A stretch of 59,309 nucleotides of DNA, taken from assembly GCA_025054955.1 (NCBI GenBank), contig JANWZE010000114.1, positions 1-59,309 on the forward strand. Reading direction: 5' to 3'. This document shows positions 1-59,309 of the stretch, piece after piece (within the stretch, counting starts at the first letter, position 1; the number at the start of each line of letters is the position of its first letter). The position numbers were made by a program, and so were the translations under genes. Source of the DNA: Blastocatellia bacterium. GTDB taxonomy: Bacteria > Acidobacteriota > Blastocatellia > HR10 > J050. The notes beneath the pieces are model-generated. The model searched no databases and was not told where the DNA came from. It saw nothing but the letters and a program-made list of their open reading frames with translations.

Positions 1-726
1 GCGCTGGAAGCAACGCTGCGATACGCGCTCAAGCGCGGACTGGAAGAAGCCTTTCAGCTCGAAGAGACCGAACTTGGCGCCGAACCCGTCGGCAGGGATG
101 AGCATCGAGCCATCCTGATCTACGAAGCAGCAGAAGGCGGCGCCGGGGTATTGCGAAGGCTCATCGAGGAGCCCGACGCTCTATCTGAGGTGGCCCGCTG
201 CGCGCTGGAGATCTGCCATTTCGATGCCACCGGCAACGACGTGAAGCCCGATTGCCACGCAGCCTGTTACGAGTGTCTCCTGAACTTCGGGAACCAGCAG
301 GAGGCGCTAGTCCTTGACCGACACAAGATTCAGCAAATGCTTCTGGATTTGGCCGCGAGCCGGACCGAACTTCGTGTGCAGGGCCGGTCCCGACAAGAAC
401 ATCTCGTGTGGTTGTGGTCGCTGACCGACTCTCGCTCTGAACTCGAACGCCGGTTCTTGCAGGCGCTGGCTGAGGGAAACTACCGATTACCCGATGAAGC
501 ACAGAAGCCGATCACGTCGCCACGGTGCATACCGGACTTTTTCTATGCACCGAATGTCTGTGTGTTTTGCGACGGCGCGGTGCATGACCAGCCAGATCAA
601 TCGGCCCACGATCAGGAACTGCGAAGCGAGCTGATTCGGCGCGGATACCGGGTGATCGTGATCCGTTACGACCAGGACCTGCTGGGGCAGATAAACCGGC
701 ATCCTGAGATCTTTGGGGGCCAATAA
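1..726 (+). CDS. DUF1998 helicase, C-terminal part (5' end outside window)
   Basis: The frame is open from base 1, so this is the last 241 residues of a longer protein. A '[11 protein letters not shown]' segment (about residues 41-51) and a cysteine cluster (C67, C72, C85, C89, C92; HAACYECLL) match the DUF1998/MrfA zinc-binding domain that ends many DEAD/DEAH helicases. The last ~105 residues look like a DUF559/Vsr-type nuclease fold, with 'IPDFFY' followed by '[10 protein letters not shown]'; the usual acidic residue before the DG motif is not acidic here, so activity is uncertain. DUF1998 helicases occur in defence loci such as DISARM (DrmB) and in DNA repair. The helicase motifs lie to the left of the window. 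Broken toxin-antitoxin and ATPase genes just downstream fit a defence region. Confidence 0.8.
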
Positions 727-748
727 CAGTTGAGTAGAAAACGACCAT

Positions 749-773
749 GTTCTTTGTAGGGGGCGTCGCGGTG
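749..773. repeat. Interspersed repeat fragment (TTTGTAGGGGCGTCGC type)
   Basis: A short sequence reading roughly GTTCTTTGTAGGGGGCGTCG resembles copies near 26068, 27937 and 28005. It overlaps the 5' end of a 32-codon open frame (747-845), which weakens the case that this frame's ATG is a real start. Confidence 0.4.
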
Positions 774-845
774 AAGGTGATTGATTTTCGCGGGAATGAG
801 GTGGTGCGAGTGGTACCATTAGGCGAGGTAGCTTACAAACAATGA
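762..845 (+). pseudogene. Possible C-terminal scrap of a modification-enzyme-like gene
   Basis: The frame reads GVAVKVIDFRGNEVVRVVPL and ends in AYKQ and a stop. Its TGA overlaps the ATG of the DUF4258 relic in an ATGA arrangement. A second scrap at 1354-1432 ends in the same VKVIDFR words, so the two look like pieces of one C-terminus. The style resembles ends of restriction-modification methylases or helicases ('ITVKV.D.RG'). This is recalled from family style, not from a search. Confidence 0.25.
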
Positions 846-1097
846 AACCGATTCGTCTTTGAGGGCATGCCCGTGAGAACATGCACTATCGCGGGGCGTC
901 AGAGCAGGAGGTTGTTGAAGCGATTGAGACTGCCCCGTGGGAGCCAACCGAACGGGGACGGTTGGAGTGTCGAAAAGATTTCGCTTACGGATAAGATTTG
1001 GAATGGCAGATTCTATGCCACAAAACGAGTTCGGCCTATCTTTGTGGAGGAGGCTGAGGAGATTGTAGTGATCACCGTTTGTGTGTACTATCTCTAA
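842..1097 (+). pseudogene. Broken DUF4258-family (toxin-like) gene
   Basis: Reading from ATG 842 gives MKPIRL, an in-frame TGA at 860-862, then GHARENMHYRGASEQEVVEA and on to LECRKDFAYG. Near 990 the homologous reading jumps one frame and continues as WNGRFYATKRVRPIFVEE to VYYL and a stop at 1097. These parts line up in order with DUF4258 proteins, a family of small toxin-like proteins. One nonsense mutation plus one frameshift therefore separate this sequence from an intact gene of about 85 codons. It sits directly upstream of a DUF2283 gene, its usual partner. A sequencing error could explain the frameshift but is less likely to explain both lesions. Confidence 0.75.
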
Positions 1098-1114
1098 TCA
1101 GGAGACCTGAAGCC

Positions 1115-1348
1115 ATGAGAATCACATACGATACCGAAGCGGACGCGCTGTACATCCGTTTCATTGAAACCACTGTGACCACCGAGCATGTGGCCGAAGG
1201 GATTGTGGTGGACTATGCGGCGGATGGTCGGATTGCTGGCATAGAAATCCTGGACGCGCGCAAACGCTTTGGCGACTCGGAAGTGTTCCGACGGGTCATC
1301 TTGGAGAACGTCGCGCTGGCAACACCTGCCGCCGCTGGGCCGCCGTAG
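1115..1348 (+). CDS. DUF2283 family protein (antitoxin-like)
   Basis: A 77-residue protein beginning MRITYDTEADALYIRF, with GIVVDYAADGRIAGIEILDA in the middle. This is the DUF2283 pattern, a small beta-rich family commonly encoded next to DUF4258 proteins and thought to act as the antitoxin. The ATG at 1115 was chosen because GGAG lies about 10 bases upstream and the family normally starts at this Met. Its partner immediately upstream is broken by a stop and a frameshift, so this may be an orphan antitoxin. The antitoxin role is inferred from pairing. Confidence 0.8.
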   Translation: MRITYDTEADALYIRFIETTVTTEHVAEGIVVDYAADGRIAGIEILDARKRFGDSEVFRRVILENVALATPAAAGPP

Positions 1349-1353
1349 CGAAA

Positions 1354-1432
1354 ATGCGCGGCACCATCTCGTTTCCCTTCCAGCCAGGCGAGCACCGAGG
1401 CATTACCGTGAAGGTGATTGATTTTCGGGAGG
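1354..1432 (+). pseudogene. Second scrap with VKVIDFR words
   Basis: From ATG 1354 the frame reads MRGTISFPFQPGEHRGIT and then VKVIDFRE. The last part repeats the DNA at 771-790 almost exactly (about 20 bases). Joined to the scrap at 762-845, it would rebuild a plausible enzyme C-terminus. I see no full domain, so this is listed as a likely fragment only. Confidence 0.25.
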
Positions 1433-1498
1433 GATGGAGTAATATGAGCGGTGAATTTCAGATGGGGCGGCGGAAAGAACGGAAGGGGTGGGTAGGGA

Positions 1499-3013
1499 AT
1501 GAAGGAGAGCAGAGTTGAAAATACGTTGTTTGGTGCGTCATTAGGAGCGAACTTAGAGGCTTTTCTGTATGACATCAACCCCTGGTGGCGAGGCCAGCCC
1601 ATGCGACCCCTCCCTCCTTTTCGCCGCTGGCTGTTTGAGCATACGTTGCAGCGTCTCAAATCAGGGCTGTCGGCTGTGACGGTGCTGCGTGGTCCGCGTC
1701 AGGTAGGGAAAACCACGTTGCAGGAGCATATCATTGACCACCTGTTGCATCGGGAGGACGTGGACCCAAGGCGGATCTTCCGCGTGCAGTTTGACGAGAT
1801 TCCTTCTCTCAAAGGGTTGGACGATCCCATCCTCAGCCTATGCCGTTGGTTCGAGAGCCGCATCCTGGGCGACTCTTTCAATGCCTGGGCACACAAAGGG
1901 AAACCCGTCTTTCTGTTTTTTGACGAGGTGCAGAACTTGTCCGACTGGGCGCCGCAAGTGAAAGCCCTGGTGGACCATCACGCCGTGCGGGTGCTTCTGA
2001 CAGGCAGTTCTGCATTGCGCATCGAACACGGGCGCGACAGTTTGGCGGGGAGAATTTCCACGTTGGAACTGGGGACCTTGTTGCTGCGTGAAGTTGCAGC
2101 GATGCGCGGATGGGGCACGTTGGATCCCCTGCTTCCACTCAACGGGCTAAAAGTCCTCAAGGAACGCGTGTTTTGGGAAGAACTGCGGGACTATGGCCTG
2201 CGGCATCGCACGATACGTAACCAAGGCTTTGCTGCCTTTTCCGAGCGCGGCGGTTATCCCGTCGCCCAGGCGCGCACCGACCGCCCGTGGGAAGAGGTGG
2301 CAGACCAGTTGAACGAAACGGTCATTCGTCGAGTGATTCAACATGATTTGCGCCTGGGTGAACGCGGACGCAAGCGTGACCAGGACCTGTTGGAGGAAAT
2401 CTTTCGCCTCTGCTGCCGCTATGCGGGTCAGTCGCCGGGGCAGTCCATTTTTGCGCAAGAACTGCGGATGGCTTTGACCGCTAACGTGGGCTGGCAGCGC
2501 GTGCTGGCTTACCTTCGCTTCCTGAATGACACGTTGCTCATTCGGTTGGTGCAGCCGTTGGAACTTCGGTTGAAACGGCGTAAAGGACGCCCTAAGATTT
2601 GCTTGTGCGACCACTCCCTGCGCGCGAGTTGGCTGCAGGAAGTGATCCCCCTCACACCTGAAGGTCTACAAACTGCACCCCACATGAGCAACCTGGCGGG
2701 GCATATCGCGGAGAGCATTGTCGGTTATTTTCTCGGCACCATTCCCGGATTGGATCTCGCATGGTTTCCGGAGCGAGGAATGGAGCCAGAAGTGGATTTT
2801 GTCATGACAGTGGGTGAACACCGCATACCTTTGGAGGTCAAGTATCGGCAGCACATTGACGAACATCGCGATACTTTGGGGCTGCGAGCGTTCATTGAAA
2901 AGACGGTTTACCAGGCTCCGTTTGGCGTCCTTGTCACTCTCTCGGATGCAGTATCAGTCACTGACCCTCGCATCGTACCTCTCCCCCTTTCATCACTCTT
3001 GTTGATGAGGTGA
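1499..3013 (+). CDS. AAA ATPase with DUF4143 C-terminal domain
   Basis: 504 residues. The Walker A motif GPRQVGKTT is at residues 65-73, Walker B (FLFFDEVQN) at about 138-146, and the LLTGSSA sensor region at about 166-172. The C-terminal half has the DUF4143 layout, with EVDF at about 431 and LEVKYR at 445-450, resembling the PD-(D/E)xK nuclease core. Such AAA_14/DUF4143 proteins are frequent in archaea and thermophiles and are often patchy and horizontally moved; their cellular role is poorly known. A purine-rich GGGTAGGGA lies just before the ATG. The gene is intact, whereas a second member of the same family 300 bp downstream is ruined. Confidence 0.85.
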   Translation: MKESRVENTLFGASLGANLEAFLYDINPWWRGQPMRPLPPFRRWLFEHTLQRLKSGLSAVTVLRGPRQVGKTTLQEHIIDHLLHREDVDPRRIFRVQFDEIPSLKGLDDPILSLCRWFESRILGDSFNAWAHKGKPVFLFFDEVQNLSDWAPQVKALVDHHAVRVLLTGSSALRIEHGRDSLAGRISTLELGTLLLREVAAMRGWGTLDPLLPLNGLKVLKERVFWEELRDYGLRHRTIRNQGFAAFSERGGYPVAQARTDRPWEEVADQLNETVIRRVIQHDLRLGERGRKRDQDLLEEIFRLCCRYAGQSPGQSIFAQELRMALTANVGWQRVLAYLRFLNDTLLIRLVQPLELRLKRRKGRPKICLCDHSLRASWLQEVIPLTPEGLQTAPHMSNLAGHIAESIVGYFLGTIPGLDLAWFPERGMEPEVDFVMTVGEHRIPLEVKYRQHIDEHRDTLGLRAFIEKTVYQAPFGVLVTLSDAVSVTDPRIVPLPLSSLLLMR

Positions 3014-3031
3014 GATCACACGTCTCCCCTC

Positions 3032-3094
3032 GTTGACAACCCCATCCTCAACCCGCCCTTTGAAGAGCCGGGCCATCAGCGTTGGGGAACATGA
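3032..3094 (+). pseudogene. Scrap resembling the N-terminus of a restriction helicase
   Basis: The frame reads VDNPILNPPFEEPGHQRWGT and then stops. 'ENPILNSPFEEP' is the characteristic opening of a large DEAD/DEAH restriction-endonuclease family related to type III Res subunits. Only about 20 codons remain. The match comes from memory of the family and would need a protein search. Confidence 0.4.
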
Positions 3095-3323
3095 CCTGAG
3101 AAAAGGAGAGAAAGCAATGCAAAGGCTGAAGACTTGCTCCGTCAGTTGCCGCCAGAGCTAGCCATGTCTCTCCTTGAGAATAATCATTTTCATGCTTCGC
3201 AGCGTGCGCGGAGCATAAGAAAATCGCCCACGAAACACACGAAGCTCACGAAAGAATTGTATTTTCATGGTCCGTGGCGAGCGCGGAGCTCATGGGCGAT
3301 TCCTTTGCACAAGGAGAATTTTC

Positions 3324-3796
3324 ATGGCAGCCCCCACCAGCCTCACCCGCGACGCATTGGCCGAAGCGCTTGTTGCTTCGCTGGAAGGCCCTTTGCCCGA
3401 AGGGACGCCGCGCCGCGTCTCCGAGCCTGTGCACGTGCCAGGGAAAGGTGACTTCAGTGCTGGGCGTGCGGCGGGCTGAAAAGACGACGTTCGTGTACCA
3501 ACTGCGGAGTGAATATCTGGCGCACGGCGGCGCTCGGACAGCAATCCCTTATGTCAACTTTGAGGGTGAGCGCTTAGCGGAGCTGGAAGGGGCTCAGCTC
3601 GGCCTTCCTCTGCGGTGATTCCGGCGACGCTGAAGCCGCTACCCGTGAGGTGCGCGCCTTACGAGACGCCGGACGCCGATGGCCACGCGCCAAACGGTGG
3701 CTTCTGACCCTGACCCGTGACCGCACGCCTGCTGATCCGCCCCAGGATATTCACTGTTGGCCAGCTTATCGGTGGATGCTTACAGCCTCTCATTGA
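3324..3796 (+). pseudogene. Remnant of a second AAA/DUF4143 ATPase
   Basis: Three pieces in three frames follow the order of a DUF4143 ATPase. ATG 3324 (after AAGGAG) gives MAAPTSLTRDALAEALVASL up to about 3448. A shift then leads into SVLGVRRAEKTTFVYQLRSE and PYVNFEGERLAELEGAQLGL, ending at 3618. From 3608 another frame gives the family's C-terminus (REVRALRDAGRRWPRAKRWL, then WPAYRWML), ending at 3796. The middle, about 250 residues, is missing. The Walker A motif reads GVRRAEKTT, with Glu where the invariant Gly should be. This is a dead gene with an internal deletion and two frameshifts. Confidence 0.75.
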
Positions 3797-3990
3797 CGCC
3801 GGCAACCTGCGTGGATGGTGGACCGCACGCGCCCTCGATTGATGGGAAATTTGACGATCACCCTCATCTGTCACGCGCTGAGGCAAACCACACTCCGGCT
3901 ATCACGAGACGCCCGCAATTTTTGCCGCTCCACCTTGTACTCGCCTTTGAAGACGTTCTAAGATAAGGCTTCAAAACAAATGGAGGGTCT

Positions 3991-5064
3991 ATGCAAAAAT
4001 TCTACATCGCTACTTTGATGATCGGGTGCTGGCTTGCTGGTCTAATGATCGTCCACCCAGCACACAAGCCGGAGACAAAAAATGCAAATCTGATCTACCC
4101 CGGCGAGAAGCATTTCAAGAACATTCGCATGCTGACCGTCGAGGGCGAAAATGCTGAAGCGTATTTCAATTTCAAAGATAACAAACTCATCTTCCAATCA
4201 ACTCATGGCCCCTATCAGTGCGATCAAATCTTCACGATGAACCTGGACGGCTCCAACATGAAGCTGGTTAGCACCGGCAAAGGACGAACCACCTGCGCTT
4301 ACTTCTTCCCCGATGGCAAGAAAATCATTTACGCTTCAACCCACGCAGCCAGCCCTGAGTGCCCGCCGAAGGCCGATTTCTCGAAAGGTTATGTTTGGAA
4401 AGTTTACAACTCGTTCGATCTGTACGTAGCCAATGCCGACGGTTCCAATCCGAAGCCGTTCTTGCCCGCCCCCGGTTATGACGCCGAAGCTACGATCTCG
4501 CCCAAGAAAGATAAAATCGTATTCACCTCGATGCGCAACGGTGATCTGGATATTTACACCGTCAATCTGGATGGCACCGGCTTGCAACAACTGACCACCG
4601 AGCTGGGCTACGATGGAGGACCGTTCTTTTCGTGGGACGGCAAGAAAATCGTCTATCGCTCATACCATCCGAAAACGCCCGAAGCAGTGCGGCGCTACAA
4701 AGACCTGCTGGCCGAAGAATTGATCGAGCCCTCCAACTTTCAGATCATGGTGATGAACGCCGACGGCAGCAATAAACGTCAGATCACGCATAATGAGGCA
4801 GCCAACTTTGCTCCGTTTTATCACCCCGACAATAAACGAATCATTTTCTGTTCGAGTCTGAATAGCCCCAATCGTCGTCGCCCAGATTTCAATCTGTGGA
4901 TGATCAACGAAGATGGGACAGGTCTCAAACAGATCACATTCTTTGATGGATTCGATGGCTTCCCGATGTTCAGCAGAGATGGAAAGAAACTCGTGTTCGC
5001 ATCGAATCGCATGAATCGCAAGCCGAACGACACAAATATCTTCATCGCTGATTGGGTGGAATAA
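3991..5064 (+). CDS. TolB-like beta-propeller (PD40 repeat) exported protein
   Basis: 357 residues. A short hydrophobic N-terminus (about residues 5-22) suggests export or a membrane anchor. The rest is a run of WD40-like PD40 blades recognisable by repeated 'DLYVANADGSN', 'DIYTVNLDGTGLQQLT', 'MVMNADGSNKRQIT' and 'LWMINEDGTGLKQIT', with 'FSWDGKKIVYRS' and 'FSRDGKKLVFASNR' strands. Blades of this kind occur in TolB and in many exported proteins of unknown role. GGAGGG lies eight bases before ATG 3991. No Pal, TolA or other Tol genes are nearby, so a classical TolB role is not supported. It is probably a stand-alone transcription unit. Confidence 0.8.
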   Translation: MQKFYIATLMIGCWLAGLMIVHPAHKPETKNANLIYPGEKHFKNIRMLTVEGENAEAYFNFKDNKLIFQSTHGPYQCDQIFTMNLDGSNMKLVSTGKGRTTCAYFFPDGKKIIYASTHAASPECPPKADFSKGYVWKVYNSFDLYVANADGSNPKPFLPAPGYDAEATISPKKDKIVFTSMRNGDLDIYTVNLDGTGLQQLTTELGYDGGPFFSWDGKKIVYRSYHPKTPEAVRRYKDLLAEELIEPSNFQIMVMNADGSNKRQITHNEAANFAPFYHPDNKRIIFCSSLNSPNRRRPDFNLWMINEDGTGLKQITFFDGFDGFPMFSRDGKKLVFASNRMNRKPNDTNIFIADWVE

Positions 5065-5155
5065 ATAAGGCCTCAAGGGGTTACACGCCGATGAACTTCT
5101 CTTCGTCGTAGCGGCGCGGCGGCATCGCTGCACAAGCGACTTCTTGCCAGCCAAC

Positions 5156-6637
5156 CTAACTCGTCCGCTGCTCGGCATTCCATCGTGGCGCAGTCAAGCG
5201 GCGGCCATCTTCAATCGAAATGCCCGGCTCATCTAGTTGCGTCCGGTCCCACAGTTTGCAGGTCACTTTCTTGTGCATTTGATCCAGCCCTTCGCAATAG
5301 TTGGTGAATTGGCAGCGGCGAATCTCGGCGCCACGCCCCAGCCGCATCTTCAAGAACCAATCAGGGTCAGCCAACGATTGGCGAGCTGCTGCAATGATGT
5401 CGGCTTCGCCGCGTTGGAGAATGCCTTCAGCTTGCTGGAACGTGCAGATGCCGCCCGATGTGACCACCGGTGTGGTATAGCCAGCTTGATTGACGGCGCG
5501 CTTGATGGCCGCAGCCAACGGCACATTGCGCCCAAAGGGTCCGCGTTCATCTGACAGCACCGTCGGCATGCACTCGTAGCCGCTCGGCCCCGTGTAGGGA
5601 TATACAGCCCAACCAATGCGGGGTTGTTTGGCGTCTTCAAATTTGCCGCCTTTGGAGACTGAAAGAAAATCGAATCCGGCTTTGGCAAATTCGACGGCAA
5701 AATAGACAGCGTCGTCAATCCGATTGCCCCCTTCGATCACCTCGTCACCGAGGAAGCGAACGCCGACGACATAATCATGCCCGACTCGCTCGCGCACAGC
5801 CTGATAGACCTCCAGCGGCAATCGCACACGATGCTCACGCGGCCCACCATATCCATCCGCACGGTCATTGCGGGCGCTGAGAAACGAGGCCATCGTGTAC
5901 GCATGCGCGTAATGCAATTCGACCCCGTCGAAACCAGCCTCCCTGGCTCGCGCAGCGGCGGCGGCGAAAATATCCGGCAAGACCTGTGGCAATTCACGAA
6001 TATGAGGTAGGTGCATGTCAGTGACGCGCTCGCGATAGCCATAGCGCAGCGATTCCAATTCGCGTTCGTTCAGGATGCGATCATGCCATTGATCGGAGGC
6101 CGAAGCGAGAAATGAACGAATCTCCTGCTCATCAGCGTGGAGCCAGCGCTCATCACCACTCAGCTCGACCAGCGCGCGCCGATGCCGCTCGGTGACCACA
6201 AAAAATCGTTGAAAGTAGGTGGCCGGAGCAGGTCGTCGCTTCACTGTGAGGAAGTCAATGATTTGAATGAACAGGCGCGTTCGACCGCGACTTTCATGGC
6301 GCACGGTCTCGACTAACTGCCGCAGTCCGGGAATAAACCGATCATGCCCAATGCGCAGCAGTGGTCCACTGGGAATGTCACGCACGCCGGTGGCTTCCAC
6401 AACGATGGCAGCGGGTTGACCCGCAGCAAATCGAGCGTACCACGCCAGAATTTCGGGCGTGACGTATCCCTCTTCAGTAGCGCGCCACGGGACCATAGCC
6501 GGAACCCACGTCCGTGATTCCAATGTCACCGAACCCACTTGGATTGGACTGAACAAGCGTGAACGCGCCGCTTCATCGGCGGTCGGCCACCGCGCTTCGG
6601 GCAGTGGGTGTCGAATGGGATTCTCAGGATGCCACAT
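5156..6637 (-). CDS. Old Yellow Enzyme family NADH:flavin oxidoreductase
   Basis: 493 residues with the FMN-dependent TIM-barrel layout: SPIQVGSVTLESR near 30, HYAHAYTMASFLS at 242-254 followed by ARND and the YGG that ends the active-site loop, and VVTSGGI with ADIIAAARQSLADP near the C-terminus. It likely reduces activated C=C bonds. The enzyme is longer than classical OYE, and its cysteines near the C-terminus (C442, C448, C460) are spaced differently from the CxxCxxxC-type [4Fe-4S] site of 2,4-dienoyl-CoA reductases, so a cluster is doubtful. It lies 30 bp downstream of the class V aminotransferase gene and is probably co-transcribed with it. The natural substrate is unknown. Confidence 0.85.
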   Translation of the reverse strand: MWHPENPIRHPLPEARWPTADEAARSRLFSPIQVGSVTLESRTWVPAMVPWRATEEGYVTPEILAWYARFAAGQPAAIVVEATGVRDIPSGPLLRIGHDRFIPGLRQLVETVRHESRGRTRLFIQIIDFLTVKRRPAPATYFQRFFVVTERHRRALVELSGDERWLHADEQEIRSFLASASDQWHDRILNERELESLRYGYRERVTDMHLPHIRELPQVLPDIFAAAAARAREAGFDGVELHYAHAYTMASFLSARNDRADGYGGPREHRVRLPLEVYQAVRERVGHDYVVGVRFLGDEVIEGGNRIDDAVYFAVEFAKAGFDFLSVSKGGKFEDAKQPRIGWAVYPYTGPSGYECMPTVLSDERGPFGRNVPLAAAIKRAVNQAGYTTPVVTSGGICTFQQAEGILQRGEADIIAAARQSLADPDWFLKMRLGRGAEIRRCQFTNYCEGLDQMHKKVTCKLWDRTQLDEPGISIEDGRRLTAPRWNAEQRTS

Positions 6638-6667
6638 CGTCGTCTGTCGCTCGTCTGGTTGAGTGAT

Positions 6668-7867
6668 TCAGTGTCGCCCGCAATGATCTTCGACCAAATT
6701 GAGCAGCCGGTCAATCTCCTCAGGTGAGTTGAAGAAATGGCACGAGACACGCACGCCGCCCACCTGCGACGTGTACCGCACCGACACCAGCACATCATGA
6801 TCAAGCAACCACTCCATCAGCGCGACATTCTCCTGCGCTGAACCGACGCTGAATGTGACAATGCCGGAACGATACTCGCGCTCAATCGGTGTTACAACCT
6901 GCACGCCAAGCGTTTGCAAGCCGGCGATCAAACGATCCGTCAGCGCGTAGATATGCTCAGCAATACGCGCTGGTCCCAGCTCGTTAATCAGTGTGACTGA
7001 GGCAGCCAGTCCAATCGCGCCGGGATAATTGGCCGTGCCGCCAACCTCATAGCGACGCGCTTGGCTGACAAGCGAATGGTTCTGCATGGGCCTGATGGAA
7101 GGCGTTTGAAAATACTGCCCCCAGCCGCCGCGCGGGGATTGCAAACTCAAATAGCCGCCAAGCGGCGGCTTCAATTGCTCCATGACATCACGACGTATGT
7201 AGAGAAAGCCGCAGCCAAATGGCGCATTCAACCATTTATGTCCACCACAAGCGAGCAGATCAATTGGTGTGGCCTGCACATCCATCGGCATCGCACCAAT
7301 GTGCTGAATGGCATCCACCACGAGCCAGACACGCTGCTCACGACACAACCGGCTGAGCGCCGCCAAATCACAGCGAAAACCGTTGCTCCACTGAACCGAG
7401 CTGATCACAACGGCCTTCGTCCGAGGCGTGAGCCAGTCGGCGATGTCCTGAATCTGAATCACGCCGTCACGATTGGGCACAACTTCAACCTCGATGCCTG
7501 CCCTCTGCTGCTTCTGACGCCACGGCAGAGCCACTTGCAAAAACTCCAAATCGGACAACAGCACGCGATCACCACGCACGAGCGGCAACGCTTCGGCGGC
7601 GATGTTGAGTCCATGCGTCGTGCTTTCGACGAGCGCAATTTCATCGGCATGCGCGTTAATCAGCCGCGCAAGTTGCGGACGAGCTTCGGCGCGTTGCTGA
7701 TCCATCACAATATGCAGCTCAGTTGAGGATCGGCTCGGACAGCGCAACGTCATCTCCAAGAACGACTGGATAGCTTCGACGGCGACCTTCGGCGCTAAAC
7801 TCACACAGGCTGCATCAAGAAAAATCTTATCGTTCACTCCAGGGAACTGATCACGAACATCAAGCAT
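6668..7867 (-). CDS. Class V aminotransferase / cysteine-desulfurase-like PLP enzyme
   Basis: About 399 residues from ATG 7867 (MLDVRDQFPGVNDKIFLDAA). Fold-type I features: the PLP-binding Asp in WLVVDAIQHIG and the Schiff-base Lys in CGGHKWLNAPFG (about residue 211). An upstream TTG (7888) would add seven residues, but that stretch lies inside a 44-bp tandem repeat, so I prefer the ATG. Members of this group include cysteine desulfurases, isopenicillin N epimerase-like enzymes and other lyases. No catalytic Cys loop typical of IscS/SufS is obvious, so the substrate is unassigned. It leads into the OYE gene 30 bp downstream. Confidence 0.8.
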   Translation of the reverse strand: MLDVRDQFPGVNDKIFLDAACVSLAPKVAVEAIQSFLEMTLRCPSRSSTELHIVMDQQRAEARPQLARLINAHADEIALVESTTHGLNIAAEALPLVRGDRVLLSDLEFLQVALPWRQKQQRAGIEVEVVPNRDGVIQIQDIADWLTPRTKAVVISSVQWSNGFRCDLAALSRLCREQRVWLVVDAIQHIGAMPMDVQATPIDLLACGGHKWLNAPFGCGFLYIRRDVMEQLKPPLGGYLSLQSPRGGWGQYFQTPSIRPMQNHSLVSQARRYEVGGTANYPGAIGLAASVTLINELGPARIAEHIYALTDRLIAGLQTLGVQVVTPIEREYRSGIVTFSVGSAQENVALMEWLLDHDVLVSVRYTSQVGGVRVSCHFFNSPEEIDRLLNLVEDHCGRH

Positions 7868-7970
7868 AGCATCGGCTGAAAGAGTCAAAATTGATCACGA
7901 ACGTCAAGCATACCATCGGCTGGAAGACTCAAAATTGATCACGAACGTCAAGCATACCATCGGCTGAAAC
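7849..7970. repeat. 44-bp tandem repeat, three copies, copying the start of a gene
   Basis: Units begin at 7849, 7893 and 7937 (GATCACGAAC followed by TCAAGCATA and a CATCGGCTG block). The first unit covers the first codons of the aminotransferase on the minus strand (MLDVRDQF). The other two repeat those codons but run into a stop after MLDVRDQF. The unit therefore arose by tandem duplication of the gene's 5' end and leader. Confidence 0.9.
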
Positions 7971-8055
7971 CAGCCATAGAAGCATCGGCTCTAGAACCCG
8001 CTAGACGGCCTGTAGGTGTCGTCTGGGATAACATAGCTCAATCGTCCTGAGCTGA

Positions 8056-8796
8056 TCAACGAAGATGTTTGCCTCCATCCACGCGAATGCACTCGCCGGT
8101 GATGAACTCCGATTCAATTAACGCTACGACCACTTTTGCAACTTCTTCGGCGCCGCCCCAATGACCGAGCGGTGTTGCCGCTCGAATGGCAGCATCTTGC
8201 TCCGGCGTCGTCGTGGGTGGCGGCAGGATTGGCCCCGGCGCAATGCAATTGACCAAGATGTTGAACGAAGCCAGTTCAAGCGCCAGCGCCTGTGTTAGCC
8301 CAATCAGACCATATTTCGCCACATAGTAAGGCAGATAGCCGCGATACCGCGGACGCCCGCTGGCAGCTCCCCAATCGGCCACCGTGATGATCCGACCACC
8401 GCCACGCGCTTTCATGCTTGATTCGACTTCGCGCACACAAAGGAACGCTCCCTTCAGATCCACATTCAAATTGCGGTCCCAATCGGCTTCGGTCAGGTCC
8501 TCGTAGGATTTGTGCTCGTAGACCGATGCCATGTAGATGAGAATATCTATGCCGTCAAACACCGAGAGCGCCTGCGCGACCAGGGCGCGCACTTGCTCAG
8601 CCTGCGATACGTCCGTTTGCACGGCTATGGCGCGACGCCCCTGTTGCTGCACATCCCGCACAGTGGCCTGAGCGATGTCACGCGAACGATGGTAAGTCAG
8701 CACCACATCAGCGCCCGCTTGCGCCAACGTGACGGCCACAGTGCGCCCGATTCTAGCGCCGCCTGTAATCAGTGCCACTTTATCTTGGATGTGCAT
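8056..8796 (-). CDS. SDR oxidoreductase, pteridine-reductase-like
   Basis: 246 residues from ATG 8796 (MHIQDKVALITGGARIGRTV), with AAGG six bases upstream; a TTG start at 8823 would add nine residues. The nucleotide motif TGGARIGR and the active-site segment ITVADWGAAS plus YLPYYVAKYG carry the SDR YxxxK pair. Asp takes the place of the usual catalytic Ser, as in pteridine/dihydrofolate reductases of the PTR1/FolM group. The C-terminal GGKHLR is also typical of that branch. A role in reduced-pterin or folate supply is plausible but unproven. The gene for 3-methyladenine glycosylase lies upstream on the same strand with a 48-bp gap. Confidence 0.75.
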   Translation of the reverse strand: MHIQDKVALITGGARIGRTVAVTLAQAGADVVLTYHRSRDIAQATVRDVQQQGRRAIAVQTDVSQAEQVRALVAQALSVFDGIDILIYMASVYEHKSYEDLTEADWDRNLNVDLKGAFLCVREVESSMKARGGGRIITVADWGAASGRPRYRGYLPYYVAKYGLIGLTQALALELASFNILVNCIAPGPILPPPTTTPEQDAAIRAATPLGHWGGAEEVAKVVVALIESEFITGECIRVDGGKHLR

Positions 8797-8844
8797 ACGG
8801 CCTTGATACTTCTCGATTCCCAACGCTCAGCGACCGATCACTCG

Positions 8845-9441
8845 CTACCGCCGTGAGACGCTCGGACTGTGCTTCAGATAAAATCGAAGCGGTTTGTCTT
8901 TCCACTCGCCGGCGTAGTCAACATTGATTCGGGTTGTGACGACAATCTCCTGCGGTTCGATGACGTGGCCCCAGTCTTCCAGATACAGCACCGAGCCGCA
9001 CAAATCAGCGCCATTCAATCTTCGATCAATTCGCATAAAGCGCGTCAGTTTGCCCGGTCCGCTGGCAATCCGTTCCCACTGACGACGCTGATCGTATGGA
9101 ACGGACAGTTCGGGCGCAGAGACCGGCTCCAATGCTCGAATCAACACAGCAGCAGGAAAACCATCGCGCTCGGTGACGATATTAAAACAGTCATACATGC
9201 CGTAAATCAGATAAACATAAGCAAAGCCCGGCGGGCCAAACATCACGGCTGTGCGATTGGTTCTGCCCCGCGACGCATGACAGGCGCGGTCCTCCGGACC
9301 GACGTAGGCTTCGGTCTCGACAATCCGCCCGACACGTTTTTCATCGGGCAACTGATGAACCAAGACTTTGCCTAACAGATCGCGGGCGACGTCCACCGCA
9401 GGACGATCATAAAACGATCGTGGTAACCGGTTCAGCTTCAT
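8845..9441 (-). CDS. mpg: DNA-3-methyladenine glycosylase (AAG/MPG family)
   Basis: 198 residues from ATG 9441 (MKLNRLPRSFYDRPAVDVAR); an in-frame ATG at 9465 would add eight. The family core is clear: ARDLLGKVLVHQ, the catalytic-Glu segment IVETEAYVGPEDRACHAS, then RTNRTAVMFGPPGFAYVYL and YGMYDCFN. Length fits bacterial AAG proteins (about 190-210). It removes alkylated purines such as 3-methyladenine and hypoxanthine to start base-excision repair in the cytoplasm. The N-glycosylase role is well established for the family and no key residue appears missing. Confidence 0.93.
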   Translation of the reverse strand: MKLNRLPRSFYDRPAVDVARDLLGKVLVHQLPDEKRVGRIVETEAYVGPEDRACHASRGRTNRTAVMFGPPGFAYVYLIYGMYDCFNIVTERDGFPAAVLIRALEPVSAPELSVPYDQRRQWERIASGPGKLTRFMRIDRRLNGADLCGSVLYLEDWGHVIEPQEIVVTTRINVDYAGEWKDKPLRFYLKHSPSVSRR

Positions 9442-9525
9442 GCGTGCTATATGATATTGATACATCGGGCAAAATCCAATAGACTTGTCGCCTGATTATT
9501 TTTGCACTGAGGAGGAACAATCTTG

Positions 9526-10209
9526 ATGTCAGGGGAAATGATTGAGTTTCAAGTCAACGGAGGGACGTGTCCTGGCTACTTATCCATCCCCGCTTCAGGC
9601 CAGGGTCCTGGTGTCATTGTCATTCAAGAGTGGTGGGGACTTGTTCCACACATCAAAGAGGTTGCCGACCGGCTGGCCGGCGAAGGATTCGTTGCGCTGG
9701 CGCCAGACCTGTATCACGGACAGGCAACCACATCACCGGATGAAGCAGGCAAACTGATGATGGCCTTGCGCATTGATGAAGTCGAAAAAGAGCTGCGCGG
9801 CGCTGTTCAATACTTGATTGATCACCCCGCCACCACTGGCGACAAGGTGGGCAGCATCGGTTTTTGCATGGGCGGCCAACTCTCACTCTATGCAGCGTGC
9901 AAAAACCCGCAGATCGCCGCCTGCGTCAATTTCTACGGCATTCATCCCAATGTTCATCCGCCGCTAGAGGAACTGCAAGGAGCTTTTCTCGGTCTGTTCG
10001 CCGAACGGGATGCCTTTGTTCCAGTCTCAGCCGCGCGTGAGCTTGAGGACAAGCTGAAAGCACTGGGCAAGACGGCGGAGGTGCATATCTATCCCGGCCT
10101 GGAACATGCGTTCTTCAATGATTCTCGCCCAGAGGTCTACAACAAAGAAGCTGCCGAGGATGCTTGGCGTCGTGTCCTGGCCTTCTATCGGCAACATTTG
10201 AGCAAATAA
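9526..10209 (+). CDS. Dienelactone hydrolase family protein
   Basis: 227 residues. ATG 9526 follows GAGGAGG at a good distance. It is an alpha/beta hydrolase with the triad expected for this family: Cys114 in GFCMGG, Asp162 in AERDAFVP and His194 in LEHAFFND. PGVIVIQEWWGL near residue 28 is the usual oxyanion-side segment. Dienelactone hydrolases open lactone rings in chloroaromatic breakdown, but most relatives without a catabolic operon act on unknown esters. No ring-cleavage genes are nearby, so a specific pathway cannot be assigned. Transcribed divergently from the glycosylase gene. Confidence 0.88.
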   Translation: MSGEMIEFQVNGGTCPGYLSIPASGQGPGVIVIQEWWGLVPHIKEVADRLAGEGFVALAPDLYHGQATTSPDEAGKLMMALRIDEVEKELRGAVQYLIDHPATTGDKVGSIGFCMGGQLSLYAACKNPQIAACVNFYGIHPNVHPPLEELQGAFLGLFAERDAFVPVSAARELEDKLKALGKTAEVHIYPGLEHAFFNDSRPEVYNKEAAEDAWRRVLAFYRQHLSK

Positions 10210-10380
10210 ATTTGGCCACTTCTTGGCGGAATCATTCAAAAGCGAGGGCACGCTGCAAAATAAGTGAGGGTGTTGTTTCGCTTGGTCCGCGCAAATTGAG
10301 AGCTGTCTATGACGGAGGCGGGATTCAACCGTCGCTGACACGACGAAACCTATATCATAAAGTCTAAAGGAACGAATTCG

Positions 10381-10487
10381 GGACGCAGCGTCGGTAGACG
10401 CCGCAAGAAGGTCGCCGGTCTCATATCGAGAATGTGGACAATCACCGCCCCGGACGCAGCGTCGGTAGACGCCGCAAGAAGGTCGCC
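10381..10487. repeat. 36-bp direct repeat, 71 bp apart
   Basis: GGACGCAGCGTCGGTAGACG and the following CCGCAAGAAGGTCGCC occur at 10381-10416 and again at 10452-10487. The second copy runs directly into a CCAGACGT palindrome. A related GTCGGCAGACGCCGCAC block occurs at 39119. Confidence 0.9.
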
Positions 10488-10504
10488 AGACGTGAAACGT
10501 CTGG
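10486..10504. repeat. 19-bp palindrome CCAGACGTGAAACGTCTGG
   Basis: A perfect inverted repeat with 8-bp arms (CCAGACGT/ACGTCTGG) around GAA. One of nine copies of this palindrome family in the window. Confidence 0.9.
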
Positions 10505-10609
10505 GTGACGTATCATCCCCCGGTCTCCAGTGCGCCTTGGAGAGGCGCCACCCGTTCCCCATCGGCCCGTTCATGCTCTCCAATCGCTGGTTGCCAATGC
10601 GCTGCTCTG

Positions 10610-10671
10610 GCGCGTCTCCAACGCGCTACAAATATTTATTTGACCTGCTGTCTCAGACGTTGCACGTCTGG
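10610..10671. repeat. Paired palindromes (GCGCGT-type and CAGACGT-type)
   Basis: GCGCGTCTCCAACGCGC at 10610-10626 is followed by TCAGACGTTGCACGTCTGG at 10653-10671. The same pairing recurs at 39427-39485 and, in reverse order, at 27690-27748. Confidence 0.9.
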
Positions 10672-11090
10672 CTCCCTTCTGCTTGCGCCTCCAGCGCAAG
10701 CCCTACGTGTGCCACTATGAGAGGAATCTTCCAAGAACCTTCGCACGCCACTAGATGTAATGGAATTCTTTTGTGTCGTTCGTGTGTCTCGTGGGCTACT
10801 TCCCCTAAAAGCTCCCGACTACCGCGATTTCCGAGTCACACACTTGACGTTGAAGCACCGGTGGTCTACTTTTGTGGCAGCCCGGTACAGAGAATCCCCT
10901 ATGAGGAGGTATCATTACACCAATGTGACGCACAAACTCATAATTTGATGAGTAACATGACTGTGGCGGTTGAAGTGTCCTAGCAACTGCGATACAAAAC
11001 CAGATATGACATGCGGGATCAGCCAACGATCAGGCGTCCGCTTAAACCAAACATCGTTGGGAAGCGAAGGAATCCAGTAAGGAGAAAATC

Positions 11091-12398
11091 ATGATAGGAG
11101 TAGTTGGTACAATGAAGCTGTTTCGATTCATGCTGGTTAGTTTGTTCATCACGTTTCTTTTCACGAGTTCATCTTGGAACACACAAGCTCAAAATCAAAG
11201 CAATTTACTTCCCACCACAGTAACGAACGTGAATGCCACGACGAACATCACGCTCAACCTGACCTTGCCGAGCGGATTCATTTTGTCCGGAAATATCACC
11301 GGCACGGGTGGCGTTCCTTTGTTGGGCGGCACAGTCACTGCACAGTCATCGAACGCTGCCTATAGCGGCCCCATCACACCACAAGGCTTGGGTGGCACCT
11401 ATTCCATCGTGTTACCTGCCGGCACCTACAGTTTGAGTGTCACTCGGTTGGTTCTTGACTTCATGACAGGTGACACGTATTTCATCGAGCAGAACCTGGG
11501 CATCATGGTCACGATCAATGGCAACACGACACGCAATCTGGTGTTGCCGCCGCTGCCTCCAACGTTTGCTGTGTCCGGCAATGTCACTGGTTCGAGCGCC
11601 TTCCCTCCGCGGGGTGGCATCAACTTCACCTCGTCAGACGGGAGAATCCAAGCGGTCACTGAGCTGGATGGAAGCTACAACCTGGCACTGCCGGCAGCAA
11701 GCTATTTCGTTAGCATTTCGCCTAACGTATCTCAACCAGGCGGGATTGAACAAGGTTTGTTCATTGCCATGGGGACGGTCACCGTCAGTGGGCCACAGAC
11801 GTTCAATTTCACGTTGCCCAATGGCGTGAACCTTTCGGGCGTGGTCAGACGCGCTAACGGTTCACCGGTCCCAGGGGCTGTGGTCTCTGCCACGACGAAC
11901 GTCAACAACCCACTACAGGCGACCAGCGCGACTTCAACGGTCCCCGAACAAACTACGACCGGCCAGTACCGGATGACTATCCCAGCCGGCACATACAACG
12001 TTGGCGCCATCACTGATATTGATCTGGGACAAGGGCAAGAGGGGAGCTTGATTTTTCCCTTCCCGTTCCAATCGTTGACGGTAGCCGGGAATCAAACTAG
12101 GGACTTCACCGTTCCCAATACGCCGGCTGTCGTCGTCATCTCTGGAACAGTCCGAACCCAACAAGGGCAGCCGGTGGCCGGCGCTGTTGTTGGCGCCTTC
12201 TCGACTACGATTACGAACACTCCGAATGTCGCGTTTGGTGTCAGCACGGAGACAAACAGCGCCGGCATGTATCAACTGCGCGTGTTGAGCGGAACGAACT
12301 ATACGGTTGAGGCCGAGCCAGCCGCAGCGCCCGGTGGCAAAAAACCGGCGCAGAAATGGCTGGAGCGGTTGCAATCGCTCTCTCAACAATCGTTCTAA
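11091..12398 (+). CDS. Secreted protein with carboxypeptidase-regulatory-like repeats
   Basis: 435 residues. AAGGAGA precedes ATG 11091. A signal peptide covers about residues 1-34 (hydrophobic MLVSLFITFLFTSS, then a TQAQ cleavage region). The mature part is built of four or more beta-sandwich modules, each starting with 'FxLSGxVxxxxGxPxxGAxVxA' and ending with 'GTYxLxxxAGTYxV', the pattern of carboxypeptidase-regulatory-like/Cna-B-type domains. Such repeats serve as stalks or adhesion modules on exported proteins. No enzymatic domain or cell-wall sorting signal is visible; the C-terminus is basic (KKPAQKWLERLQSL). Its role is unknown. Confidence 0.75.
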   Translation: MIGVVGTMKLFRFMLVSLFITFLFTSSSWNTQAQNQSNLLPTTVTNVNATTNITLNLTLPSGFILSGNITGTGGVPLLGGTVTAQSSNAAYSGPITPQGLGGTYSIVLPAGTYSLSVTRLVLDFMTGDTYFIEQNLGIMVTINGNTTRNLVLPPLPPTFAVSGNVTGSSAFPPRGGINFTSSDGRIQAVTELDGSYNLALPAASYFVSISPNVSQPGGIEQGLFIAMGTVTVSGPQTFNFTLPNGVNLSGVVRRANGSPVPGAVVSATTNVNNPLQATSATSTVPEQTTTGQYRMTIPAGTYNVGAITDIDLGQGQEGSLIFPFPFQSLTVAGNQTRDFTVPNTPAVVVISGTVRTQQGQPVAGAVVGAFSTTITNTPNVAFGVSTETNSAGMYQLRVLSGTNYTVEAEPAAAPGGKKPAQKWLERLQSLSQQSF

Positions 12399-12507
12399 CT
12401 GAACCGGACGTATCCTGCCGCAGGGGCATGGAAGCGCAGCAGAGATCGTTTCTTCACCTGACGCGCTTCCGCGCCTCGGCGGTGATGCCAAGGAGCACTA
12501 CACAATT

Positions 12508-13458
12508 ATGCAATATCGAACCCTCGGTCGAACCGGATTGCGCGTCTCAGCTATTGGTTTCGGCGCTTGGGCTATCGGTGGTCCATCCACGCTTGGGGGC
12601 AGGCCGATTGGCTGGGGCGCAACCGATGATACGATTTCGCTGCGAACGCTTGCTGCCTGTTTAGACCTTGGCGTGAACTTCATTGATACGGCTGATGTCT
12701 ACGGCAACGGTCACAGCGAAGAGCTGATTGGACAAGCTTTCAAAAACAACCGTGACCGCGTCATCATTGCCACGAAAGTTGGCAATCGCGAGACGCCGGA
12801 ACGTGGCTGGTTCAAAGATTTCTCGCCGGAATGGGTGCGCCAAGCTGTCGAAGCGAGCCTGCAACGACTCCAGACCGATTACATTGACCTCTACCAATTG
12901 CATTCGCCCGACCGAGACTTCCACTACACGGCAGACCTGTTTGATGTCTTCGAGCGATTGAAAGACGAAGGCAAGATTCGCTTCTATGGTGTTTCGGTCG
13001 GCCCATGGGAACACGGCATCTCTGTTATCGAGACCGGTCGCGGCGACGCGCTACAAGTCTTGTTCAATTTGTTGCAACGCGAAGCGGCAACCGGCTTATT
13101 TCCGCTCGCACAGGCTCACAACATTGGCATCATTGCGCGTGTGCCGTTGGCCTCTGGTTTTCTGACGGGAAAATTCGGGCCGGAGGTTCAATTTTCGCCA
13201 GACGATCATCGCTCAAAACAACCGCCCGAACAGATTCGCCGAACGCTCGAACAAGTCGAGCGATTGAAAGGCATCGCGCAACAGTTGAATCGTCCGCTGA
13301 CGCATCTGGCGTTGCAGTATTGTTTGAGTTTTTCGGCTGTCTCGACCGTCATTCCCGGCGCTAAGACTCCGGAACAGCTCGGTGAAAACGTAGCTGCCGG
13401 CGACGGGCCGGCGCTCACGGCGGAAGAGGTTCGATTACTGGAAGCCGCCGTCGCCTAG
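12508..13458 (+). CDS. Aldo/keto reductase
   Basis: 316 residues starting MQYRTLGRTGLRVSAIGFG. The family tetrad is present: D60, Y65 (FIDTADVYGNGHSEE), K90 (IIATKVGN) and H132 (YQLHSPD). The NADPH site shows as STVIPGAKTPEQLGENV near the C-terminus. It resembles the oxidoreductase branch of bacterial AKRs, which reduce carbonyls with NADPH in the cytoplasm; the substrate is unknown. AAGGAG lies 12 bases before the ATG, a somewhat long spacing. Its stop codon sits inside an inverted-repeat element that could form a strong hairpin and act as a terminator. Confidence 0.9.
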   Translation: MQYRTLGRTGLRVSAIGFGAWAIGGPSTLGGRPIGWGATDDTISLRTLAACLDLGVNFIDTADVYGNGHSEELIGQAFKNNRDRVIIATKVGNRETPERGWFKDFSPEWVRQAVEASLQRLQTDYIDLYQLHSPDRDFHYTADLFDVFERLKDEGKIRFYGVSVGPWEHGISVIETGRGDALQVLFNLLQREAATGLFPLAQAHNIGIIARVPLASGFLTGKFGPEVQFSPDDHRSKQPPEQIRRTLEQVERLKGIAQQLNRPLTHLALQYCLSFSAVSTVIPGAKTPEQLGENVAAGDGPALTAEEVRLLEAAVA

Positions 13459-13527
13459 AGTCGTTTGTGAATAAGTTTATCCCGCGAGCGCACGCTTAGG
13501 ATAAACTCACTCACAAACCGCCCTAGG
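13454..13527. terminator. 29-bp inverted repeat starting at a stop codon
   Basis: Arms 13454-13482 and 13499-13527 (CCTAG, then TTTGTGA to GTTTATCC) pair with few mismatches around a 16-base loop. The TAG of the aldo/keto reductase is inside the left arm. A related element begins at the stop codon of the response regulator at 52643. It could act as a terminator or be a small mobile repeat; there is no clear T-tract. Confidence 0.6.
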
Positions 13528-13592
13528 ACGTCCTGCGCTTGCTCTCCATATCGCTTCATCAAACGGAGCCTTTCTCGGGACTATTGGTATCA
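13526..13592 (-). repeat. Interspersed repeat (ATACCAATAG family)
   Basis: On the minus strand this reads ATACCAATAGTCCCGAGAAA and on to GGAGAGCAAGCGCAGGACGT. Related copies lie at 27454-27620 (+) and 39866-39960 (-). Confidence 0.65.
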
Positions 13593-13642
13593 AGGAATGC
13601 CTCAGCCAGCGCCCTGCCGCGCGCGTGCTGCTGACACGCGCC

Positions 13643-15595
13643 TCATCGCGGTGTGCTGCCAACAGAGCTCTTGACCAAAAGCGCAGCCGCACGAGGCGGC
13701 AGGGTGACTTTGAGCTTGCCGCCGTCCACGCGAGAATCTGGAACTGCATTGAGCCGATCTTTAAGAACCGTTCCATCATCAAGCCGAGCTGCTGCTGCCG
13801 GGATTTCAATCGTGGCTGGCTTGGTATCGTTATTGAACGCCACGACCACCGACTCAGTCCGCGTCAAACGGGCATACGCGTAGGTTTGCTCGGTCACAAC
13901 AAGATGAGCCAGTTGACCGCGTCGCAATGGCTCTAATTCAGCGCGCAACATGGTCAGCTTGCGGACATGCTCGAACACAGCCTGTTGATCGGCAGTGCGG
14001 CCCGACGCTTCGAATGCGTTGCGCGGATCATCGGGCCAGCCGCCGGGAAAATCGCGACGGTTGTCTGGATCGCCGCCGCCCGGCATGGCGATTTCGTCGC
14101 CGTAGTAAATCAATGGAATGCCGCGTGTCGTCATGAGAAATGTGAAGGCCAGTTTCAATCCTTCAATGGTCGCACCCGGCTCATTCATGAAGCGCGGCAC
14201 ATCATGTAAACCAAGGAACGTCACCAGCAAATTGGGATTCACGTAAAGATGATCGCGGGCCAGCATCATGGCGACTTCCCGAATCGGTTTCCCCTGAGCG
14301 AATGCGCGGCGAAGCGGAAAGTGCAAAGGAAAATCGAAGAGCGCGTCTATTCTTGTATCAATGCCATCGAAGCGCGGCTGACCGCCTTGAAAGAACGAGA
14401 CCAGCGCCGGGTCGCCATCAAACAGTTCGCCGACGACCGTCACAGTCGGATATTCCCGCTTGATGGCTGTCATCCACTGGCGCCAAAACCAACGCGGCAC
14501 ATAGGGCAACGTATCTTGCCGGATACCATCCACGCCGGAGATGCCCAACCACCAGAGCGAATTTTGGATGATGTAACGGGCGACCTCTTCGTCATTTTGA
14601 TTCAAGTCCGGGAGGATGTTGATAAACCATCCATCGAGCGTCTCTCGCTGGGATGCTGGCGTAGCGTATGGGTCCATCAGCGTCCACACTTGCCAAGTGT
14701 TGGCCAGATGGTTGGCTTCCGTGCCGTTGTACCAGGTGGGCGTCGGCGGATCGTTCACCCAGGGGTGATAGGGGCCGGTGTGATTGGCCACTTGATCCTG
14801 AATGATCTTGAGGCCGTGTCGGTGGGCGGCTTCAACGAGCTGGCGGAACTTGGCTACGTCTCCGAAATGCTCATCTACTGCATAGAAGTCAACAGCACCG
14901 TAGCCGTGGTAGTCGGTGATCGCTTCGTTGTTGTAAGTCTCGCGTTCATTCAGATGATTCACGTTGTCATAGATCGGATTGAGCCAGATGGCCGTCACGC
15001 CGAGCTGCTTCAGATAGGGCAGCCGATTGATAATGCCTTGCAAATCGCCGCCGTGATAGTAGCGACTTTTCTGCCGGTTCAATAGTCCGCGTGAGATAGC
15101 CGGATCATCATTTGAAGGATCGCCATTGCAAAATCGGTCGGGCATGATCAGGTAGATGACATCGTCCGGCGAGAAGCCCTGAAATCGCCCTTGACGAGGC
15201 AATGGCACGAGCAGGCTGAATGACGCAGTTGCTGAGCCGCTCTCGGTTGTGATTTTGATCTGGCGACTGCCTGGTGTAGCTTGCGGGTCAATGCGCAGAT
15301 CAACGAACACGTACGTGCCAGCGGCGTTGACGCGCACTAGGCCAACCTGCACGCCACTACCTGAGACGTCAACACGCGCGCCTGTGAGATTCCGTCCACG
15401 GATCATCACCCGCACCGGATTGAGTGAATGGCCGACCCACCAATTGGGCGGCTCGACCTTCAACACCTCCGGCGCGCCGGCCGCTTGTGAGTGGTAGAGC
15501 GCAGAAGCCCCAGCCCTGCTTATCTGCATTGAGGTTGTTACTGCAAGGATGAGGCATACGAACAGGAGAACTTGGCGGTGTCGCAGTTGTATCAT
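13643..15595 (-). CDS. Exported GH13 enzyme, neopullulanase/cyclomaltodextrinase-like (SusA-like)
   Basis: 650 residues. Signal peptide at about 1-30 (VLLFVCLILAVTTSM, then ASA). Residues ~42-132 form the beta-sandwich N-domain seen in cyclomaltodextrinases (VEPPNWWVGH, VMIRGRNL). The GH13 barrel follows: IIQDQVANH (region I, to 272), GVDGIRQD (nucleophile D361), VVGE (acid/base E390) and FLGLHD (D465), then a C-terminal beta domain. The order matches Bacteroides SusA, a periplasmic neopullulanase that cuts maltodextrins and pullulan. It is the last gene of the glucan cluster and probably works on oligomers before uptake. Confidence 0.88.
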   Translation of the reverse strand: MIQLRHRQVLLFVCLILAVTTSMQISRAGASALYHSQAAGAPEVLKVEPPNWWVGHSLNPVRVMIRGRNLTGARVDVSGSGVQVGLVRVNAAGTYVFVDLRIDPQATPGSRQIKITTESGSATASFSLLVPLPRQGRFQGFSPDDVIYLIMPDRFCNGDPSNDDPAISRGLLNRQKSRYYHGGDLQGIINRLPYLKQLGVTAIWLNPIYDNVNHLNERETYNNEAITDYHGYGAVDFYAVDEHFGDVAKFRQLVEAAHRHGLKIIQDQVANHTGPYHPWVNDPPTPTWYNGTEANHLANTWQVWTLMDPYATPASQRETLDGWFINILPDLNQNDEEVARYIIQNSLWWLGISGVDGIRQDTLPYVPRWFWRQWMTAIKREYPTVTVVGELFDGDPALVSFFQGGQPRFDGIDTRIDALFDFPLHFPLRRAFAQGKPIREVAMMLARDHLYVNPNLLVTFLGLHDVPRFMNEPGATIEGLKLAFTFLMTTRGIPLIYYGDEIAMPGGGDPDNRRDFPGGWPDDPRNAFEASGRTADQQAVFEHVRKLTMLRAELEPLRRGQLAHLVVTEQTYAYARLTRTESVVVAFNNDTKPATIEIPAAAARLDDGTVLKDRLNAVPDSRVDGGKLKVTLPPRAAALLVKSSVGSTPR

Positions 15596-15726
15596 AGCTA
15601 TGGCAAATAGTTCCCTATTTCAGTCACCGAATGAAGCCGGCTTGCTCAAAGTGACGGTCGGTGGTCAGACTTCTATGATCCCGCGTTCTGCCACCAACAA
15701 AAAAACGCCACTCCCCAATTGATTAC
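15596..15726. other. Short spacer with the last codons of a PIN-type toxin
   Basis: A 19-bp sequence (CTTCTATGATCCCGCGTTC) occurs both at 15668 and at 15741, inside the antitoxin-like gene. Between the repeat and the GH13 gene lies the tail TTDRHFEQAGFIR (minus strand, 15624-15665). Confidence 0.5.
15624..15665 (-). pseudogene. C-terminal remnant of a VapC-like PIN-domain toxin
   Basis: The minus strand reads TTDRHFEQAGFIR and a stop. 'TTDRHFxQAGF' is the typical end of VapC/PIN-domain toxins and contains the last acidic active-site residue. The rest of the gene is missing. It lies downstream of the antitoxin-like gene, where the toxin would be expected. Confidence 0.5.
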
Positions 15727-15963
15727 TTAACTAACAATGGCTTCTATGATCCCGCGTTCCGCTTGGACCGTTGGCAAGAGTTCCTTTGAGAATTGCCCTT
15801 CAAGCGGCTGCTCGTCGCATTCGGCGGAACCATCACGCCCGCCGAAGCGCTGCCCCAGGCCTTTCACGAGCCACTCAGCCGGAGTTTCGCCGGTCGCCGT
15901 CGCTGCCTGCCGGACAGCTTCGTAAACTTCATCGGGCAGTTCCAGTGTCAATGTCTGACTCAT
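15727..15963 (-). CDS. Small antitoxin-like protein
   Basis: 78 residues: MSQTLTLELPDEVYEAVRQA, then ATGETPAEWLVKGLGQRFGG. The opening 'LTLELPDEVYEAL..A' is typical of small ribbon-helix-helix-type antitoxins paired with PIN toxins. The C-terminal half is acidic and shares its last codons with a 19-bp direct repeat downstream. No intact toxin follows, only a 13-residue PIN-like tail. It interrupts the glucan cluster between the permease and the neopullulanase-like gene. The assignment is by pattern only. Confidence 0.6.
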   Translation of the reverse strand: MSQTLTLELPDEVYEAVRQAATATGETPAEWLVKGLGQRFGGRDGSAECDEQPLEGQFSKELLPTVQAERGIIEAIVS

Positions 15964-15989
15964 TGGTGTTCACCCCGCGACTCACTCTA

Positions 15990-17384
15990 TCACGTTTGCT
16001 CCTCTTGAGACGGAGCGACTTCCCGTGCTCCTGGAACGTCCGGCGTCATGGCCACAAGCGACGGCGCCGCCCGCTCTTGCTCCGCTGTCACATCTTTCAC
16101 CCGCTGCACGAGCACTGCCGCCATCATCATGAACACACCGCCAACGATGACCGCCGAGAGGCGATTGTTGTTCAGTAGATGCTGCATGACCCAACCAAAG
16201 ACGAGCGAAGCCGCGATTTCAGGAAGGACGATGAAGAAGTTGAAGATGCCCATGTAGAGGCCCATCTTTGCCGGCGGGAGTGAGCCGGCTAAGATCGCAT
16301 AAGGCATGGCCAGGATGCTGGCCCACGCGATGCCCACGCCCGTCATTGAAAGCAGCAGGAGATACTTGTTGTGAATGAACGCCACCGACAGCAGCCCGGC
16401 TGCGCCGCATAGCAGACAGAGCGTGTGGGTTATCTTCCGGCTCGTCAACCGCGCCAGCGTGGGCAGCACAAATGAGAAGACGAAACAGACCGCCGAGTAC
16501 ATGGCAAAACAAATCCCGGCCCATTCGACGCCTTCGGTGTAGGCGGGTGATTTCTCGTCCAAGGCACCGAACACATTGCGGGCGACGGCCACAGGGAAAT
16601 AGAGCCACATGCAAAACAGTCCCAGCCAGGTACAGACCTGCACCCACGCCAGTTGCTTCATGGTTTGCGGCATGCCGGCGATGGACCTGAAGATTTCGCG
16701 CGCGTGGCCCAAGACACCCCTCTTTTCCGCCCTCACCTTCATGAAGGCATCCATGTCATCGGGCGGGTATTCTCTGGTGCTGACGATAGTCCACAGAACA
16801 GCTCCGAAGAAGGCTGCCGCGCCAATGTAAAAAGAGAGTTTCACCGTCAGCGGAATTGCGTGCTCGCCATCGGCCGTGCTTTGTATGCCAACCAGATTGG
16901 TCAGCAGCCAGGGCAGCGCCGAAGCGATCACTGCGCCCAGACCAATGAACAGGCTTTGCATAGCGAATCCGCGCGTGCGTTGCTCTTCCGGTAGCAGGTC
17001 AGCAACAAAGGCGCGGAATGGTTCCATGCTGATGTTGATAGAAGCATCCAGAATCCAGAGTAACCCGGCGGCCATCCACAACGCCGATGAGTTAGGCATC
17101 AAGATCAGCGCCACCGAACTCAGTATTGCCCCTATCAGAAAGTATGGCCGTCGGCGTCCCAGCCGGTTCCAGGTGCGGTCGCTCATGTGCCCGACAATCG
17201 GTTGCACGATCAAGCCGGTCAGGGGCGCGGCCAGCCAGAGAATAGGAATTTGGTGAGCCTCGGCGCCTAGATATTCGTAGATGGCGCTCATATTGGCCAT
17301 CTGCAAGCCCCAGCCGAACTGGATGCCGAGAAAGCCAAAGCTCATGTTCCAGATTTGCCAGAAGCTCAATCGCGGTTTGTCCAT
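15990..17384 (-). CDS. MFS sugar permease, SLC45/GPH-like
   Basis: 464 residues and about 12 membrane helices. [20 protein letters not shown] after helix 2 is the conserved MFS loop in the form used by SLC45/sucrose-transporter-like permeases, as is the opening [20 protein letters not shown]. Relatives in bacteria are often found beside GH13 and MalQ genes and import maltose or maltodextrins with protons, which fits this location. ATG 17384 is chosen; a GTG lies one codon upstream. The C-terminus after the last helix is soluble. It lies 122 bp downstream of malQ on the same strand. The substrate is inferred from context. Confidence 0.82.
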
Positions 17385-17506
17385 CACTCTCTCTTGAATC
17401 CCTCCTCAAAGGCAGTCACCATGCAGCCACAAAACGCCTGCGCATGGCCTCATGAGTGTGGAGGAATCACACCGCTCATGAGTGGCGGTTCGCGCTCTCT
17501 TGCCGC

Positions 17507-19042
17507 TCACTGGCTGCTGGCGCGGCCATAGAGTATCGTCAACTGCTTGAGCCGGTCACGAAGCTGCGGCGTGAGCATGTGAGCCTGAAATCGCCAGCGC
17601 CAATTGCCGCTCGGTCGAGCCGGCACGTTCATCCGCGCTTCGCTGCCCAACCCCAATACGTCTTGAAGCGGGATCATGACCACATCGGCGACCGATGCGA
17701 GCAATGCGCGGATGAAGACCCAATTCATCTCTCGCCCATCCGTATTGAGGTAATTCAACGCGAAGGCGCGCTCGCGCTCGATCTGCTCCGGCGTTCGCGT
17801 GCTATGGCCTGCGCCTGCGCTCGTCCACCACCCGATGGTCGTATCATTGTCATGCGTGCCGGTGTAGGCAACCAGATGACGAACGTAATTGTGCGGCAGG
17901 AACGTCCCCGCTTGCGGATCGCCGCCGAAGGCAAATTGCAAGACAGCCATGCCAGGAAAGCCGAAGCGATGTCGTATCGCTTCCACGCTCGGGGTGATGA
18001 CGCCCAAATTCTCCGCGACGATCGGCAACTCATCGAGCGCGCGTTGCAGGGCTTTGAACAACGCTGCGCCTGGCCCCTTTTTCCATCGGCCATTGACGGC
18101 TGTTGTTTCATGCCCCGGCACAGCCCAGTAGGCCTCAAACCCGCGAAAATGATCAAGCCGAACGATGTCCACCAGCGACAACGCCAACTTCAGTCGCTCA
18201 ATCCACCACAGGTAGCCTGTTCTGGCCATCACCTTCCAACGATAGAGCGGATTGCCCCACAACTGACCCGTGGCGCTGAAATAATCTGGCGGCACACCCG
18301 CCACCATCGCCGGCGTCCCATCCGCGTTCAACTCAAACCATTCCGGATGCGCCCAGACATCGGCGCTATCGTGAGCGACGTAGATCGGCATATCACCCAT
18401 GATGCGAATGCCTTGCTCGTGGCAATACTGCCGCAGCGCCTCCCACTGTTTGAAAAACTGATACTGCACAAACTTGTGGCATTGGATTTCGCTTTTCAAG
18501 CGCCGACGCCAACGGTTGATCGCGCTTGGTTCGCGCCGTTTGATGTCGTTGTCCCACTGCGTCCAAGCGGCATGCTCGTAAACCTGCTTGAGCGACATGA
18601 ACAACGCATAATCATCCAGCCACGAAGCATGCTGCCGACAAAAGGCCGTGAATGCGCGTCGCTCCCGAAGGGAAGCGCGAGCGTGGAACCTCTGGTAAGC
18701 GCGCCGGAGCAGCGGTAACTTGAACGCGATCACTGCGCCATATTCGACGTGATCATCTGGCAATGACGGCGCCGTTTTCACATCACGTGGCAACAGCCAG
18801 CCATCTCGAACCAGTTGATCCAGGCTGATGAGCAACGGATTCCCAGCAAATGCTGAGAAACATTGATAAGGAGAATCGCCGTATCCGGTCGGGCCCAGCG
18901 GCAAGACCTGCCACAATCGTTGCCCAGCGTCGCGCAGGAAATCAACGAACCGATACGCCTGCTGGCCCAGCTCGCCGATACCATATCGTCCCGGCAGCGA
19001 TGTCGGATGCAATAGGATTCCGCTTGATCTAGGAAATTTCAT
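17507..19042 (-). CDS. malQ: 4-alpha-glucanotransferase (amylomaltase)
   Basis: 511 residues, the normal length for GH77 of the Thermus/Aquifex type. It begins with SSGILLHPTSLPGRYGIGEL, and WQVLPLGPTGYGDSPYQ follows near 44. Catalytic residues: nucleophile D297 (VDIVRLDHFRGFEAYWAVP), acid/base E344 (VAENLG) and D398 (YTGTHDND). It transfers alpha-1,4-glucan segments between maltodextrins in the cytoplasm and releases glucose, the step expected after import by the permease encoded next. No signal peptide is present, consistent with a cytoplasmic location. Confidence 0.96.
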   Translation of the reverse strand: MKFPRSSGILLHPTSLPGRYGIGELGQQAYRFVDFLRDAGQRLWQVLPLGPTGYGDSPYQCFSAFAGNPLLISLDQLVRDGWLLPRDVKTAPSLPDDHVEYGAVIAFKLPLLRRAYQRFHARASLRERRAFTAFCRQHASWLDDYALFMSLKQVYEHAAWTQWDNDIKRREPSAINRWRRRLKSEIQCHKFVQYQFFKQWEALRQYCHEQGIRIMGDMPIYVAHDSADVWAHPEWFELNADGTPAMVAGVPPDYFSATGQLWGNPLYRWKVMARTGYLWWIERLKLALSLVDIVRLDHFRGFEAYWAVPGHETTAVNGRWKKGPGAALFKALQRALDELPIVAENLGVITPSVEAIRHRFGFPGMAVLQFAFGGDPQAGTFLPHNYVRHLVAYTGTHDNDTTIGWWTSAGAGHSTRTPEQIERERAFALNYLNTDGREMNWVFIRALLASVADVVMIPLQDVLGLGSEARMNVPARPSGNWRWRFQAHMLTPQLRDRLKQLTILYGRASSQ

Positions 19043-19133
19043 GCAGGCATTCCACCACTGCCATCGGGCACAAGGGCGCGCATCGAGTAACGTGCGGTGA
19101 GGAGCCGCTCCCGCGCCAGTGCGCTGGCGACGC

Positions 19134-20372
19134 TCATCTGGAGTGTTGCCCGCTGACGCCCCAGAACAACTTCAACGCATCATCAATCCGCGCCCGCCAA
19201 CTTCCCCAACTATGACCTTCGTGAACTTCGATGTAGCGAAATGCATAGCCTTTCTGCGTCATGATCTGGCGCAGCCGGCGATTGGATTCCAGCAAATTAA
19301 ATCCGGAGACGTTGGTTTCATACGTGCCGACATCCAGATGAAACACGACATCCTTCTTGTCGGTCGCGCTGATCAGTTGCAGCAGTCGGTCGAAATAGGC
19401 GCCGGATTGCCCCGCCGATTTGCCAAAAACGTCAGGACGAGTCAGCGCCATATAGACTGCTGCCAGCCCGCCTAATGAATCGCCAAGCAACCCGCGAAAT
19501 GCCGCCGATGGCTTGGTTCGATAGCGCTCATCAATGGTGGCCACCACTTCGTTGACGAAAAATTCCACGAATGCCGGGTTCATGTTGTACTCACTTGTCC
19601 GTTGCACCGGCGGCACCATCACCACGATGATTGGCGGAATCGTTTTCTGATTGATCAAATAATCAACGATGTTGTTGATTTTGGCAAAACTGAGGTAGTC
19701 CGCTCCGTCATGCACATACAGGACAGGGTAGCGGTCTGACGATTGACGGTAATCCGGCGGCAGATAAACGCTGATCGTTCGCGTAGTGCGTAGGATATTG
19801 CTTGTGAGTGAAAACGTTTCGATTTGGCCGTGCGGTATGCCTGGATAAAACTCCACCTCGGGCGGCGGCACATAATCGGGCATCCAGAATTGCGAGTTCG
19901 GGCCGAAGCCGCTCGGCATCGTGCGCTCGTTAAGCGGATCGAGAATCCACGTGCTGCCGTTGATGACCAGCTTGTAATCGAGTCGCGCATCCAGCTCGAA
20001 CTCGCGAGCAAAATAAAACAGGTCGGTCTCCGCCACGTGTGTCATCGGTTGCGTGTTGGGATTCCAACCGTTCATGTCGCCGGCAATGGCGGCCCTGGTC
20101 GCAGGCCCTTGATAGAGAAACACCGCTCGGCCGAATCCCTGTGAGGCGCTGGCTTCGATGATTGGCGTGTTTTTGTCTTGAAGGCAATCAATGAACTGGT
20201 TGACCAGCGCCTGCTTGGCAGCTCGCCCTTCAGCGGCATTGACCCGCTGAAGGAATTCGTCAAACGGAGGACATGGCGCTGTGAACGCCCTGCTGACAGG
20301 CATCGGCTGGATAGCCAGCGGACTGCACATCGCTGTTATCAATACAGCCGACCACACAGACCTGACTTTCAT
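19134..20372 (-). CDS. Exported esterase with isoamylase-N/CBM48-like domain
   Basis: 412 residues. GAGGAG precedes the ATG. Signal peptide at about 1-30. Residues ~80-165 resemble the early-Ig (CBM48/isoamylase N) domain: AAIAGDMNGWNP, then YFAREFELDARLDYKLVING and DPLNER. The rest is an esterase of the enterochelin-esterase/feruloyl-esterase D type, with TISVYLPPDY, YPVLYVHDGADY, the nucleophile elbow GDSLGG (S299) and a likely catalytic His387 in GHSWGSW. Similar two-domain proteins occur near polysaccharide genes and may deacylate glycans. Its place between malQ and the SBBP protein supports a glycan-related role, but the ester cleaved is unknown. Confidence 0.8.
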   Translation of the reverse strand: MKVRSVWSAVLITAMCSPLAIQPMPVSRAFTAPCPPFDEFLQRVNAAEGRAAKQALVNQFIDCLQDKNTPIIEASASQGFGRAVFLYQGPATRAAIAGDMNGWNPNTQPMTHVAETDLFYFAREFELDARLDYKLVINGSTWILDPLNERTMPSGFGPNSQFWMPDYVPPPEVEFYPGIPHGQIETFSLTSNILRTTRTISVYLPPDYRQSSDRYPVLYVHDGADYLSFAKINNIVDYLINQKTIPPIIVVMVPPVQRTSEYNMNPAFVEFFVNEVVATIDERYRTKPSAAFRGLLGDSLGGLAAVYMALTRPDVFGKSAGQSGAYFDRLLQLISATDKKDVVFHLDVGTYETNVSGFNLLESNRRLRQIMTQKGYAFRYIEVHEGHSWGSWRARIDDALKLFWGVSGQHSR

Positions 20373-20390
20373 ACGCGCTCCTCAGAAAAA

Positions 20391-20464
20391 GCGGCACAGG
20401 CATTCCTGCCTGTGGTGTTTTTCATCGTTTCTGGGCGTCGTCACCGATGACATGAACAACTCCT
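20391..20464. repeat. Hairpin repeat (CACAGGCA-TTCC-TGCCTGTG) plus conserved tail
   Basis: A perfect 8-bp inverted repeat at 20395-20414, then at 20435-20464 a block reading CGTCGTCACCGATGACATGA, which recurs near 38901 (GGTCGTCACCGACGACATGA). The same two parts are found at 38756 and 38901, so they belong to one repeat family. Confidence 0.75.
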
Positions 20465-20467
20465 CTG

Positions 20468-21823
20468 TCAGTTTTTCACGCCACTGAGCCGAGCGACCCA
20501 TTGCTCGATGCCTTCGCCATCGTACTTCATCGTGGCCCAGTCAGCAGAATGATCATCTCCAACGCTGCTGCCCGTCACGTAGATATGACCCGCAGCATCA
20601 ATCGTCATCGCTGTCGCTCGATCCACATCATTGCCGGGGCCATTGTAACGGACAACCCACTGCTGGACACCATCGGCGCTGTACTTCACCGTCGCGTAAT
20701 CGGTCAACGAATGAACGCCTTCGCTCGCGCCGGTCACGTAAACCTGACCGCGTGCATCCACGACGATGCTGCTGGGGGTGTCGGCATCATTGCCAGGGCC
20801 GTTGTACCGCGCGACCCATTGCTGAACGCCATCGGCGCTGTACTTCACCGTCGCGTAATCTTCAAACGTCCCTACGCCTTGACTGGCGCCTGTCACATAG
20901 ACGTTACCGGCAGCGTCAAGCGTCAAGGCCGTCGCCGCATCAATGCCATTGTCCGGACCATTGTAACGTGCGATCCACACTTGCGTGCCGTCAGGCCGAT
21001 ATTTAATCGTCGTGTAATCACTGGAGGAATTCACGCCGACACTGTAACCAGTCACATAGACGTTACCAAGTTGGTCAACAGCCAGCGCAGTCACCTCATC
21101 GGCGCCATTGCCTGGCCCGTTGTACCGCGCCACCCACTGCTGGACGCCATCGGCACTGTACTTGATCGTTGCAAAATCACGGGCTGTGCCGGCGCCAATG
21201 CTGAAACCAGAGACATAGACGTTGCCGGCTTCATCAATCGCCAAGTCGAACGCTTTGTCCAGATCATCACCAGGACCGTTATAACGCGCGACCCACTGCT
21301 GAACGCCAGCGGCATTGTACTTGATCGTCACATAATCCTTGGACACACGAGGCGCCACACTCAGCCCTGTGACATAGACATTGCCGGCGGCATCAACCGC
21401 AATGGCTGTCGCCATGTCCAGATCGTTGCCTGTTCCGTTGTACCGCGCGACCCACTGCTGGACGCCATTGGCGTCATACTTGACTGTCGCATAGTCATTC
21501 TGGCTGGTACCAGTCACATAGACATGGCCAGCGGCGTCAACAGCCACCGCGCTGGCCGTATCATCACCATGCGATGGACCATCGTAACGAACCGACCATA
21601 CCGGCACGCCGGTTGGATCATATTTGGTCGTCAGGTAGTCATGGCTTGATCCGTCTGAGACCGAGCCGGTGATATACGCATAACCGGCCGCGTCAACGAC
21701 AATCGAACTGGCGATTTCATTCGGTCCAGCAGCGGACGCTCCGAACCGGATCACACTTAACGTAAGCGTAAAAACCATCGCTAGCAAGCTAACAAACATT
21801 CTCTTCTTCAAACTGTCCCTCAT
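20468..21823 (-). CDS. Exported SBBP-repeat beta-propeller protein
   Basis: 451 residues from ATG 21823, chosen because CGGAGGAG lies five bases upstream; earlier Met codons lack such a site. Signal peptide at about 1-31 (MFVSLLAMVFTLTLS, then GASA). The mature protein is about eight repeats of ~50 residues carrying 'VDAAGNVYVTGxS', 'DYATVKYSADGVQQWVARYNGPGND' and related strands, the SBBP (seven-bladed beta-propeller) pattern. The repeats are very alike at DNA level too, suggesting recent internal duplication. Such propellers are exported and of unknown function; a surface binding role is possible. It sits inside the glucan cluster. Confidence 0.85.
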   Translation of the reverse strand: MRDSLKKRMFVSLLAMVFTLTLSVIRFGASAAGPNEIASSIVVDAAGYAYITGSVSDGSSHDYLTTKYDPTGVPVWSVRYDGPSHGDDTASAVAVDAAGHVYVTGTSQNDYATVKYDANGVQQWVARYNGTGNDLDMATAIAVDAAGNVYVTGLSVAPRVSKDYVTIKYNAAGVQQWVARYNGPGDDLDKAFDLAIDEAGNVYVSGFSIGAGTARDFATIKYSADGVQQWVARYNGPGNGADEVTALAVDQLGNVYVTGYSVGVNSSSDYTTIKYRPDGTQVWIARYNGPDNGIDAATALTLDAAGNVYVTGASQGVGTFEDYATVKYSADGVQQWVARYNGPGNDADTPSSIVVDARGQVYVTGASEGVHSLTDYATVKYSADGVQQWVVRYNGPGNDVDRATAMTIDAAGHIYVTGSSVGDDHSADWATMKYDGEGIEQWVARLSGVKN

Positions 21824-21849
21824 AAAACTCCTCCGAAAATGCATGCACA

Positions 21850-21925
21850 GATGCACTGATGAACAGATTTTGAATCGGTCAGATTTTCAATCAGCCATCA
21901 GTAAATCGGTGCTTATTTTTCATTG
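21850..21925. repeat. Interspersed repeat (CTGATGAACAGATTTT type)
   Basis: GCACTGATGAACAGATTTTG, followed by a second TCAGATTTTCAATCAG block and TCGGTGCTTATTTTTC. A close relative is at 38845-38900. Confidence 0.65.
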
Positions 21926-21998
21926 TTGCCTCTAGCCAGAGCGCATCGCGCTCGCTTCACATCCATTGCTTTAGCGACCTCCCATCGCAGAGAGTGCT

Positions 21999-24887
21999 TC
22001 ATTCATGGACGAAAATTGTGCTGGGCACAACGCCAAACAATCGCTGGTTGGTCGGAAAAACTTCAGCCGGGTAGCGACCACCAAACTCAATCCGATCCGG
22101 TGAACTTGGTGATGTCAACTGCCCTGACTCGCCACCATACGTGATGTAGGCAAACAATGCCAATCGCGCGTCCGGCGGAACGCGACCATCCGCAAACAAA
22201 GCCGTCCATGGAATAGCAATTTCCAATCCATCCGTCACAGCGCCTGTCGGTGGATTGACGGCCACCGGCCCGCGCATCGCGACATACTCAGGATCAAAGG
22301 CGATTTCGGCAGCTAGCTCCACCAGATCGCGTAGCTCAGACAGATTGATCCGATACAGGCCGGCTCGGGCGGCTACCGGTGGAGCAGTTGCCGCTCCGCT
22401 GCGAATCGGCGCAGCCGGCGCGCTGCAAAGCCCGGCTCCGCCCAACGTGGCTACCACAAACTCAGCGCCGAAGCGTTCGTCCGGCGCGGTGATCTCAGTG
22501 CTGGAAATGAGTCGCGTCGCCGGACCTGAATCATCATCAATGCGTCCCAGCTCACGCAGCCCTGTGGCTCGCCCATAGTCCACATCAATGAACAAAACAA
22601 CGCCCGTCGCGTGCGGCCCCTGGACAATCGCCGAGAGACCGATGTAGAGATTCGTTCGGTCAGCTTCCACCAGCAATGCATTTAGCTCATTCTGTCCATT
22701 GAGCGGGCCAGGATCAACCATCTGCACAGCGATCGGCTCAGCACTGAAATCGCCGACGATATTGCCGTCGGTTACATGCTCTGAACGATCGGGTCGGTCG
22801 AGCAAGAAAATTTGCGTGAAGGTGTTAAACACCGGCGCAACGCCATCGCCCGGCGCACCGAACGCCAGGAATTTGACGACATGCCAACCTTCGTTCAGAC
22901 TCGAAAGGTCTACATCGGGCAGGAGGAACTGACCAGCGCCGAGCGCATCCGCCCGCACAAAGCCGTCTGCCAATCCTTCGGGGCTGCCCGCAATCGGGCT
23001 TCGTCCGGCCAATGGAAGCGCGGCTCCGTCAATTTGCACAACAACGTCGGCGGCTGTGCCATCCGTGCAGAGGCGCAATGTAATCACGTCCGCTCGGACA
23101 ACTGGCGCATGCACTCGCGTGTTCGGCTCCGGATCAGCAAATCGTCCATCGGCAGTGGGGAATGGTTGCAAGGGCAGAACGACGCCTTGCTGCTCCAGGC
23201 GGACGGGATGTGAGCCGTCAGGTGGTCCACCGGGATTGCGCGGTCCGTACAACACAAACCCCCGACCGTTGTTGTCAAATCGAATCTGACCGGGCGGATC
23301 ATCAGCCGGGTTGTTGTTACTGGGCACGCGGATGGTCACTCGACGATCCGAGCCAACTGTAACCGGCGGCATCTGTCCACCATAATCAACCAACACCGTG
23401 CCAGGTGGAAATGAGGTCGTCACAGTGACCTGCTCTGCATCATTGGAATCAGCTAGATCATTCAATGCAACCAATGCCAGCCCCTTGCCCTCCACGACGC
23501 GCTCAAAAACAAAGACATCGTCATCCGCCCCTTCTTCCGTCGCGCGAACGACAATGTCACCGCGCGCAAATTCGTTGTGAAAGTCAATGAGCGCTCGCAG
23601 CAGGTTGCTTCCCTCACCCAGCGCATCGGTACGACCGGGCCGCGGAAAATTCGTTCGCGCGTCATCAGGAATGTTATTGCCATCGAAGTAGACGATGGGG
23701 CGACCGGGCCGCGTTAGAACCCATGCATGCGCCAGATTATTCGCTCGCGGTGGCAGCACGTCATGATTCTGAACGAACGTGAAACCGATGCGTGGATCAA
23801 GGCCGCCATAAGCGAAGCGGATGCCTTGATCGAGGCGCGGCGGATTGCCCAGCCAAAACCCGATGGACTGATCACCAATGGCTGTATTGAACACCCGGTT
23901 GAGCGTGAAATAGAGCGGATAGTCCAACAACGCCATGCCGGTCTGCGCGTAGGTGGCCAGCTCGCGGGCATCAGCCGATAGGTTTTCGCCAAAGATAACG
24001 GCATCGCGGCCCGTGCGCGCGCGCACGCCGCGATGCAATCCCTCCAGAAACGGCGGACCTGACATCCGACCGCCAACCTGCTCCGCTGGGCCGCCAAAAA
24101 ACGCCGGTATGGTGTGCTTGACCGCATCCAGCCTGTAACCATCCGCGCCAATGACCGCGCCCATGAACCACGCCCAACGATGAAGGAATTGGCGCACGTC
24201 TTCACTGACCGGCCGACCATCGGGATAATACTGCGGCGTCAGTGGGTGGCGCACATACGTTGGCTTCCCGAACTCGTTCAAGCCAATCGGCCCCGGCGGA
24301 TCAAGCGGGCCGCTGATGTTGTTGCCATCCTCTTGCGCAATGTCGGCCAGCCCGAGCAGATCACAATTGAAAATTTCGGCGCTGAGCGGCACAAAATTCC
24401 GAATCTCGCAATTGCTCGTATCGGTGTTAGAGCGGATGTGAAAATCTTGCGGGATCAGGTCCGGGTAGCCGCTGATGCGCGTCACCCCGCGATTGGCGTT
24501 ATGATTCATCACCGTGTCGAAATAAACTTCCAATCCCAGTTGATGCGCCGCCTTGACCAGATCCAGCAGCTCTTGAGCGGTGCCATAGCGCGTGCTGACC
24601 GTGCCATATCCAAGCCGGTCGCCGAAATCAAACCGGTCAGCCGGATCATACCCGACCGATGCCGCTCCAGAGCCGGCCTTATTGGGCGGCGGCAAATAGA
24701 TTGCGCCGTACCCCATCTGCACGACCTCTGGCAACCGTCGTTGCAAATCCCTATAGCTGGTTTCAAACCATTGCAACACAACCGACGGCGCGCCACCAGT
24801 ACTGCGCTGGGCATTGATCGGCGCGTGGCACACGCCCAGTCCAAGCGCGCACGAGAGCAACACACACAGAGCGATGAATCGTTCCAT
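21999..24887 (-). CDS. Large secreted alpha-amylase (GH13) with glucodextranase-like C-domain
   Basis: 962 residues with a signal peptide (about 1-27). The GH13 barrel spans about 35-480: YFDTVMNHN (region I, 122-130), GADGYRLDAVKH (nucleophile D254), VIFGENLS (acid/base E301) and FVQNHD (D376), then a beta domain. About 570-700 looks like a linker beta-sandwich. The last ~250 residues, from 'VTDGNIVGDFSAEPIAVQMV' through 'FIDVDYGRATG' and 'GLEIAIPWTALF', resemble the C-terminal DOMON-like domain of glucodextranases and amylopullulanases. It probably starts extracellular starch breakdown for the genes downstream. Confidence 0.88.
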   Translation of the reverse strand: MERFIALCVLLSCALGLGVCHAPINAQRSTGGAPSVVLQWFETSYRDLQRRLPEVVQMGYGAIYLPPPNKAGSGAASVGYDPADRFDFGDRLGYGTVSTRYGTAQELLDLVKAAHQLGLEVYFDTVMNHNANRGVTRISGYPDLIPQDFHIRSNTDTSNCEIRNFVPLSAEIFNCDLLGLADIAQEDGNNISGPLDPPGPIGLNEFGKPTYVRHPLTPQYYPDGRPVSEDVRQFLHRWAWFMGAVIGADGYRLDAVKHTIPAFFGGPAEQVGGRMSGPPFLEGLHRGVRARTGRDAVIFGENLSADARELATYAQTGMALLDYPLYFTLNRVFNTAIGDQSIGFWLGNPPRLDQGIRFAYGGLDPRIGFTFVQNHDVLPPRANNLAHAWVLTRPGRPIVYFDGNNIPDDARTNFPRPGRTDALGEGSNLLRALIDFHNEFARGDIVVRATEEGADDDVFVFERVVEGKGLALVALNDLADSNDAEQVTVTTSFPPGTVLVDYGGQMPPVTVGSDRRVTIRVPSNNNPADDPPGQIRFDNNGRGFVLYGPRNPGGPPDGSHPVRLEQQGVVLPLQPFPTADGRFADPEPNTRVHAPVVRADVITLRLCTDGTAADVVVQIDGAALPLAGRSPIAGSPEGLADGFVRADALGAGQFLLPDVDLSSLNEGWHVVKFLAFGAPGDGVAPVFNTFTQIFLLDRPDRSEHVTDGNIVGDFSAEPIAVQMVDPGPLNGQNELNALLVEADRTNLYIGLSAIVQGPHATGVVLFIDVDYGRATGLRELGRIDDDSGPATRLISSTEITAPDERFGAEFVVATLGGAGLCSAPAAPIRSGAATAPPVAARAGLYRINLSELRDLVELAAEIAFDPEYVAMRGPVAVNPPTGAVTDGLEIAIPWTALFADGRVPPDARLALFAYITYGGESGQLTSPSSPDRIEFGGRYPAEVFPTNQRLFGVVPSTIFVHE

Positions 24888-24990
24888 GTCAGCCCTAATG
24901 AGGCAGCCGATGACTCACAGAGTTGGATCAGACCAGCACAAATCAATTCGATTTCTGCTAATCTGCCAACTCTGCCGCTCAATGATCAAT

Positions 24991-25917
24991 TTAGGGAACT
25001 GTGATGATAATGTCCGCTACCCTATCAATGACCATTGTGCCATGATTGGCATTGGAAAGGTCGGTGCTTTCGGGCAGATTATTTGGACTAGGATAGCCCG
25101 TCTTCGACGTGGTGATCGCCACCAGTCGAATCCGATGCATGCCGGAGCCGAGCCGGAGTTGAGACACAGCAATTGCAGCCTCAAACCCGTTGGGCGCGCC
25201 ATACACGGTCCCCGGTTTACCCCGGCCCGGACCAAACGGCCTGACCACCACATCATAAGCAAATGTACCTTGCAGCTCCGCAAAATTAGTGGTTGTCCCA
25301 GGCAATCTGGCGCTCCCCCACGAGTAAAAGCCACCCACATCAGGACTGGAAATAGCAAACGCTGCATCCCAGCCCGTGCCCGCGGCAATCAACTCAGCCG
25401 ACAAGTTGGTGCCGGCATCGGAGATCATGGAACGCCGCTTCATCGCATCCGGCAATGTTTGATCAGAAACATCATTCAGGTCAGATGGATCACCATCATC
25501 GCCGAATCCATCTAACCCATCGTCCATGTCCTTGGCGCCGGTGCCTGCGCCCGGATCAACGTCCAGCAGAATGAGCGTTCCATTACCCACATTGGTTTCG
25601 TCGCCACCGAACATATCACCACGAATGGCGAAAAATAACTGGCCTGCTTGATACTCAACATAAAGCTCCGTAATTGTGCCATCCGCTCCGAAATCTTCCT
25701 GCTCAGGCGGTATGGGAGGAATGTCATCCCGCGCCCCGTTTGCGCCAGAGACAGCAATCGGATTGTAATTCACTGTGAAATCTGTAATGTCGCCATCAAT
25801 CACCAGCGGCGCCTGCGCTGGGGTTGATGCATGCGTTGTCATACCGCTCAGTTGAGTATTCCCAATAGCGAGACATAGCGCGAGCGCCAATCCCGCGAGC
25901 ATTGTTTGTAGCTTCAT
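24991..25917 (-). CDS. Secreted DOMON/CBM9-like protein
   Basis: 308 residues from ATG 25917, which has AAGGAGGGG upstream; the longer reading to 26013 lacks a start signal. Signal peptide at about 1-32. The mature part opens 'APLVIDGDITDFTVNYNPIAV' and continues with 'ITELYVEYQAGQLFFAIRGD', 'LILLDVDPGAGTGA' and 'GFEAAIAVSQLRLG'. This order of motifs matches the C-terminal domain of the amylase encoded next (DGNIVGDF, LLVEADRTNLYIGLSA, FIDVDYGRATG, LEIAIPW), so it looks like a free-standing relative of that domain. Binding of glucan or surface attachment is a reasonable guess. Probably first in the cluster. Confidence 0.65.
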   Translation of the reverse strand: MKLQTMLAGLALALCLAIGNTQLSGMTTHASTPAQAPLVIDGDITDFTVNYNPIAVSGANGARDDIPPIPPEQEDFGADGTITELYVEYQAGQLFFAIRGDMFGGDETNVGNGTLILLDVDPGAGTGAKDMDDGLDGFGDDGDPSDLNDVSDQTLPDAMKRRSMISDAGTNLSAELIAAGTGWDAAFAISSPDVGGFYSWGSARLPGTTTNFAELQGTFAYDVVVRPFGPGRGKPGTVYGAPNGFEAAIAVSQLRLGSGMHRIRLVAITTSKTGYPSPNNLPESTDLSNANHGTMVIDRVADIIITVP

Positions 25918-26456
25918 AACGTCCCCTCCTTCGATTGTTGAGTGATAAAACAAGCTTCCCCACTCTAAAGACTGCGTGAGTGGATTCCTTTTGTTCCTTA
26001 CCGGGCTGGGCAAACATACAAAACCGCCGTCAGTCTGTCAATGTAATCCAATAGCTTCGGTAAAGGCCACGTTTTTGCAGGGGCGTTGCTGCGTGGACGC
26101 CCGTTGACGTGTGGTGTTTTTGTGTCGCGGCGACGCACGTTTCGAGGAGGGTTGGTGAGTGGACGCCCTCCGGGCAGGGGCTCGGGCTGAGGCTGAGGCC
26201 GCCGCCGCGCTGAAGCCGAAGTGGCGCGCCTGCGCCCAGCGCTGGAGCAACGCCGGAGGAAATAGACTGACGATGACGGCCACTGCCGCCGCCATCCCCC
26301 AGTCATCTTCATAAGAAGTTCACCAGAGCCAAAATTCCTCCTTGATCTTTCGCCAACCCCTCCATCGCGTCGGGTGGCTAAGGGCGACCGGTTGATGGCT
26401 TGCTGCCACGTGAACACAGTAGCCTGACAACGCGTTGCTTGGTACAATGTCGGCTG
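25918..26456. other. Gene-less region with interspersed repeats
   Basis: No convincing gene. At 26068-26135 lies a copy of the TTTTTGCAGGGGCGT / GTGTGGTGTTTTTGTGT repeat, seen inverted at 27937-28030. The stretch from about 26150 to 26270 is GC-rich and repetitive (GAGGCTGAGGC-type). The promoter of larB is probably in the last 60 bp. Confidence 0.6.
26068..26135. repeat. Interspersed repeat (GTAGGGGCGTCGC family)
   Basis: Contains CGTTTTTGCAGGGGCGTTGC, then GTGTGGTGTTTTTGTGTCGC and GACGCACGTTT. The same words occur inverted at 27937-27996. Confidence 0.7.
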
Positions 26457-27200
26457 ATGAATCCGGAGACGCTCAAGCAGATGTTGGAAGCTTACCGGCG
26501 AGGGCAGATGGAACTCGACGAGGTCATGAGCTACCTGCGCGATCTTCCCTATAAGAACCTCGAATTTGCCCGCATTGATAATCATCGGCAACTCCGTCAG
26601 GGCTTCCCTGAAGTCATCTTCGGCCAAGGGAAGACGACCGAGCAAATCATCGCCATCATCGAATCTATGCTCCAGTTCGATGGTAACATTCTGGTCACGC
26701 GAACCAGCGAGGCAGTCTTCGATCAGGTGCGCGCCATCATCACCGATGCCGAGTACCACCCATCGGCTCGGATGATCCGCATCATCAGACAGCCGGCTCC
26801 CCGCAAACATGGCCATGTGGCCGTCGTCGCGGCAGGCACATCGGATTTGCCTGTTGCCGAAGAGGCGGCCATGACGGCTGATACGTTGGGAAACCCCATT
26901 GACCGCTTTTATGACGTCGGCGTCGCCGGCGTTCACCGGCTCTTAAGTATCCGCGATCAGCTCATCAAGGCCAGGGTGGTCATCTGCGTTGCCGGCATGG
27001 AAGGCGCTCTACCCAGCGTGGTGGGCGGACTGGTTGGCGTCCCTGTGATTGCCGTGCCAACCAGCATCGGCTATGGGGCTAGCTTTGGCGGCCTAGCCGC
27101 GCTTCTTTCCATGCTCAATAGCTGCGCCTCCAATGTCGTCGTCGTCAACATTGATAACGGATTCTCAGCCGGCGTCGTGGCTCACCTGATCAATCAATGA
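26457..27200 (+). CDS. larB: Nickel-pincer cofactor biosynthesis protein LarB
   Basis: 247 residues from ATG 26457 ([20 protein letters not shown]). The opening with '[21 protein letters not shown]' and '[14 protein letters not shown]' is diagnostic of LarB. The C-terminal half is AIR-carboxylase (PurE)-like: [31 protein letters not shown] and [21 protein letters not shown]. LarB carboxylates and hydrolyses nicotinic acid adenine dinucleotide to give the precursor of the nickel pincer nucleotide of lactate racemase-type enzymes. larC and larE are not in this window. The last ~48 bp of the gene are duplicated just downstream. Confidence 0.93.
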
Positions 27201-27269
27201 AGTGAGCATCCGGTTGACTCATCGTCGTCAACATTGATAACGGATTCTCAGCCGGCGTCGTGGCTCATC
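27139..27269 (+). repeat. 83-bp duplication of the end of larB
   Basis: TCGTCGTCAACATTGATAAC and the following GGATTCTCAGCCGGCGTCGT occur at 27139 inside larB and again at 27222, just after it. The copies are nearly identical over about 46 bp and then diverge. Confidence 0.9.
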
Positions 27270-27333
27270 TCAATAACGCATGCAGTTGACAAGACCCATC
27301 CAAGACCAGTTGGAACACTCGAACCGCGAAGTC

Positions 27334-27620
27334 ATGCCAATGGCTTGGAGAAAGTCTATGTTTGAGTCAGGAGCCAGCAGTCAGAGCCAGGGGCAGAATA
27401 CCAATCGTATGGAGAAAGGCCATGTGTGAGTCAGGAGTCAGGAGCCAGGGGCAGAAATACCAATCGTCTGGAGAAAGGCTATGTTTCAGGAGCAACATGG
27501 AGAGCAGCAGCAGAACGTCCCAAGCGGCCCCGTCTACGATGTGGATGACGTAACGCTCTGGTCTGATGACTGACGAGCAGGAGCAAAACGTCCAAGCGGC
27601 CGTCTACGATTTTCCGCGGG
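27334..27620 (+). repeat. ATACCAATAG-family repeat, degenerate tandem copies
   Basis: Units start at 27334, 27398 and 27457, about 60 bp apart, each reading near ATACCAATCGTMTGGAGAAA then GGCYATGT. The last is followed by GGAGAGCAGCAGCAGAACGT and CCAAGCGGC, which repeats once more at 27576. Single copies occur at 13526 and 39866 on the other strand. Confidence 0.7.
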
Positions 27621-27689
27621 CATTTTATGACATCTTCATGATGGCAGGTCACCTTCCAGAGGCCGCGCAAGCGGCTCGTAACAAGGTAG

Positions 27690-27748
27690 CCAGACGTGCA
27701 ACGTCTGGGACAGCGACGCGAGCAGCAGTGGCGCGTTGGAGACGCGCC
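27690..27748. repeat. Paired palindromes
   Basis: CCAGACGTGCAACGTCTGG at 27690-27708 and GGCGCGTTGGAGACGCGCC at 27730-27748. Same pair as at 10610-10671 and 39427-39485, in the opposite order. Confidence 0.9.
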
Positions 27749-27841
27749 GAGATGTCCGCGTTCGTCGCCAGCGATTGGACAGCAGTCGATGGGTGAACGG
27801 TGGCGCCCCGTCAGGCGCGATAAATTGGGGATGACGCCCAC

Positions 27842-27860
27842 CCAGACGTTTCACGTCTGG
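27842..27860. repeat. Palindrome CCAGACGTTTCACGTCTGG
   Basis: Perfect 8-bp arms around a 3-base centre. Member of the nine-copy palindrome family. Confidence 0.9.
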
Positions 27861-27936
27861 CTACCGGCTGGCGCGCGGCTGCCGCCGCTGCTCCTGCTGC
27901 TCGCTCGGTTCAAAACGGCAAACTTTAGCAAGCGTC

Positions 27937-28030
27937 CACACAGCGACGCCCCTACAAAAAACGTGCGTCACCGCAACACAAAAACACCACACGGCAGCCT
28001 GCGCCACACAGCGACGCCTCTACAAAGAAC
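27937..28030. repeat. Two copies of CCACACAGCGACGCC repeat
   Basis: CCACACAGCGACGCCCCTAC at 27937 and CCACACAGCGACGCCTCTAC at 28005, each followed by AAA(A/G)AAC. Related to 749-773 and, inverted, to 26068-26135. Confidence 0.8.
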
Positions 28031-28098
28031 GAGGTGGTTCCCCTCGCAATTGATGTCAACCTTTCCCTGTTTGCCAGCGTCGCGGATATGCTAGAATC

Positions 28099-28578
28099 AT
28101 GCTTGCCTCGATCATGAGCAGAACACATCAGTCACAACCGGATAGCCCGGAGCGGCAAATCTTTTACGAGTGCCTTCGCAAGAAGAAGCTCAAGCGAACC
28201 GCTCAACGAGATACGATCCTGGACGTGTTCCTGAAAACACGGGGACATCTCAGCAGCGAAGAACTCTATCAACGGGTCAATCAGGTGGACAGCTCGATTG
28301 GCTACACGACGGTCTATCGAACGTTGAAGTTGCTGTTGGAATGCGGACTGGCCTATCCCGTCCAGGTGGGCGATGGGCGCACACGATATGAGCAAGGATT
28401 CAATTACAGCCATCATGACCACCTGATCTGCGTCAAATGCGGCGAGCTAACCGAATTTTTCGATCCTCAACTGGAAGCAATCCAAGAGGAGATCGTCCAT
28501 CGTCACCATTTCAAGATGGTTGATCACAGCCTGCGGATATGGGGCGTTTGCTCAAAGTGCCAGCCGCCCTCAGCTTGA
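28099..28578 (+). CDS. Fur-family transcriptional regulator
   Basis: 159 residues (or 154 from Met at 28114). The N-terminal winged helix is at about 25-95 (LKRTAQRDTILDVFLKTRGH, IGYTTVYRTLKLLLECGLA). The dimer domain carries the metal motif HHDHLICVKCGELTEF (about 112-127) and a second cysteine pair CSKC near the C-terminus, forming the structural zinc site of Fur/PerR/Zur proteins. It would bind DNA with Fe, Zn or Mn as cofactor; which metal cannot be told here. No metal-uptake gene is adjacent and no obvious Fur box is seen. It lies 150 bp upstream of guaA in the same direction. Confidence 0.93.
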   Translation: MLASIMSRTHQSQPDSPERQIFYECLRKKKLKRTAQRDTILDVFLKTRGHLSSEELYQRVNQVDSSIGYTTVYRTLKLLLECGLAYPVQVGDGRTRYEQGFNYSHHDHLICVKCGELTEFFDPQLEAIQEEIVHRHHFKMVDHSLRIWGVCSKCQPPSA

Positions 28579-28613
28579 CGCTGTTGACGTCTCACGTGAT
28601 AAAGCTCACGGCT

Positions 28614-28722
28614 ATGCCGCTCACACTGCGTGATTCAGCATCAACAACGGCAGGACGCGCCGCCGGACGCGACTCACCTAGGAGCATGCCGCTCACACTG
28701 CGTGATCCAGGATCAACAACGG
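28614..28722 (+). repeat. 72-bp duplication in the guaA leader
   Basis: ATGCCGCTCACACTGCGTGA at 28614 and again at 28686, each followed by a GGATCAACAACGG-type end. The second copy runs directly into the ribosome site of guaA. Confidence 0.9.
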
Positions 28723-28728
28723 AGCAAC

Positions 28729-30270
28729 ATGACCATGACCCATGAAATCGTCTTGGTGCTCGACTTTGGCTCTCAGTACACACAACTGATTGGTCGTCGT
28801 ATCCGCGAGTTGGGCGTCTACTGCGAAATCATTCCGTTCAACACGCCCTACGAAACGATCATCAGCAAGCGGCCGATCGGCCTTGTGTTTTCAGGCGGCC
28901 CCAGTTCGGTCTATGCGCCGGGCGCTCCCCACTGTGATCCAAGGTTACTGAGCGCCGGGATTCCCATCTTAGGAATTTGCTACGGATTTCAATTGCTCTC
29001 TTTTTTCTTGGGAGGCCGTGTCGCGCCTTCGCAGCGGCGCGAATATGGCCCCGCCACGTTAACCGTGCTGAAAGAAAGCCCGCTGTTTGTCGGCTTGCCA
29101 CGCTGCTTGCCGGTATGGATGAGTCACGGCGACGAAGTGTGCGAACCGCCCGCGGGGTTCGACATCATCGCCCGCACCGACAACGCGCTAGGAGCAGCAG
29201 AGGATCAATCGCGCAAACTCTACGCCTTGCAGTTTCACCCTGAAGTCGTGCACACGCCGGATGGAAAAGCGATGCTGGAGAACTTTCTGACGCGCATCTG
29301 CGGCGCACACAAGGATTGGACAATGACGTCGTTCATCGAGTCCAGCATCGAACGCATTCGGCAGCAAATCGGCGATGGGCGAGCGGTCTGCGGGCTTTCC
29401 GGCGGCGTTGACTCGTCGGTCGCAGCGACGTTGGTGGCGCAAGCAATTGGCTCACGCTTGACCTGCCTGTTTGTGGATAATGGGCTATTGAGAAAAGATG
29501 AATTTGAGCACGTCCTCGACCTGTATCGTCATCAACTGCACCTGAACGTGATTGCCGTTCGGGCGGCTGAGCGTTTTCTGTCACGACTGGAAGGTGTGAC
29601 CGATCCGGAGGTCAAGCGAAAAACGATTGGAGCGGTATTCATCGAAGTGTTCCAAGAAGAGGCGGCCAAACTCGGCGATGTTAATTACCTTGTTCAAGGG
29701 ACGCTCTATCCTGACGTGATTGAATCCACATCGGTGAAAGGTCCTTCGGCTGTCATCAAGAGTCACCACAACGTCGGCGGTTTGCCCGATACGTTGCATC
29801 TGCAACTGGTGGAACCACTGCGCGAACTCTTCAAGGATGAAGTCAGAGAGGTTGGACGGGCACTCGGCCTGCCGCCTGAGATTGTTGACCGTCACCCATT
29901 CCCTGGACCGGGCTTGGCGGTTCGCATCATCGGCGCAGTGACGCCGGAACGATTGCGTATGTTGCGTGACGCCGATGCGATCGTGATCGAAGAAATTCGG
30001 CGAGCCGGCCTGTATGATCACGTTTGGCAAGCCTTCGCCGTGCTGTTGCCGGTCAGTAGCGTCGGCGTGATGGGCGACGAACGAACGTACGAACATACAG
30101 TGGCGATTCGCGCTGTCAACAGTCAAGATGGCATGACAGCAGATTGGGCGAGACTGCCGTACGACGTGCTTTCACGGATTTCTACGCGGATCGTTTCGGA
30201 AGTCCGTGGCATCAATCGTGTGGTGTACGACATTAGCTCGAAACCGCCAAGCACGATTGAATGGGAGTGA
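28729..30270 (+). CDS. guaA: GMP synthase (glutamine-hydrolysing)
   Basis: 513 residues from ATG 28729, with CGGAG eight bases upstream; the open frame runs further 5' but that part is a duplicated leader. Class I glutamine amidotransferase domain at about 1-195 with C84 (GICYGF), H170 and E172 (LQFHPE); ATP-pyrophosphatase loop [11 protein letters not shown] at about 223; dimerisation domain with [12 protein letters not shown], ending [12 protein letters not shown] as in all GuaA proteins. It converts XMP to GMP in the cytoplasm using glutamine and ATP. All catalytic residues are present. Confidence 0.97.
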
Positions 30271-30317
30271 GGCGGTCCGCTGTCGAAATCCCGTTGACAG
30301 GATCGGCACCGTCCGCT

Positions 30318-31559
30318 TCATCGGCAGCTCACCGCTTCATCGGTCATCAGCATCAACAGATCATCAATCGTTTCTCGTCGCCGAATCAATTGTGCGGCTC
30401 CACGATCTACCAGCACTTCAGCGGGTCGAGGACGCATGTTGTAGGTGAAGCTCATGGAATAACCGTAGGCGCCCGCGTCACAGATAACCAGGATGTCTCC
30501 CTCGCGCGGCTCGACCAGCTCACGGCCATGCGTGAACAGATCGCCGCTCTCACAGAGATTGCCGCACACGGCCACAGTTTTCATCGGCCCATGTTCGCGT
30601 GTGCCGTTGATGATGCGATGGTAGGATTTGTAGAGTGGATGACGAATCAAATGATTAAATCCCGAATCCGTTCCGACGAACGTATGCTTTTCAGTGCGCT
30701 TGATCGTGTTGACTTGAACCAGTAAGTAGCCGGCTGGAGCCACCAGGAATCGGCCTGGTTCTAAATCGAGTCGAAGGGGTCGGCCATACGCCTGACAAAA
30801 TGCCTCAAACCGCTCAGACAAGCCTTCGCCCAGCCGAGCCATATCTAGCGGCCTCTCATGTGGCTCATAGGGAATACCGAATCCGCCGCCCAAGTTAATG
30901 AACTCCAGCTCTTCAAACGCCGAGGCCACCTGCAAAATGGGCGTCATCGCCAACCAGAAAATCTCTGGCTGTAAAATTCCCGAACCAATATGCTGATGCA
31001 GCCCGATCAATCGAATGTGATACTGCCGAGCCAGCGCGCGCGCTTCATCCAACTCATCCAGCGCAATCCCAAATTTGCTGTCAGGGCCGCCTGTAATGAC
31101 ATGCTGATGATGCCCCGCCCCAACATCTGGATTGATGCGCAGCGAGGCCTGAGTGCCAGGAAAGCGTTGACCAAAGCGGCGCAATTGTGAAAGCGAATCC
31201 AGATTGATCAACACGCCACGCTGATGAACAAACTCCAATTCCTCGTTGGTCACGCTGTTGCCAGTGTAAAGTAATTGATCAGGCGTATAGCCGGCTCGCT
31301 CGGCCACGATCACTTCACCCGGAGAGACGACATCAAGATGAAGGCCGCATTGGTGAAACAAGCGAAGAATCGTCAGATTGCTGTTCGCTTTGCACGCATA
31401 GCGAAGCTGGAATGGCCGATAGGAAACTGCCTGTCGAATTTGCTCTAACTGGGCGAGCATGACCTCCTGGTCGTAAACGTACAACGGACTTCCATACTGG
31501 GCCACCAGGTCAACAACCGAGCGACCGCCAATCTGAAGTATGCCATTTTCAAATTTCAT
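30318..31559 (-). CDS. lysA: Diaminopimelate decarboxylase
   Basis: 413 residues. PLP lysine K57 in LRYACKANSN; glycine-rich PLP phosphate loop in INLGGGFGIPY; EPGRFLVAPAGYLLVQV; the substrate-side cysteine in CESGDLF near 340; and YGYSMSFTYNMRPRPAEVLV at the end. These identify LysA rather than other group IV decarboxylases. It forms L-lysine from meso-diaminopimelate. Its ATG overlaps the stop of the upstream glycosyltransferase gene (ATGA), so translation is probably coupled. Confidence 0.95.
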   Translation of the reverse strand: MKFENGILQIGGRSVVDLVAQYGSPLYVYDQEVMLAQLEQIRQAVSYRPFQLRYACKANSNLTILRLFHQCGLHLDVVSPGEVIVAERAGYTPDQLLYTGNSVTNEELEFVHQRGVLINLDSLSQLRRFGQRFPGTQASLRINPDVGAGHHQHVITGGPDSKFGIALDELDEARALARQYHIRLIGLHQHIGSGILQPEIFWLAMTPILQVASAFEELEFINLGGGFGIPYEPHERPLDMARLGEGLSERFEAFCQAYGRPLRLDLEPGRFLVAPAGYLLVQVNTIKRTEKHTFVGTDSGFNHLIRHPLYKSYHRIINGTREHGPMKTVAVCGNLCESGDLFTHGRELVEPREGDILVICDAGAYGYSMSFTYNMRPRPAEVLVDRGAAQLIRRRETIDDLLMLMTDEAVSCR

Positions 31560-32503
31560 CCCTTGCCTCCCATGAGCGACGCGCGAACCTCCGTGAGCTG
31601 CTCTTCGTCAATCAGCCGACCGCAAAAACCATCCCAAAAACCTTGCAGCCGAGCTTTTGAGTAGACCCAGCGGTTCCGCAGTAAATCCACCACGCACATA
31701 GTGCCCACGCTGAGCGCGACCCAGCCGAGAAACCGGCACCACGTCCACCAATCGCCATGCTTTTTCATGAAAAGCACACTGTTGCGCCGAAGCAGATACG
31801 TTTTCAGGAAGAGCGCGTCGCGGGACCGCAAACTGTGTTCGCCATAATGCCTGACGATGGCGCGCGGCACAAACACAATCCGGCGCCCATGCTTGCGGGC
31901 GCGATGACAAAAATCAACCTGCTCCTGATATGCGAAAAAGCGTGCGTCAAACAGCCCGATTTGCTCAAATACGTCACGACGCACCATCATGGCCGCGCCA
32001 CAGACACAATCCACGTCGCGGATGCAGTCATATTGGCCTCGATCAATCTCCCACTCGCCTACCGCTCGCGTCAGAACGTGGTTATAGCGAATTTCTTCCC
32101 AGACGCAATAAATGCGTGTTGGATCATCTTGTCGTAGCACTTTGGCGCCGGTGATGCCGATGGCCGCATCTTGTTGCATCACTGTAATCATTTCCATCGG
32201 CGCGGTTGGATCAACGGTCAGGTCGTTGTTCAACAGATAAACGAAGTCCGCGCCTCGCGCCAGCGCCCGCTCAATGCCGATGTTGGCTCCCTGAGCAAAC
32301 CCCTCGTTGGTTTCATTCTCGATCAATGTGATGAACGGAAACCGACGGCGCAACGCGGCAGCGGAACCGTCGGCGGAATGATTATCCACCACGATGATCT
32401 CTAACGGTGGGTCAACAGGTTGAGTCAGACTGGCCACACATTGCTGCACGAGCTCCCCGCCGTTCCAGTTGACCACGACGGCGCAGACCTTGGGAACTGT
32501 CAT
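31556..32503 (-). CDS. Family 2 glycosyltransferase
   Basis: 315 residues, GT-A fold. VCAVVVNWNGGELVQQCVAS at the start, EIIVVDNHSADGS near 35, NEGFAQGANIGIERAL, the nucleotide-sugar DxD-like element in VYLLNNDLTVDP, and GLFDARFFAYQEQVDFCHRA matching the rhamnosyltransferase-like WcaA/RfbN group. A hydrophobic stretch near 265-285 may touch the membrane. It probably adds a sugar to a surface polysaccharide, though no other polysaccharide genes lie nearby. It starts 20 bp after the dipeptidase gene and overlaps lysA by four bases, so the three form one operon. Confidence 0.88.
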   Translation of the reverse strand: MTVPKVCAVVVNWNGGELVQQCVASLTQPVDPPLEIIVVDNHSADGSAAALRRRFPFITLIENETNEGFAQGANIGIERALARGADFVYLLNNDLTVDPTAPMEMITVMQQDAAIGITGAKVLRQDDPTRIYCVWEEIRYNHVLTRAVGEWEIDRGQYDCIRDVDCVCGAAMMVRRDVFEQIGLFDARFFAYQEQVDFCHRARKHGRRIVFVPRAIVRHYGEHSLRSRDALFLKTYLLRRNSVLFMKKHGDWWTWCRFLGWVALSVGTMCVVDLLRNRWVYSKARLQGFWDGFCGRLIDEEQLTEVRASLMGGKG

Positions 32504-32523
32504 GACCGACTCACAGGGATGGC

Positions 32524-33786
32524 TTATTGTCGCCCGGCGCGTTGAGCAAAATCCTGTTGCCGGAGGCGTCGAGAAACTTCTTCAGCCTGCGCCATGACGC
32601 GCAAGAAATTTTCGCCCAGCACCTTTTTGATTTCCGGCTCTTTGTAGCCACGTTTCAACAACTCATAGGTGATTTTCGGTAACATGGAGCAGTCCTCCAA
32701 TCCTTCCGGCAGGGAGGGCACACCGTCAAAATCCGAGCCGAGTCCCACATAGTCAATGCCGGCTACCTTGATGACATGCTCGATGTGATCAATCAATTTG
32801 CTCAACGGCGTCTTGGGAAGGATAAACGAGCTGAGCAACATCTCGCGCGCCTTTTGCAATCCAGCCGTATCATCACCGTATCGCTGCCTCAGCTCATCGA
32901 GGGCGGATTTGAAGATCTGATCGCGCTGACGGACAGCGTCAACACGATTTTGGTCAATGAAACCGGGATAAAAATTAATCATCACAACGCCGCCGTTACG
33001 CGCCATCGCCCGCAGCATCTCATCGGTCATGTTGCGCGGCACGTTGGTTAACGCTCGACACGAGGAATGCGAAGCAATCACCGGCGCGCGCGTCACTTCA
33101 ATGACATCGAAAAACGTTTCATCAGAGACATGCGAAATATCCACGAGCATGCCCAGACGATTCATCTCATAGACGACCGTTCGGCCAAAATCGCTCAATC
33201 CGCCGTGCCGCGGCTTGTCGCCAGAGGAATCAGCCCAGTTGTTCGTGTTGGTATGCGTCAACGTCATATAGCGCACGCCCAGCTTATAAAACATTCGCAA
33301 CGCGCCGAGACTATCCTCAATGGCGTGCCCGCCCTCGATGCCCATCAACACGGCAATTTTATCAGCCTTGGCAATTCGACGAATATCATCAACCGTGACG
33401 GCCAGCTCTAGGGCGTTTGGATACTTTTCGATCTGCTGATAAGTCGCATCAATCATGTCCAGCGCCCGCCGAGCCGCTCCACCTTGTTGCGCATATCTGG
33501 CCGCCACGTAAATGGAGAAGAACTCAGCGTCAATCCCGCCTTCCCTCATTCGTGGAATATCCATGTGACCATCTTGCGCCCGTGCGCCCAGATCAAATCC
33601 TTCATCAACGATCCGCGAGGTCACATCCGAATGCGTGTCCACCACAATGGCGCTACGATGAATTCTCAACGCTTCGCGCCAGAGCTTCTCGTCGCGCCCC
33701 GGCTGAGCAGGGACGCCCAGCATGCTCGCTAAGACAATGACACAAACTAGCCCCAGAGACCAACCACGAACTGAACTCGATTGCAT
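32524..33786 (-). CDS. Exported membrane dipeptidase (M19, renal-dipeptidase type)
   Basis: 420 residues; AGGAGG precedes ATG 33786. Signal peptide at about 1-28. Zinc-site segments of the M19 family are present: IVVDTHSDVTSR (first His/Asp), MGIEGGHAIED (bridging Glu), VIASHSSCRAL, MTDEMLRAMARNGGVVMINF and YVGLGSDFDGVP. The enzyme hydrolyses dipeptides and works outside the cytoplasmic membrane. First gene of the run with the GT2 gene and lysA; the combination has no obvious metabolic logic beyond amino acid supply. Confidence 0.92.
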   Translation of the reverse strand: MQSSSVRGWSLGLVCVIVLASMLGVPAQPGRDEKLWREALRIHRSAIVVDTHSDVTSRIVDEGFDLGARAQDGHMDIPRMREGGIDAEFFSIYVAARYAQQGGAARRALDMIDATYQQIEKYPNALELAVTVDDIRRIAKADKIAVLMGIEGGHAIEDSLGALRMFYKLGVRYMTLTHTNTNNWADSSGDKPRHGGLSDFGRTVVYEMNRLGMLVDISHVSDETFFDVIEVTRAPVIASHSSCRALTNVPRNMTDEMLRAMARNGGVVMINFYPGFIDQNRVDAVRQRDQIFKSALDELRQRYGDDTAGLQKAREMLLSSFILPKTPLSKLIDHIEHVIKVAGIDYVGLGSDFDGVPSLPEGLEDCSMLPKITYELLKRGYKEPEIKKVLGENFLRVMAQAEEVSRRLRQQDFAQRAGRQ

Positions 33787-34259
33787 CGCTTCTTTTCCTC
33801 CTGACGTTGGAGTCAGGGATTATATCGAAAGCGGATAGCTGCGTCTACACAGCAAGCGCCACCATGGCTGCGGCGTGTCGCCCGCTGAGACACCAGACGC
33901 ACAGAGAACCATTTCAACGTTGGCAGCGTCGTCATTGCCTACGTAGATTTGAATGCTGAGACGGCGAATACCGCAGAGCCATTTCAAAAGCCGGCGCGTC
34001 GCGGGCGCAAGCCGTATGCGTGCTTGAGACGCGCTGAACATCTGAGCAATCATCCATGCGCAACGACACGCCACCAAGACGGGGAATGACGCAGCGCAAG
34101 TTGGCAACCTGCGCCACACCTATTTTCAAAAGAGCACAGGCGGAACGTCTACGCCACATTCTCAAGGAAGTCAATCAAAGCCCGTAGTAGTAGACTTTTG
34201 ATGGTCAGTCCGGTATCTTTACCGCCTAATTTCTCAAGGACTATTGAGGTGAGTGCATC
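33787..34259. other. Gene-less region between divergent genes
   Basis: 470 bp between the dipeptidase and ftsY, which point away from each other, so both promoters should be here. The middle holds degenerate GACG-rich repeats (ACCATTTCAACGTTGGC near 33910 resembles GCCATTTCAAAAGCCGGC near 33980). No clear gene or -35/-10 pair. Confidence 0.5.
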
Positions 34260-35267
34260 ATGTTACGATTTTGGAAACGGAATCAAGAAAAGGCATCCGA
34301 TGCCGCGGCTGCGTCGGTCACTGAAGCGAGACCTGACATGGAAAAACCGGGTCTGCTCAACCGATTTAAGCAGGCTGTTTCAGCGACACGAAAAAGTATC
34401 TTTAGTCATATCGGTGATCTGGCTTTGGGCAAACGACGCATTGACGCCGATGTATTGGAGCATTTAGAAGAGGCGCTGATCGCTGCTGACATCGGCCCGC
34501 GAACGACGATGGAAATTCTTGATAAGGCCCGGCAACAGGTTGATCGAAAGGCGCTCGATGATTTCGACGCGCTGAAGAACTTCATCAAGTCGGAACTCCG
34601 CTCTATTCTCTCGAAGGCCTCAAACCAACTCGATTCATCACCACATTCGGGCGCGCCCTATGTGATCCTGGTGGTCGGCGTCAACGGCACAGGCAAGACA
34701 ACCACCATTGGAAAGCTTGCCTATCGGTTCAAACAACAGGGCGCTGATGTTCTGCTGTGCGGCGCGGACACATTCCGCGCGGCGGCCACAGATCAACTGG
34801 CCGTCTGGGCTGAACGCGCGGGCGTGCCGTTGATTCAACACGCGGCTGGCGGCGACCCGGCAGCCGTCGTATTTGACGCGCTGAAGGCGGCCAAAGCCAG
34901 AGGCGCTGACATCGTCATCGTGGACACAGCCGGGCGCTTGCACACCAAACTCGACTTGATGCAAGAGGTCCAGAAAGTGCGCCGCGTCGCCGCGCGTGAA
35001 GTCGCGGGTGCGCCACACGAAGTCTTGCTGGTGATGGACGCCGTCACCGGGCAAAACGGGCTGGAACAAGCCCGACAGTTCTTGCAAGCCGCCGGCGTGA
35101 CCGGCCTTGTGTTGACAAAACTCGATGGAACTGCCAAAGGCGGCATCGTCGTCGCTATCGCTCGTGAGTTGAATCTTCCCATTCAATATGTCGGCATCGG
35201 TGAAGCGTTGGATGATTTGGTTGAGTTTTCCCCGGATGCCTACGTTGACAGTCTCTTTGAAGACTAA
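34260..35267 (+). CDS. ftsY: Signal recognition particle receptor FtsY
   Basis: 335 residues. A short charged N-terminus, then the N domain (about 35-125) and the SRP-type GTPase G domain: [17 protein letters not shown] (139-154), [38 protein letters not shown] and [20 protein letters not shown] at the end. The long acidic A domain of E. coli FtsY is absent, as in many bacteria. It docks ribosome-SRP complexes at the membrane. The next gene begins 3 bp after its stop, so they share a transcript. Confidence 0.97.
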
Positions 35268-35270
35268 CAC

Positions 35271-36467
35271 GTGGTGGAACGCGAGCGTCCATTTTCCAGT
35301 CCGTCTGGGGCGCTGACCGGTGCAGCGTTTTTGATGGCGGTGTCGGCCATTGGCCCTGGCTTCCTCACACAAACGACGCAATTCACGGTGACGCTTGGGG
35401 CGAGCCTTGCATTTGCCATTCTGGTCTCAGTGTTGATTGACATTGGCGCTCAGCTCAACACCTGGCGGATTATTGGCGTTTCGCGACGGCGTGGCCACGA
35501 AATCGCAGACGCCGTTATTCCCGGTCTCGGCAAGCTGGTGACGGCAGTGATCGTGTTCGGTTCATTTGCCTTCAACATCGGCAACATCAGCGGGTGTGCG
35601 TTGGGTATGAAGGCGCTCTTTGACTTGAACCAGTCGGTCGGGGCTGCCGGCTCAGCCGCCATAGCGATTCTGCTATTTGCTCGTCCCAAGATGCTCCGCT
35701 CGGTTGATTGGGTATCCAAATTGCTGGGCGCGGCAATGATCTTAATGACAGGCTACATCGTGCTGCTGGCGCGCCCGCCTGTCGGCCAGGTCATCCGACA
35801 AGCCGTCTATCCCGACCAGGTTGATGTGACTAGTATCATCACGTTGGTAGGAGGCACGATTGGCGGCTACATCATGTTTTCCGGCGCTCATCGGTTGCTG
35901 GATGGTGGTATTCACGGCGTAGAAAATCTGGGGCGCATCTCCCGCGCGTCAGTGCAAGGGATTCTGATCACGGGTCTGATGCGCGTCGTCGTGTTTTTAG
36001 CCGTCTTCGGCGTTGTGCAATCGGGCGCTCAGATCAGCCGTGAGGCCCCTGTGTTTGACGCTTTTCGCGCCGGCGCCGGAAGCGTCGGTCACGTGCTGTC
36101 GGGACTTGTTTTCTGGTCGGCGGCCATCACGTCGGTTGTTGGATGCTCCTATACCTCGATGACATTTGTTCCGATATTGCGTGACCAAACACGGCGCTCA
36201 CGCGGGACCATCGTTTTCATTCTCTTGACTGCCGGCACGACCATTGCGCTGAACTATCTGGGCTGGAAGCCAACGCCACTGCTAATTCTGGCCGGCACCG
36301 TCAACGGCATCCTCATGCCGGTGGTTTTCGGCGTGATCCTGCTGGCCTCGCGCCGGCGTGATATTGTCGGCGACTACGCTCATCCCTGGTGGGCGATGGC
36401 AATGGGGTTTGTGGCCTGGCTCACCACCATCCTCATGGCCTATCATACCATTGCCAACATCCTATAA
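35271..36467 (+). CDS. Nramp-family permease, YcsG-like
   Basis: 398 residues, about 11 membrane helices. It starts at GTG 35271 (or 35274), 3 bp after ftsY. The first helix reads MAVSAIGPGFLTQTTQFTVT, so the metal-binding DPGN motif of classical Nramp transporters is replaced by GPGF. The continuation SVLIDIGAQLNTWRIIGVSR resembles the YcsG branch, which is not a proven metal transporter. A transport role is clear from the helices, but the substrate is unknown. Co-transcription with ftsY is likely from the spacing. Confidence 0.78.
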   Translation: MVERERPFSSPSGALTGAAFLMAVSAIGPGFLTQTTQFTVTLGASLAFAILVSVLIDIGAQLNTWRIIGVSRRRGHEIADAVIPGLGKLVTAVIVFGSFAFNIGNISGCALGMKALFDLNQSVGAAGSAAIAILLFARPKMLRSVDWVSKLLGAAMILMTGYIVLLARPPVGQVIRQAVYPDQVDVTSIITLVGGTIGGYIMFSGAHRLLDGGIHGVENLGRISRASVQGILITGLMRVVVFLAVFGVVQSGAQISREAPVFDAFRAGAGSVGHVLSGLVFWSAAITSVVGCSYTSMTFVPILRDQTRRSRGTIVFILLTAGTTIALNYLGWKPTPLLILAGTVNGILMPVVFGVILLASRRRDIVGDYAHPWWAMAMGFVAWLTTILMAYHTIANIL

Positions 36468-36530
36468 CTTGTCTTTTCATGCTGCTCCGTACTACACTGC
36501 CCACGACGAACGTGGCTGGAGCGTGAGACA

Positions 36531-37820
36531 ATGGCGAGACGAGATGATGTGCTAGCAATTATCTTGGGCGGCGGCCAAGGCACACGGCTCTTTCCACTGA
36601 CCGGCGTGCGCTCCAAACCAGCCGTGCCGCTGGGCGGAAAGTACCGGCTGATTGATGTGCCGGTGAGCAACTGCATTAACTCGGACATCACCAAGATCTA
36701 TGTCCTGACTCAGTTCAACTCAGCGTCGCTCAATCAGCATATTTCCCGGACCTATCGCTTCAGCCGCTTCAGTGACGGCTTTGTTGACATCCTGGCGGCT
36801 GAACAAACTCTTGATAATCGCGACTGGTTTCAAGGCACGGCTGACGCCGTTCGACAAAATTGGCGCCACTTTGAACAATGGAATGTGAGCACGTTCCTGA
36901 TCCTTGCTGGGGATCATCTGTATCGCATGGATTACCGCGACTTCATCGGCCATCACCGCGACACCAAAGCCGACATCACGCTCTCTGTGATTCCCTGCAC
37001 CGAAACGGAAGCAAGCGAATTCGGATTGATGAGGATCAATTCAAAGGGGCAGGTCGTCGAGTTCAAGGAGAAACCCAAAGGCGATGACCTCCTGTCTATG
37101 CGCGTGGACACCAGCGTCATCGGTCTTGACCCGGCGGAAGCCAAACAAAAACCCTACCTGGCTTCGATGGGCATCTATGTGTTTAATCCGCACGTGCTCT
37201 ACGACCTGCTGACGGCCGATCCGTCAAAAGTTGATTTCGGCAAAGAAGTGATTCCGGCGGCGCTCGACAAATATCATGTTCAAGCCTACCTGTTCAACGG
37301 TTATTGGCGCGACATCGGAACGATTAGCAGCTTCTATCAAGCCAACATGGATTTGGCCAAGGTCGTTCCTCGATTTAATTTATACGACCCAAACGCGCCG
37401 ATATACACGCGTCCGCGATTCTTGCCACCGGCGAAAATCCGAGAATGCCAGGTGCATGATTCACTGATTGCCGAAGGCTCTATTCTGAGCGGAGCTGAGC
37501 TGATTCACTGTATTGTCGGCATTCGGTCACGAATTGCTGAAAACGTGCGCGTCGAGCGATCCATCATCATGGGAGCTGACTACTATCAGACTGTCTCTGA
37601 AATCCTGGCCGATCAGCAAGCCGGCATTGTGCCAGTCGGCATCGGCGAAGGATCGCTAATCCGCAACGCGATCATTGATAAGAACGCTCGCATTGGACGC
37701 GGCGTCAGAATCCTCAATGAAGCCAATCTGACGGTGTTTGACGGTCCAAACTATTTCATTCGAGATGGCCTGGTCATCATCCCAAAGAATGCGACTGTGC
37801 CCGACGGAACGGTGATATAA
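36531..37820 (+). CDS. glgC: Glucose-1-phosphate adenylyltransferase
   Basis: 429 residues. The nucleotidyl-transferase motif [12 protein letters not shown] is at 13-24, with [20 protein letters not shown] after it. The substrate site is in [12 protein letters not shown], the loop before [20 protein letters not shown], and the C-terminal left-handed helix with the usual GlgC spacing ([28 protein letters not shown]). It makes ADP-glucose for glycogen synthesis in the cytoplasm. It follows the Nramp-like gene by 63 bp. Allosteric control is normal for the family but cannot be read here. Confidence 0.96.
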
Positions 37821-37843
37821 CCAACGCGCCCATCGCTGACACG

Positions 37844-38578
37844 TTAATCAACAATGGCATGGCTCGGAAGAACCGGCTCAACGGCAGCGCCGGTTGTCGG
37901 TCTATTCCGCCACAAAACCAGGCTCGATAGCAGAAATGCAAACGCCGGCACGATCAACACACCGACCGCCTCAATCGTATGCGACGAGGGAACAAAATAC
38001 TGCGCGATGATCAACAACAGTGAGCTGGCCACGAACAAAGCGCCGACAAAGAACTCCAGACCTTTCCCCATCAAGAACAACAAGCCAAACAGCATATAGG
38101 CAATCAGGCTGGCATGCGTCAGGATCAAGTACCACATCGAATCGTAGTAATAGAGGCTCTCGAAATGAGCGAACAATTCCCGATGAATCGGCGCTGAGGT
38201 CGAACTGCGAAAGGTCGAGCCCGGCGCGGGCATGACTTTCCCGGCAAGTTGACGATACAACCAGAGCACACCAACGCTCCCGCCCGACAGAAACGCCAGA
38301 GTTGCCACCCAACGATTGCGCTCGTGCAGATACAGAGAAAAACAGATGATCAACGAGAGAAATATGATCGAGGGAATGTAGGTAGCAAACACGGCGAAAT
38401 AAAATGACTGCTGAGCAAAATAGCGCAGCAGTAAATCCAGATAAACGTCTACATCTTTGACCTCCGTGACTGGCCCGGAGAGCGAGCGGTAAATGCCGAT
38501 AGCTCGGCTTAACAGGCTCAGCCCCAGGAGGAAACAAAACACCGCATTAATCCTCAGAAAAATTCGATCAGCGTCCAC
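37844..38578 (-). CDS. Polytopic membrane protein of unknown function
   Basis: 244 residues from GTG 38578, chosen because AGGAG lies six bases upstream; a longer reading would start at GTG 38605 inside a tandem repeat. About six hydrophobic helices are visible (for example FLRINAVFCFLLGLSLLSRA, FYFAVFATYIPSIIFLSLII, LILTHASLIAYMLFGLLFLM, FFVGALFVASSLLLII). A conserved-looking loop between helices 3 and 4 carries HRELFAHFESLYYYDSMWY. I do not recognise a family. It is convergent with glgC, 23 bp apart. Confidence 0.6.
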   Translation of the reverse strand: MDADRIFLRINAVFCFLLGLSLLSRAIGIYRSLSGPVTEVKDVDVYLDLLLRYFAQQSFYFAVFATYIPSIIFLSLIICFSLYLHERNRWVATLAFLSGGSVGVLWLYRQLAGKVMPAPGSTFRSSTSAPIHRELFAHFESLYYYDSMWYLILTHASLIAYMLFGLLFLMGKGLEFFVGALFVASSLLLIIAQYFVPSSHTIEAVGVLIVPAFAFLLSSLVLWRNRPTTGAAVEPVLPSHAIVD

Positions 38579-38584
38579 AGCATG

Positions 38585-38818
38585 ACTCCTGTGAGAATGT
38601 GGCACAGGCGTTCCCGCCTCTGCTCTCTTTCATCCTTCGTGGTGTGTGACCATACATGGGCGATTCCTGTGAGAATGTGGCACAGGCGTTCCCGCCTCTG
38701 CTCTCTTTCATCCTTCGTGGTGTGTGACCATACATGGGCGATTCCTGTGAGAATGTGGCACAGGCGTTCCCGCCTGTGCTCTATTTTCATTCTTCGTGGC
38801 GTGCAATCGCGCATGGAC
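38585..38818. repeat. 78-bp tandem repeat, three copies
   Basis: CCTGTGAGAATGTGGCACAG starts at 38588, 38666 and 38744. Each unit contains GCACAGGCG, TTCC, and CGCCT(C/G)TGC, the third copy a perfect hairpin, then a TTCGTGGTGTGTGAC end. Related single hairpin at 20395. Confidence 0.92.
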
Positions 38819-38839
38819 GACTCCTTGGAAAAGACAGGC

Positions 38840-38932
38840 ACCGATTCACTGATGAACAGATTTTCAATCAGTCAATCAGCAGCTCTCTGCTTGTTTTTCG
38901 GGTCGTCACCGACGACATGAGCAACTCCTTGG
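38840..38932. repeat. CTGATGAACAGATTTT and GTCGTCACCGACGACATGA blocks
   Basis: First block related to 21850-21925, second to 20435-20464, showing that repeats found separately elsewhere are joined here. Confidence 0.7.
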
Positions 38933-39140
38933 TTAAAGCTGCCTCAGCCCACCGGACGGACTCTCCTCGGCAGAAGCCGTGTGGCCTTTTTTCTCCTGTT
39001 TGCCCCCATTATAGCCCAACCATCCTGGCAAGACAATCAATAGTTCGCGTTGGCAGAACCATCAACAGTTCAATTGAGATTTGGCGTTTTGAACCGAGCG
39101 ATCTGCAGCAGCAGCCGCGTCGGCAGACGCCGCACGAGGG

Positions 39141-39325
39141 TAGCCAGACGTGCAACGTCTGCGTGAACGTCATCTCCAATCCGCCTTCAGTCTTTGGCGG
39201 CGGCAGCCGCGCACCAGCAGGTAGCCAGACGTGCAACGTCTGCGTGAACGTCATCTCCAATCCGCCTTCACTCTTTGGCGGCGGCAGCCGCGCACCAGCA
39301 GGTAGCCAGACGTGCAACGTCTGGG
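39141..39325. repeat. 81-bp tandem repeat with palindromes
   Basis: Units at 39144, 39225 and (partial) 39306, each starting with CCAGACGTGCAACGTCTG. The 27-codon period keeps a frame open, reading SQTCNVCVNVISNPPS and so on, which is a by-product of the repeat rather than a protein signal. Confidence 0.9.
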
Positions 39326-39426
39326 AGCCGTCATCCCTTAATCCCTCGCGCTTTGGAGAGGCGCCAGCAGCCCTCCCATAAGGTCGTTCGTGCAACTGAA
39401 ACACTCGCCGCGAACACCCATATCTT

Positions 39427-39555
39427 GGCGCGTCTCCAACGCGCCACAATTGTTTGCTCTGCTGTTCCAGACGTTGCACGTCTGGCGACCTGCTGTTTGC
39501 GCCTCCGGCGCACGCTGACCTTGGACGTTCTCTGTTCCAGACGTTGCACGTCTGG
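39427..39555. repeat. Palindrome cluster
   Basis: GGCGCGTCTCCAACGCGCC at 39427-39445, then CCAGACGTTGCACGTCTGG at 39467-39485 and 39537-39555 with a GCGCCTCCGGCGC block between. The last two are followed by the same CGACCTGCT. Confidence 0.92.
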
Positions 39556-39865
39556 CGACCTGCTTACGAGCCACTTGCATGGCTCAGCAGAAACGCGCAT
39601 AGCATGAGGAATACCAAATGCGGAGGGAAGGACCATGTTCATGGAGCCAAAAACGTGGCGAGACCTTGATCCGTGTCCTTTAACAGACTGCCCTGGAACT
39701 GCCGATTCAAGCCCGCCCCGGCGTTTCGATTGACTTGTTCACTTTGACTCCTCTTGATCCCCTCCACGAGCTTTTGGGTTTGAGGGTTGGACTGGACGGG
39801 GCTGCTAATCCGGTGGCGTTGCCATCGGCTATTGAATCGGTCCCCTTCGGGACTCCTTCTACCTA

Positions 39866-39960
39866 AAGCGCAGAGAAAATCGGAGACCGCCGCTTGGGAC
39901 GTTCTGTTCCTGCTCTCCCATTCGCTTCTCAAAAATCGCTTTTCTCTGGGCTATTGGTAT
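39866..39960 (-). repeat. ATACCAATAG-family repeat overlapping the end of gltX
   Basis: On the minus strand: ATACCAATAGCCCAGAGAAA, then GGGAGAGCAGGAACAGAACG and CCAAGCGGC. It supplies the last nine codons (TNSPEKSDF) and the stop of gltX. Confidence 0.7.
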
Positions 39961-41506
39961 GAGCATGACTGGAGTGATCATATCGCTCGAGGAATCGAGC
40001 AAGCCGTTCCCTGACGCTCAATACAGGGATGGGCAACTGGAGCGCAGCGCCCAGTTCAAACAACGGAATCAGCTTGACCAGTTCAGGCCCTGAAGCGCGG
40101 GCCGTTAATCCGACGCGGATCGGATGAAACAGCGCTCGTCCTTTGCGTCCGGTCTTCTCCTTGACAACCTGGGCAGCAGCTTGAAACGCCTCTACGGTGA
40201 CGGGCTGGCATGAGGCAAGCTCGTCCTGCAAGAGACGAAGCACACGAATCGCTTGTGGATCAGCGATCACATCGGCTATCTCTTCGGTTTGTTCGGCGCG
40301 TGTGAGATCGTAGTCGAGGACTACAGCAGCGTGCTGTGGCAACTGAGCCAACGTGTCAACGTACGTCAAGGTGACTTCCAACAACAGCGAGACCCACTCC
40401 TGAGCGTGTTGGTTCAGGTCGCCGTCGGGGAGTCGTCCGGCCTGCTTCAAGTAGACAATGCTCTGGCGGACTAGCTCAGCTCGATCAGCGCGTTTCAGAT
40501 ACTCACGGTTGATCCAGTTGAGTTTTTCCTGATCAAAAATCGCTGGCGCCTTGACCACACGGTCGAGCGAAAACTGCTCGATCAGTTGATCGCGCGATAG
40601 GATTTCGCCTTCTGTCTTGGGCGACCAGCCCAGCAAGGCGAGAAAATTCAACAACGCCTCCGGTTGATACCCTTGCTGGCGAAATTCGGCCAGCGCCGTT
40701 GCGCCATGTCGTTTGGAGAGCTTGGTTCCGTCTGTCCCAAGGATTGTAGAAAGATGGCCAAACACGGGCGGACGCGCCTGCAGCGCCTCATAGAGCAACA
40801 ACTGGCGGTGTGTATTGGCTAAATGCCCTTCGCCACGGATGACATGCGTGATCTTCATTTCAATATCGTCCACCACGACAGCAAAGTTATAGACAGGCCA
40901 GCCATCCGATTTAACGATGACGAAGTCTCCAAGCAAATCCGCCTGCCACTCAATGTGCCCGCGCACAAGGTCGTCCCACGCCACCATTCCACTTCTCACC
41001 TTGAAGCGTATCGTGTGGGAGACAGCGTGGCGCAATTTCTCTATAACCTGCTCTGGCGGCAGCGTCCGACATCGGCCGGAATAAACAAACCGTCTGCCCG
41101 CTTCTTCCGCTTGCTGGCGCTCAGCGGCCAACTCGTCGGCAGTACAAAAACAATGGTAAGCATCGCCTGATTGAAGCAGCCGCTCGGCGTAGCGGCGGTA
41201 AACGGCCAGTCGCTCACTCTGCCGGTAAGGGCCGAGGGCTCCGCCAACGTCCGGGCCTTCATCCCAATCCAGGCCCAGCCAGCGCAAATCGTCGTAGATG
41301 CGTTGTTCGTACTCAGGCCGAGACCGCTCGACATCTGTATCTTCAATGCGCAGGAGAAACGCGCCACCATGCTGCCGGGCAAACAACCAGTTATAAAGCG
41401 CCGTGCGAACATTGCCAACATGCAGTTGGCCGGTGGGACTGGGGGCAAATCGCACGCGCACGCTGGCCTGGGGAGAATTTGACTGAGTCAACGAGGATGT
41501 GTTCAT
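39929..41506 (-). CDS. gltX: Glutamyl-tRNA synthetase
   Basis: 525 residues from ATG 41506; a TTG eight codons upstream is possible. VRVRFAPSPTGQLHVGNVRT contains the HIGH-like motif (HVGN), YHCFCTADELAAERQ the zinc-region segment, and GTDGTKLSKRHG the KMSKS motif. The anticodon-binding part ends with LFHPIRVGLTARASGPELVK, then LSVRERLARFLE. It charges tRNA-Glu (and possibly tRNA-Gln). The final residues (TNSPEKSDF) come from an interspersed repeat, so the native C-terminus may have been altered without harm. It lies 114 bp downstream of the M16 genes. Confidence 0.95.
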   Translation of the reverse strand: MNTSSLTQSNSPQASVRVRFAPSPTGQLHVGNVRTALYNWLFARQHGGAFLLRIEDTDVERSRPEYEQRIYDDLRWLGLDWDEGPDVGGALGPYRQSERLAVYRRYAERLLQSGDAYHCFCTADELAAERQQAEEAGRRFVYSGRCRTLPPEQVIEKLRHAVSHTIRFKVRSGMVAWDDLVRGHIEWQADLLGDFVIVKSDGWPVYNFAVVVDDIEMKITHVIRGEGHLANTHRQLLLYEALQARPPVFGHLSTILGTDGTKLSKRHGATALAEFRQQGYQPEALLNFLALLGWSPKTEGEILSRDQLIEQFSLDRVVKAPAIFDQEKLNWINREYLKRADRAELVRQSIVYLKQAGRLPDGDLNQHAQEWVSLLLEVTLTYVDTLAQLPQHAAVVLDYDLTRAEQTEEIADVIADPQAIRVLRLLQDELASCQPVTVEAFQAAAQVVKEKTGRKGRALFHPIRVGLTARASGPELVKLIPLFELGAALQLPIPVLSVRERLARFLERYDHSSHAHTNSPEKSDF

Positions 41507-41620
41507 TGAGAGTTGAATCGCTTCATGCAAGCCATCAAAATCGGAGCCTCAGCGATCATACGACGGGATGTATTCATTGGCGGCTGCGTCGCTACGCGCA
41601 CGAGGCAAGAGTTGGTCCGG

Positions 41621-42907
41621 TCAAAGCGCGACGTCATTTAATGAACCAGCGATCACGGTGACGAATCCGCTCGGATGGATGAATTTTTGAATCGCCGCAT
41701 TGACCTGTTGTTTGGTGACAGCCTGAACCAACTGAGGAACGCGGTCCAAATACTGCGGGCCGAAGCCATAGGCTTCCGCCGAGAGCAGATGTGTCGCCAT
41801 GCCGGTGTTGGTATCCAATCCGACAATGAATGAACCGACGAAGGATGATTTTTCATCTTCAAGTTCGCGATCAGTGATACCTTGTTGCAGATAAGCGTCA
41901 ATGACTTCCAATGTGGACGCCAGCGCTTTGTTCAAATTATCTGGATTGACCGTGAAGCTGACAGCCCAGGGACCATCAGCAAAGCTCGCTTCCCAAAATC
42001 GTGAAGCGATGCCGTAAGTCAGTCCTTCTTGATCTCTGACGCGCAGGCCCAATCGTGATGAGAGCGTGGACTGGCCTAACGCGGCATTGGCAATGAACGC
42101 TGCATAATAATCCTGATCGGTTCGACGTAATTGCCCCGCGTGTCCCATCACCACGTTGGCATTGGCCTTATCAGGCATGTGGATCAGCTCACGTTGAGTT
42201 TGCTCGCCGGGTCTGGTTCGTTCGACCTCAATTGGCACCGGTGCGCCGGCTGCCCAATCGCCAAATAGCTCTTCCACCTGCTGCTGCACTTGCTTCGTCT
42301 TGACGTCGCCCACCACCACGAGCATGGCTGTCGCAGCTCCGTAATAGGTTTGATAAAACCGTTGCAAGTCCTCAACCGATATGGTTTCAATGGACTGAAT
42401 GCGCTGCTCAACGGGCGGTTGATAAAACGGATTGCCTGGCGCATATAATATCTGACAAAACCGTTCAAAGGCGCGGACATCGGTTTGTTCCTGTTGTCGT
42501 CTCAAGCTGCCGATGACCTGTTTCTTGAGTTTGTCCAGCTCATCTTCAGGGAAGGCCGGTTGTCGGAGAATTTCGGCCAGCGTTGATAAGACCCGGCCGA
42601 TGTCTTTGGACAACGCCTGTCCTTCAGCGCCGATCAGGAAACGATTTGCTGAAACCTCCACGTTCGCTCCAACGTCTTCGAGCGTCTGAGCAATTTCAAA
42701 TTTGGAGCGTTGCTTTGAGCCACGCTTGAGCATTGAGGCAGTTAGTTGAGAAAGGCCAGGTCTGTCCAGCGGATCGAGGAACCGACCGGCCCGCAACGCC
42801 ATACTCAGGTGCACGGTCGGGCTAGCCGGATTTTCATAAACGAGCAGTGTGAACCCGTTGGGCAAACAAGCGCGGTGGGTGCGGGATGCAAACATGCCGT
42901 TATTCAT
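41621..42907 (-). CDS. M16 peptidase family protein, non-catalytic subunit
   Basis: 428 residues from ATG 42907. The start overlaps the end of the upstream M16 gene by 8 bp, so translation is coupled. It has the two-domain M16 fold: CLPNGFTLLVYENPASPTVH, then RPGLSQLTASMLKRGSK where HxxEH would be, so no zinc site is present. The later R/Y pair region shows as GLTYGIASRFWEASFADGPW. In bacterial M16B pairs one chain carries the zinc and the partner carries the substrate-binding R/Y pair, and that arrangement fits these two genes. Confidence 0.9.
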   Translation of the reverse strand: MNNGMFASRTHRACLPNGFTLLVYENPASPTVHLSMALRAGRFLDPLDRPGLSQLTASMLKRGSKQRSKFEIAQTLEDVGANVEVSANRFLIGAEGQALSKDIGRVLSTLAEILRQPAFPEDELDKLKKQVIGSLRRQQEQTDVRAFERFCQILYAPGNPFYQPPVEQRIQSIETISVEDLQRFYQTYYGAATAMLVVVGDVKTKQVQQQVEELFGDWAAGAPVPIEVERTRPGEQTQRELIHMPDKANANVVMGHAGQLRRTDQDYYAAFIANAALGQSTLSSRLGLRVRDQEGLTYGIASRFWEASFADGPWAVSFTVNPDNLNKALASTLEVIDAYLQQGITDRELEDEKSSFVGSFIVGLDTNTGMATHLLSAEAYGFGPQYLDRVPQLVQAVTKQQVNAAIQKFIHPSGFVTVIAGSLNDVAL

Positions 42908-44258
42908 CGCTTTCTTCTTCTCCCTGCGGCTGGTCTTGCGGGCCGGGCGAAGCCTTGGGGACAAACCACCCGACGGTTCGATTGTCTTCAACCAGATATT
43001 GTTGCGCGACCCGTTGAATATCGCCCACCTGCACACGTTGCACCTGCGGAACATAATCAAGAAACCAACGCCAGTCGGCGCTGGACTCAGCTTCAGCAAG
43101 CGCACAGGCATAATTCAATGCGCCGTCGCGCTCGTAGTACACAGTGGCTTCAATCTTAACCTTGGCGCGATCCAGTTCAGCTTGGGACACACCCTGATCT
43201 TGAATGCAGGCCAATTCAGCCAAAATGGCATCCTCAACCTGTTGATGCGGCACCTCCGGGCGCAAAACAGCAACAATTTCAAACAGGCCCGGATCCTTCA
43301 GGTGCGAAGCCATTGAATTGACACTGATGGCTAACCCTGCATCTACGAGCCGTTGATATAATCGCGTGGTGATGCCGTCGGTTAAGATTCGGGACAACAG
43401 AGCCAACGGGTAGACATCGGGATGACGCGCTTCAGGAATATGGAAGCAGAGTTGCACCAATCCCACTTCGCCGACTCGACGCAATTTGAACCGTCGCTCG
43501 CCTTCTTGGGGTGGCTCGACCGTATAGACCGGAGGAATCTCATGGGGCGGTGACGGAATTCGCCCAAAGTGCTTGGCCACATACGAGAGCGCCTCATGGC
43601 GCTGGAAGTCACCGACGATAATGGTGGTCGCGTTCTTGGGCCAGTAAAACGTGTGGTAAAACTGGCGCAATCGTTCTGTCGGCACATTCTCCACGTCACA
43701 TCGCCAACCAATCGTCGGATGATGATATGGGTGCTCGCGAAACGCAGCGGCCCAGGCGTGTTGATCTAACACGCGCAGGGGTTCATTCTCGCCTCGCTCC
43801 AGCTCATTGCGGACGACGATCCGCTCAGCTTCTCGGTCTTCGTCACGAATGAGCGAGTTCCTCATCCGATCTGCCTCCAACTGGATGACAAATTCCAGAT
43901 GTTCTTTCGGAACTGCTTCAAAGTAATTCGTCCGGTCAAGCCAGGTGGTGGCATTGAAATGCGCGCCAAGTCTCTTGAGGACGGCGGCAATCTGCGTGCC
44001 TCGATTTGTGTTGAATGTCGGCGTTCCCTTGAACATCATGTGCTCGAGCAAGTGGGTCGCCCCCGTATAACCGACCGCTTCATTCCGCGAACCCACATGG
44101 TAAAGAACCATCAACGCAACCACCGGCGCGACGGGCTGCGCGACCAATAGCAGCTTCATGCCATTGTCCAGTCGGTACTCCTCAATACCCTGCGCGGCAT
44201 CAACGAACGTGATCCCTTCGGCTACGACCTGACCTGTGACATAAATATGCTCAGCCAA
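42900..44258 (-). CDS. M16 zinc peptidase, catalytic subunit
   Basis: 452 residues. Start TTG 44258, with AAGGAG eight bases upstream; no ATG lies close by. HLLEH (69-73) supplies the inverted zinc motif and Glu near 152 (RNELERGEN) the third ligand. YEVxRLDNGMKLLLV and GSRNEAVGYTGATHLLEHMM are typical of processing-peptidase-like proteins. It has no signal peptide. The acidic tail (GEEESDE) overlaps the partner gene. It probably degrades or processes peptides as a heterodimer with the downstream product. Confidence 0.92.
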   Translation of the reverse strand: MAEHIYVTGQVVAEGITFVDAAQGIEEYRLDNGMKLLLVAQPVAPVVALMVLYHVGSRNEAVGYTGATHLLEHMMFKGTPTFNTNRGTQIAAVLKRLGAHFNATTWLDRTNYFEAVPKEHLEFVIQLEADRMRNSLIRDEDREAERIVVRNELERGENEPLRVLDQHAWAAAFREHPYHHPTIGWRCDVENVPTERLRQFYHTFYWPKNATTIIVGDFQRHEALSYVAKHFGRIPSPPHEIPPVYTVEPPQEGERRFKLRRVGEVGLVQLCFHIPEARHPDVYPLALLSRILTDGITTRLYQRLVDAGLAISVNSMASHLKDPGLFEIVAVLRPEVPHQQVEDAILAELACIQDQGVSQAELDRAKVKIEATVYYERDGALNYACALAEAESSADWRWFLDYVPQVQRVQVGDIQRVAQQYLVEDNRTVGWFVPKASPGPQDQPQGEEESDE

Positions 44259-44520
44259 GATTATTTCTCCTTATTTATCCTTCGGCGTGCTCAATCAACC
44301 ACGAGCCATCATTATAGCCAATCTTGCCGTGAGCGAATAGTCTTTGTCGTCATTGTTTGGTTCGCTGACGTTTCCTGGAGGTGACGGACGGTTGCGGGCT
44401 ATCAGCTTCGGTCAGCCGGCGGGCTGCGCCACACTCCAGCTCATCGGTCGAGCCATCGTTCGTCACCGGCGCCTCAGGCAGACGGGACGCATCGGTGATC
44501 CTTACACCGCCTGAGCCTGC

Positions 44521-47500
44521 TCAGTAGCTCAAATAAGGACTCAACCAGCGTTCAACAGCTTCGATACTCATGCCCTTGCGACGGTGGTAATCGAGGACCT
44601 GATCGCGGGTGATTTTGCCGACGGCAAAGTACTTGGACGCTGGGTGAGCAAAGTACAAACCGCACACAGAGGCTGCTGGGTACATGGCTAAATTTTCCGT
44701 CAGCCGGATGCCGGTCTGTGCTTCAACTTGTAACAGATCGAACAAAATCCGTTTCTCCGTGTGATCCGGACAGGCCGGATAGCCGGGAGCCGGCCGGATG
44801 CCACGATAGGCTTCTTTGATCAGCTCTTCATTGGTCAGTTGTTCGTCGGGCGCGTATCCCCACAACTCGGTTCGCACGCGCTGATGCAGCAATTCGGCGA
44901 ACGCCTCGGCCAGCCGGTCGGCCAACGCTTTGATCATGATGCTGCTGTAATCATCGTGCTCACGCTCAAATCGGGCAATGACCTGCTCAATGCCAATGCC
45001 GGCTGTCACAGCAAACGCACCAATGTAATCCTTCACGCCGGTTTCTCTTGGCGCGACATAATCGGCCAGCGCCAGGTTCGGATGCCCCGGCGCCTTTATG
45101 CTCTGCTGCCGAAGCGTATGAAACACGGCCAGCACCCGCTGCCGCGTTTCGTCAGCATAGACTTCGATATCGTCATAGCCAACGCTGTTAGCTGGAAACA
45201 AACCGGCGACGCCCTGAGCCTTCAAAAGACCTTCGGCAATCACCTGCGCCAGCATGACCTGCGCGTCTTCGTAGAGCTTGCGTGCCGTCTGGCCGATTTT
45301 GGGATGCTCAAAAATATCAGGATACTTGCCAGATAATTCCCACGTCAGGAAAAATGGCGTCCAATCAATATACCGGCTGATCTCTTCAAGCGGATAATCC
45401 GTCAACACCGTGATGCCCATGCGTTGAGGAGTAGTAATGTGCACCTGCGTCCAATCAAATTGCAACCGATTCGCTCGCGCCTGCTCCAACGTCAAATAGG
45501 ATTTATCAGCTTGGCGGCGTTGATAATCGTCGCGAATCTTCTGGTATTCTGATTTAACAGCCTGAGCAAAGGCAGCGCGCGTGCGAGTATCAACCAACTG
45601 GCTGACGACGGGAACCGTGCGCGAAGCATCCACCACGTGAACGGTTGGCCCAGAATAATGCGGATCAATTTTGACAGCCGTGTGAATCCGCGACGTCGTG
45701 GCCCCCCCAATCAGCAACGGAACCTGGAAACCCAGTCGTTCCATCTCTTGCGCGACGTGAACCATCTCGTCCAACGATGGGGTGATCAATCCGCTCAACC
45801 CGATCAGGTCGGCGTTCTGCTCACGGGCTACCTGCAGAATCTTTTCGCACGGCACCATCACGCCCAGATCAATCACCTGGTAATTGTTGCAGGCCAACAC
45901 CACGCCGACGATGTTCTTGCCGATGTCATGCACATCGCCTTTGACGGTAGCCAGCACGATTTTTCCGGCTGCGCGCGCCTCATTCGATTTCGCTTTCTCC
46001 GCCTCAATGAATGGGACCAAATACGCCACAGCCTTCTTCATCACGCGGGCGCTTTTGACCACTTGTGGCAGGAACATCTTGCCGGCGCCAAATAGATCAC
46101 CGACCACATTCATGCCGTCCATCAAAGGGCCTTCGATCACTTTCAATGGGCTGACGTACTTCTGCCGCGCCTCTTCCGTGTCTTCTTCGATGTAGTCAAC
46201 AATGCCCTTGATCAGGGCGTGCTTTAATCGTTCTTCCACTGAAGCGCGCCGCCATCCATCTTCAACAACAGCTTCTCTGCCCGTCCGTTTCAGACCCTCT
46301 GCATAGGCCACCAGCCGCTCTGTAGCATCCGGCCGGCGATTGAACAGCACATCTTCAATCAACGTCAGCAAGTCATGCGGGATTTCCTCATAAACCTCCA
46401 GTTGACCAGCATTGACAATCCCCATGTCCAAGCCCGCTTTGATGGCATGATAGAGGAACGCCGCGTGCATCGCCTGCCGCACGCGCTCGTGGCCGCGAAA
46501 CGAAAACGAAATGTTACTGATGCCGCCGCTGACGCTGGCCAACGGCAGATGCTCTTTTATCCATCGTGTCGCGCGAATGAAGTCAATCGCGTAGTTTTGA
46601 TGTTCTTCAATGCCGGTGGCAATCGTGAGGATATTGGGGTCAAAAATGATGTCCTGCGGCGCGAATCCGACTTCTTGCGTCAATATCCGATAGGCGCGCT
46701 CACAGATTTCAATTTTGCGCTCATAAACATCAGCCTGCCCCCGCTCGTCAAACGCCATGACCACCACGGCCGCGCCATATTGCAGAATTTTACGTGCCTG
46801 TGCTTTGAACGCTTCTTCGCCTTCCTTCAAGCTGATCGAATTGACAATGGATTTCCCTTGCAGACATTTCAACCCAGCTTCGATCACCGACCACTTGGAT
46901 GAATCAATCATGATGGGCACACGGGCAATGTCCGGCTCAGCCGCCAACAACCGTAGGAACCGAACCATGGCTGCTTCCGAATCCAACAGCCCTTCGTCCA
47001 TGTTGACATCGAGAATCTGAGCGCCATTTTCCACCTGCTGCCGCGCCACCGACAGAGCGCCTTCAAAATCGCCGTCCATAATCAACCGCGCGAACCGGCG
47101 CGAGCCGGCTACATTGGTGCGCTCGCCAATGTTGACGAAGTTTGTTTCAGGCCGCACCACGAGCGGCTCCAAGCCGCTCAATCGCAGATAAGGAGGAACC
47201 TCAGGCCGCTGCCGGGGCGGGTACTCATCGGCAATGGGAGCCATCGCCTTGATATGTTCAGGCGTCGTGCCGCAGCATCCACCAATGATGTTCACGAAGC
47301 CGTGCCGCGCATAGTCGCGCAGCGTCTCAGCCATCATCTCCGGCGTTTCGTCATAACCGCCAAACTGATTGGGCAGCCCGGCATTGGGATACAGACTGAC
47401 AAACACCGGCGCCAGCCGCGACAGTTCCTCGATAAACGGGCGCATCTGCTGCGAACCGAGGGCGCAATTAAGCCCAACACTGAGTAAATGCCGCGCATGC

Positions 47501-48201
47501 GAAACAGAAATCCAAAACGCTTCGGTCGTTTGTCCTGATAACGTGCGGCCACTGGCATCCACGATCGTGCCTGAAATCATCACCGGCAGCGCCTTGCCAA
47601 GCGACCGTGTATACTCCTCAATGGCAAACAGGGCGGCCTTGGCGTTGAGTGTATCGAAGATGGTTTCGACCAATAACAGATCAACGCCGCCATCAATCAG
47701 GCCGCGGATTTGCTCGGTGTAAGCCACTACTAACTCGTCAAACGAGACGGCCCGCAGCCCTGGATCATTGACATCAGGTGAGAGCGAGGCCGTCTTGTTG
47801 GTAGGACCGAGCGCGCCGGCAACGAAGCGCGGCTTATCAGGCGTCCGGCGCGTAAACTCCAGCGCCGCCTCCTTAGCGATTTTCGCTGCCTGCAAGTTAA
47901 TCTGATAGACAAGCGACTGGGTGTGATAATCGGCTTGCGAGATAGCCGTCCCGTTGAATGTGTTCGTCTCGATGATGTCCGCTCCCGCCTCTAGGAACGC
48001 GCGGTGGATCTCGGTGATGATCTGCGGCTGAGTTAAGCACAGCAGGTCATTGTTCCCTTTCACATCGTATGGGTGATCCTTCAAGAGCTGGCCGCGAAAG
48101 TCTGCCTCTGTCAGCCGGTACTGCTGAATGGTGGTGCCCATCGCACCATCAAGCAGCAGAATTCGTTTTTGCAGCAGTTCAGTCAGCGTATCGAAGATCA
48201 T
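44521..48201 (-). CDS. metH: Cobalamin-dependent methionine synthase
   Basis: About 1226 residues from ATG 48201; a TTG at 48219 would add six, and AAGGAG abuts the ATG, so the start is uncertain. Domains in order (numbered from the TTG): homocysteine-binding barrel (zinc ligands C252, C315, C316 in [12 protein letters not shown]), methyltetrahydrofolate barrel (about 355-615, [14 protein letters not shown]), B12 cap (about 660-745), B12-binding domain with GDVHDIGKN (His764 is the lower cobalt ligand), and the reactivation domain (about 900-1225, [15 protein letters not shown]). It makes methionine. No riboswitch is seen in the 50 bp after proS. Confidence 0.97.
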
Positions 48202-48251
48202 CTCCTTTGCACCCGCCAACGATTATAGCGGTTCAGGTAGAAGCCAGCAAT

Positions 48252-49979
48252 TTAGCCGGCCAGCGATTCTAACTCGGCGTGGATCAGCTCGCGCACCTTG
48301 TGAACAACTGCGTCGAGCGTCACCTCAATGGTTTGGCGGTTGCGTCGAAGCATGATCTCAGCGAGTCCCTGCGCCAGTTTCTTCGGGCCGATGGTCACGC
48401 GCAACGGAATACCAATTAAATCGGCGTCCTTAAACTTGACGCCAGGGCGTTCGTCTCGGTCGTCCAATAAAACTTCAACGCCAGCTTTGGTCAGCTCTTG
48501 ATAAAGGCGCTCGGCGGCTTGCGCCTGTTGTGAATCGCTGAGGTTGACGGGCGTAATCACCACCTGAAACGGCGCGATAGACATCGGCCAGATAATGCCA
48601 TCGGCGTCATGATGCTGCTCGATGGCTGAGGCCATGACACGTTCAACGCCGATCCCATAGCTGCCCATGACAATCGGCGTTTCTCGGCCCTGCTCGGTCA
48701 ACACATAAGCGCCCATCGAAGTGCTGTACTTCAATCCGAGCTTGAAGATATGCCCGATTTCCAGCGCCCGCCTTACTTGTAGCGAGGCGTCGCACTGCGG
48801 ACAGCCTTCGCCGCTCTTGACCGAGCGTAGATCGGCCCACTGCGTGACGGCAATGTCGCGTTCGACATCAACACCGCGCAAATGGAAATCATCGCGATTC
48901 GCTCCCGTGACCATATTCTTTCGACCGCGAATGGCATAATCGGCGATGATCGGATAGCGCGTCACGCCGACGGCGCCAAGGCTGCCAGGTAACGCGCCCA
49001 GGGCCTCTCGAATCTCCTCCGGATGCCCCGGACGAAGCGGCACCGGACCGACCAGATCGCTCAATTTCGTCTCATTCAATTCATGATCGCCACGCAGCAA
49101 CAGCAATGTTAACTGACCATCCACCATGTAGACCAACGTTTTGATCTGCCGCTCAGCCGCCGCGCCGTTAGGAAATTGCTCCAGGTCCTGGATCGTGCGC
49201 ACACCGGGCGTTGGAAATGGTTCCGGCTGGCTCAGGCCGTCTTCATCATGAATTGGCGCCAGCCGTGACGTGGCTTTCTCTGTATTGGCTGCATAGCCGC
49301 AGGCTGCGCATAACGCAATATGGTCTTCGCCGGAATCGGTCAACAGCATGAATTCGGTTGACTCCGACCCTCCCATAGAACCTGACGAGGCCTGCACCAT
49401 GACGAATTCCAACCCGCAACGGCTGAAGATGCGACAATAGGCCTGACGGTGAAGCTCGTAGGATTTATCCAGACCGCTCCAATCCAGATCAAACGAATAG
49501 GAGTCTTTCATGATAAACTCGCGCACACGCAACACGCCGGAGCGCGGGCGTGGCTCATCGCGGAACTTGGTCTGAATCTGATACCATGTCTGCGGCAGTT
49601 GCTTATACGAGCGTAATTCGTGACGGGCAATGGCCGTGAAGATTTCTTCATGGGTCATGCCCAAGCACATGGCAGCGCCTTTGCGGTCGGTCAGGCGAAA
49701 CATGTTATCGCCCATCACCTCCCAGCGACCACTCTCTTTCCAGACCTCGGCTGGGTGAATCGCCGGCAGATGAAACTCCTGACCGCCAATGCGGTTCATT
49801 TCCTCACGAATAATGTCCATGATCTTCATCAACGTGCGCCACGCCAGCGGCAAATAGCTATAGACGCCAGCCGCCAACTGGCGGATCAACCCGGCGCGTA
49901 GTAAGAGCTGATGGCTGATGACATCGGCATCAGCCGGTGTTTCTCTCAAAGTTGGAATGAAATAATTCGACCAACGCAT
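48252..49979 (-). CDS. proS: Prolyl-tRNA synthetase (bacterial type)
   Basis: 575 residues. Class II motifs: motif 1 region [15 protein letters not shown], motif 2 with [20 protein letters not shown] and motif 3 in [18 protein letters not shown]. The middle (about 225-385) is the YbaK-type editing insertion found in bacterial-type ProS ([20 protein letters not shown]). The C-terminal anticodon domain follows ([16 protein letters not shown]). It charges tRNA-Pro and can clear mischarged Ala-tRNA. It precedes metH by about 50 bp. Confidence 0.96.
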
Positions 49980-50246
49980 AAACGACCTTGTTCATCCTCC
50001 ACGCAGTAACATCATGTTTCGAGAATGGAGCATTGTATCCATCTCGGCCTCATCTGTATACGGGCAACGTCATATCGAGTGCGGCCACCGAAAGTTAGTT
50101 GTTCACCGGCTCAGACACAAAGCAGCGAAAGGCAGTAACCCGCCACGTCCCATCCGCCTCCGACGCGGATGGCCGAGGCGAGGTTCTGTCTTTGATTCCT
50201 GACACGCTTGCGTCTGAGGGCGCTTCAAGCTACATTGACCGCCGCC

Positions 50247-51164
50247 ATGACAAAACAAGTCGGCTTCATCGGATTAGGCACGCTTGGTCGGCCGATGGCT
50301 GAGCGGCTGCTCGGCGCGGGCTTTGAGCTAACCGTCTACAATCGCACAGTCGAAAAGACGCAACCCTTGGTCGAACGCGGCGCCCGACGGGCCGCGGCGC
50401 CATGTGATGTGGCAGCGGCGTGCGATGTCATCATTACAATGGTGTCAGACGACCGCGCGCTCCACGAAGTGGCCTGCGGTGAACAGGGGTTATACGCCAA
50501 GCGCGTCGAAAGCAAAGTCCATGTTGACATGAGCACGATTTCACCAGCCCTCTCGCAACAACTCACATCCCTGGCCCAAACTCAAGGCTTCTGCTTCATT
50601 CATGCGCCGGTGCTTGGCAGCCGCCCCCAGGCCAGCGATGGCACGTTGCTGATCTTTGTTGGTGGATCACCTCAGGCATGGCCACAAACAGATGAGATAT
50701 TCCGCGCCCTTGGCAATCGCATTTGGCGCTTCCCAGATGTTGTGCAGGCAACTTACCTGAAGCTGATTTGCAATCAATTCATCGCCAGCATGATTGTTAC
50801 CCTAGGGCAAGGGTTGGTATTGGGTCAAAAGGCTGGCATACCGATTGAGACAATTCTGGACGTACTGGCGGCCTCAGCGCTCAACTCGCCGATGTATCAA
50901 AGTAAGGCACGCATGATCGCGCAACGCCAATTCTCGCAAGCAAATTTCTATGTTCAACACATGCTCAAAGACATTGAGCTGATACTGCAAGCAGCTCGCG
51001 AGCTTGGTGTGGCGCTACCGAGTTTAGCGGCAGCGCGCGAGCTTTTTGTCGCAGCGGAAGCAGCCGGTTATAGCCGTGAAGATTATTCGGCGGCCATCAA
51101 GGTATTGGAAGAAATGGCTCGGACGCGCATCGGTTCGGGCTCAGCTTTGCCAGAGACAATCTGA
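50247..51164 (+). CDS. Beta-hydroxyacid dehydrogenase (3-hydroxyisobutyrate dehydrogenase family)
   Basis: 305 residues from ATG 50247. Rossmann motif GFIGLGTLGRPMAERLLGAG at the start, then VYNRT and ACDVIITMVSD. The family signature shows as VHVDMSTISPALSQQL and FIHAPVLGSRPQASDGTLLI; the catalytic lysine is in TYLKLICNQF. Such enzymes oxidise or reduce small hydroxy acids with NAD(P); the group also includes glyoxylate/succinic-semialdehyde reductases, so the substrate is open. Its TGA overlaps the next ATG (TGATG), so the two genes are translationally coupled. Confidence 0.88.
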   Translation: MTKQVGFIGLGTLGRPMAERLLGAGFELTVYNRTVEKTQPLVERGARRAAAPCDVAAACDVIITMVSDDRALHEVACGEQGLYAKRVESKVHVDMSTISPALSQQLTSLAQTQGFCFIHAPVLGSRPQASDGTLLIFVGGSPQAWPQTDEIFRALGNRIWRFPDVVQATYLKLICNQFIASMIVTLGQGLVLGQKAGIPIETILDVLAASALNSPMYQSKARMIAQRQFSQANFYVQHMLKDIELILQAARELGVALPSLAAARELFVAAEAAGYSREDYSAAIKVLEEMARTRIGSGSALPETI

Positions 51165-52024
51165 TGAGAGAGCTTCGTGGGCAAGTCATCATTGTGACGG
51201 GCGCATCGGCCGGCATCGGCGAAGCAACAGCGCGACGCCTGGCCGGGCAAGGCGCCAAAGTTGTGCTGGCGGCACGACGGCAGGAGCGACTGGAAGCTCT
51301 CACACGAGAGATTGCCAGCGCGGGTGGGTTTGCCCTGCCCGTTGTCACAGATGTGACATCTGAGGCAGATCGTCGGCGGCTGATTGAAGAGACGGTGAGC
51401 TATTTCGGTCGCATTGACGCACTGATCAACAATGCTGGCTATGGTCAACGTGGCCCGATTGAATTGGTTCCGGTCGAAGCCATTCGCCAAAACTTTGAGA
51501 CGAATCTCTTCTCGCTGATTGCGCTGACGCAACTGGTGATTCCACTGATGAGGCAACAACGCAGTGGCCGAATCATCAACGTTGGATCGGTCGCCGGACG
51601 CATCGCCCGGCCGATGTCATCCGTCTATGACGCCACCAAACATGCCCTGGAGGCGATCTCCGATGGGCTACGTGGTGAACTAGCGCCATTCGGCATACAA
51701 GTCGTACTGATTCAGCCAGGCTTCATCCTCACCGAATTTGTTCAGGTGGCCAATGAACTCGCCAAACCGATGAGCGAACAGGCCGGGCCGTATGCCCCGT
51801 TTTTTTCCAACTTGAGTCGCGGGTACGAGCGCATCAAAAAGATCGCCGGCCAACCCGACGATATTGCACGGCTGATTGTCGAAGCCTTGAAGGCCGACCA
51901 TCCACGCGCACGCTACGCTGCGCCGCTTCATGCCCAAATCGCGTTACTGCTCAAGCGACTGCTGCCCGACCGCGTGTTTGATTCTTTACTCAATCGCCAA
52001 CTGACCGCCACGCAAAAATCGTAA
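51164..52024 (+). CDS. SDR family oxidoreductase
   Basis: 286 residues. Classical SDR features: TGASAGIGEATARRLA at about 12-27, INNAGYG, the catalytic Ser in INVGSVAGRIA and YDATKHALEAIS with the YxxxK pair, then LIQPGFILTEF. The helical tail after residue 190 is longer than usual, as in the group annotated as short-chain dehydrogenases acting on lipids or steroids. The substrate is unknown. Its ATG overlaps the stop of the beta-hydroxyacid dehydrogenase gene, so the two are made together. Confidence 0.88.
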   Translation: MRELRGQVIIVTGASAGIGEATARRLAGQGAKVVLAARRQERLEALTREIASAGGFALPVVTDVTSEADRRRLIEETVSYFGRIDALINNAGYGQRGPIELVPVEAIRQNFETNLFSLIALTQLVIPLMRQQRSGRIINVGSVAGRIARPMSSVYDATKHALEAISDGLRGELAPFGIQVVLIQPGFILTEFVQVANELAKPMSEQAGPYAPFFSNLSRGYERIKKIAGQPDDIARLIVEALKADHPRARYAAPLHAQIALLLKRLLPDRVFDSLLNRQLTATQKS

Positions 52025-52233
52025 AGCTTGTTCCGAATCCGCCCGACGGATTTGACATGCGTGGCGACACACCGGTTACGTAAAACTACCGACAGAACTA
52101 AGCAATCATACGAATTCTCTTCGGCAAGGCTGTTATGTCAAGATACCGGTGCACCGGACGAAGCGCCCCGCGGGCGATGGCTCAGCCTCGGCTCATCAGG
52201 GGTCTCAACCACACCAAGAGGAGAACAGACAGT

Positions 52234-52647
52234 ATGTCAAAGATTCTGGTCGTTGATGACGAAGCGCCGATTCGACACCTACTCGATATTTTCTGTCGAA
52301 GCGAAGGACATCAAGTAGAGATAGCCTGTGACGGGCTTGAAGCTGCATACAAAATTCAACGAGAACGATATGACCTCATAGTCACCGACATGACGATGGA
52401 ACCCATACCGGGAGAAGAGCTGATCGCATGCGTGCGACTCATTTCACCAGAGACGAGAATCCTTGCCCTGTCAGGTTGGTCTGAAGAAGACACGCGGACG
52501 CAGGCTGAAACAGCGGGCGCTGATTTGTATATGTCAAAGCCGTTCACACGCGATGAATTTACTGCGGCGCTCCGGCACTTTTGTTTGCGGTCTGAAGCAA
52601 CAACCAACAAGCGCACGGCTGACACCCCATGTGCTGCGGCCGCCTAG
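52234..52647 (+). CDS. Single-domain response regulator
   Basis: 137 residues from ATG 52234, with GAGGAGA upstream. One receiver (REC) domain: acidic pocket D8/D9 (VVDDE), phospho-acceptor D52 (LIVTDMTME), a switch Ser80 (ILALSGWS) and K102 (YMSKPF). No DNA-binding or output domain; the last ~20 residues are a short tail. It would pass on signal by protein-protein contact. No histidine kinase gene is adjacent. Its stop codon is the first part of an inverted repeat shared with the aldo/keto reductase gene. Confidence 0.9.
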   Translation: MSKILVVDDEAPIRHLLDIFCRSEGHQVEIACDGLEAAYKIQRERYDLIVTDMTMEPIPGEELIACVRLISPETRILALSGWSEEDTRTQAETAGADLYMSKPFTRDEFTAALRHFCLRSEATTNKRTADTPCAAAA

Positions 52648-52748
52648 AGCGATTTTCAATTGCATTTATCCTGGTTGCCCCGCATCTTTTTGCGAGCTGA
52701 TGCACGCCGCAAGCGTGTGCCCTAGGGTAAACTCACTCACAAATCGCT
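52643..52748. terminator. Inverted repeat beginning at a stop codon
   Basis: Left arm 52643-52671 (CCTAGAGCGATTTTCAATTG and on) pairs imperfectly with 52725-52748 (GGGTAAACTCACTCACAAAT and on). The right arm is nearly the same as that at 13499-13527, so the two elements are related. Confidence 0.55.
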
Positions 52749-53047
52749 CGGATCGGTTGAGCAGGTCGAACCCTCAGCTCTTGCATTTCTAAAAAAGTTC
52801 GGGGCGTTTTTGGAGTGCTGCGACTCGTCGTAGCTTTGGCCAGAAAGCGGTGACACGTCACCGCGCTCCGAAACGTCCCGTCCCTCCAACCCGTCCCCCA
52901 AAATCTCCCGGAACTTTTGTCCACCTACTCAGCTCGGTGAGTAGGCCGGCGGCGCACACGTGTTCAGCACCTAACGGCTTTGGGCTGATGTATCGGACGG
53001 TTCCTCCGCAATGAGGCACAATGAGTCACAACGACGACGACAGTTCA
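52648..53047. other. 400-bp gene-less region with two repeat elements
   Basis: After the stop-codon inverted repeat comes a second, larger palindromic element (52791-52920) and a small hairpin CCTACTCA/TGAGTAGG at about 52924. No gene recognised. Confidence 0.7.
52791..52920. repeat. 130-bp element with nested inverted repeats
   Basis: Outer arms AAAAAAGTTCGGGG (52791-52804) and CCCGGAACTTTTG (52907-52919); inner arms CGTTTTTGGAGTGC and GCGCTCCGAAACG (52805-52875); inside these GCGGTGAC-AC-GTCACCGC forms a perfect hairpin. Looks like a small non-coding mobile repeat or a highly structured RNA. Confidence 0.7.
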
Positions 53048-54424
53048 TCAAAACCGATAACCTACCATGCCGTAAATGTAACTCGAATTAGCCCCCGGTG
53101 TGGCTTGCTTGAGGAAACTGCCGGCGAATAAGTAACCGATCGCCGATTCGATAAACAGATGGTTGGTTAACTTGATGGAGGTAGAGAGGTCCATCTCGCG
53201 GCCCACATGCCGATGGCGCGCGCCGTCCCTGATCCGCGCAACAGGCAGTCCGGCTGCATTGTAAAATGCGTCACGAGGGCTGGCTAACCAAAACCAACGG
53301 AGATCAAATCCTACACTGGCGCGTTCAACCGGCTTGACTGACACGCCGCCATGCAGATCATGAATGTTGCGCCAACCCACCAGATCAGCATAACCGTACT
53401 TGGCGTGATTCGTCGGAAACAACTGATCGAACGTTCCAACCTTGCCATCGCTCGGATTGCCATCGCCGGAAGCAAAATTGTATTCACCGACGAGCCGCGG
53501 TTTGCCGGCCACGTTGCTTAGCGTATGCCCGATGAGCGCATGAACGGCGCCGGCGCGAATTTCATCGCCGGCCACATCTCCGGTTTGGCCGACCAGCTCG
53601 ATGTTGTAATCGAAGTTGGCCGGTAGTGTGCCTGCCAAGCGTGTGCCGAACGTGATCCGGTCGGCATCGCCCGGCTGACCGCGCTCATTCAACAAGCGTG
53701 ACTGCGCCCGCCAAAACGTGTAGACGTCCCAGCGTCCCTTTGGAATCGCCGTGGGGAACGTGGCATGCAGCCCGTAGAGATTGTCGCCGTCGGTCGTTCG
53801 ATTGAATCGGCCATCTTCGATACGCACCACAGCCGCAGCAAAGCCATCGAGGCGGACTCGTGCGTGTTCATAAAAAACGCGCACAGCGTCAAACGTCCGG
53901 GCCGTATTGCCATAATTGAACGAACCGATGAGCCGCTCATCGCCAAAGTTTACCTCCTGCCGCCCAACGCGCAGCCCCCATCCTTTTCGTTGGCGATGAA
54001 AAAATTCCAGGTAGGCTTGCCGCAAGTCGAATGAATCTTGAAAAGCGGGCGGGTCAGGATCAGCCTTGAAACCGAGCGCCTGCGCATCCTGGCCTTCAAG
54101 AAAAATCTTGAACCATGAGCCAGGATGAATATCCACGTTCAGCCGGACGCGGGTCAGCAAATATCCGTCGTCATTGTTTGGGCGAAACCCGGCGTTCTGC
54201 CTGGTTTCCCAGCGTAGCCGCAGTTCGGCGCCCAGCGTGAGCCACTCTTTGGTCCGCTGGTTGATCCGAGCCATCCCTTGATGCGGCCAGCGCCAGCCCT
54301 CGGTTGGCGATGGAATGGTCGGTGAATGAGCAACGGCCGGCACAAGCTGCTGGGCCGAAACGGTCCCACAAAACCACAATACCATAACGATGACTGCCAC
54401 AGAACGCGACGCTCCTTGTATCAT
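53048..54424 (-). CDS. Outer-membrane porin-like protein (alginate-export family)
   Basis: 458 residues from ATG 54424; AGGAGG lies seven bases upstream, and a GTG one codon earlier is possible. Signal peptide at about 1-25 (VAVIVMVLWFCGTVSAQQ). The rest is a series of alternating beta strands with many aromatic ends, such as ELRLRWETRQNAGF, RVRLNVDIHPGSWFKIFLEG, LRVGRQEVNFGDERLIGS and the terminal SSYIYGMVGYRF, the layout of alginate-export (AlgE)-like barrels. C-terminal Phe fits an outer-membrane protein. It would form a channel for an anionic or sugar-like solute; the solute is unknown. Confidence 0.85.
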   Translation of the reverse strand: MIQGASRSVAVIVMVLWFCGTVSAQQLVPAVAHSPTIPSPTEGWRWPHQGMARINQRTKEWLTLGAELRLRWETRQNAGFRPNNDDGYLLTRVRLNVDIHPGSWFKIFLEGQDAQALGFKADPDPPAFQDSFDLRQAYLEFFHRQRKGWGLRVGRQEVNFGDERLIGSFNYGNTARTFDAVRVFYEHARVRLDGFAAAVVRIEDGRFNRTTDGDNLYGLHATFPTAIPKGRWDVYTFWRAQSRLLNERGQPGDADRITFGTRLAGTLPANFDYNIELVGQTGDVAGDEIRAGAVHALIGHTLSNVAGKPRLVGEYNFASGDGNPSDGKVGTFDQLFPTNHAKYGYADLVGWRNIHDLHGGVSVKPVERASVGFDLRWFWLASPRDAFYNAAGLPVARIRDGARHRHVGREMDLSTSIKLTNHLFIESAIGYLFAGSFLKQATPGANSSYIYGMVGYRF

Positions 54425-54594
54425 CACGATCCTCCTTAGCGCTGCCTGTCATATCAAAACCACACGACCGCTCAACCCGAGACCGCTTCATTGGTCAGTC
54501 TGCTTGATATGGCATAACGCATTCTCTTGTTGACGAGAAAAGCTAATCCGCTCACCCGGCATCCGGATTGATTCTGGCGGGGCATGAACGTTCA

Positions 54595-54795
54595 TCACTG
54601 CGTAACATCCGGCGGCGCCAAGCTGGTCTCAACTTTCTCGATAAGATTTCGCAAAACAGTCTGTTTTCGTTTCAGCTCCTCGGTGAATTCATAGGTGTCG
54701 GAATGATAAATCTCCTCGCGAAGTGTGCCGAGCCGCTCCTTGAGTTCCTCCAACAACAAGGTTGCTTCTTCGACGGTCAACTCGAGTCGAACCAT
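54595..54795 (-). CDS. Small helical protein of unknown function
   Basis: 66 residues from ATG 54795, with GGAGG five bases upstream; its start lies 2 bp after the stop of amrS. The sequence is MVRLELTVEEATLLLEELKE, then RLGTLREEIYHSD and a second helix ELKRKQTVLRNLIEKVETSL. It reads as a helical hairpin, possibly a coiled coil. The ribosome site and tight spacing support a real gene. I do not recognise the family. Confidence 0.7.
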   Translation of the reverse strand: MVRLELTVEEATLLLEELKERLGTLREEIYHSDTYEFTEELKRKQTVLRNLIEKVETSLAPPDVTQ

Positions 54796-54797
54796 AC

Positions 54798-55895
54798 TCA
54801 CCTCCGGCTGGTGTAAGCTGACATTGTCCTGAGCGGCTGTCGTCCGGCGTTGTTCATGACATGGTGGTGGACCGCCGGGCCGCTCATCTGCACGCCTTCG
54901 ATTGGTGTGCCGCAGTCAGGACATTGATCATTGACAATCCAGTTGGCCAACACCGTCAATCCAGCTCGCTCAATGAGCAAGCGGCGGCAGTGTGGACACC
55001 ACGTGTTAGCGCCGACGCTCCCTCGAATGTTGCCACAGTAAACGTAGTGCAACCCGGCATGACGCCCGATGGTATAAGCTCGTTGTAACGTTTCGACCGG
55101 CGTCGGCGCATGGTCAGCCATTTTATAGGCTGGGACGAAAGCGGTCACATGCCACGGGATGGTGTATGAGAGCGAGGCCAGATATTCCGCGATGGCGTGT
55201 AGTTCTTCATCCGAATCATTATGTCCCGGAACAATCAACGTCGTGACCTCAACCCACATCCCAAGCGCCCGCATGAACTGAATACACCGAAGCACAGGCC
55301 GCAGCTTGCCGCCGGTGAGCCGTCGGTACGCGGCGTTATCGAACCCTTTCAAATCTACATTCGCCGCGATCACATACGGCATGAGTTGACGAATCGCTTC
55401 CGGCGAAAGATACCCGTTGGTCACCAGCAGATTCTTCAATCCTTGGGCATAAGCTTGCCGCGCCGTCTCGTAAACGAGTTCGAAGAAAACGGTCGGCTCA
55501 GTATAGGTGTAGGCAATGCTTCGGCAGCCGTGTCTGAGGGCAGTTTCCACAATCTCGGCGGGGCTCAGCAGCTCGCCAATGATGCGCGGATTGCGCCCCT
55601 TGGTCAGTTGCGACAAATAATGATTCTGACAATACCGGCACCGTAAATTACACCCGACGGTGGCAACGGATAAAGACATTGAGCCAGGTTGAACGTGAAA
55701 GAAGGGCTTCTTCTCAATCGGGTCTACTTCCAGCGCAGCCACATGATCGTACACAAGCGTATAGAGTGTCCCATCGCGGTTTTCGCGCACGCCGCACCGT
55801 CCACGCCGTCCCGGCTCAATGCGGCATTGATGAAGGCAAAGATCACACACGACCCCCTTGTCGCCAGTCCGATGATACAGCATCGCTTCTCTCAT
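54798..55895 (-). CDS. amrS: AmmeMemoRadiSam radical SAM enzyme
   Basis: 365 residues; GAGGAGGACC precedes ATG 55895. N-terminal zinc-like CDLCLHQC and GRCGVREN, then the radical SAM motif CNLRCRYC (C82, C86, C89). The family words IEKKPFFHVQPGSMSLSVAT, LKNLLVTNGYLSPEAI and VNVDLKGFDNAAYRRL-type segments match AmrS. The C-terminal region has further CxxC pairs (CPHCRRLL, CPDCGTPIEG), suggesting a metal-binding tail. The usual partners AmrA and AmrB are not in the window. Its reaction is unknown; the enzyme likely forms an organic radical on a protein or nucleotide. Downstream gene follows by 2 bp. Confidence 0.92.
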   Translation of the reverse strand: MREAMLYHRTGDKGVVCDLCLHQCRIEPGRRGRCGVRENRDGTLYTLVYDHVAALEVDPIEKKPFFHVQPGSMSLSVATVGCNLRCRYCQNHYLSQLTKGRNPRIIGELLSPAEIVETALRHGCRSIAYTYTEPTVFFELVYETARQAYAQGLKNLLVTNGYLSPEAIRQLMPYVIAANVDLKGFDNAAYRRLTGGKLRPVLRCIQFMRALGMWVEVTTLIVPGHNDSDEELHAIAEYLASLSYTIPWHVTAFVPAYKMADHAPTPVETLQRAYTIGRHAGLHYVYCGNIRGSVGANTWCPHCRRLLIERAGLTVLANWIVNDQCPDCGTPIEGVQMSGPAVHHHVMNNAGRQPLRTMSAYTSRR

Positions 55896-55963
55896 GTGGT
55901 CCTCCTCGCTGCTCGGACGGCTCGATGCCGGGAGATATTCAATTGGGAACAGGTGGCGCAGAG

Positions 55964-56389
55964 CTATTGAGCGTGCACTTGAATAGATTCGACGTACTTC
56001 ATCAAGGCGTAAATATCACCTTTCTCCTGCATCGAGCCCTTGGTACGCCGAAAGATCGTTCCCCACACGGGCATTTCCCGGCTCCCATGAGCTGGCGTGA
56101 TCTTCTCACCTTCGATCGCATTCAACACGCGATATGCAGGGAATTTCTCGCCCGGCTGCTGAATGCGCGTCAGATCAGTCGGCTTCTTCTTCAACGCGCG
56201 CGCCGCCGGCCCGTTGCCTTTGGCATCTAGCCCATGACATGTTGCACAGTGCTCGCGGTAAAGCTCTTGCCCTTTGCTTATAAACCCTTCATCCTGCCAC
56301 GCCACAACATGGTCGGGCGTGACACTCACGCCGAGCATCCATGCGGCCAGAAAGCCCATCATGAGGATGACTCCCGCGTTCTTCATCAT
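55964..56389 (-). CDS. Exported c-type cytochrome
   Basis: 141 residues; AGGAGG precedes ATG 56389. Signal peptide at about 1-31. Heme site CATCH at 48-52, with YREHCATCHGLDAKGNGPAA; the probable axial Met is in SREMPVWGTIF. It is a small class I, one-heme cytochrome of the type found with oxidase and alcohol or sulfur oxidation systems. A likely role is electron transfer outside the cytoplasmic membrane. amrS begins 68 bp downstream, so the two could share a transcript, though their roles appear unrelated. Confidence 0.92.
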   Translation of the reverse strand: MMKNAGVILMMGFLAAWMLGVSVTPDHVVAWQDEGFISKGQELYREHCATCHGLDAKGNGPAARALKKKPTDLTRIQQPGEKFPAYRVLNAIEGEKITPAHGSREMPVWGTIFRRTKGSMQEKGDIYALMKYVESIQVHAQ

Positions 56390-56897
56390 AGTTTCCTCCT
56401 ACGATTAGTTTCTTCACCTCTGGGTAGGCAAATATATGTGCAAACAACGTACCAGCCATCCATCGAATGCCATCCGTTGATAAACAATCAATTAGCCCTG
56501 ACGAGCAAATGCGCATGGGAATTTCGCCCTCTGCAAAGCGTCATATCACCCAGTTGAGCCATCAGTGTGGCGCTATGAGCCCACCAAAGCAGGGCTCCGC
56601 CATCACTATGTAGCAGACGCTTCGCGGATTCAGATGGTGAGGAGAAACTGACGCAAAAAGGTGGAAACGATTAGAGGGAGCTCACACGAGGGTAGATGGT
56701 AGGCAATGAGATTCAGGTCCGCTTTCAACCGGCAGACCCAAATCTACGCGGATCACGCGAGCCGTTCGGATCAACGCAGATCAAAACATCGGCCCATATC
56801 CGCTTCATCGGCGTCCATCCGCGTGCTATGCGGTTGCAATTAAGACGTGTGGCGAGCGTATGAACCCCTTTTCGGGCTACTGCCGTCAAACGCTTTA
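56390..56897. other. 508-bp region, nothing recognised
   Basis: Both strands lack a gene-like frame. No palindrome of the main families appears. The first 20 bp are the leader of the cytochrome gene, transcribed leftwards. Confidence 0.6.
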
Positions 56898-57707
56898 TCA
56901 GAATAGGCCGTGTTTATAATGCTCGATCCAGGCAAACATCCCGCGATAGCATTCCGGTATCTTCTGGTACTGCCTCTTGGAGATAATCAGGAACGGTTGT
57001 TTCTTATAGTTTCGATAATCCTTGAACCAGGGGCGATGATAAACCAAATACAAAAGCGGGCGTACGTGCTGAGAACGATTCTCAGTCCCTTGGTGCAGTA
57101 TTCTGTAATCCATCAAGAAACACGACCCGACCGGCACCTGCGGGTCTACAAACGACGCGTTGACTGGCTGCTCAGCTATCTGGAGATGTGTGCCCGGCCA
57201 CATCCTTGTTGTTCCATGCACATCATTAAATTCGATTAAAGGAATGGCCATCGTGAGAGCATAACAGGGCAACAACTCGTTCGGCATTGTAGGAAATAGG
57301 GCGGGCCCATCACGGTGAAGATGCTGCAACGGAGCCCCCGGTAACGAAACCACGGAGGCCAAACTTCCCAGCACACAATCTTCACCGAGTATGGCTCTGA
57401 TGATCGGCAAGACGAGTGGATGAGCATATAAAAGCGGCGCTGTGAATGGAGGACGAAAGGCGACTGTCACCATATAACGCTTCTGGCCCACCTCCAACGC
57501 ATCCAGATGGTGCGCTTCCTCAAAATAGCGTGCATACCGCTTCTGGTAAGCATTGCGCAGGCGAGTCATAAACTTCGTAGGAAAGACATTGCCCAGAAAG
57601 AGGCAACCATGAAGGCGAAACTGCTTGACAGCTTGCTGAAGCACATCCTGTCGGACACACGAACATGCATGCTCGTCAGGAGTGAATGAAATGGCTGGAA
57701 GCATCAT
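56898..57707 (-). CDS. PhyH-family Fe(II)/2-oxoglutarate dioxygenase
   Basis: 269 residues. Metal ligands H131 and D133 (LQHLHRDGP) and distal H205 (LMDYRILHQGTENRS), with R211 or R216 likely to bind 2-oxoglutarate. QFRLHGCLFLGNVFPTKF near 30 is the usual N-terminal segment of phytanoyl-CoA dioxygenase-like enzymes, and YLVYHRPWFKDYRNY occurs near 220. Such enzymes hydroxylate lipids, antibiotics or amino acids. It lies 219 bp downstream of a PRMT-like methyltransferase gene on the same strand, so a shared tailoring pathway is possible but unproven. Confidence 0.85.
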   Translation of the reverse strand: MMLPAISFTPDEHACSCVRQDVLQQAVKQFRLHGCLFLGNVFPTKFMTRLRNAYQKRYARYFEEAHHLDALEVGQKRYMVTVAFRPPFTAPLLYAHPLVLPIIRAILGEDCVLGSLASVVSLPGAPLQHLHRDGPALFPTMPNELLPCYALTMAIPLIEFNDVHGTTRMWPGTHLQIAEQPVNASFVDPQVPVGSCFLMDYRILHQGTENRSQHVRPLLYLVYHRPWFKDYRNYKKQPFLIISKRQYQKIPECYRGMFAWIEHYKHGLF

Positions 57708-57926
57708 GATCGGCCCTCATGAGCCATGCTCACCCCCAAGAAGTGACCATGAAGCTGGCCAACGTATTCAGCAGTCGAGGTGTCAAGCAGGGCTCACAGC
57801 AATTGTGGGTCGCTGAATCCGGATTTCGGAGCGAACTATTCCAGGTTCGTAAACGAGCGTCAACGCCGTCAGCGCCTAACTCTGGCCCGCAGCTTGCCGA
57901 GCAGTGCGCATCGGCAAGACGAGAGG

Positions 57927-59078
57927 CTACTGGCTGTATTTCTGTGAAAGCTCGCCAACGTACGCCAACGCCAATTTCCGCGAGGCGAACCGGCCAGGAA
58001 ATTGCTCCATGACCTGATCCGTGATCTTATCAAGCGACAGCTCACCATTCATCAGGTTCAGGATCATTCGGTCAATCTGGCCATCTTGGTTGAGACGGGG
58101 CGTATAACCCGCTTCGCATTTTCGCAAGCGCTCCAGCGAGAGTGGATGACCGTAGAAGGTTGACTGTTTGAACTCAGCTTTAATCTGCCCCGCGCAGGCC
58201 TGCTCGCGCACTTGTGTATTCCACCGCCAGATATAATCCTCACCAACAAGGTCGGCCTGTAGACTTACGGATATTCTATCGTTCACGGCGAGCGAGACCG
58301 GCTCTGGCCAAGGGAAGAAAGCGCGTCCGTAAATCACTTCTGGCTCACCCGGACGATTGGAAAATCCGATCCCGTCAATCAACTCAGCATCAAACCATAC
58401 AAGCAGACCATGAGCTAGGCCGGCGCGAGTAACCGACCACTGCGCTTCGCCCATGACATCGAAATTGACCAATCGGGTATAGTCCAATGTCGCCCAGCAC
58501 TGCGGTTCGACCAGCATGGACTGCGAGGGTACACGCCGGCCCTTCCCCCAGGTGTTGATGACAATGCTTCGCGCCGGTTGCATATCCAGGCCATAAGGGT
58601 CATCACCCCACGGGGCAGCATACTCCTTGTGCAGCTCAGCCGCTTCCACCACCGTCACCCACAATGTGTCACGCTGAGGAATCATGACGCCACCGGCAGC
58701 GAGGAACCGCGTTCGAGCATCTACAATCGCCGGCAGGTGAGATTGAAACATCGGCAGGATGCCTCGCAAATCGGAGATGATGACGTCGGCCCGTTCTGGG
58801 AGCTCCACTTCATTGGAGCGTTTCTGAATGAACTCAATCCGGTCGGCATAGCCATTGGCAACGGCCAGCTCGCGAGCCACCTGGATCGCGTCGTCAGGCT
58901 CAATTGCGTAGACCTTCCGCGCGCCCATCTGGCAAGCCAGCAACGCAAATATGCCCGTGCCTGTGCCGATGTCAACAACAACACTGCCCGGGTTGACGGC
59001 CCTGCGCAGCGCCTCGCAGTAGGGCTCCATCCGTCCCTTGTCGGCAATCATCGTCCCGTATGCAGCAATGCTGTACAT
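57927..59078 (-). CDS. SAM-dependent methyltransferase, protein-arginine-methyltransferase-like, with PqqD-like C-domain
   Basis: 383 residues. SAM motif VVDIGTGTGIFALLACQMGA at 34-53, then YAIEPDD and DVIISDLRGILPMF, which takes the place of the double-E loop of PRMT enzymes but lacks the two glutamates. A beta-barrel region follows (about 145-310). The last ~60 residues (DRMILNLMNGELSLDKITDQ and VMEQFPGRF) resemble a small winged-helix/PqqD-like domain, a fold used to hold peptide leaders. This suggests modification of a peptide or protein. The substrate is unknown, and the gene order with a dioxygenase is compatible with a maturation cluster. Confidence 0.8.
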   Translation of the reverse strand: MYSIAAYGTMIADKGRMEPYCEALRRAVNPGSVVVDIGTGTGIFALLACQMGARKVYAIEPDDAIQVARELAVANGYADRIEFIQKRSNEVELPERADVIISDLRGILPMFQSHLPAIVDARTRFLAAGGVMIPQRDTLWVTVVEAAELHKEYAAPWGDDPYGLDMQPARSIVINTWGKGRRVPSQSMLVEPQCWATLDYTRLVNFDVMGEAQWSVTRAGLAHGLLVWFDAELIDGIGFSNRPGEPEVIYGRAFFPWPEPVSLAVNDRISVSLQADLVGEDYIWRWNTQVREQACAGQIKAEFKQSTFYGHPLSLERLRKCEAGYTPRLNQDGQIDRMILNLMNGELSLDKITDQVMEQFPGRFASRKLALAYVGELSQKYSQ

Positions 59079-59167
59079 AGATGTCTCCCATCCAGCGTAT
59101 TCACATGCATAAATCGTCGAGGAGCATTCGGCGGCACGGCAGGCAGTAAGCTCACTCGTCGTGACCT

Positions 59168-59309
59168 TCAGGTGTCGCCGCGACTTCGCAGATCGTCAAG
59201 GATCACTTGACACAAGGTTGGGATGCGGTTGATGTCTCGATAGCCGGTGATTTGCCGCACTGGCACGTGATTCAATAACCGACTCAACACATCGAACTGT
59301 CGCGCCCGT
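59168..59309 (-). CDS. Partial gene at the right edge (C-terminus)
   Basis: The minus strand reads RARQFDVLSRLLNHVPVRQI, then TGYRDINRIPTLCQVILDDL and stops at 59168. The start is outside the window. 'VP...TGYRDI..IP....ILDDL' recalls the ends of HPr-kinase-like proteins that accompany PqqD-type genes, but this is only a resemblance. It would lie immediately upstream of the methyltransferase gene on the same strand. Confidence 0.5.
   Translation of the reverse strand, partial: RARQFDVLSRLLNHVPVRQITGYRDINRIPTLCQVILDDLRSRGDT

Follow-up and report, generated by a model that had tools for sequence, protein, structure and literature searches.

A putative secreted accessory domain family, fused to a GH13 alpha-amylase and encoded as a free-standing protein beside it, in a Blastocatellia bacterium

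The window analysed here is nt 1–59,309 of contig JANWZE010000114.1 of a Blastocatellia bacterium (Acidobacteriota). Three successive genes lie on its minus strand, in the order free-standing secreted protein, alpha-amylase, SBBP beta-propeller protein. The free protein (308 aa; nt 24994–25917, or 24991–25917 with the stop codon) is followed after a gap of 103 bp (nt 24888–24990) by a secreted GH13 alpha-amylase of 962 aa (nt 21999–24887), and the original prediction had placed both genes, and sized the secreted protein, correctly. The third gene (nt 20468–21823) begins with an ATG at nt 21823 after GGAGGAG and encodes a secreted beta-propeller protein (PF06739, E = 3.7e-32, the Pfam scan having taken the longer frame from nt 21856). 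Further along the same strand, Pfam matches identify an esterase-like gene (nt 19134–20372), a GH77 4-alpha-glucanotransferase (nt 17507–19042), an MFS transporter with a sugar-transport match (nt 15990–17387) and a cyclomaltodextrinase-like GH13 protein (nt 13643–15595). The glucanotransferase, the transporter and the second GH13 enzyme beside the amylase mark the surroundings as a starch/maltodextrin locus. GH77 was present in five of the six genomes searched, and when five fetched GH77 stretches (5.4 to 19.9 kb) were compared with 17 window genes (tBLASTn), the only match beyond GH77 itself was a weak one to an aldo/keto-reductase. A promoter-like sequence (TTGACA-17-TATGTT, 10/12; nt 26013–26041, minus strand) precedes the free-protein gene, and a terminator-like hairpin (nt 20395–20414, minus strand) follows the beta-propeller gene. 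Sites of these kinds are hardly or no commoner than in shuffled sequence (6 promoter-like sites against 6.1 expected; 13 terminator-like sites against 9.1 ± 3.7), and they are therefore weak evidence.

The catalytic part of the amylase is readily recognised. It passes the alpha-amylase catalytic-domain profile (PF00128, E = 7e-13; 49 bits against a cut-off of 22), its best NCBIfam match is NF006970 (E = 7.5e-42, under the cut-off of that model), and PDB entry 1mwo matches it as well (phmmer E = 8.6e-23). One other genome (G054) encodes a further amylase built in this way, 1011 aa in length (E = 1.6e-279 over residues 36–929), and the segments GYRLDAVKH, FGE and HD are identical in the two enzymes; we take these to be the GH13 conserved regions carrying the catalytic Asp, Glu and Asp. 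The domain of interest occupies about the last 262–265 residues of the window amylase (nt 22002–22796, minus strand). Its counterpart in the G054 enzyme is 46% identical to it, so that the tail is a constant feature of this type of enzyme, and is about as closely related to the free protein as the window tail is. The G054 tail has an additional stretch, DFDGDGIPGND, presumably of the calcium-loop type. This tail was found only fused to amylase: no free relative was detected in the G054 genome, although the fused form is present there.

In the free protein, residues 1–31 or so look like a signal peptide, and the stretch related to the amylase tail spans about residues 34–255. Its ATG is preceded by AAGGAGGGG, and no lipobox was seen. 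Export of both this protein and the amylase was judged by eye. In codon usage the free-protein gene (log-odds 0.018) falls below eight genes nearby, whose values of 0.092–0.172 are more typical; six of the eight formed the reference set and the remaining two scored 0.092 and 0.131. An antisense control frame was lower still (−0.034).

That the two proteins have a series of motifs in common, in the same order, had been read from the sequence earlier, and all four are present in that order with slight deviations in two of them. The first reads DGDITDF in the free protein, and in the amylase it has one additional residue (DGNIVGDF). The second is LYVEYQAGQLFFAI and LLVEADRTNLYIGL, respectively, in which the final residue is L and not I. 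The third reads LLDVDPGAGTG and FIDVDYGRATG, and the fourth EAAI and EIAI. The free protein and the window tail are colinear and distant, with about 25–27% identity, and the one-to-one evidence for their kinship is borderline. BLAST finds only a weak match (E = 0.061). The local alignment scores 72 (z = 5.2), a value reached by 2 of 1000 shuffles, and the ends-free global alignment has the same z with none of 1000 shuffles reaching its score. Against the G054 tail the signal is much clearer, with a local score of 105 and z values of 8.9 (local) and 8.5 (ends-free global), neither score being reached in 1000 shuffles. A control made of real sequences, 494 segments taken from 349 open stretches of at least 200 aa in the window and the fetched loci, gave the same picture: two segments scored at least 72 against the window tail (maximum 86), and none reached 105 against the G054 tail (maximum 65). 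The alignment ends are uncertain, and the top-scoring local match to the G054 tail leaves the two DG motifs unpaired, so that the N-terminal register is uncertain.

A profile built from the window and G054 tails, without the free protein, was used for further comparison. By hhalign this two-tail profile matched the free protein with E = 9e-5 over 187 columns, and the mature free protein with a score of 34.1 over 202 columns. Shuffled sequences (200) scored no more than 22.0, the reversed sequence 13.0, and 30 chosen window ORFs (out of 119) at most 20.1, this maximum belonging to the beta-propeller protein. Among the 494 control segments two exceeded the free protein, with 37.7 and 35.9 over only 81 and 58 columns; both sit in loci of other genomes that had been preselected because the profile found its best chance matches there, and none of the 494 aligned over 150 columns or more. 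Scores of this size can thus arise by chance from a thin two-sequence profile in a wide search, and what carries the case for kinship is accordingly the G054 tail, together with the long colinear match and the adjacency of the genes. Searched against its own genome at E ≤ 0.1, the two-tail profile matched nothing besides the amylase and the free protein (the latter with E = 0.006 at profile positions 25–90, i.e., 66 positions; nt 25519–25728), and a three-sequence profile that includes the free protein found no third copy there at E ≤ 1. Across 98 related genomes the two-tail profile gave four weak matches outside the source genome (E = 0.028–0.072): by eye, two resemble a cysteine desulfurase and a threonine-dehydratase-like enzyme, a third resembles a zinc-ribbon protein, and the fourth (L032) has a 94-codon frame. 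Taken together, the comparisons support the view that the free protein and the amylase tail belong to one domain family with significant colinear similarity, a view that leans largely on the G054 tail.

Curated libraries offered no name for this domain. Pfam returned no family for the free protein, the window tail or the G054 tail at E ≤ 10 (a setting at which the HMMER filters drop most matches above 0.1). NCBIfam returned nothing for the free protein, and with the whole amylase as query all of the matches listed (25 of 32) lay in the N-terminal catalytic part. Likewise, among the PDB matches listed for the whole amylase (60 of 69) none reached the C-terminal domain, the best stretches falling within residues 1–521; GH13 alpha-amylases of the 1mwo type thus resemble the window enzyme in the catalytic part and leave its C-terminal domain unmatched among those entries. 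PDB searches with the domain gave single chance-like matches, to a T-cell receptor (E = 0.31) and a haemoglobin (E = 1.4). The strand pattern, with a DG...DF start, an LxVE...L meander and a G.E.AI strand, may resemble that of the CBM9 and DOMON-like beta-sandwiches, but no Pfam family matched any of the three sequences at E ≤ 10. Single-sequence AlphaFold2 models (mean pLDDT 30.1 for the amylase tail and 35.3 for the mature free protein) were too poor for a fold search and argue neither for nor against a beta-sandwich or a common fold. In both models the aligned LxVE...DVD stretch has three strands, an agreement that was given no weight.

In the three aligned sequences 37–39 columns do not vary, and most of them hold Gly, Asp or Pro or else a small or aliphatic residue. 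In these three sequences a single invariant aromatic residue was found, the F of the DF motif, and no invariant Trp; the G054 domain has no Trp at all and the window amylase domain has one. This pattern suits a common scaffold carrying an acidic loop and gives no sign of a common sugar-binding platform, as far as three sequences, which are few, can indicate. The original prediction had proposed that the cell makes the domain both fused and free and that this implies a shared attachment or glucan-binding site. By sequence the fused and free forms are borne out; the shared site finds no backing in the one invariant aromatic, the lack of invariant Trp and the absence of a Pfam family.

On the best reading of the locus, the domain would be an accessory part of a gene run for secreted starch degradation. 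The sequence kinship, the adjacency of the two genes on the same strand and their place in a starch/maltodextrin gene run are observed. One secreted accessory domain family would then occur here in two forms: one makes up the C-terminal end of a GH13 alpha-amylase, and the other is exported as a protein of its own, whose gene lies directly upstream in the same orientation. The fold is probably beta-rich, the two genes may be co-transcribed, and the free protein would work outside the cell beside the amylase. Most simply, it may be a non-catalytic accessory that keeps alpha-glucan or the enzyme close to the cell, by analogy with free carbohydrate-binding proteins of other starch systems; only the context makes a glucan-binding role plausible. 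This explanation as a whole is close to evenly balanced in our estimation. The bolder proposal that such domains are alpha-glucan-binding modules of a family not yet catalogued, with the free protein, amylase and beta-propeller protein making up a small dedicated starch-capture cassette, is unlikely, if worth keeping in mind.

Other explanations were weighed against this. The domain may be a structural or surface-retention module stabilised by a metal, probably calcium, that binds no glucan, the free copy having an unrelated partner or ligand. This is a serious if somewhat doubtful candidate: shared conservation is highest in an acidic loop of Gly, Asp and Thr (DVDxGxxTG and a D-rich segment after it), Gly, Asp, Pro and small or aliphatic residues predominate at the invariant positions, and the DFDGDGIPGND of the G054 domain may suit a calcium site. 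Acidic loops are, however, common in secreted beta-sandwiches generally, sugar-binding ones among them. Alternatively, the domain could be a cell-surface or secretion signal that sends the free protein and the amylase alike to a single place outside, since by eye the two proteins appear to be exported and each has the domain at its end. We regard this as improbable, because the domain makes up nearly the whole of the mature free protein, so that such a signal would have no cargo. The beta-propeller protein, as the third secreted product of the run, scores just 20.1, and the genome has only two matching places (E ≤ 0.1 with the two-tail profile, E ≤ 1 with the three-sequence profile).

Convergence between unrelated Gly/Asp-rich secreted proteins that happen to use common strand-turn motifs is the least probable of these explanations, and would be a surprise. 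It draws on the BLAST E-value of 0.061, on the local score with the window tail, which two shuffles in 1000 and two control segments in 494 attain, on the uncertain alignment ends, and on two unrelated proteins, by eye the cysteine desulfurase and the threonine-dehydratase-like enzyme mentioned above, with higher hhalign scores than the free protein (35.9 and 37.7 over 58 and 81 columns). Those two, however, were preselected as best chance matches from other genomes, while the free protein aligns over 187–202 columns and none of the 494 controls over 150, and its score of 105 with the G054 tail was reached by none of the 494 controls and none of the 1000 shuffles. Moreover, the free protein is encoded by the adjacent gene and is the only further match in the genome.

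An accessory module in fused and free forms would have precedents, in that accessory domains of enzymes are known to occur also as free-standing copies. SusE and SusF are starch-binding proteins that adjoin the SusG amylase in Bacteroides and are lipoproteins of the SusCD locus. They resemble the free protein in being non-catalytic exported proteins encoded next to a surface amylase, and differ from it in being lipoproteins, the free protein having no lipobox by eye; SusC and SusD families were absent among the 20 window proteins scanned. CBM20 is a domain found elsewhere fused to starch enzymes. Another parallel is Cgt of Actinoplanes sp. SE50/110, a secreted protein consisting of a single CBM20 that binds starch in vitro (PMC7275007). 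Like the free protein it is a small secreted protein of one accessory domain; it differs in belonging to a known family with demonstrated starch binding, whereas the window domain matches no Pfam CBM model. According to the same paper, deletion of cgt had no apparent phenotype, limited starch included, and the precedent by itself therefore establishes no role (PMC7275007). The titles and abstract openings surveyed on free-standing starch-binding modules, on CBM9, DOMON and glucodextranase, on SusE/SusF and on acidobacterial amylases contained no such fused and free pairing, and no literature on DOMON-like or CBM9-like amylase tails was found. As the searches of Pfam, NCBIfam and the PDB made here left it unmatched, the domain may represent a small family that is not yet catalogued, and the pair of fused and free forms is ready material for testing its ligand. 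Binding of alpha-glucan would make it a new carbohydrate-binding family; otherwise it would be a structural module, an ordinary finding.

The free protein and the amylase are both rare among the genomes searched, in searches that scored only some of the first-look candidates per genome (e.g., 2, 5 or 6) and used two overlapping samples of 98 related and 396 phylum genomes. In the first sample the amylase had one full-length relative besides itself, that of G054, and four further genomes matched only about residues 42–132 of its catalytic part; in the second, nothing but the enzyme itself was found at E ≤ 1e-30 (2 candidates scored per genome). At E ≤ 0.001 the free protein was detected in its own genome only among the 98, and had no relative among the 396 (5 candidates scored per genome). 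Relaxing the latter search to E ≤ 0.1 gave 33 places, 32 of them non-self (best E = 0.0046), and the 16 of these 32 that were scored in the matched frame reached at most 17.5 by hhalign, two further frames being too short for scoring. The three-sequence profile (6 candidates per genome) had two matches outside its own genome in the larger sample: one, in G019, is by eye a pentapeptide-repeat protein, and the other, in G253, is a 93-codon stretch antisense to a 418-codon frame (hhalign 26.9 over 34 columns). The sole match of the free protein in a contig scan (L008) lies in a frame resembling a molybdopterin oxidoreductase by eye and is chance-like. Plasmid sequences (tBLASTn) contained no match to the free protein or the amylase tail, and the whole amylase matched 12 plasmid records, all within query residues 3–401. 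No match was confirmed in viral contigs scanned with the two tails, and PHROGs gave one 11-residue match for the free protein (E = 0.087) and none for the amylase tail. Depending on the aligner setting, the free protein shares 58–65 identities over 232–251 aligned positions with either tail, and the two tails share 113–118 over 259–263. With 59–65 identities to the window tail and 58–64 to the G054 tail, and local scores of 72 and 105, the free protein is thus no closer to the former than to the latter, which disfavours a recent local duplication of the tail, and the free form would instead appear to be an old branch of the family or to have arrived separately.

The gene for the free-standing 308-residue relative of the amylase C-terminal domain (nt 24,994–25,917, minus strand) has a GC3 of 0.54, which is lower than that of eight nearby genes (0.62–0.73), a compositional difference that may reflect its later acquisition. 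Sequence comparison of the two amylases showed that the domain of the G054 enzyme (from a related genome, locus L003) carries, close to its end, a DFDGDGIPGND stretch, presumably of the calcium-loop type, that is absent from the window amylase.

Directly 3' of the window amylase gene lies a gene specifying an SBBP beta-propeller protein (nt 20,468–21,823, minus strand; eight stretches matched in a Pfam scan of the window proteins), the third predicted exported protein of the amylase gene run. The starch locus also includes an esterase-like protein (nt 19,134–20,372, minus strand) with a weak CBM48 match (Pfam scan, E = 0.022) and a single weak relative, in G054 (E = 1.1e-11; six other genomes searched).

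Follow-up and report, generated by a model that had tools for sequence, protein, structure and literature searches.

A PRMT-fold methyltransferase in a probable lasso peptide cluster split between two contigs of an acidobacterial genome

Lasso peptide clusters that combine an HprK-like kinase with a nucleotidyltransferase have been described, namely those of pseudomycoidin (psm) and bsf (PMC9266682, PMC10368454). Methyltransferases also occur in lasso pathways, and those named in the reviews are StspM/LasF and enzymes of the PIMT type, none of them PRMT-like (PMC9266682, PMC8498205, PMC13352647). StspM and LasF are O-methyltransferases of the C-terminal carboxyl group (lassomycin type) that act on the linear precursor, and StspM has been modelled on mitomycin-7-O-methyltransferase (PMC9266682). 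LihM and TceM, of PIMT type, form aspartimide and act on the threaded lasso peptide (PMC13352647). With regard to oxygenases, the Fe/2OG enzyme CanE hydroxylates the C-terminal Asp of the canucin lasso precursor (PMC9266682). A soil-metagenome study mentions further, unnamed methyltransferases in lasso clusters (PMC12670498). In the literature that we searched, which covered few subscription journals, neither a PRMT-like nor a PhyH lasso enzyme was found and, within those limits, a PRMT-fold methyltransferase has not been described for lasso peptides. Beside the StspM and PIMT types, such a fold would represent a third kind of lasso methyltransferase in this literature, and it recurs by a kinase in two phyla.

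The stretch of DNA analysed here (the window) is an entire contig, C114, of 59,309 bases, belonging to an assembly of 152 contigs. Its right edge very likely carries the downstream genes of a lasso peptide cluster, the upstream part of which lies on a second contig, C103. In common with psm and bsf, this cluster has split B1 and B2 genes, a cyclase, an HprK-like kinase with the H...GKS...DD motif, a gene of the NTP_transf type and a YxxPxL leader, but it adds a GT4 glycosyltransferase, a PRMT-like methyltransferase and a PhyH-family protein, and its precursor does not end in Ser. As described, the bsf cluster lacks a methyltransferase, and none is named for psm in the reviews (PMC9266682, PMC10368454). 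We give a probability of roughly 0.78 to the explanation as a whole, that is, a cluster ordered N - GT4 - B1 (PqqD) - B2 - C - A - K - MT - PhyH together with the pathway proposed below.

Lasso genes across the contig junction

Contig C103 was found by searching the contigs of the same genome with the right-edge region of the window. The 3′ end of C103 overlaps C114, with an exact match over the terminal 126 bases of C114, and an overlap of this kind appears to be the type that short-read assemblers leave at a branch. On C103 (locus L009), genes for a TPR protein, an NTP_transf_5 protein, a GT4 glycosyltransferase, a PqqD protein, a lasso B2 protein, a lasso-type cyclase, the precursor, a complete kinase and a partial methyltransferase follow one another in the same direction. 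Gene identities, motifs, order and recurrence, as well as the absence of Arg from the precursor, can be read directly from the DNA. The first-pass annotation, made from the window alone, had proposed a peptide-modifying cluster with its precursor outside the window, to be sought as a short gene to the right; a 48-aa precursor gene was indeed found on C103, along with B1, B2 and the cyclase. The locus does not combine ordinary upstream metabolism with a lack of PqqD similarity, the outcome that the annotation had held to speak against its proposal. By contrast, the suggestion of an undescribed maturation route did not survive: an NF033537 protein, a PqqD protein, an Asn-synthetase-like cyclase and a precursor of the form YxxPxL...LTK/G (the slash marks cleavage) are those of lasso biosynthesis and, consequently, the class of pathway is already known.

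The B2 protein, a transglutaminase-like leader peptidase in which the Cys and His of the triad are visible, scores 88.9 bits against NF033537 (cut-off 33). The B1 protein matches PF05402 (E 1.4e-17) and reaches 56 bits with the lasso PqqD family NF033536, below the cut-off of 80. The cyclase contains GATase_7 (PF13537) and Asn_synthase (PF00733) domains and an SGGLDS motif; its N-terminus, MSGI, lacks the glutaminase Cys2, and its score against NF033535, 367 bits, lies below the strict cut-off of 525. The precursor, MMQAQEKLTKKSYGSPKLLTYGTFGQLTKGTPAGANKDGGMMPNNKTD, has a YxxPxL leader, Thr at position -2 and D/E within core positions 7-9 (YGSPKLLTYGTFGQLTK/GTPAGANKD). Its predicted core, GTPAGANKDGGMMPNNKTD, would form a ring between G1 and D9, with a calculated neutral monoisotopic mass of 1856.815 Da for the lasso peptide. 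Homologues of the precursor are syntenic in relatives, lying between the cyclase and the kinase. In two loci (L044:8241-8777 and L084:11670-12082), two tandem precursor genes with closely similar cores occupy this interval.

The complete HprK-like kinase of C103 (L009:18437-19501, plus strand, 354 aa) has an intact H...GK[ST]...DD motif in the form LHGSAV...GPAEAGKS...TDD. The window holds only the last 46 codons and the stop of such a gene (about 59168-59309, minus strand), 98% identical over the overlap to the C-terminus of the C103 kinase, so that the HPr-kinase-like tail reported earlier at this edge was correctly recognised. The kinase-methyltransferase junction is present as two alleles in this one genome assembly (C103:65486-65600 and window 59050-59185). 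Past the 126-base overlap, the C103 allele has 73 more bases between kinase and methyltransferase, and it breaks off 95 codons into its methyltransferase allele; over this length it differs from C114 by 15 synonymous and 3 amino-acid changes, the protein being 97% identical to that of the window. These extra bases and codon differences suggest either strain variants in the assembly or a recent duplication. A tandem duplication of the kinase and methyltransferase genes was considered and set aside, as only one complete kinase gene is present in the genome and strain variation would be the simpler reading. That the junction spans two contigs of a metagenome-type assembly counts against our reading of C103 and C114 as one lasso cluster.

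In the host phylum, 34 of 297 genomes encode a relative of the methyltransferase (E <= 1e-10), and in the host class 18 of 162 do so (E <= 1e-40). The phylum of Phormidium sp. LEGE 05292 yielded relatives in 4 of 292 genomes. Named relatives are those of Argonema antarcticum, Phormidium sp. LEGE 05292, an uncultured cyanobacterium and an Acidobacteria MAG, the precursor of the latter being the same as that of class member G418, a match that would put the genome analysed here among the Acidobacteriota. In both Acidobacteriota and Cyanobacteria the gene stands beside lasso genes, mostly adjoining the kinase. For instance, the order in Argonema and Phormidium is B1-B2-C-A-K-MT-ABC transporter-N, and several acidobacterial genomes have K-MT-N. 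Lasso B2 matches occur in 65 of the 162 class genomes, and the methyltransferase is absent from all 20 B2 loci of other class members that served as a contrast set for the precursor; it therefore marks a subset of lasso clusters. That it turns up sporadically in two phyla suggests that the gene has moved horizontally.

A PRMT fold with an altered loop and an added tail

The methyltransferase (57927-59078, minus strand, 383 aa) adjoins the kinase and has PrmA/methyltransferase and PRMT_C matches in Pfam. Compared as a profile with the PDB, it retrieves PRMT2, PRMT6, PRMT8 and PRMT1 at E values of 1e-34 to 1e-38 (PRMT2, 2.5e-38), and the best 50 Foldseek matches of its model are PRMTs without exception. 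Both profile and model indicate the Rossmann and beta-barrel fold of PRMTs over residues 4-275, a span that the protein has in common with the class I enzymes PRMT1, PRMT2 and PRMT6. It differs from these in a changed double-Glu loop, in a THW His that is not conserved and in an added C-terminal tail. The AlphaFold2 model of the full-length protein has a modest pLDDT of 62.8 and, consequently, side-chain geometry was not taken from it. StspM is set apart by its description, as the window enzyme has a PRMT fold and no tail domain is reported for StspM in the literature consulted. LihM and TceM are likewise SAM enzymes associated with lasso peptides, but they belong to the PIMT family.

The degenerate double-Glu loop (58731-58787, minus strand; residues 98-116, DVIISDLRGILPMFQSHLP) was defined from an alignment of 34 relatives and from alignment to PRMT2. 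Where PRMTs have SE(W)MG...E, this protein has SDLRG...Q, so that the first Glu is replaced by Asp103 and the second by Gln, in agreement with the original observation that the PRMT glutamates are missing. The Met position of SEWMG is occupied by Arg105, as it is by Arg in most of the close clade, and an Arg at this place would fit an anionic acceptor. Judged by the fold itself and the PrmA match, the enzyme might be a routine methyltransferase of protein arginine or of ribosomes, placed here by chance. We consider this very improbable, as both catalytic Glu residues are altered here and kept in the free-standing relatives L052 and L058-L060, which also lack the tail, and as linkage to lasso genes is repeated across two phyla. 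The protein is likely an uncharacterised tailoring enzyme of the lasso pathway and, in line with the annotation, it is probably a peptide tailoring enzyme and not an arginine methyltransferase.

The C-terminal tail domain (residues 310-383; 57930-58151, minus strand) is predicted to consist of three helices, which look like the helical half of PqqD and lasso B1 proteins. The first-pass annotation had described it as a PqqD-like end, and the evidence on this point is divided. Single-sequence scans of the tail (about residues 320-383) returned only TIGR03859 PqqD, at E 0.023. In the profile search against PqqD, a smaller first set of 16 tails gave an hhalign signal not above shuffles, while a profile of 27 tails against 27 PqqD sequences scored 21.9, above every one of 200 column shuffles (maximum 16.6), at a probability of only 28%. 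Modelled alone by AlphaFold2, the tail shows three helices (pLDDT 77.5) and is without the leader-binding beta-hairpin, in a model built on a thin alignment of five sequences, which may miss strands. Foldseek placed the lasso B1 protein TbiB1 (5v1u) first among 350,542 chains (E 1.4) and another, 6jx3, eighth. VIA-align, which gave a Z of 5.3 with 6jx3, tied with unrelated HTH folds, was discarded as a means of identifying the tail, as it did not separate lasso B1 proteins from generic HTH folds. Additionally, lasso C or B2 genes lie within about 10 kb of 23 of the 27 tail-bearing methyltransferases, that of the window included, versus 2 of 7 tail-less relatives (Fisher p 0.007, indicative only because the loci are related).

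Taken with these data, the tail may be PqqD-like, with helices that match those of lasso B1 proteins and no beta-hairpin. Whether it binds the leader we judge to be evenly poised. The other half of our expectation goes to a generic three-helix bundle that serves dimerisation or partner binding and not the leader: the hairpin is missing from the model, the VIA Z for lasso B1 equals that for unrelated HTH folds, the cluster already has a separate PqqD gene, and the methyltransferases of L087 and L088 are kept without the tail in spite of standing in lasso clusters. Such a bundle is harder to reconcile with lasso B1 proteins as top Foldseek matches, with an hhalign profile score above every shuffle and with a tail whose presence tracks lasso linkage. 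The tail-less enzymes of L087 and L088, as well as tail-bearing enzymes that stand apart from lasso genes (L089-L091), also weigh against our reading of the window's right edge as part of a lasso cluster with a dedicated methyltransferase.

In two of these three loci, the tail-bearing PRMT-like enzyme lies beside a protein of about 175 aa with a PqqD domain (L089:8830-10619, minus strand; L090:9559-11369, plus strand). In L089 this protein continues into a conserved segment, ...GLTRREIIKKVGL..., the L090 version of which is GLSRREIIKKVGL; perhaps enzyme and PqqD-domain protein make up another RiPP-like pair. No such neighbour was seen among the listed ORFs of L091.

Candidate acceptors of the methyl group

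Acceptors were compared over 15 predicted cores of clusters with this methyltransferase, the window's included, the core boundaries being predictions. Arg is missing from the window's precursor, so that arginine cannot be the target in this peptide, and it is also missing from 13 of the 15 cores, the window's own among them. Lys is lacking in three, no basic residue is common to all the cores, and Asp and Thr are the only residues present in all 15. The window's core is alone in ending in Asp, and its only Asp residues are D9, in the ring, and D19. In three loci (L040:8798-8947, L041:5930-6094 and L082:9086-9247), the Thr(-2) rule leaves core positions 7-9 without an acidic residue and puts the next one at position 10, which would mean either a ring of 10 residues or a cut shifted downstream by one residue.

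Because the pocket would now have Asp103 and Arg105 in place of the Glu pair and the cores of relatives share no basic residue, a carboxylate is the most likely acceptor, and our tentative candidate, favoured over other sites but held at somewhat below even odds, is the C-terminal carboxylate of the linear precursor. By analogy with StspM, to which the window enzyme is likened as a lasso-pathway methyltransferase thought to act on the linear precursor, this would most simply account for all the cores, and a phosphate or Thr might also serve. A K[TS] motif near the C-terminus, found in 12 of the 15 cores, might instead supply the acceptor, with its Lys or its phosphorylated Thr methylated in series with the kinase, the gene of which mostly adjoins that of the methyltransferase; as a variant, the phosphate ester of another Ser or Thr could be used. 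We think this unlikely. Cores without the motif belong to clusters with a divergent kinase (L043/L085, L046 and L047), in which the methyltransferase is kept at 45-57% identity and the kinase is the divergent part; thus, KT tracks the kinase subtype, the motif probably marks the kinase site, and its Lys ranks lower as a methylation site. Esterification of a ring or internal Asp leading to aspartimide, as by the PIMT-type LihM and TceM on the threaded peptide, would agree with the presence of Asp in all 15 cores and with the existence of aspartimide lasso peptides (PMC13352647). This seems quite improbable, since the window's core offers only D9, which is required for the ring, and D19, the fold is that of a PRMT and not of a PIMT, and additional internal Asp residues are not conserved among relatives.

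Returning to the lasso cluster as a whole, we infer the modification, its site and timing, and the role of the tail as follows. B1 would bind the leader and the kinase would phosphorylate the core, probably at the Thr of KT near the C-terminus. The methyltransferase, having lost the guanidinium-binding Glu residues, would methylate the linear precursor, possibly helped by its own PqqD-like tail. B2 would then cut off the leader after ...LTK, the cyclase would join Gly1 to Asp9, and PhyH may hydroxylate the core at the C-terminal Asp19, as in canucin, or at a Pro. A broader and rather doubtful proposal is that a PRMT fold has been rebuilt for RiPP tailoring, with the guanidinium-binding Glu replaced for an anionic group (the C-terminal carboxylate or a kinase-made phosphate) and with a reduced leader-binding domain of its own, so that Acidobacteriota and Cyanobacteria would make lasso peptides that bear both methyl and phosphate groups. 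If true, this would be a new candidate tailoring reaction, in which the fold of a protein-arginine enzyme has been redirected to an Arg-free peptide. With the precursor identified, the question of what the methyltransferase does is open to direct testing.

The downstream dioxygenase

The dioxygenase announced downstream is present: a PhyH-family Fe(II)/2-oxoglutarate enzyme of 269 aa (56898-57707, minus strand; PF05721, E 6e-16), with an intact HxD...H facial triad when aligned to kanamycin B dioxygenase, its closest solved relative. It lies 219 bp downstream of the methyltransferase gene on the same strand. Its membership of the lasso cluster is only possible, since it is intact but stands beside no other such methyltransferase, and this lack of a close relative at other methyltransferase clusters counts against the cluster order proposed here. 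We lean somewhat towards an unrelated, separately acquired neighbour: no relative exceeds about 32% identity in 297 genomes of the phylum, a search at the methyltransferase clusters returned no homologue, GC content is 0.506 compared with 0.569 for the methyltransferase, and the spacer measures 219 bp. On the other side, it is the next gene on the same strand with its triad intact, and a different Fe/2OG oxygenase (PF13640) adjoins the cyclase in lasso locus L057.

Were PhyH a member of the cluster, hydroxylation of Asp19 or of a Pro would be its tentative function. By description it is likened to CanE, since the window's core also ends in Asp; as this core is alone in doing so and CanE hydroxylates the C-terminal Asp of canucin (PMC9266682), Asp19 is a testable guess and no more. 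Other lasso loci of Acidobacteriota do include dioxygenases: that of L057 (14536-15162, minus strand, 2OG-Fe(II) oxygenase) belongs to a cluster with a tail-less methyltransferase. Further along the window, 54798-55895 (minus strand) encodes a radical SAM enzyme of the AmmeMemoRadiSam system (TIGR04337, 338 bits against a cut-off of 220).
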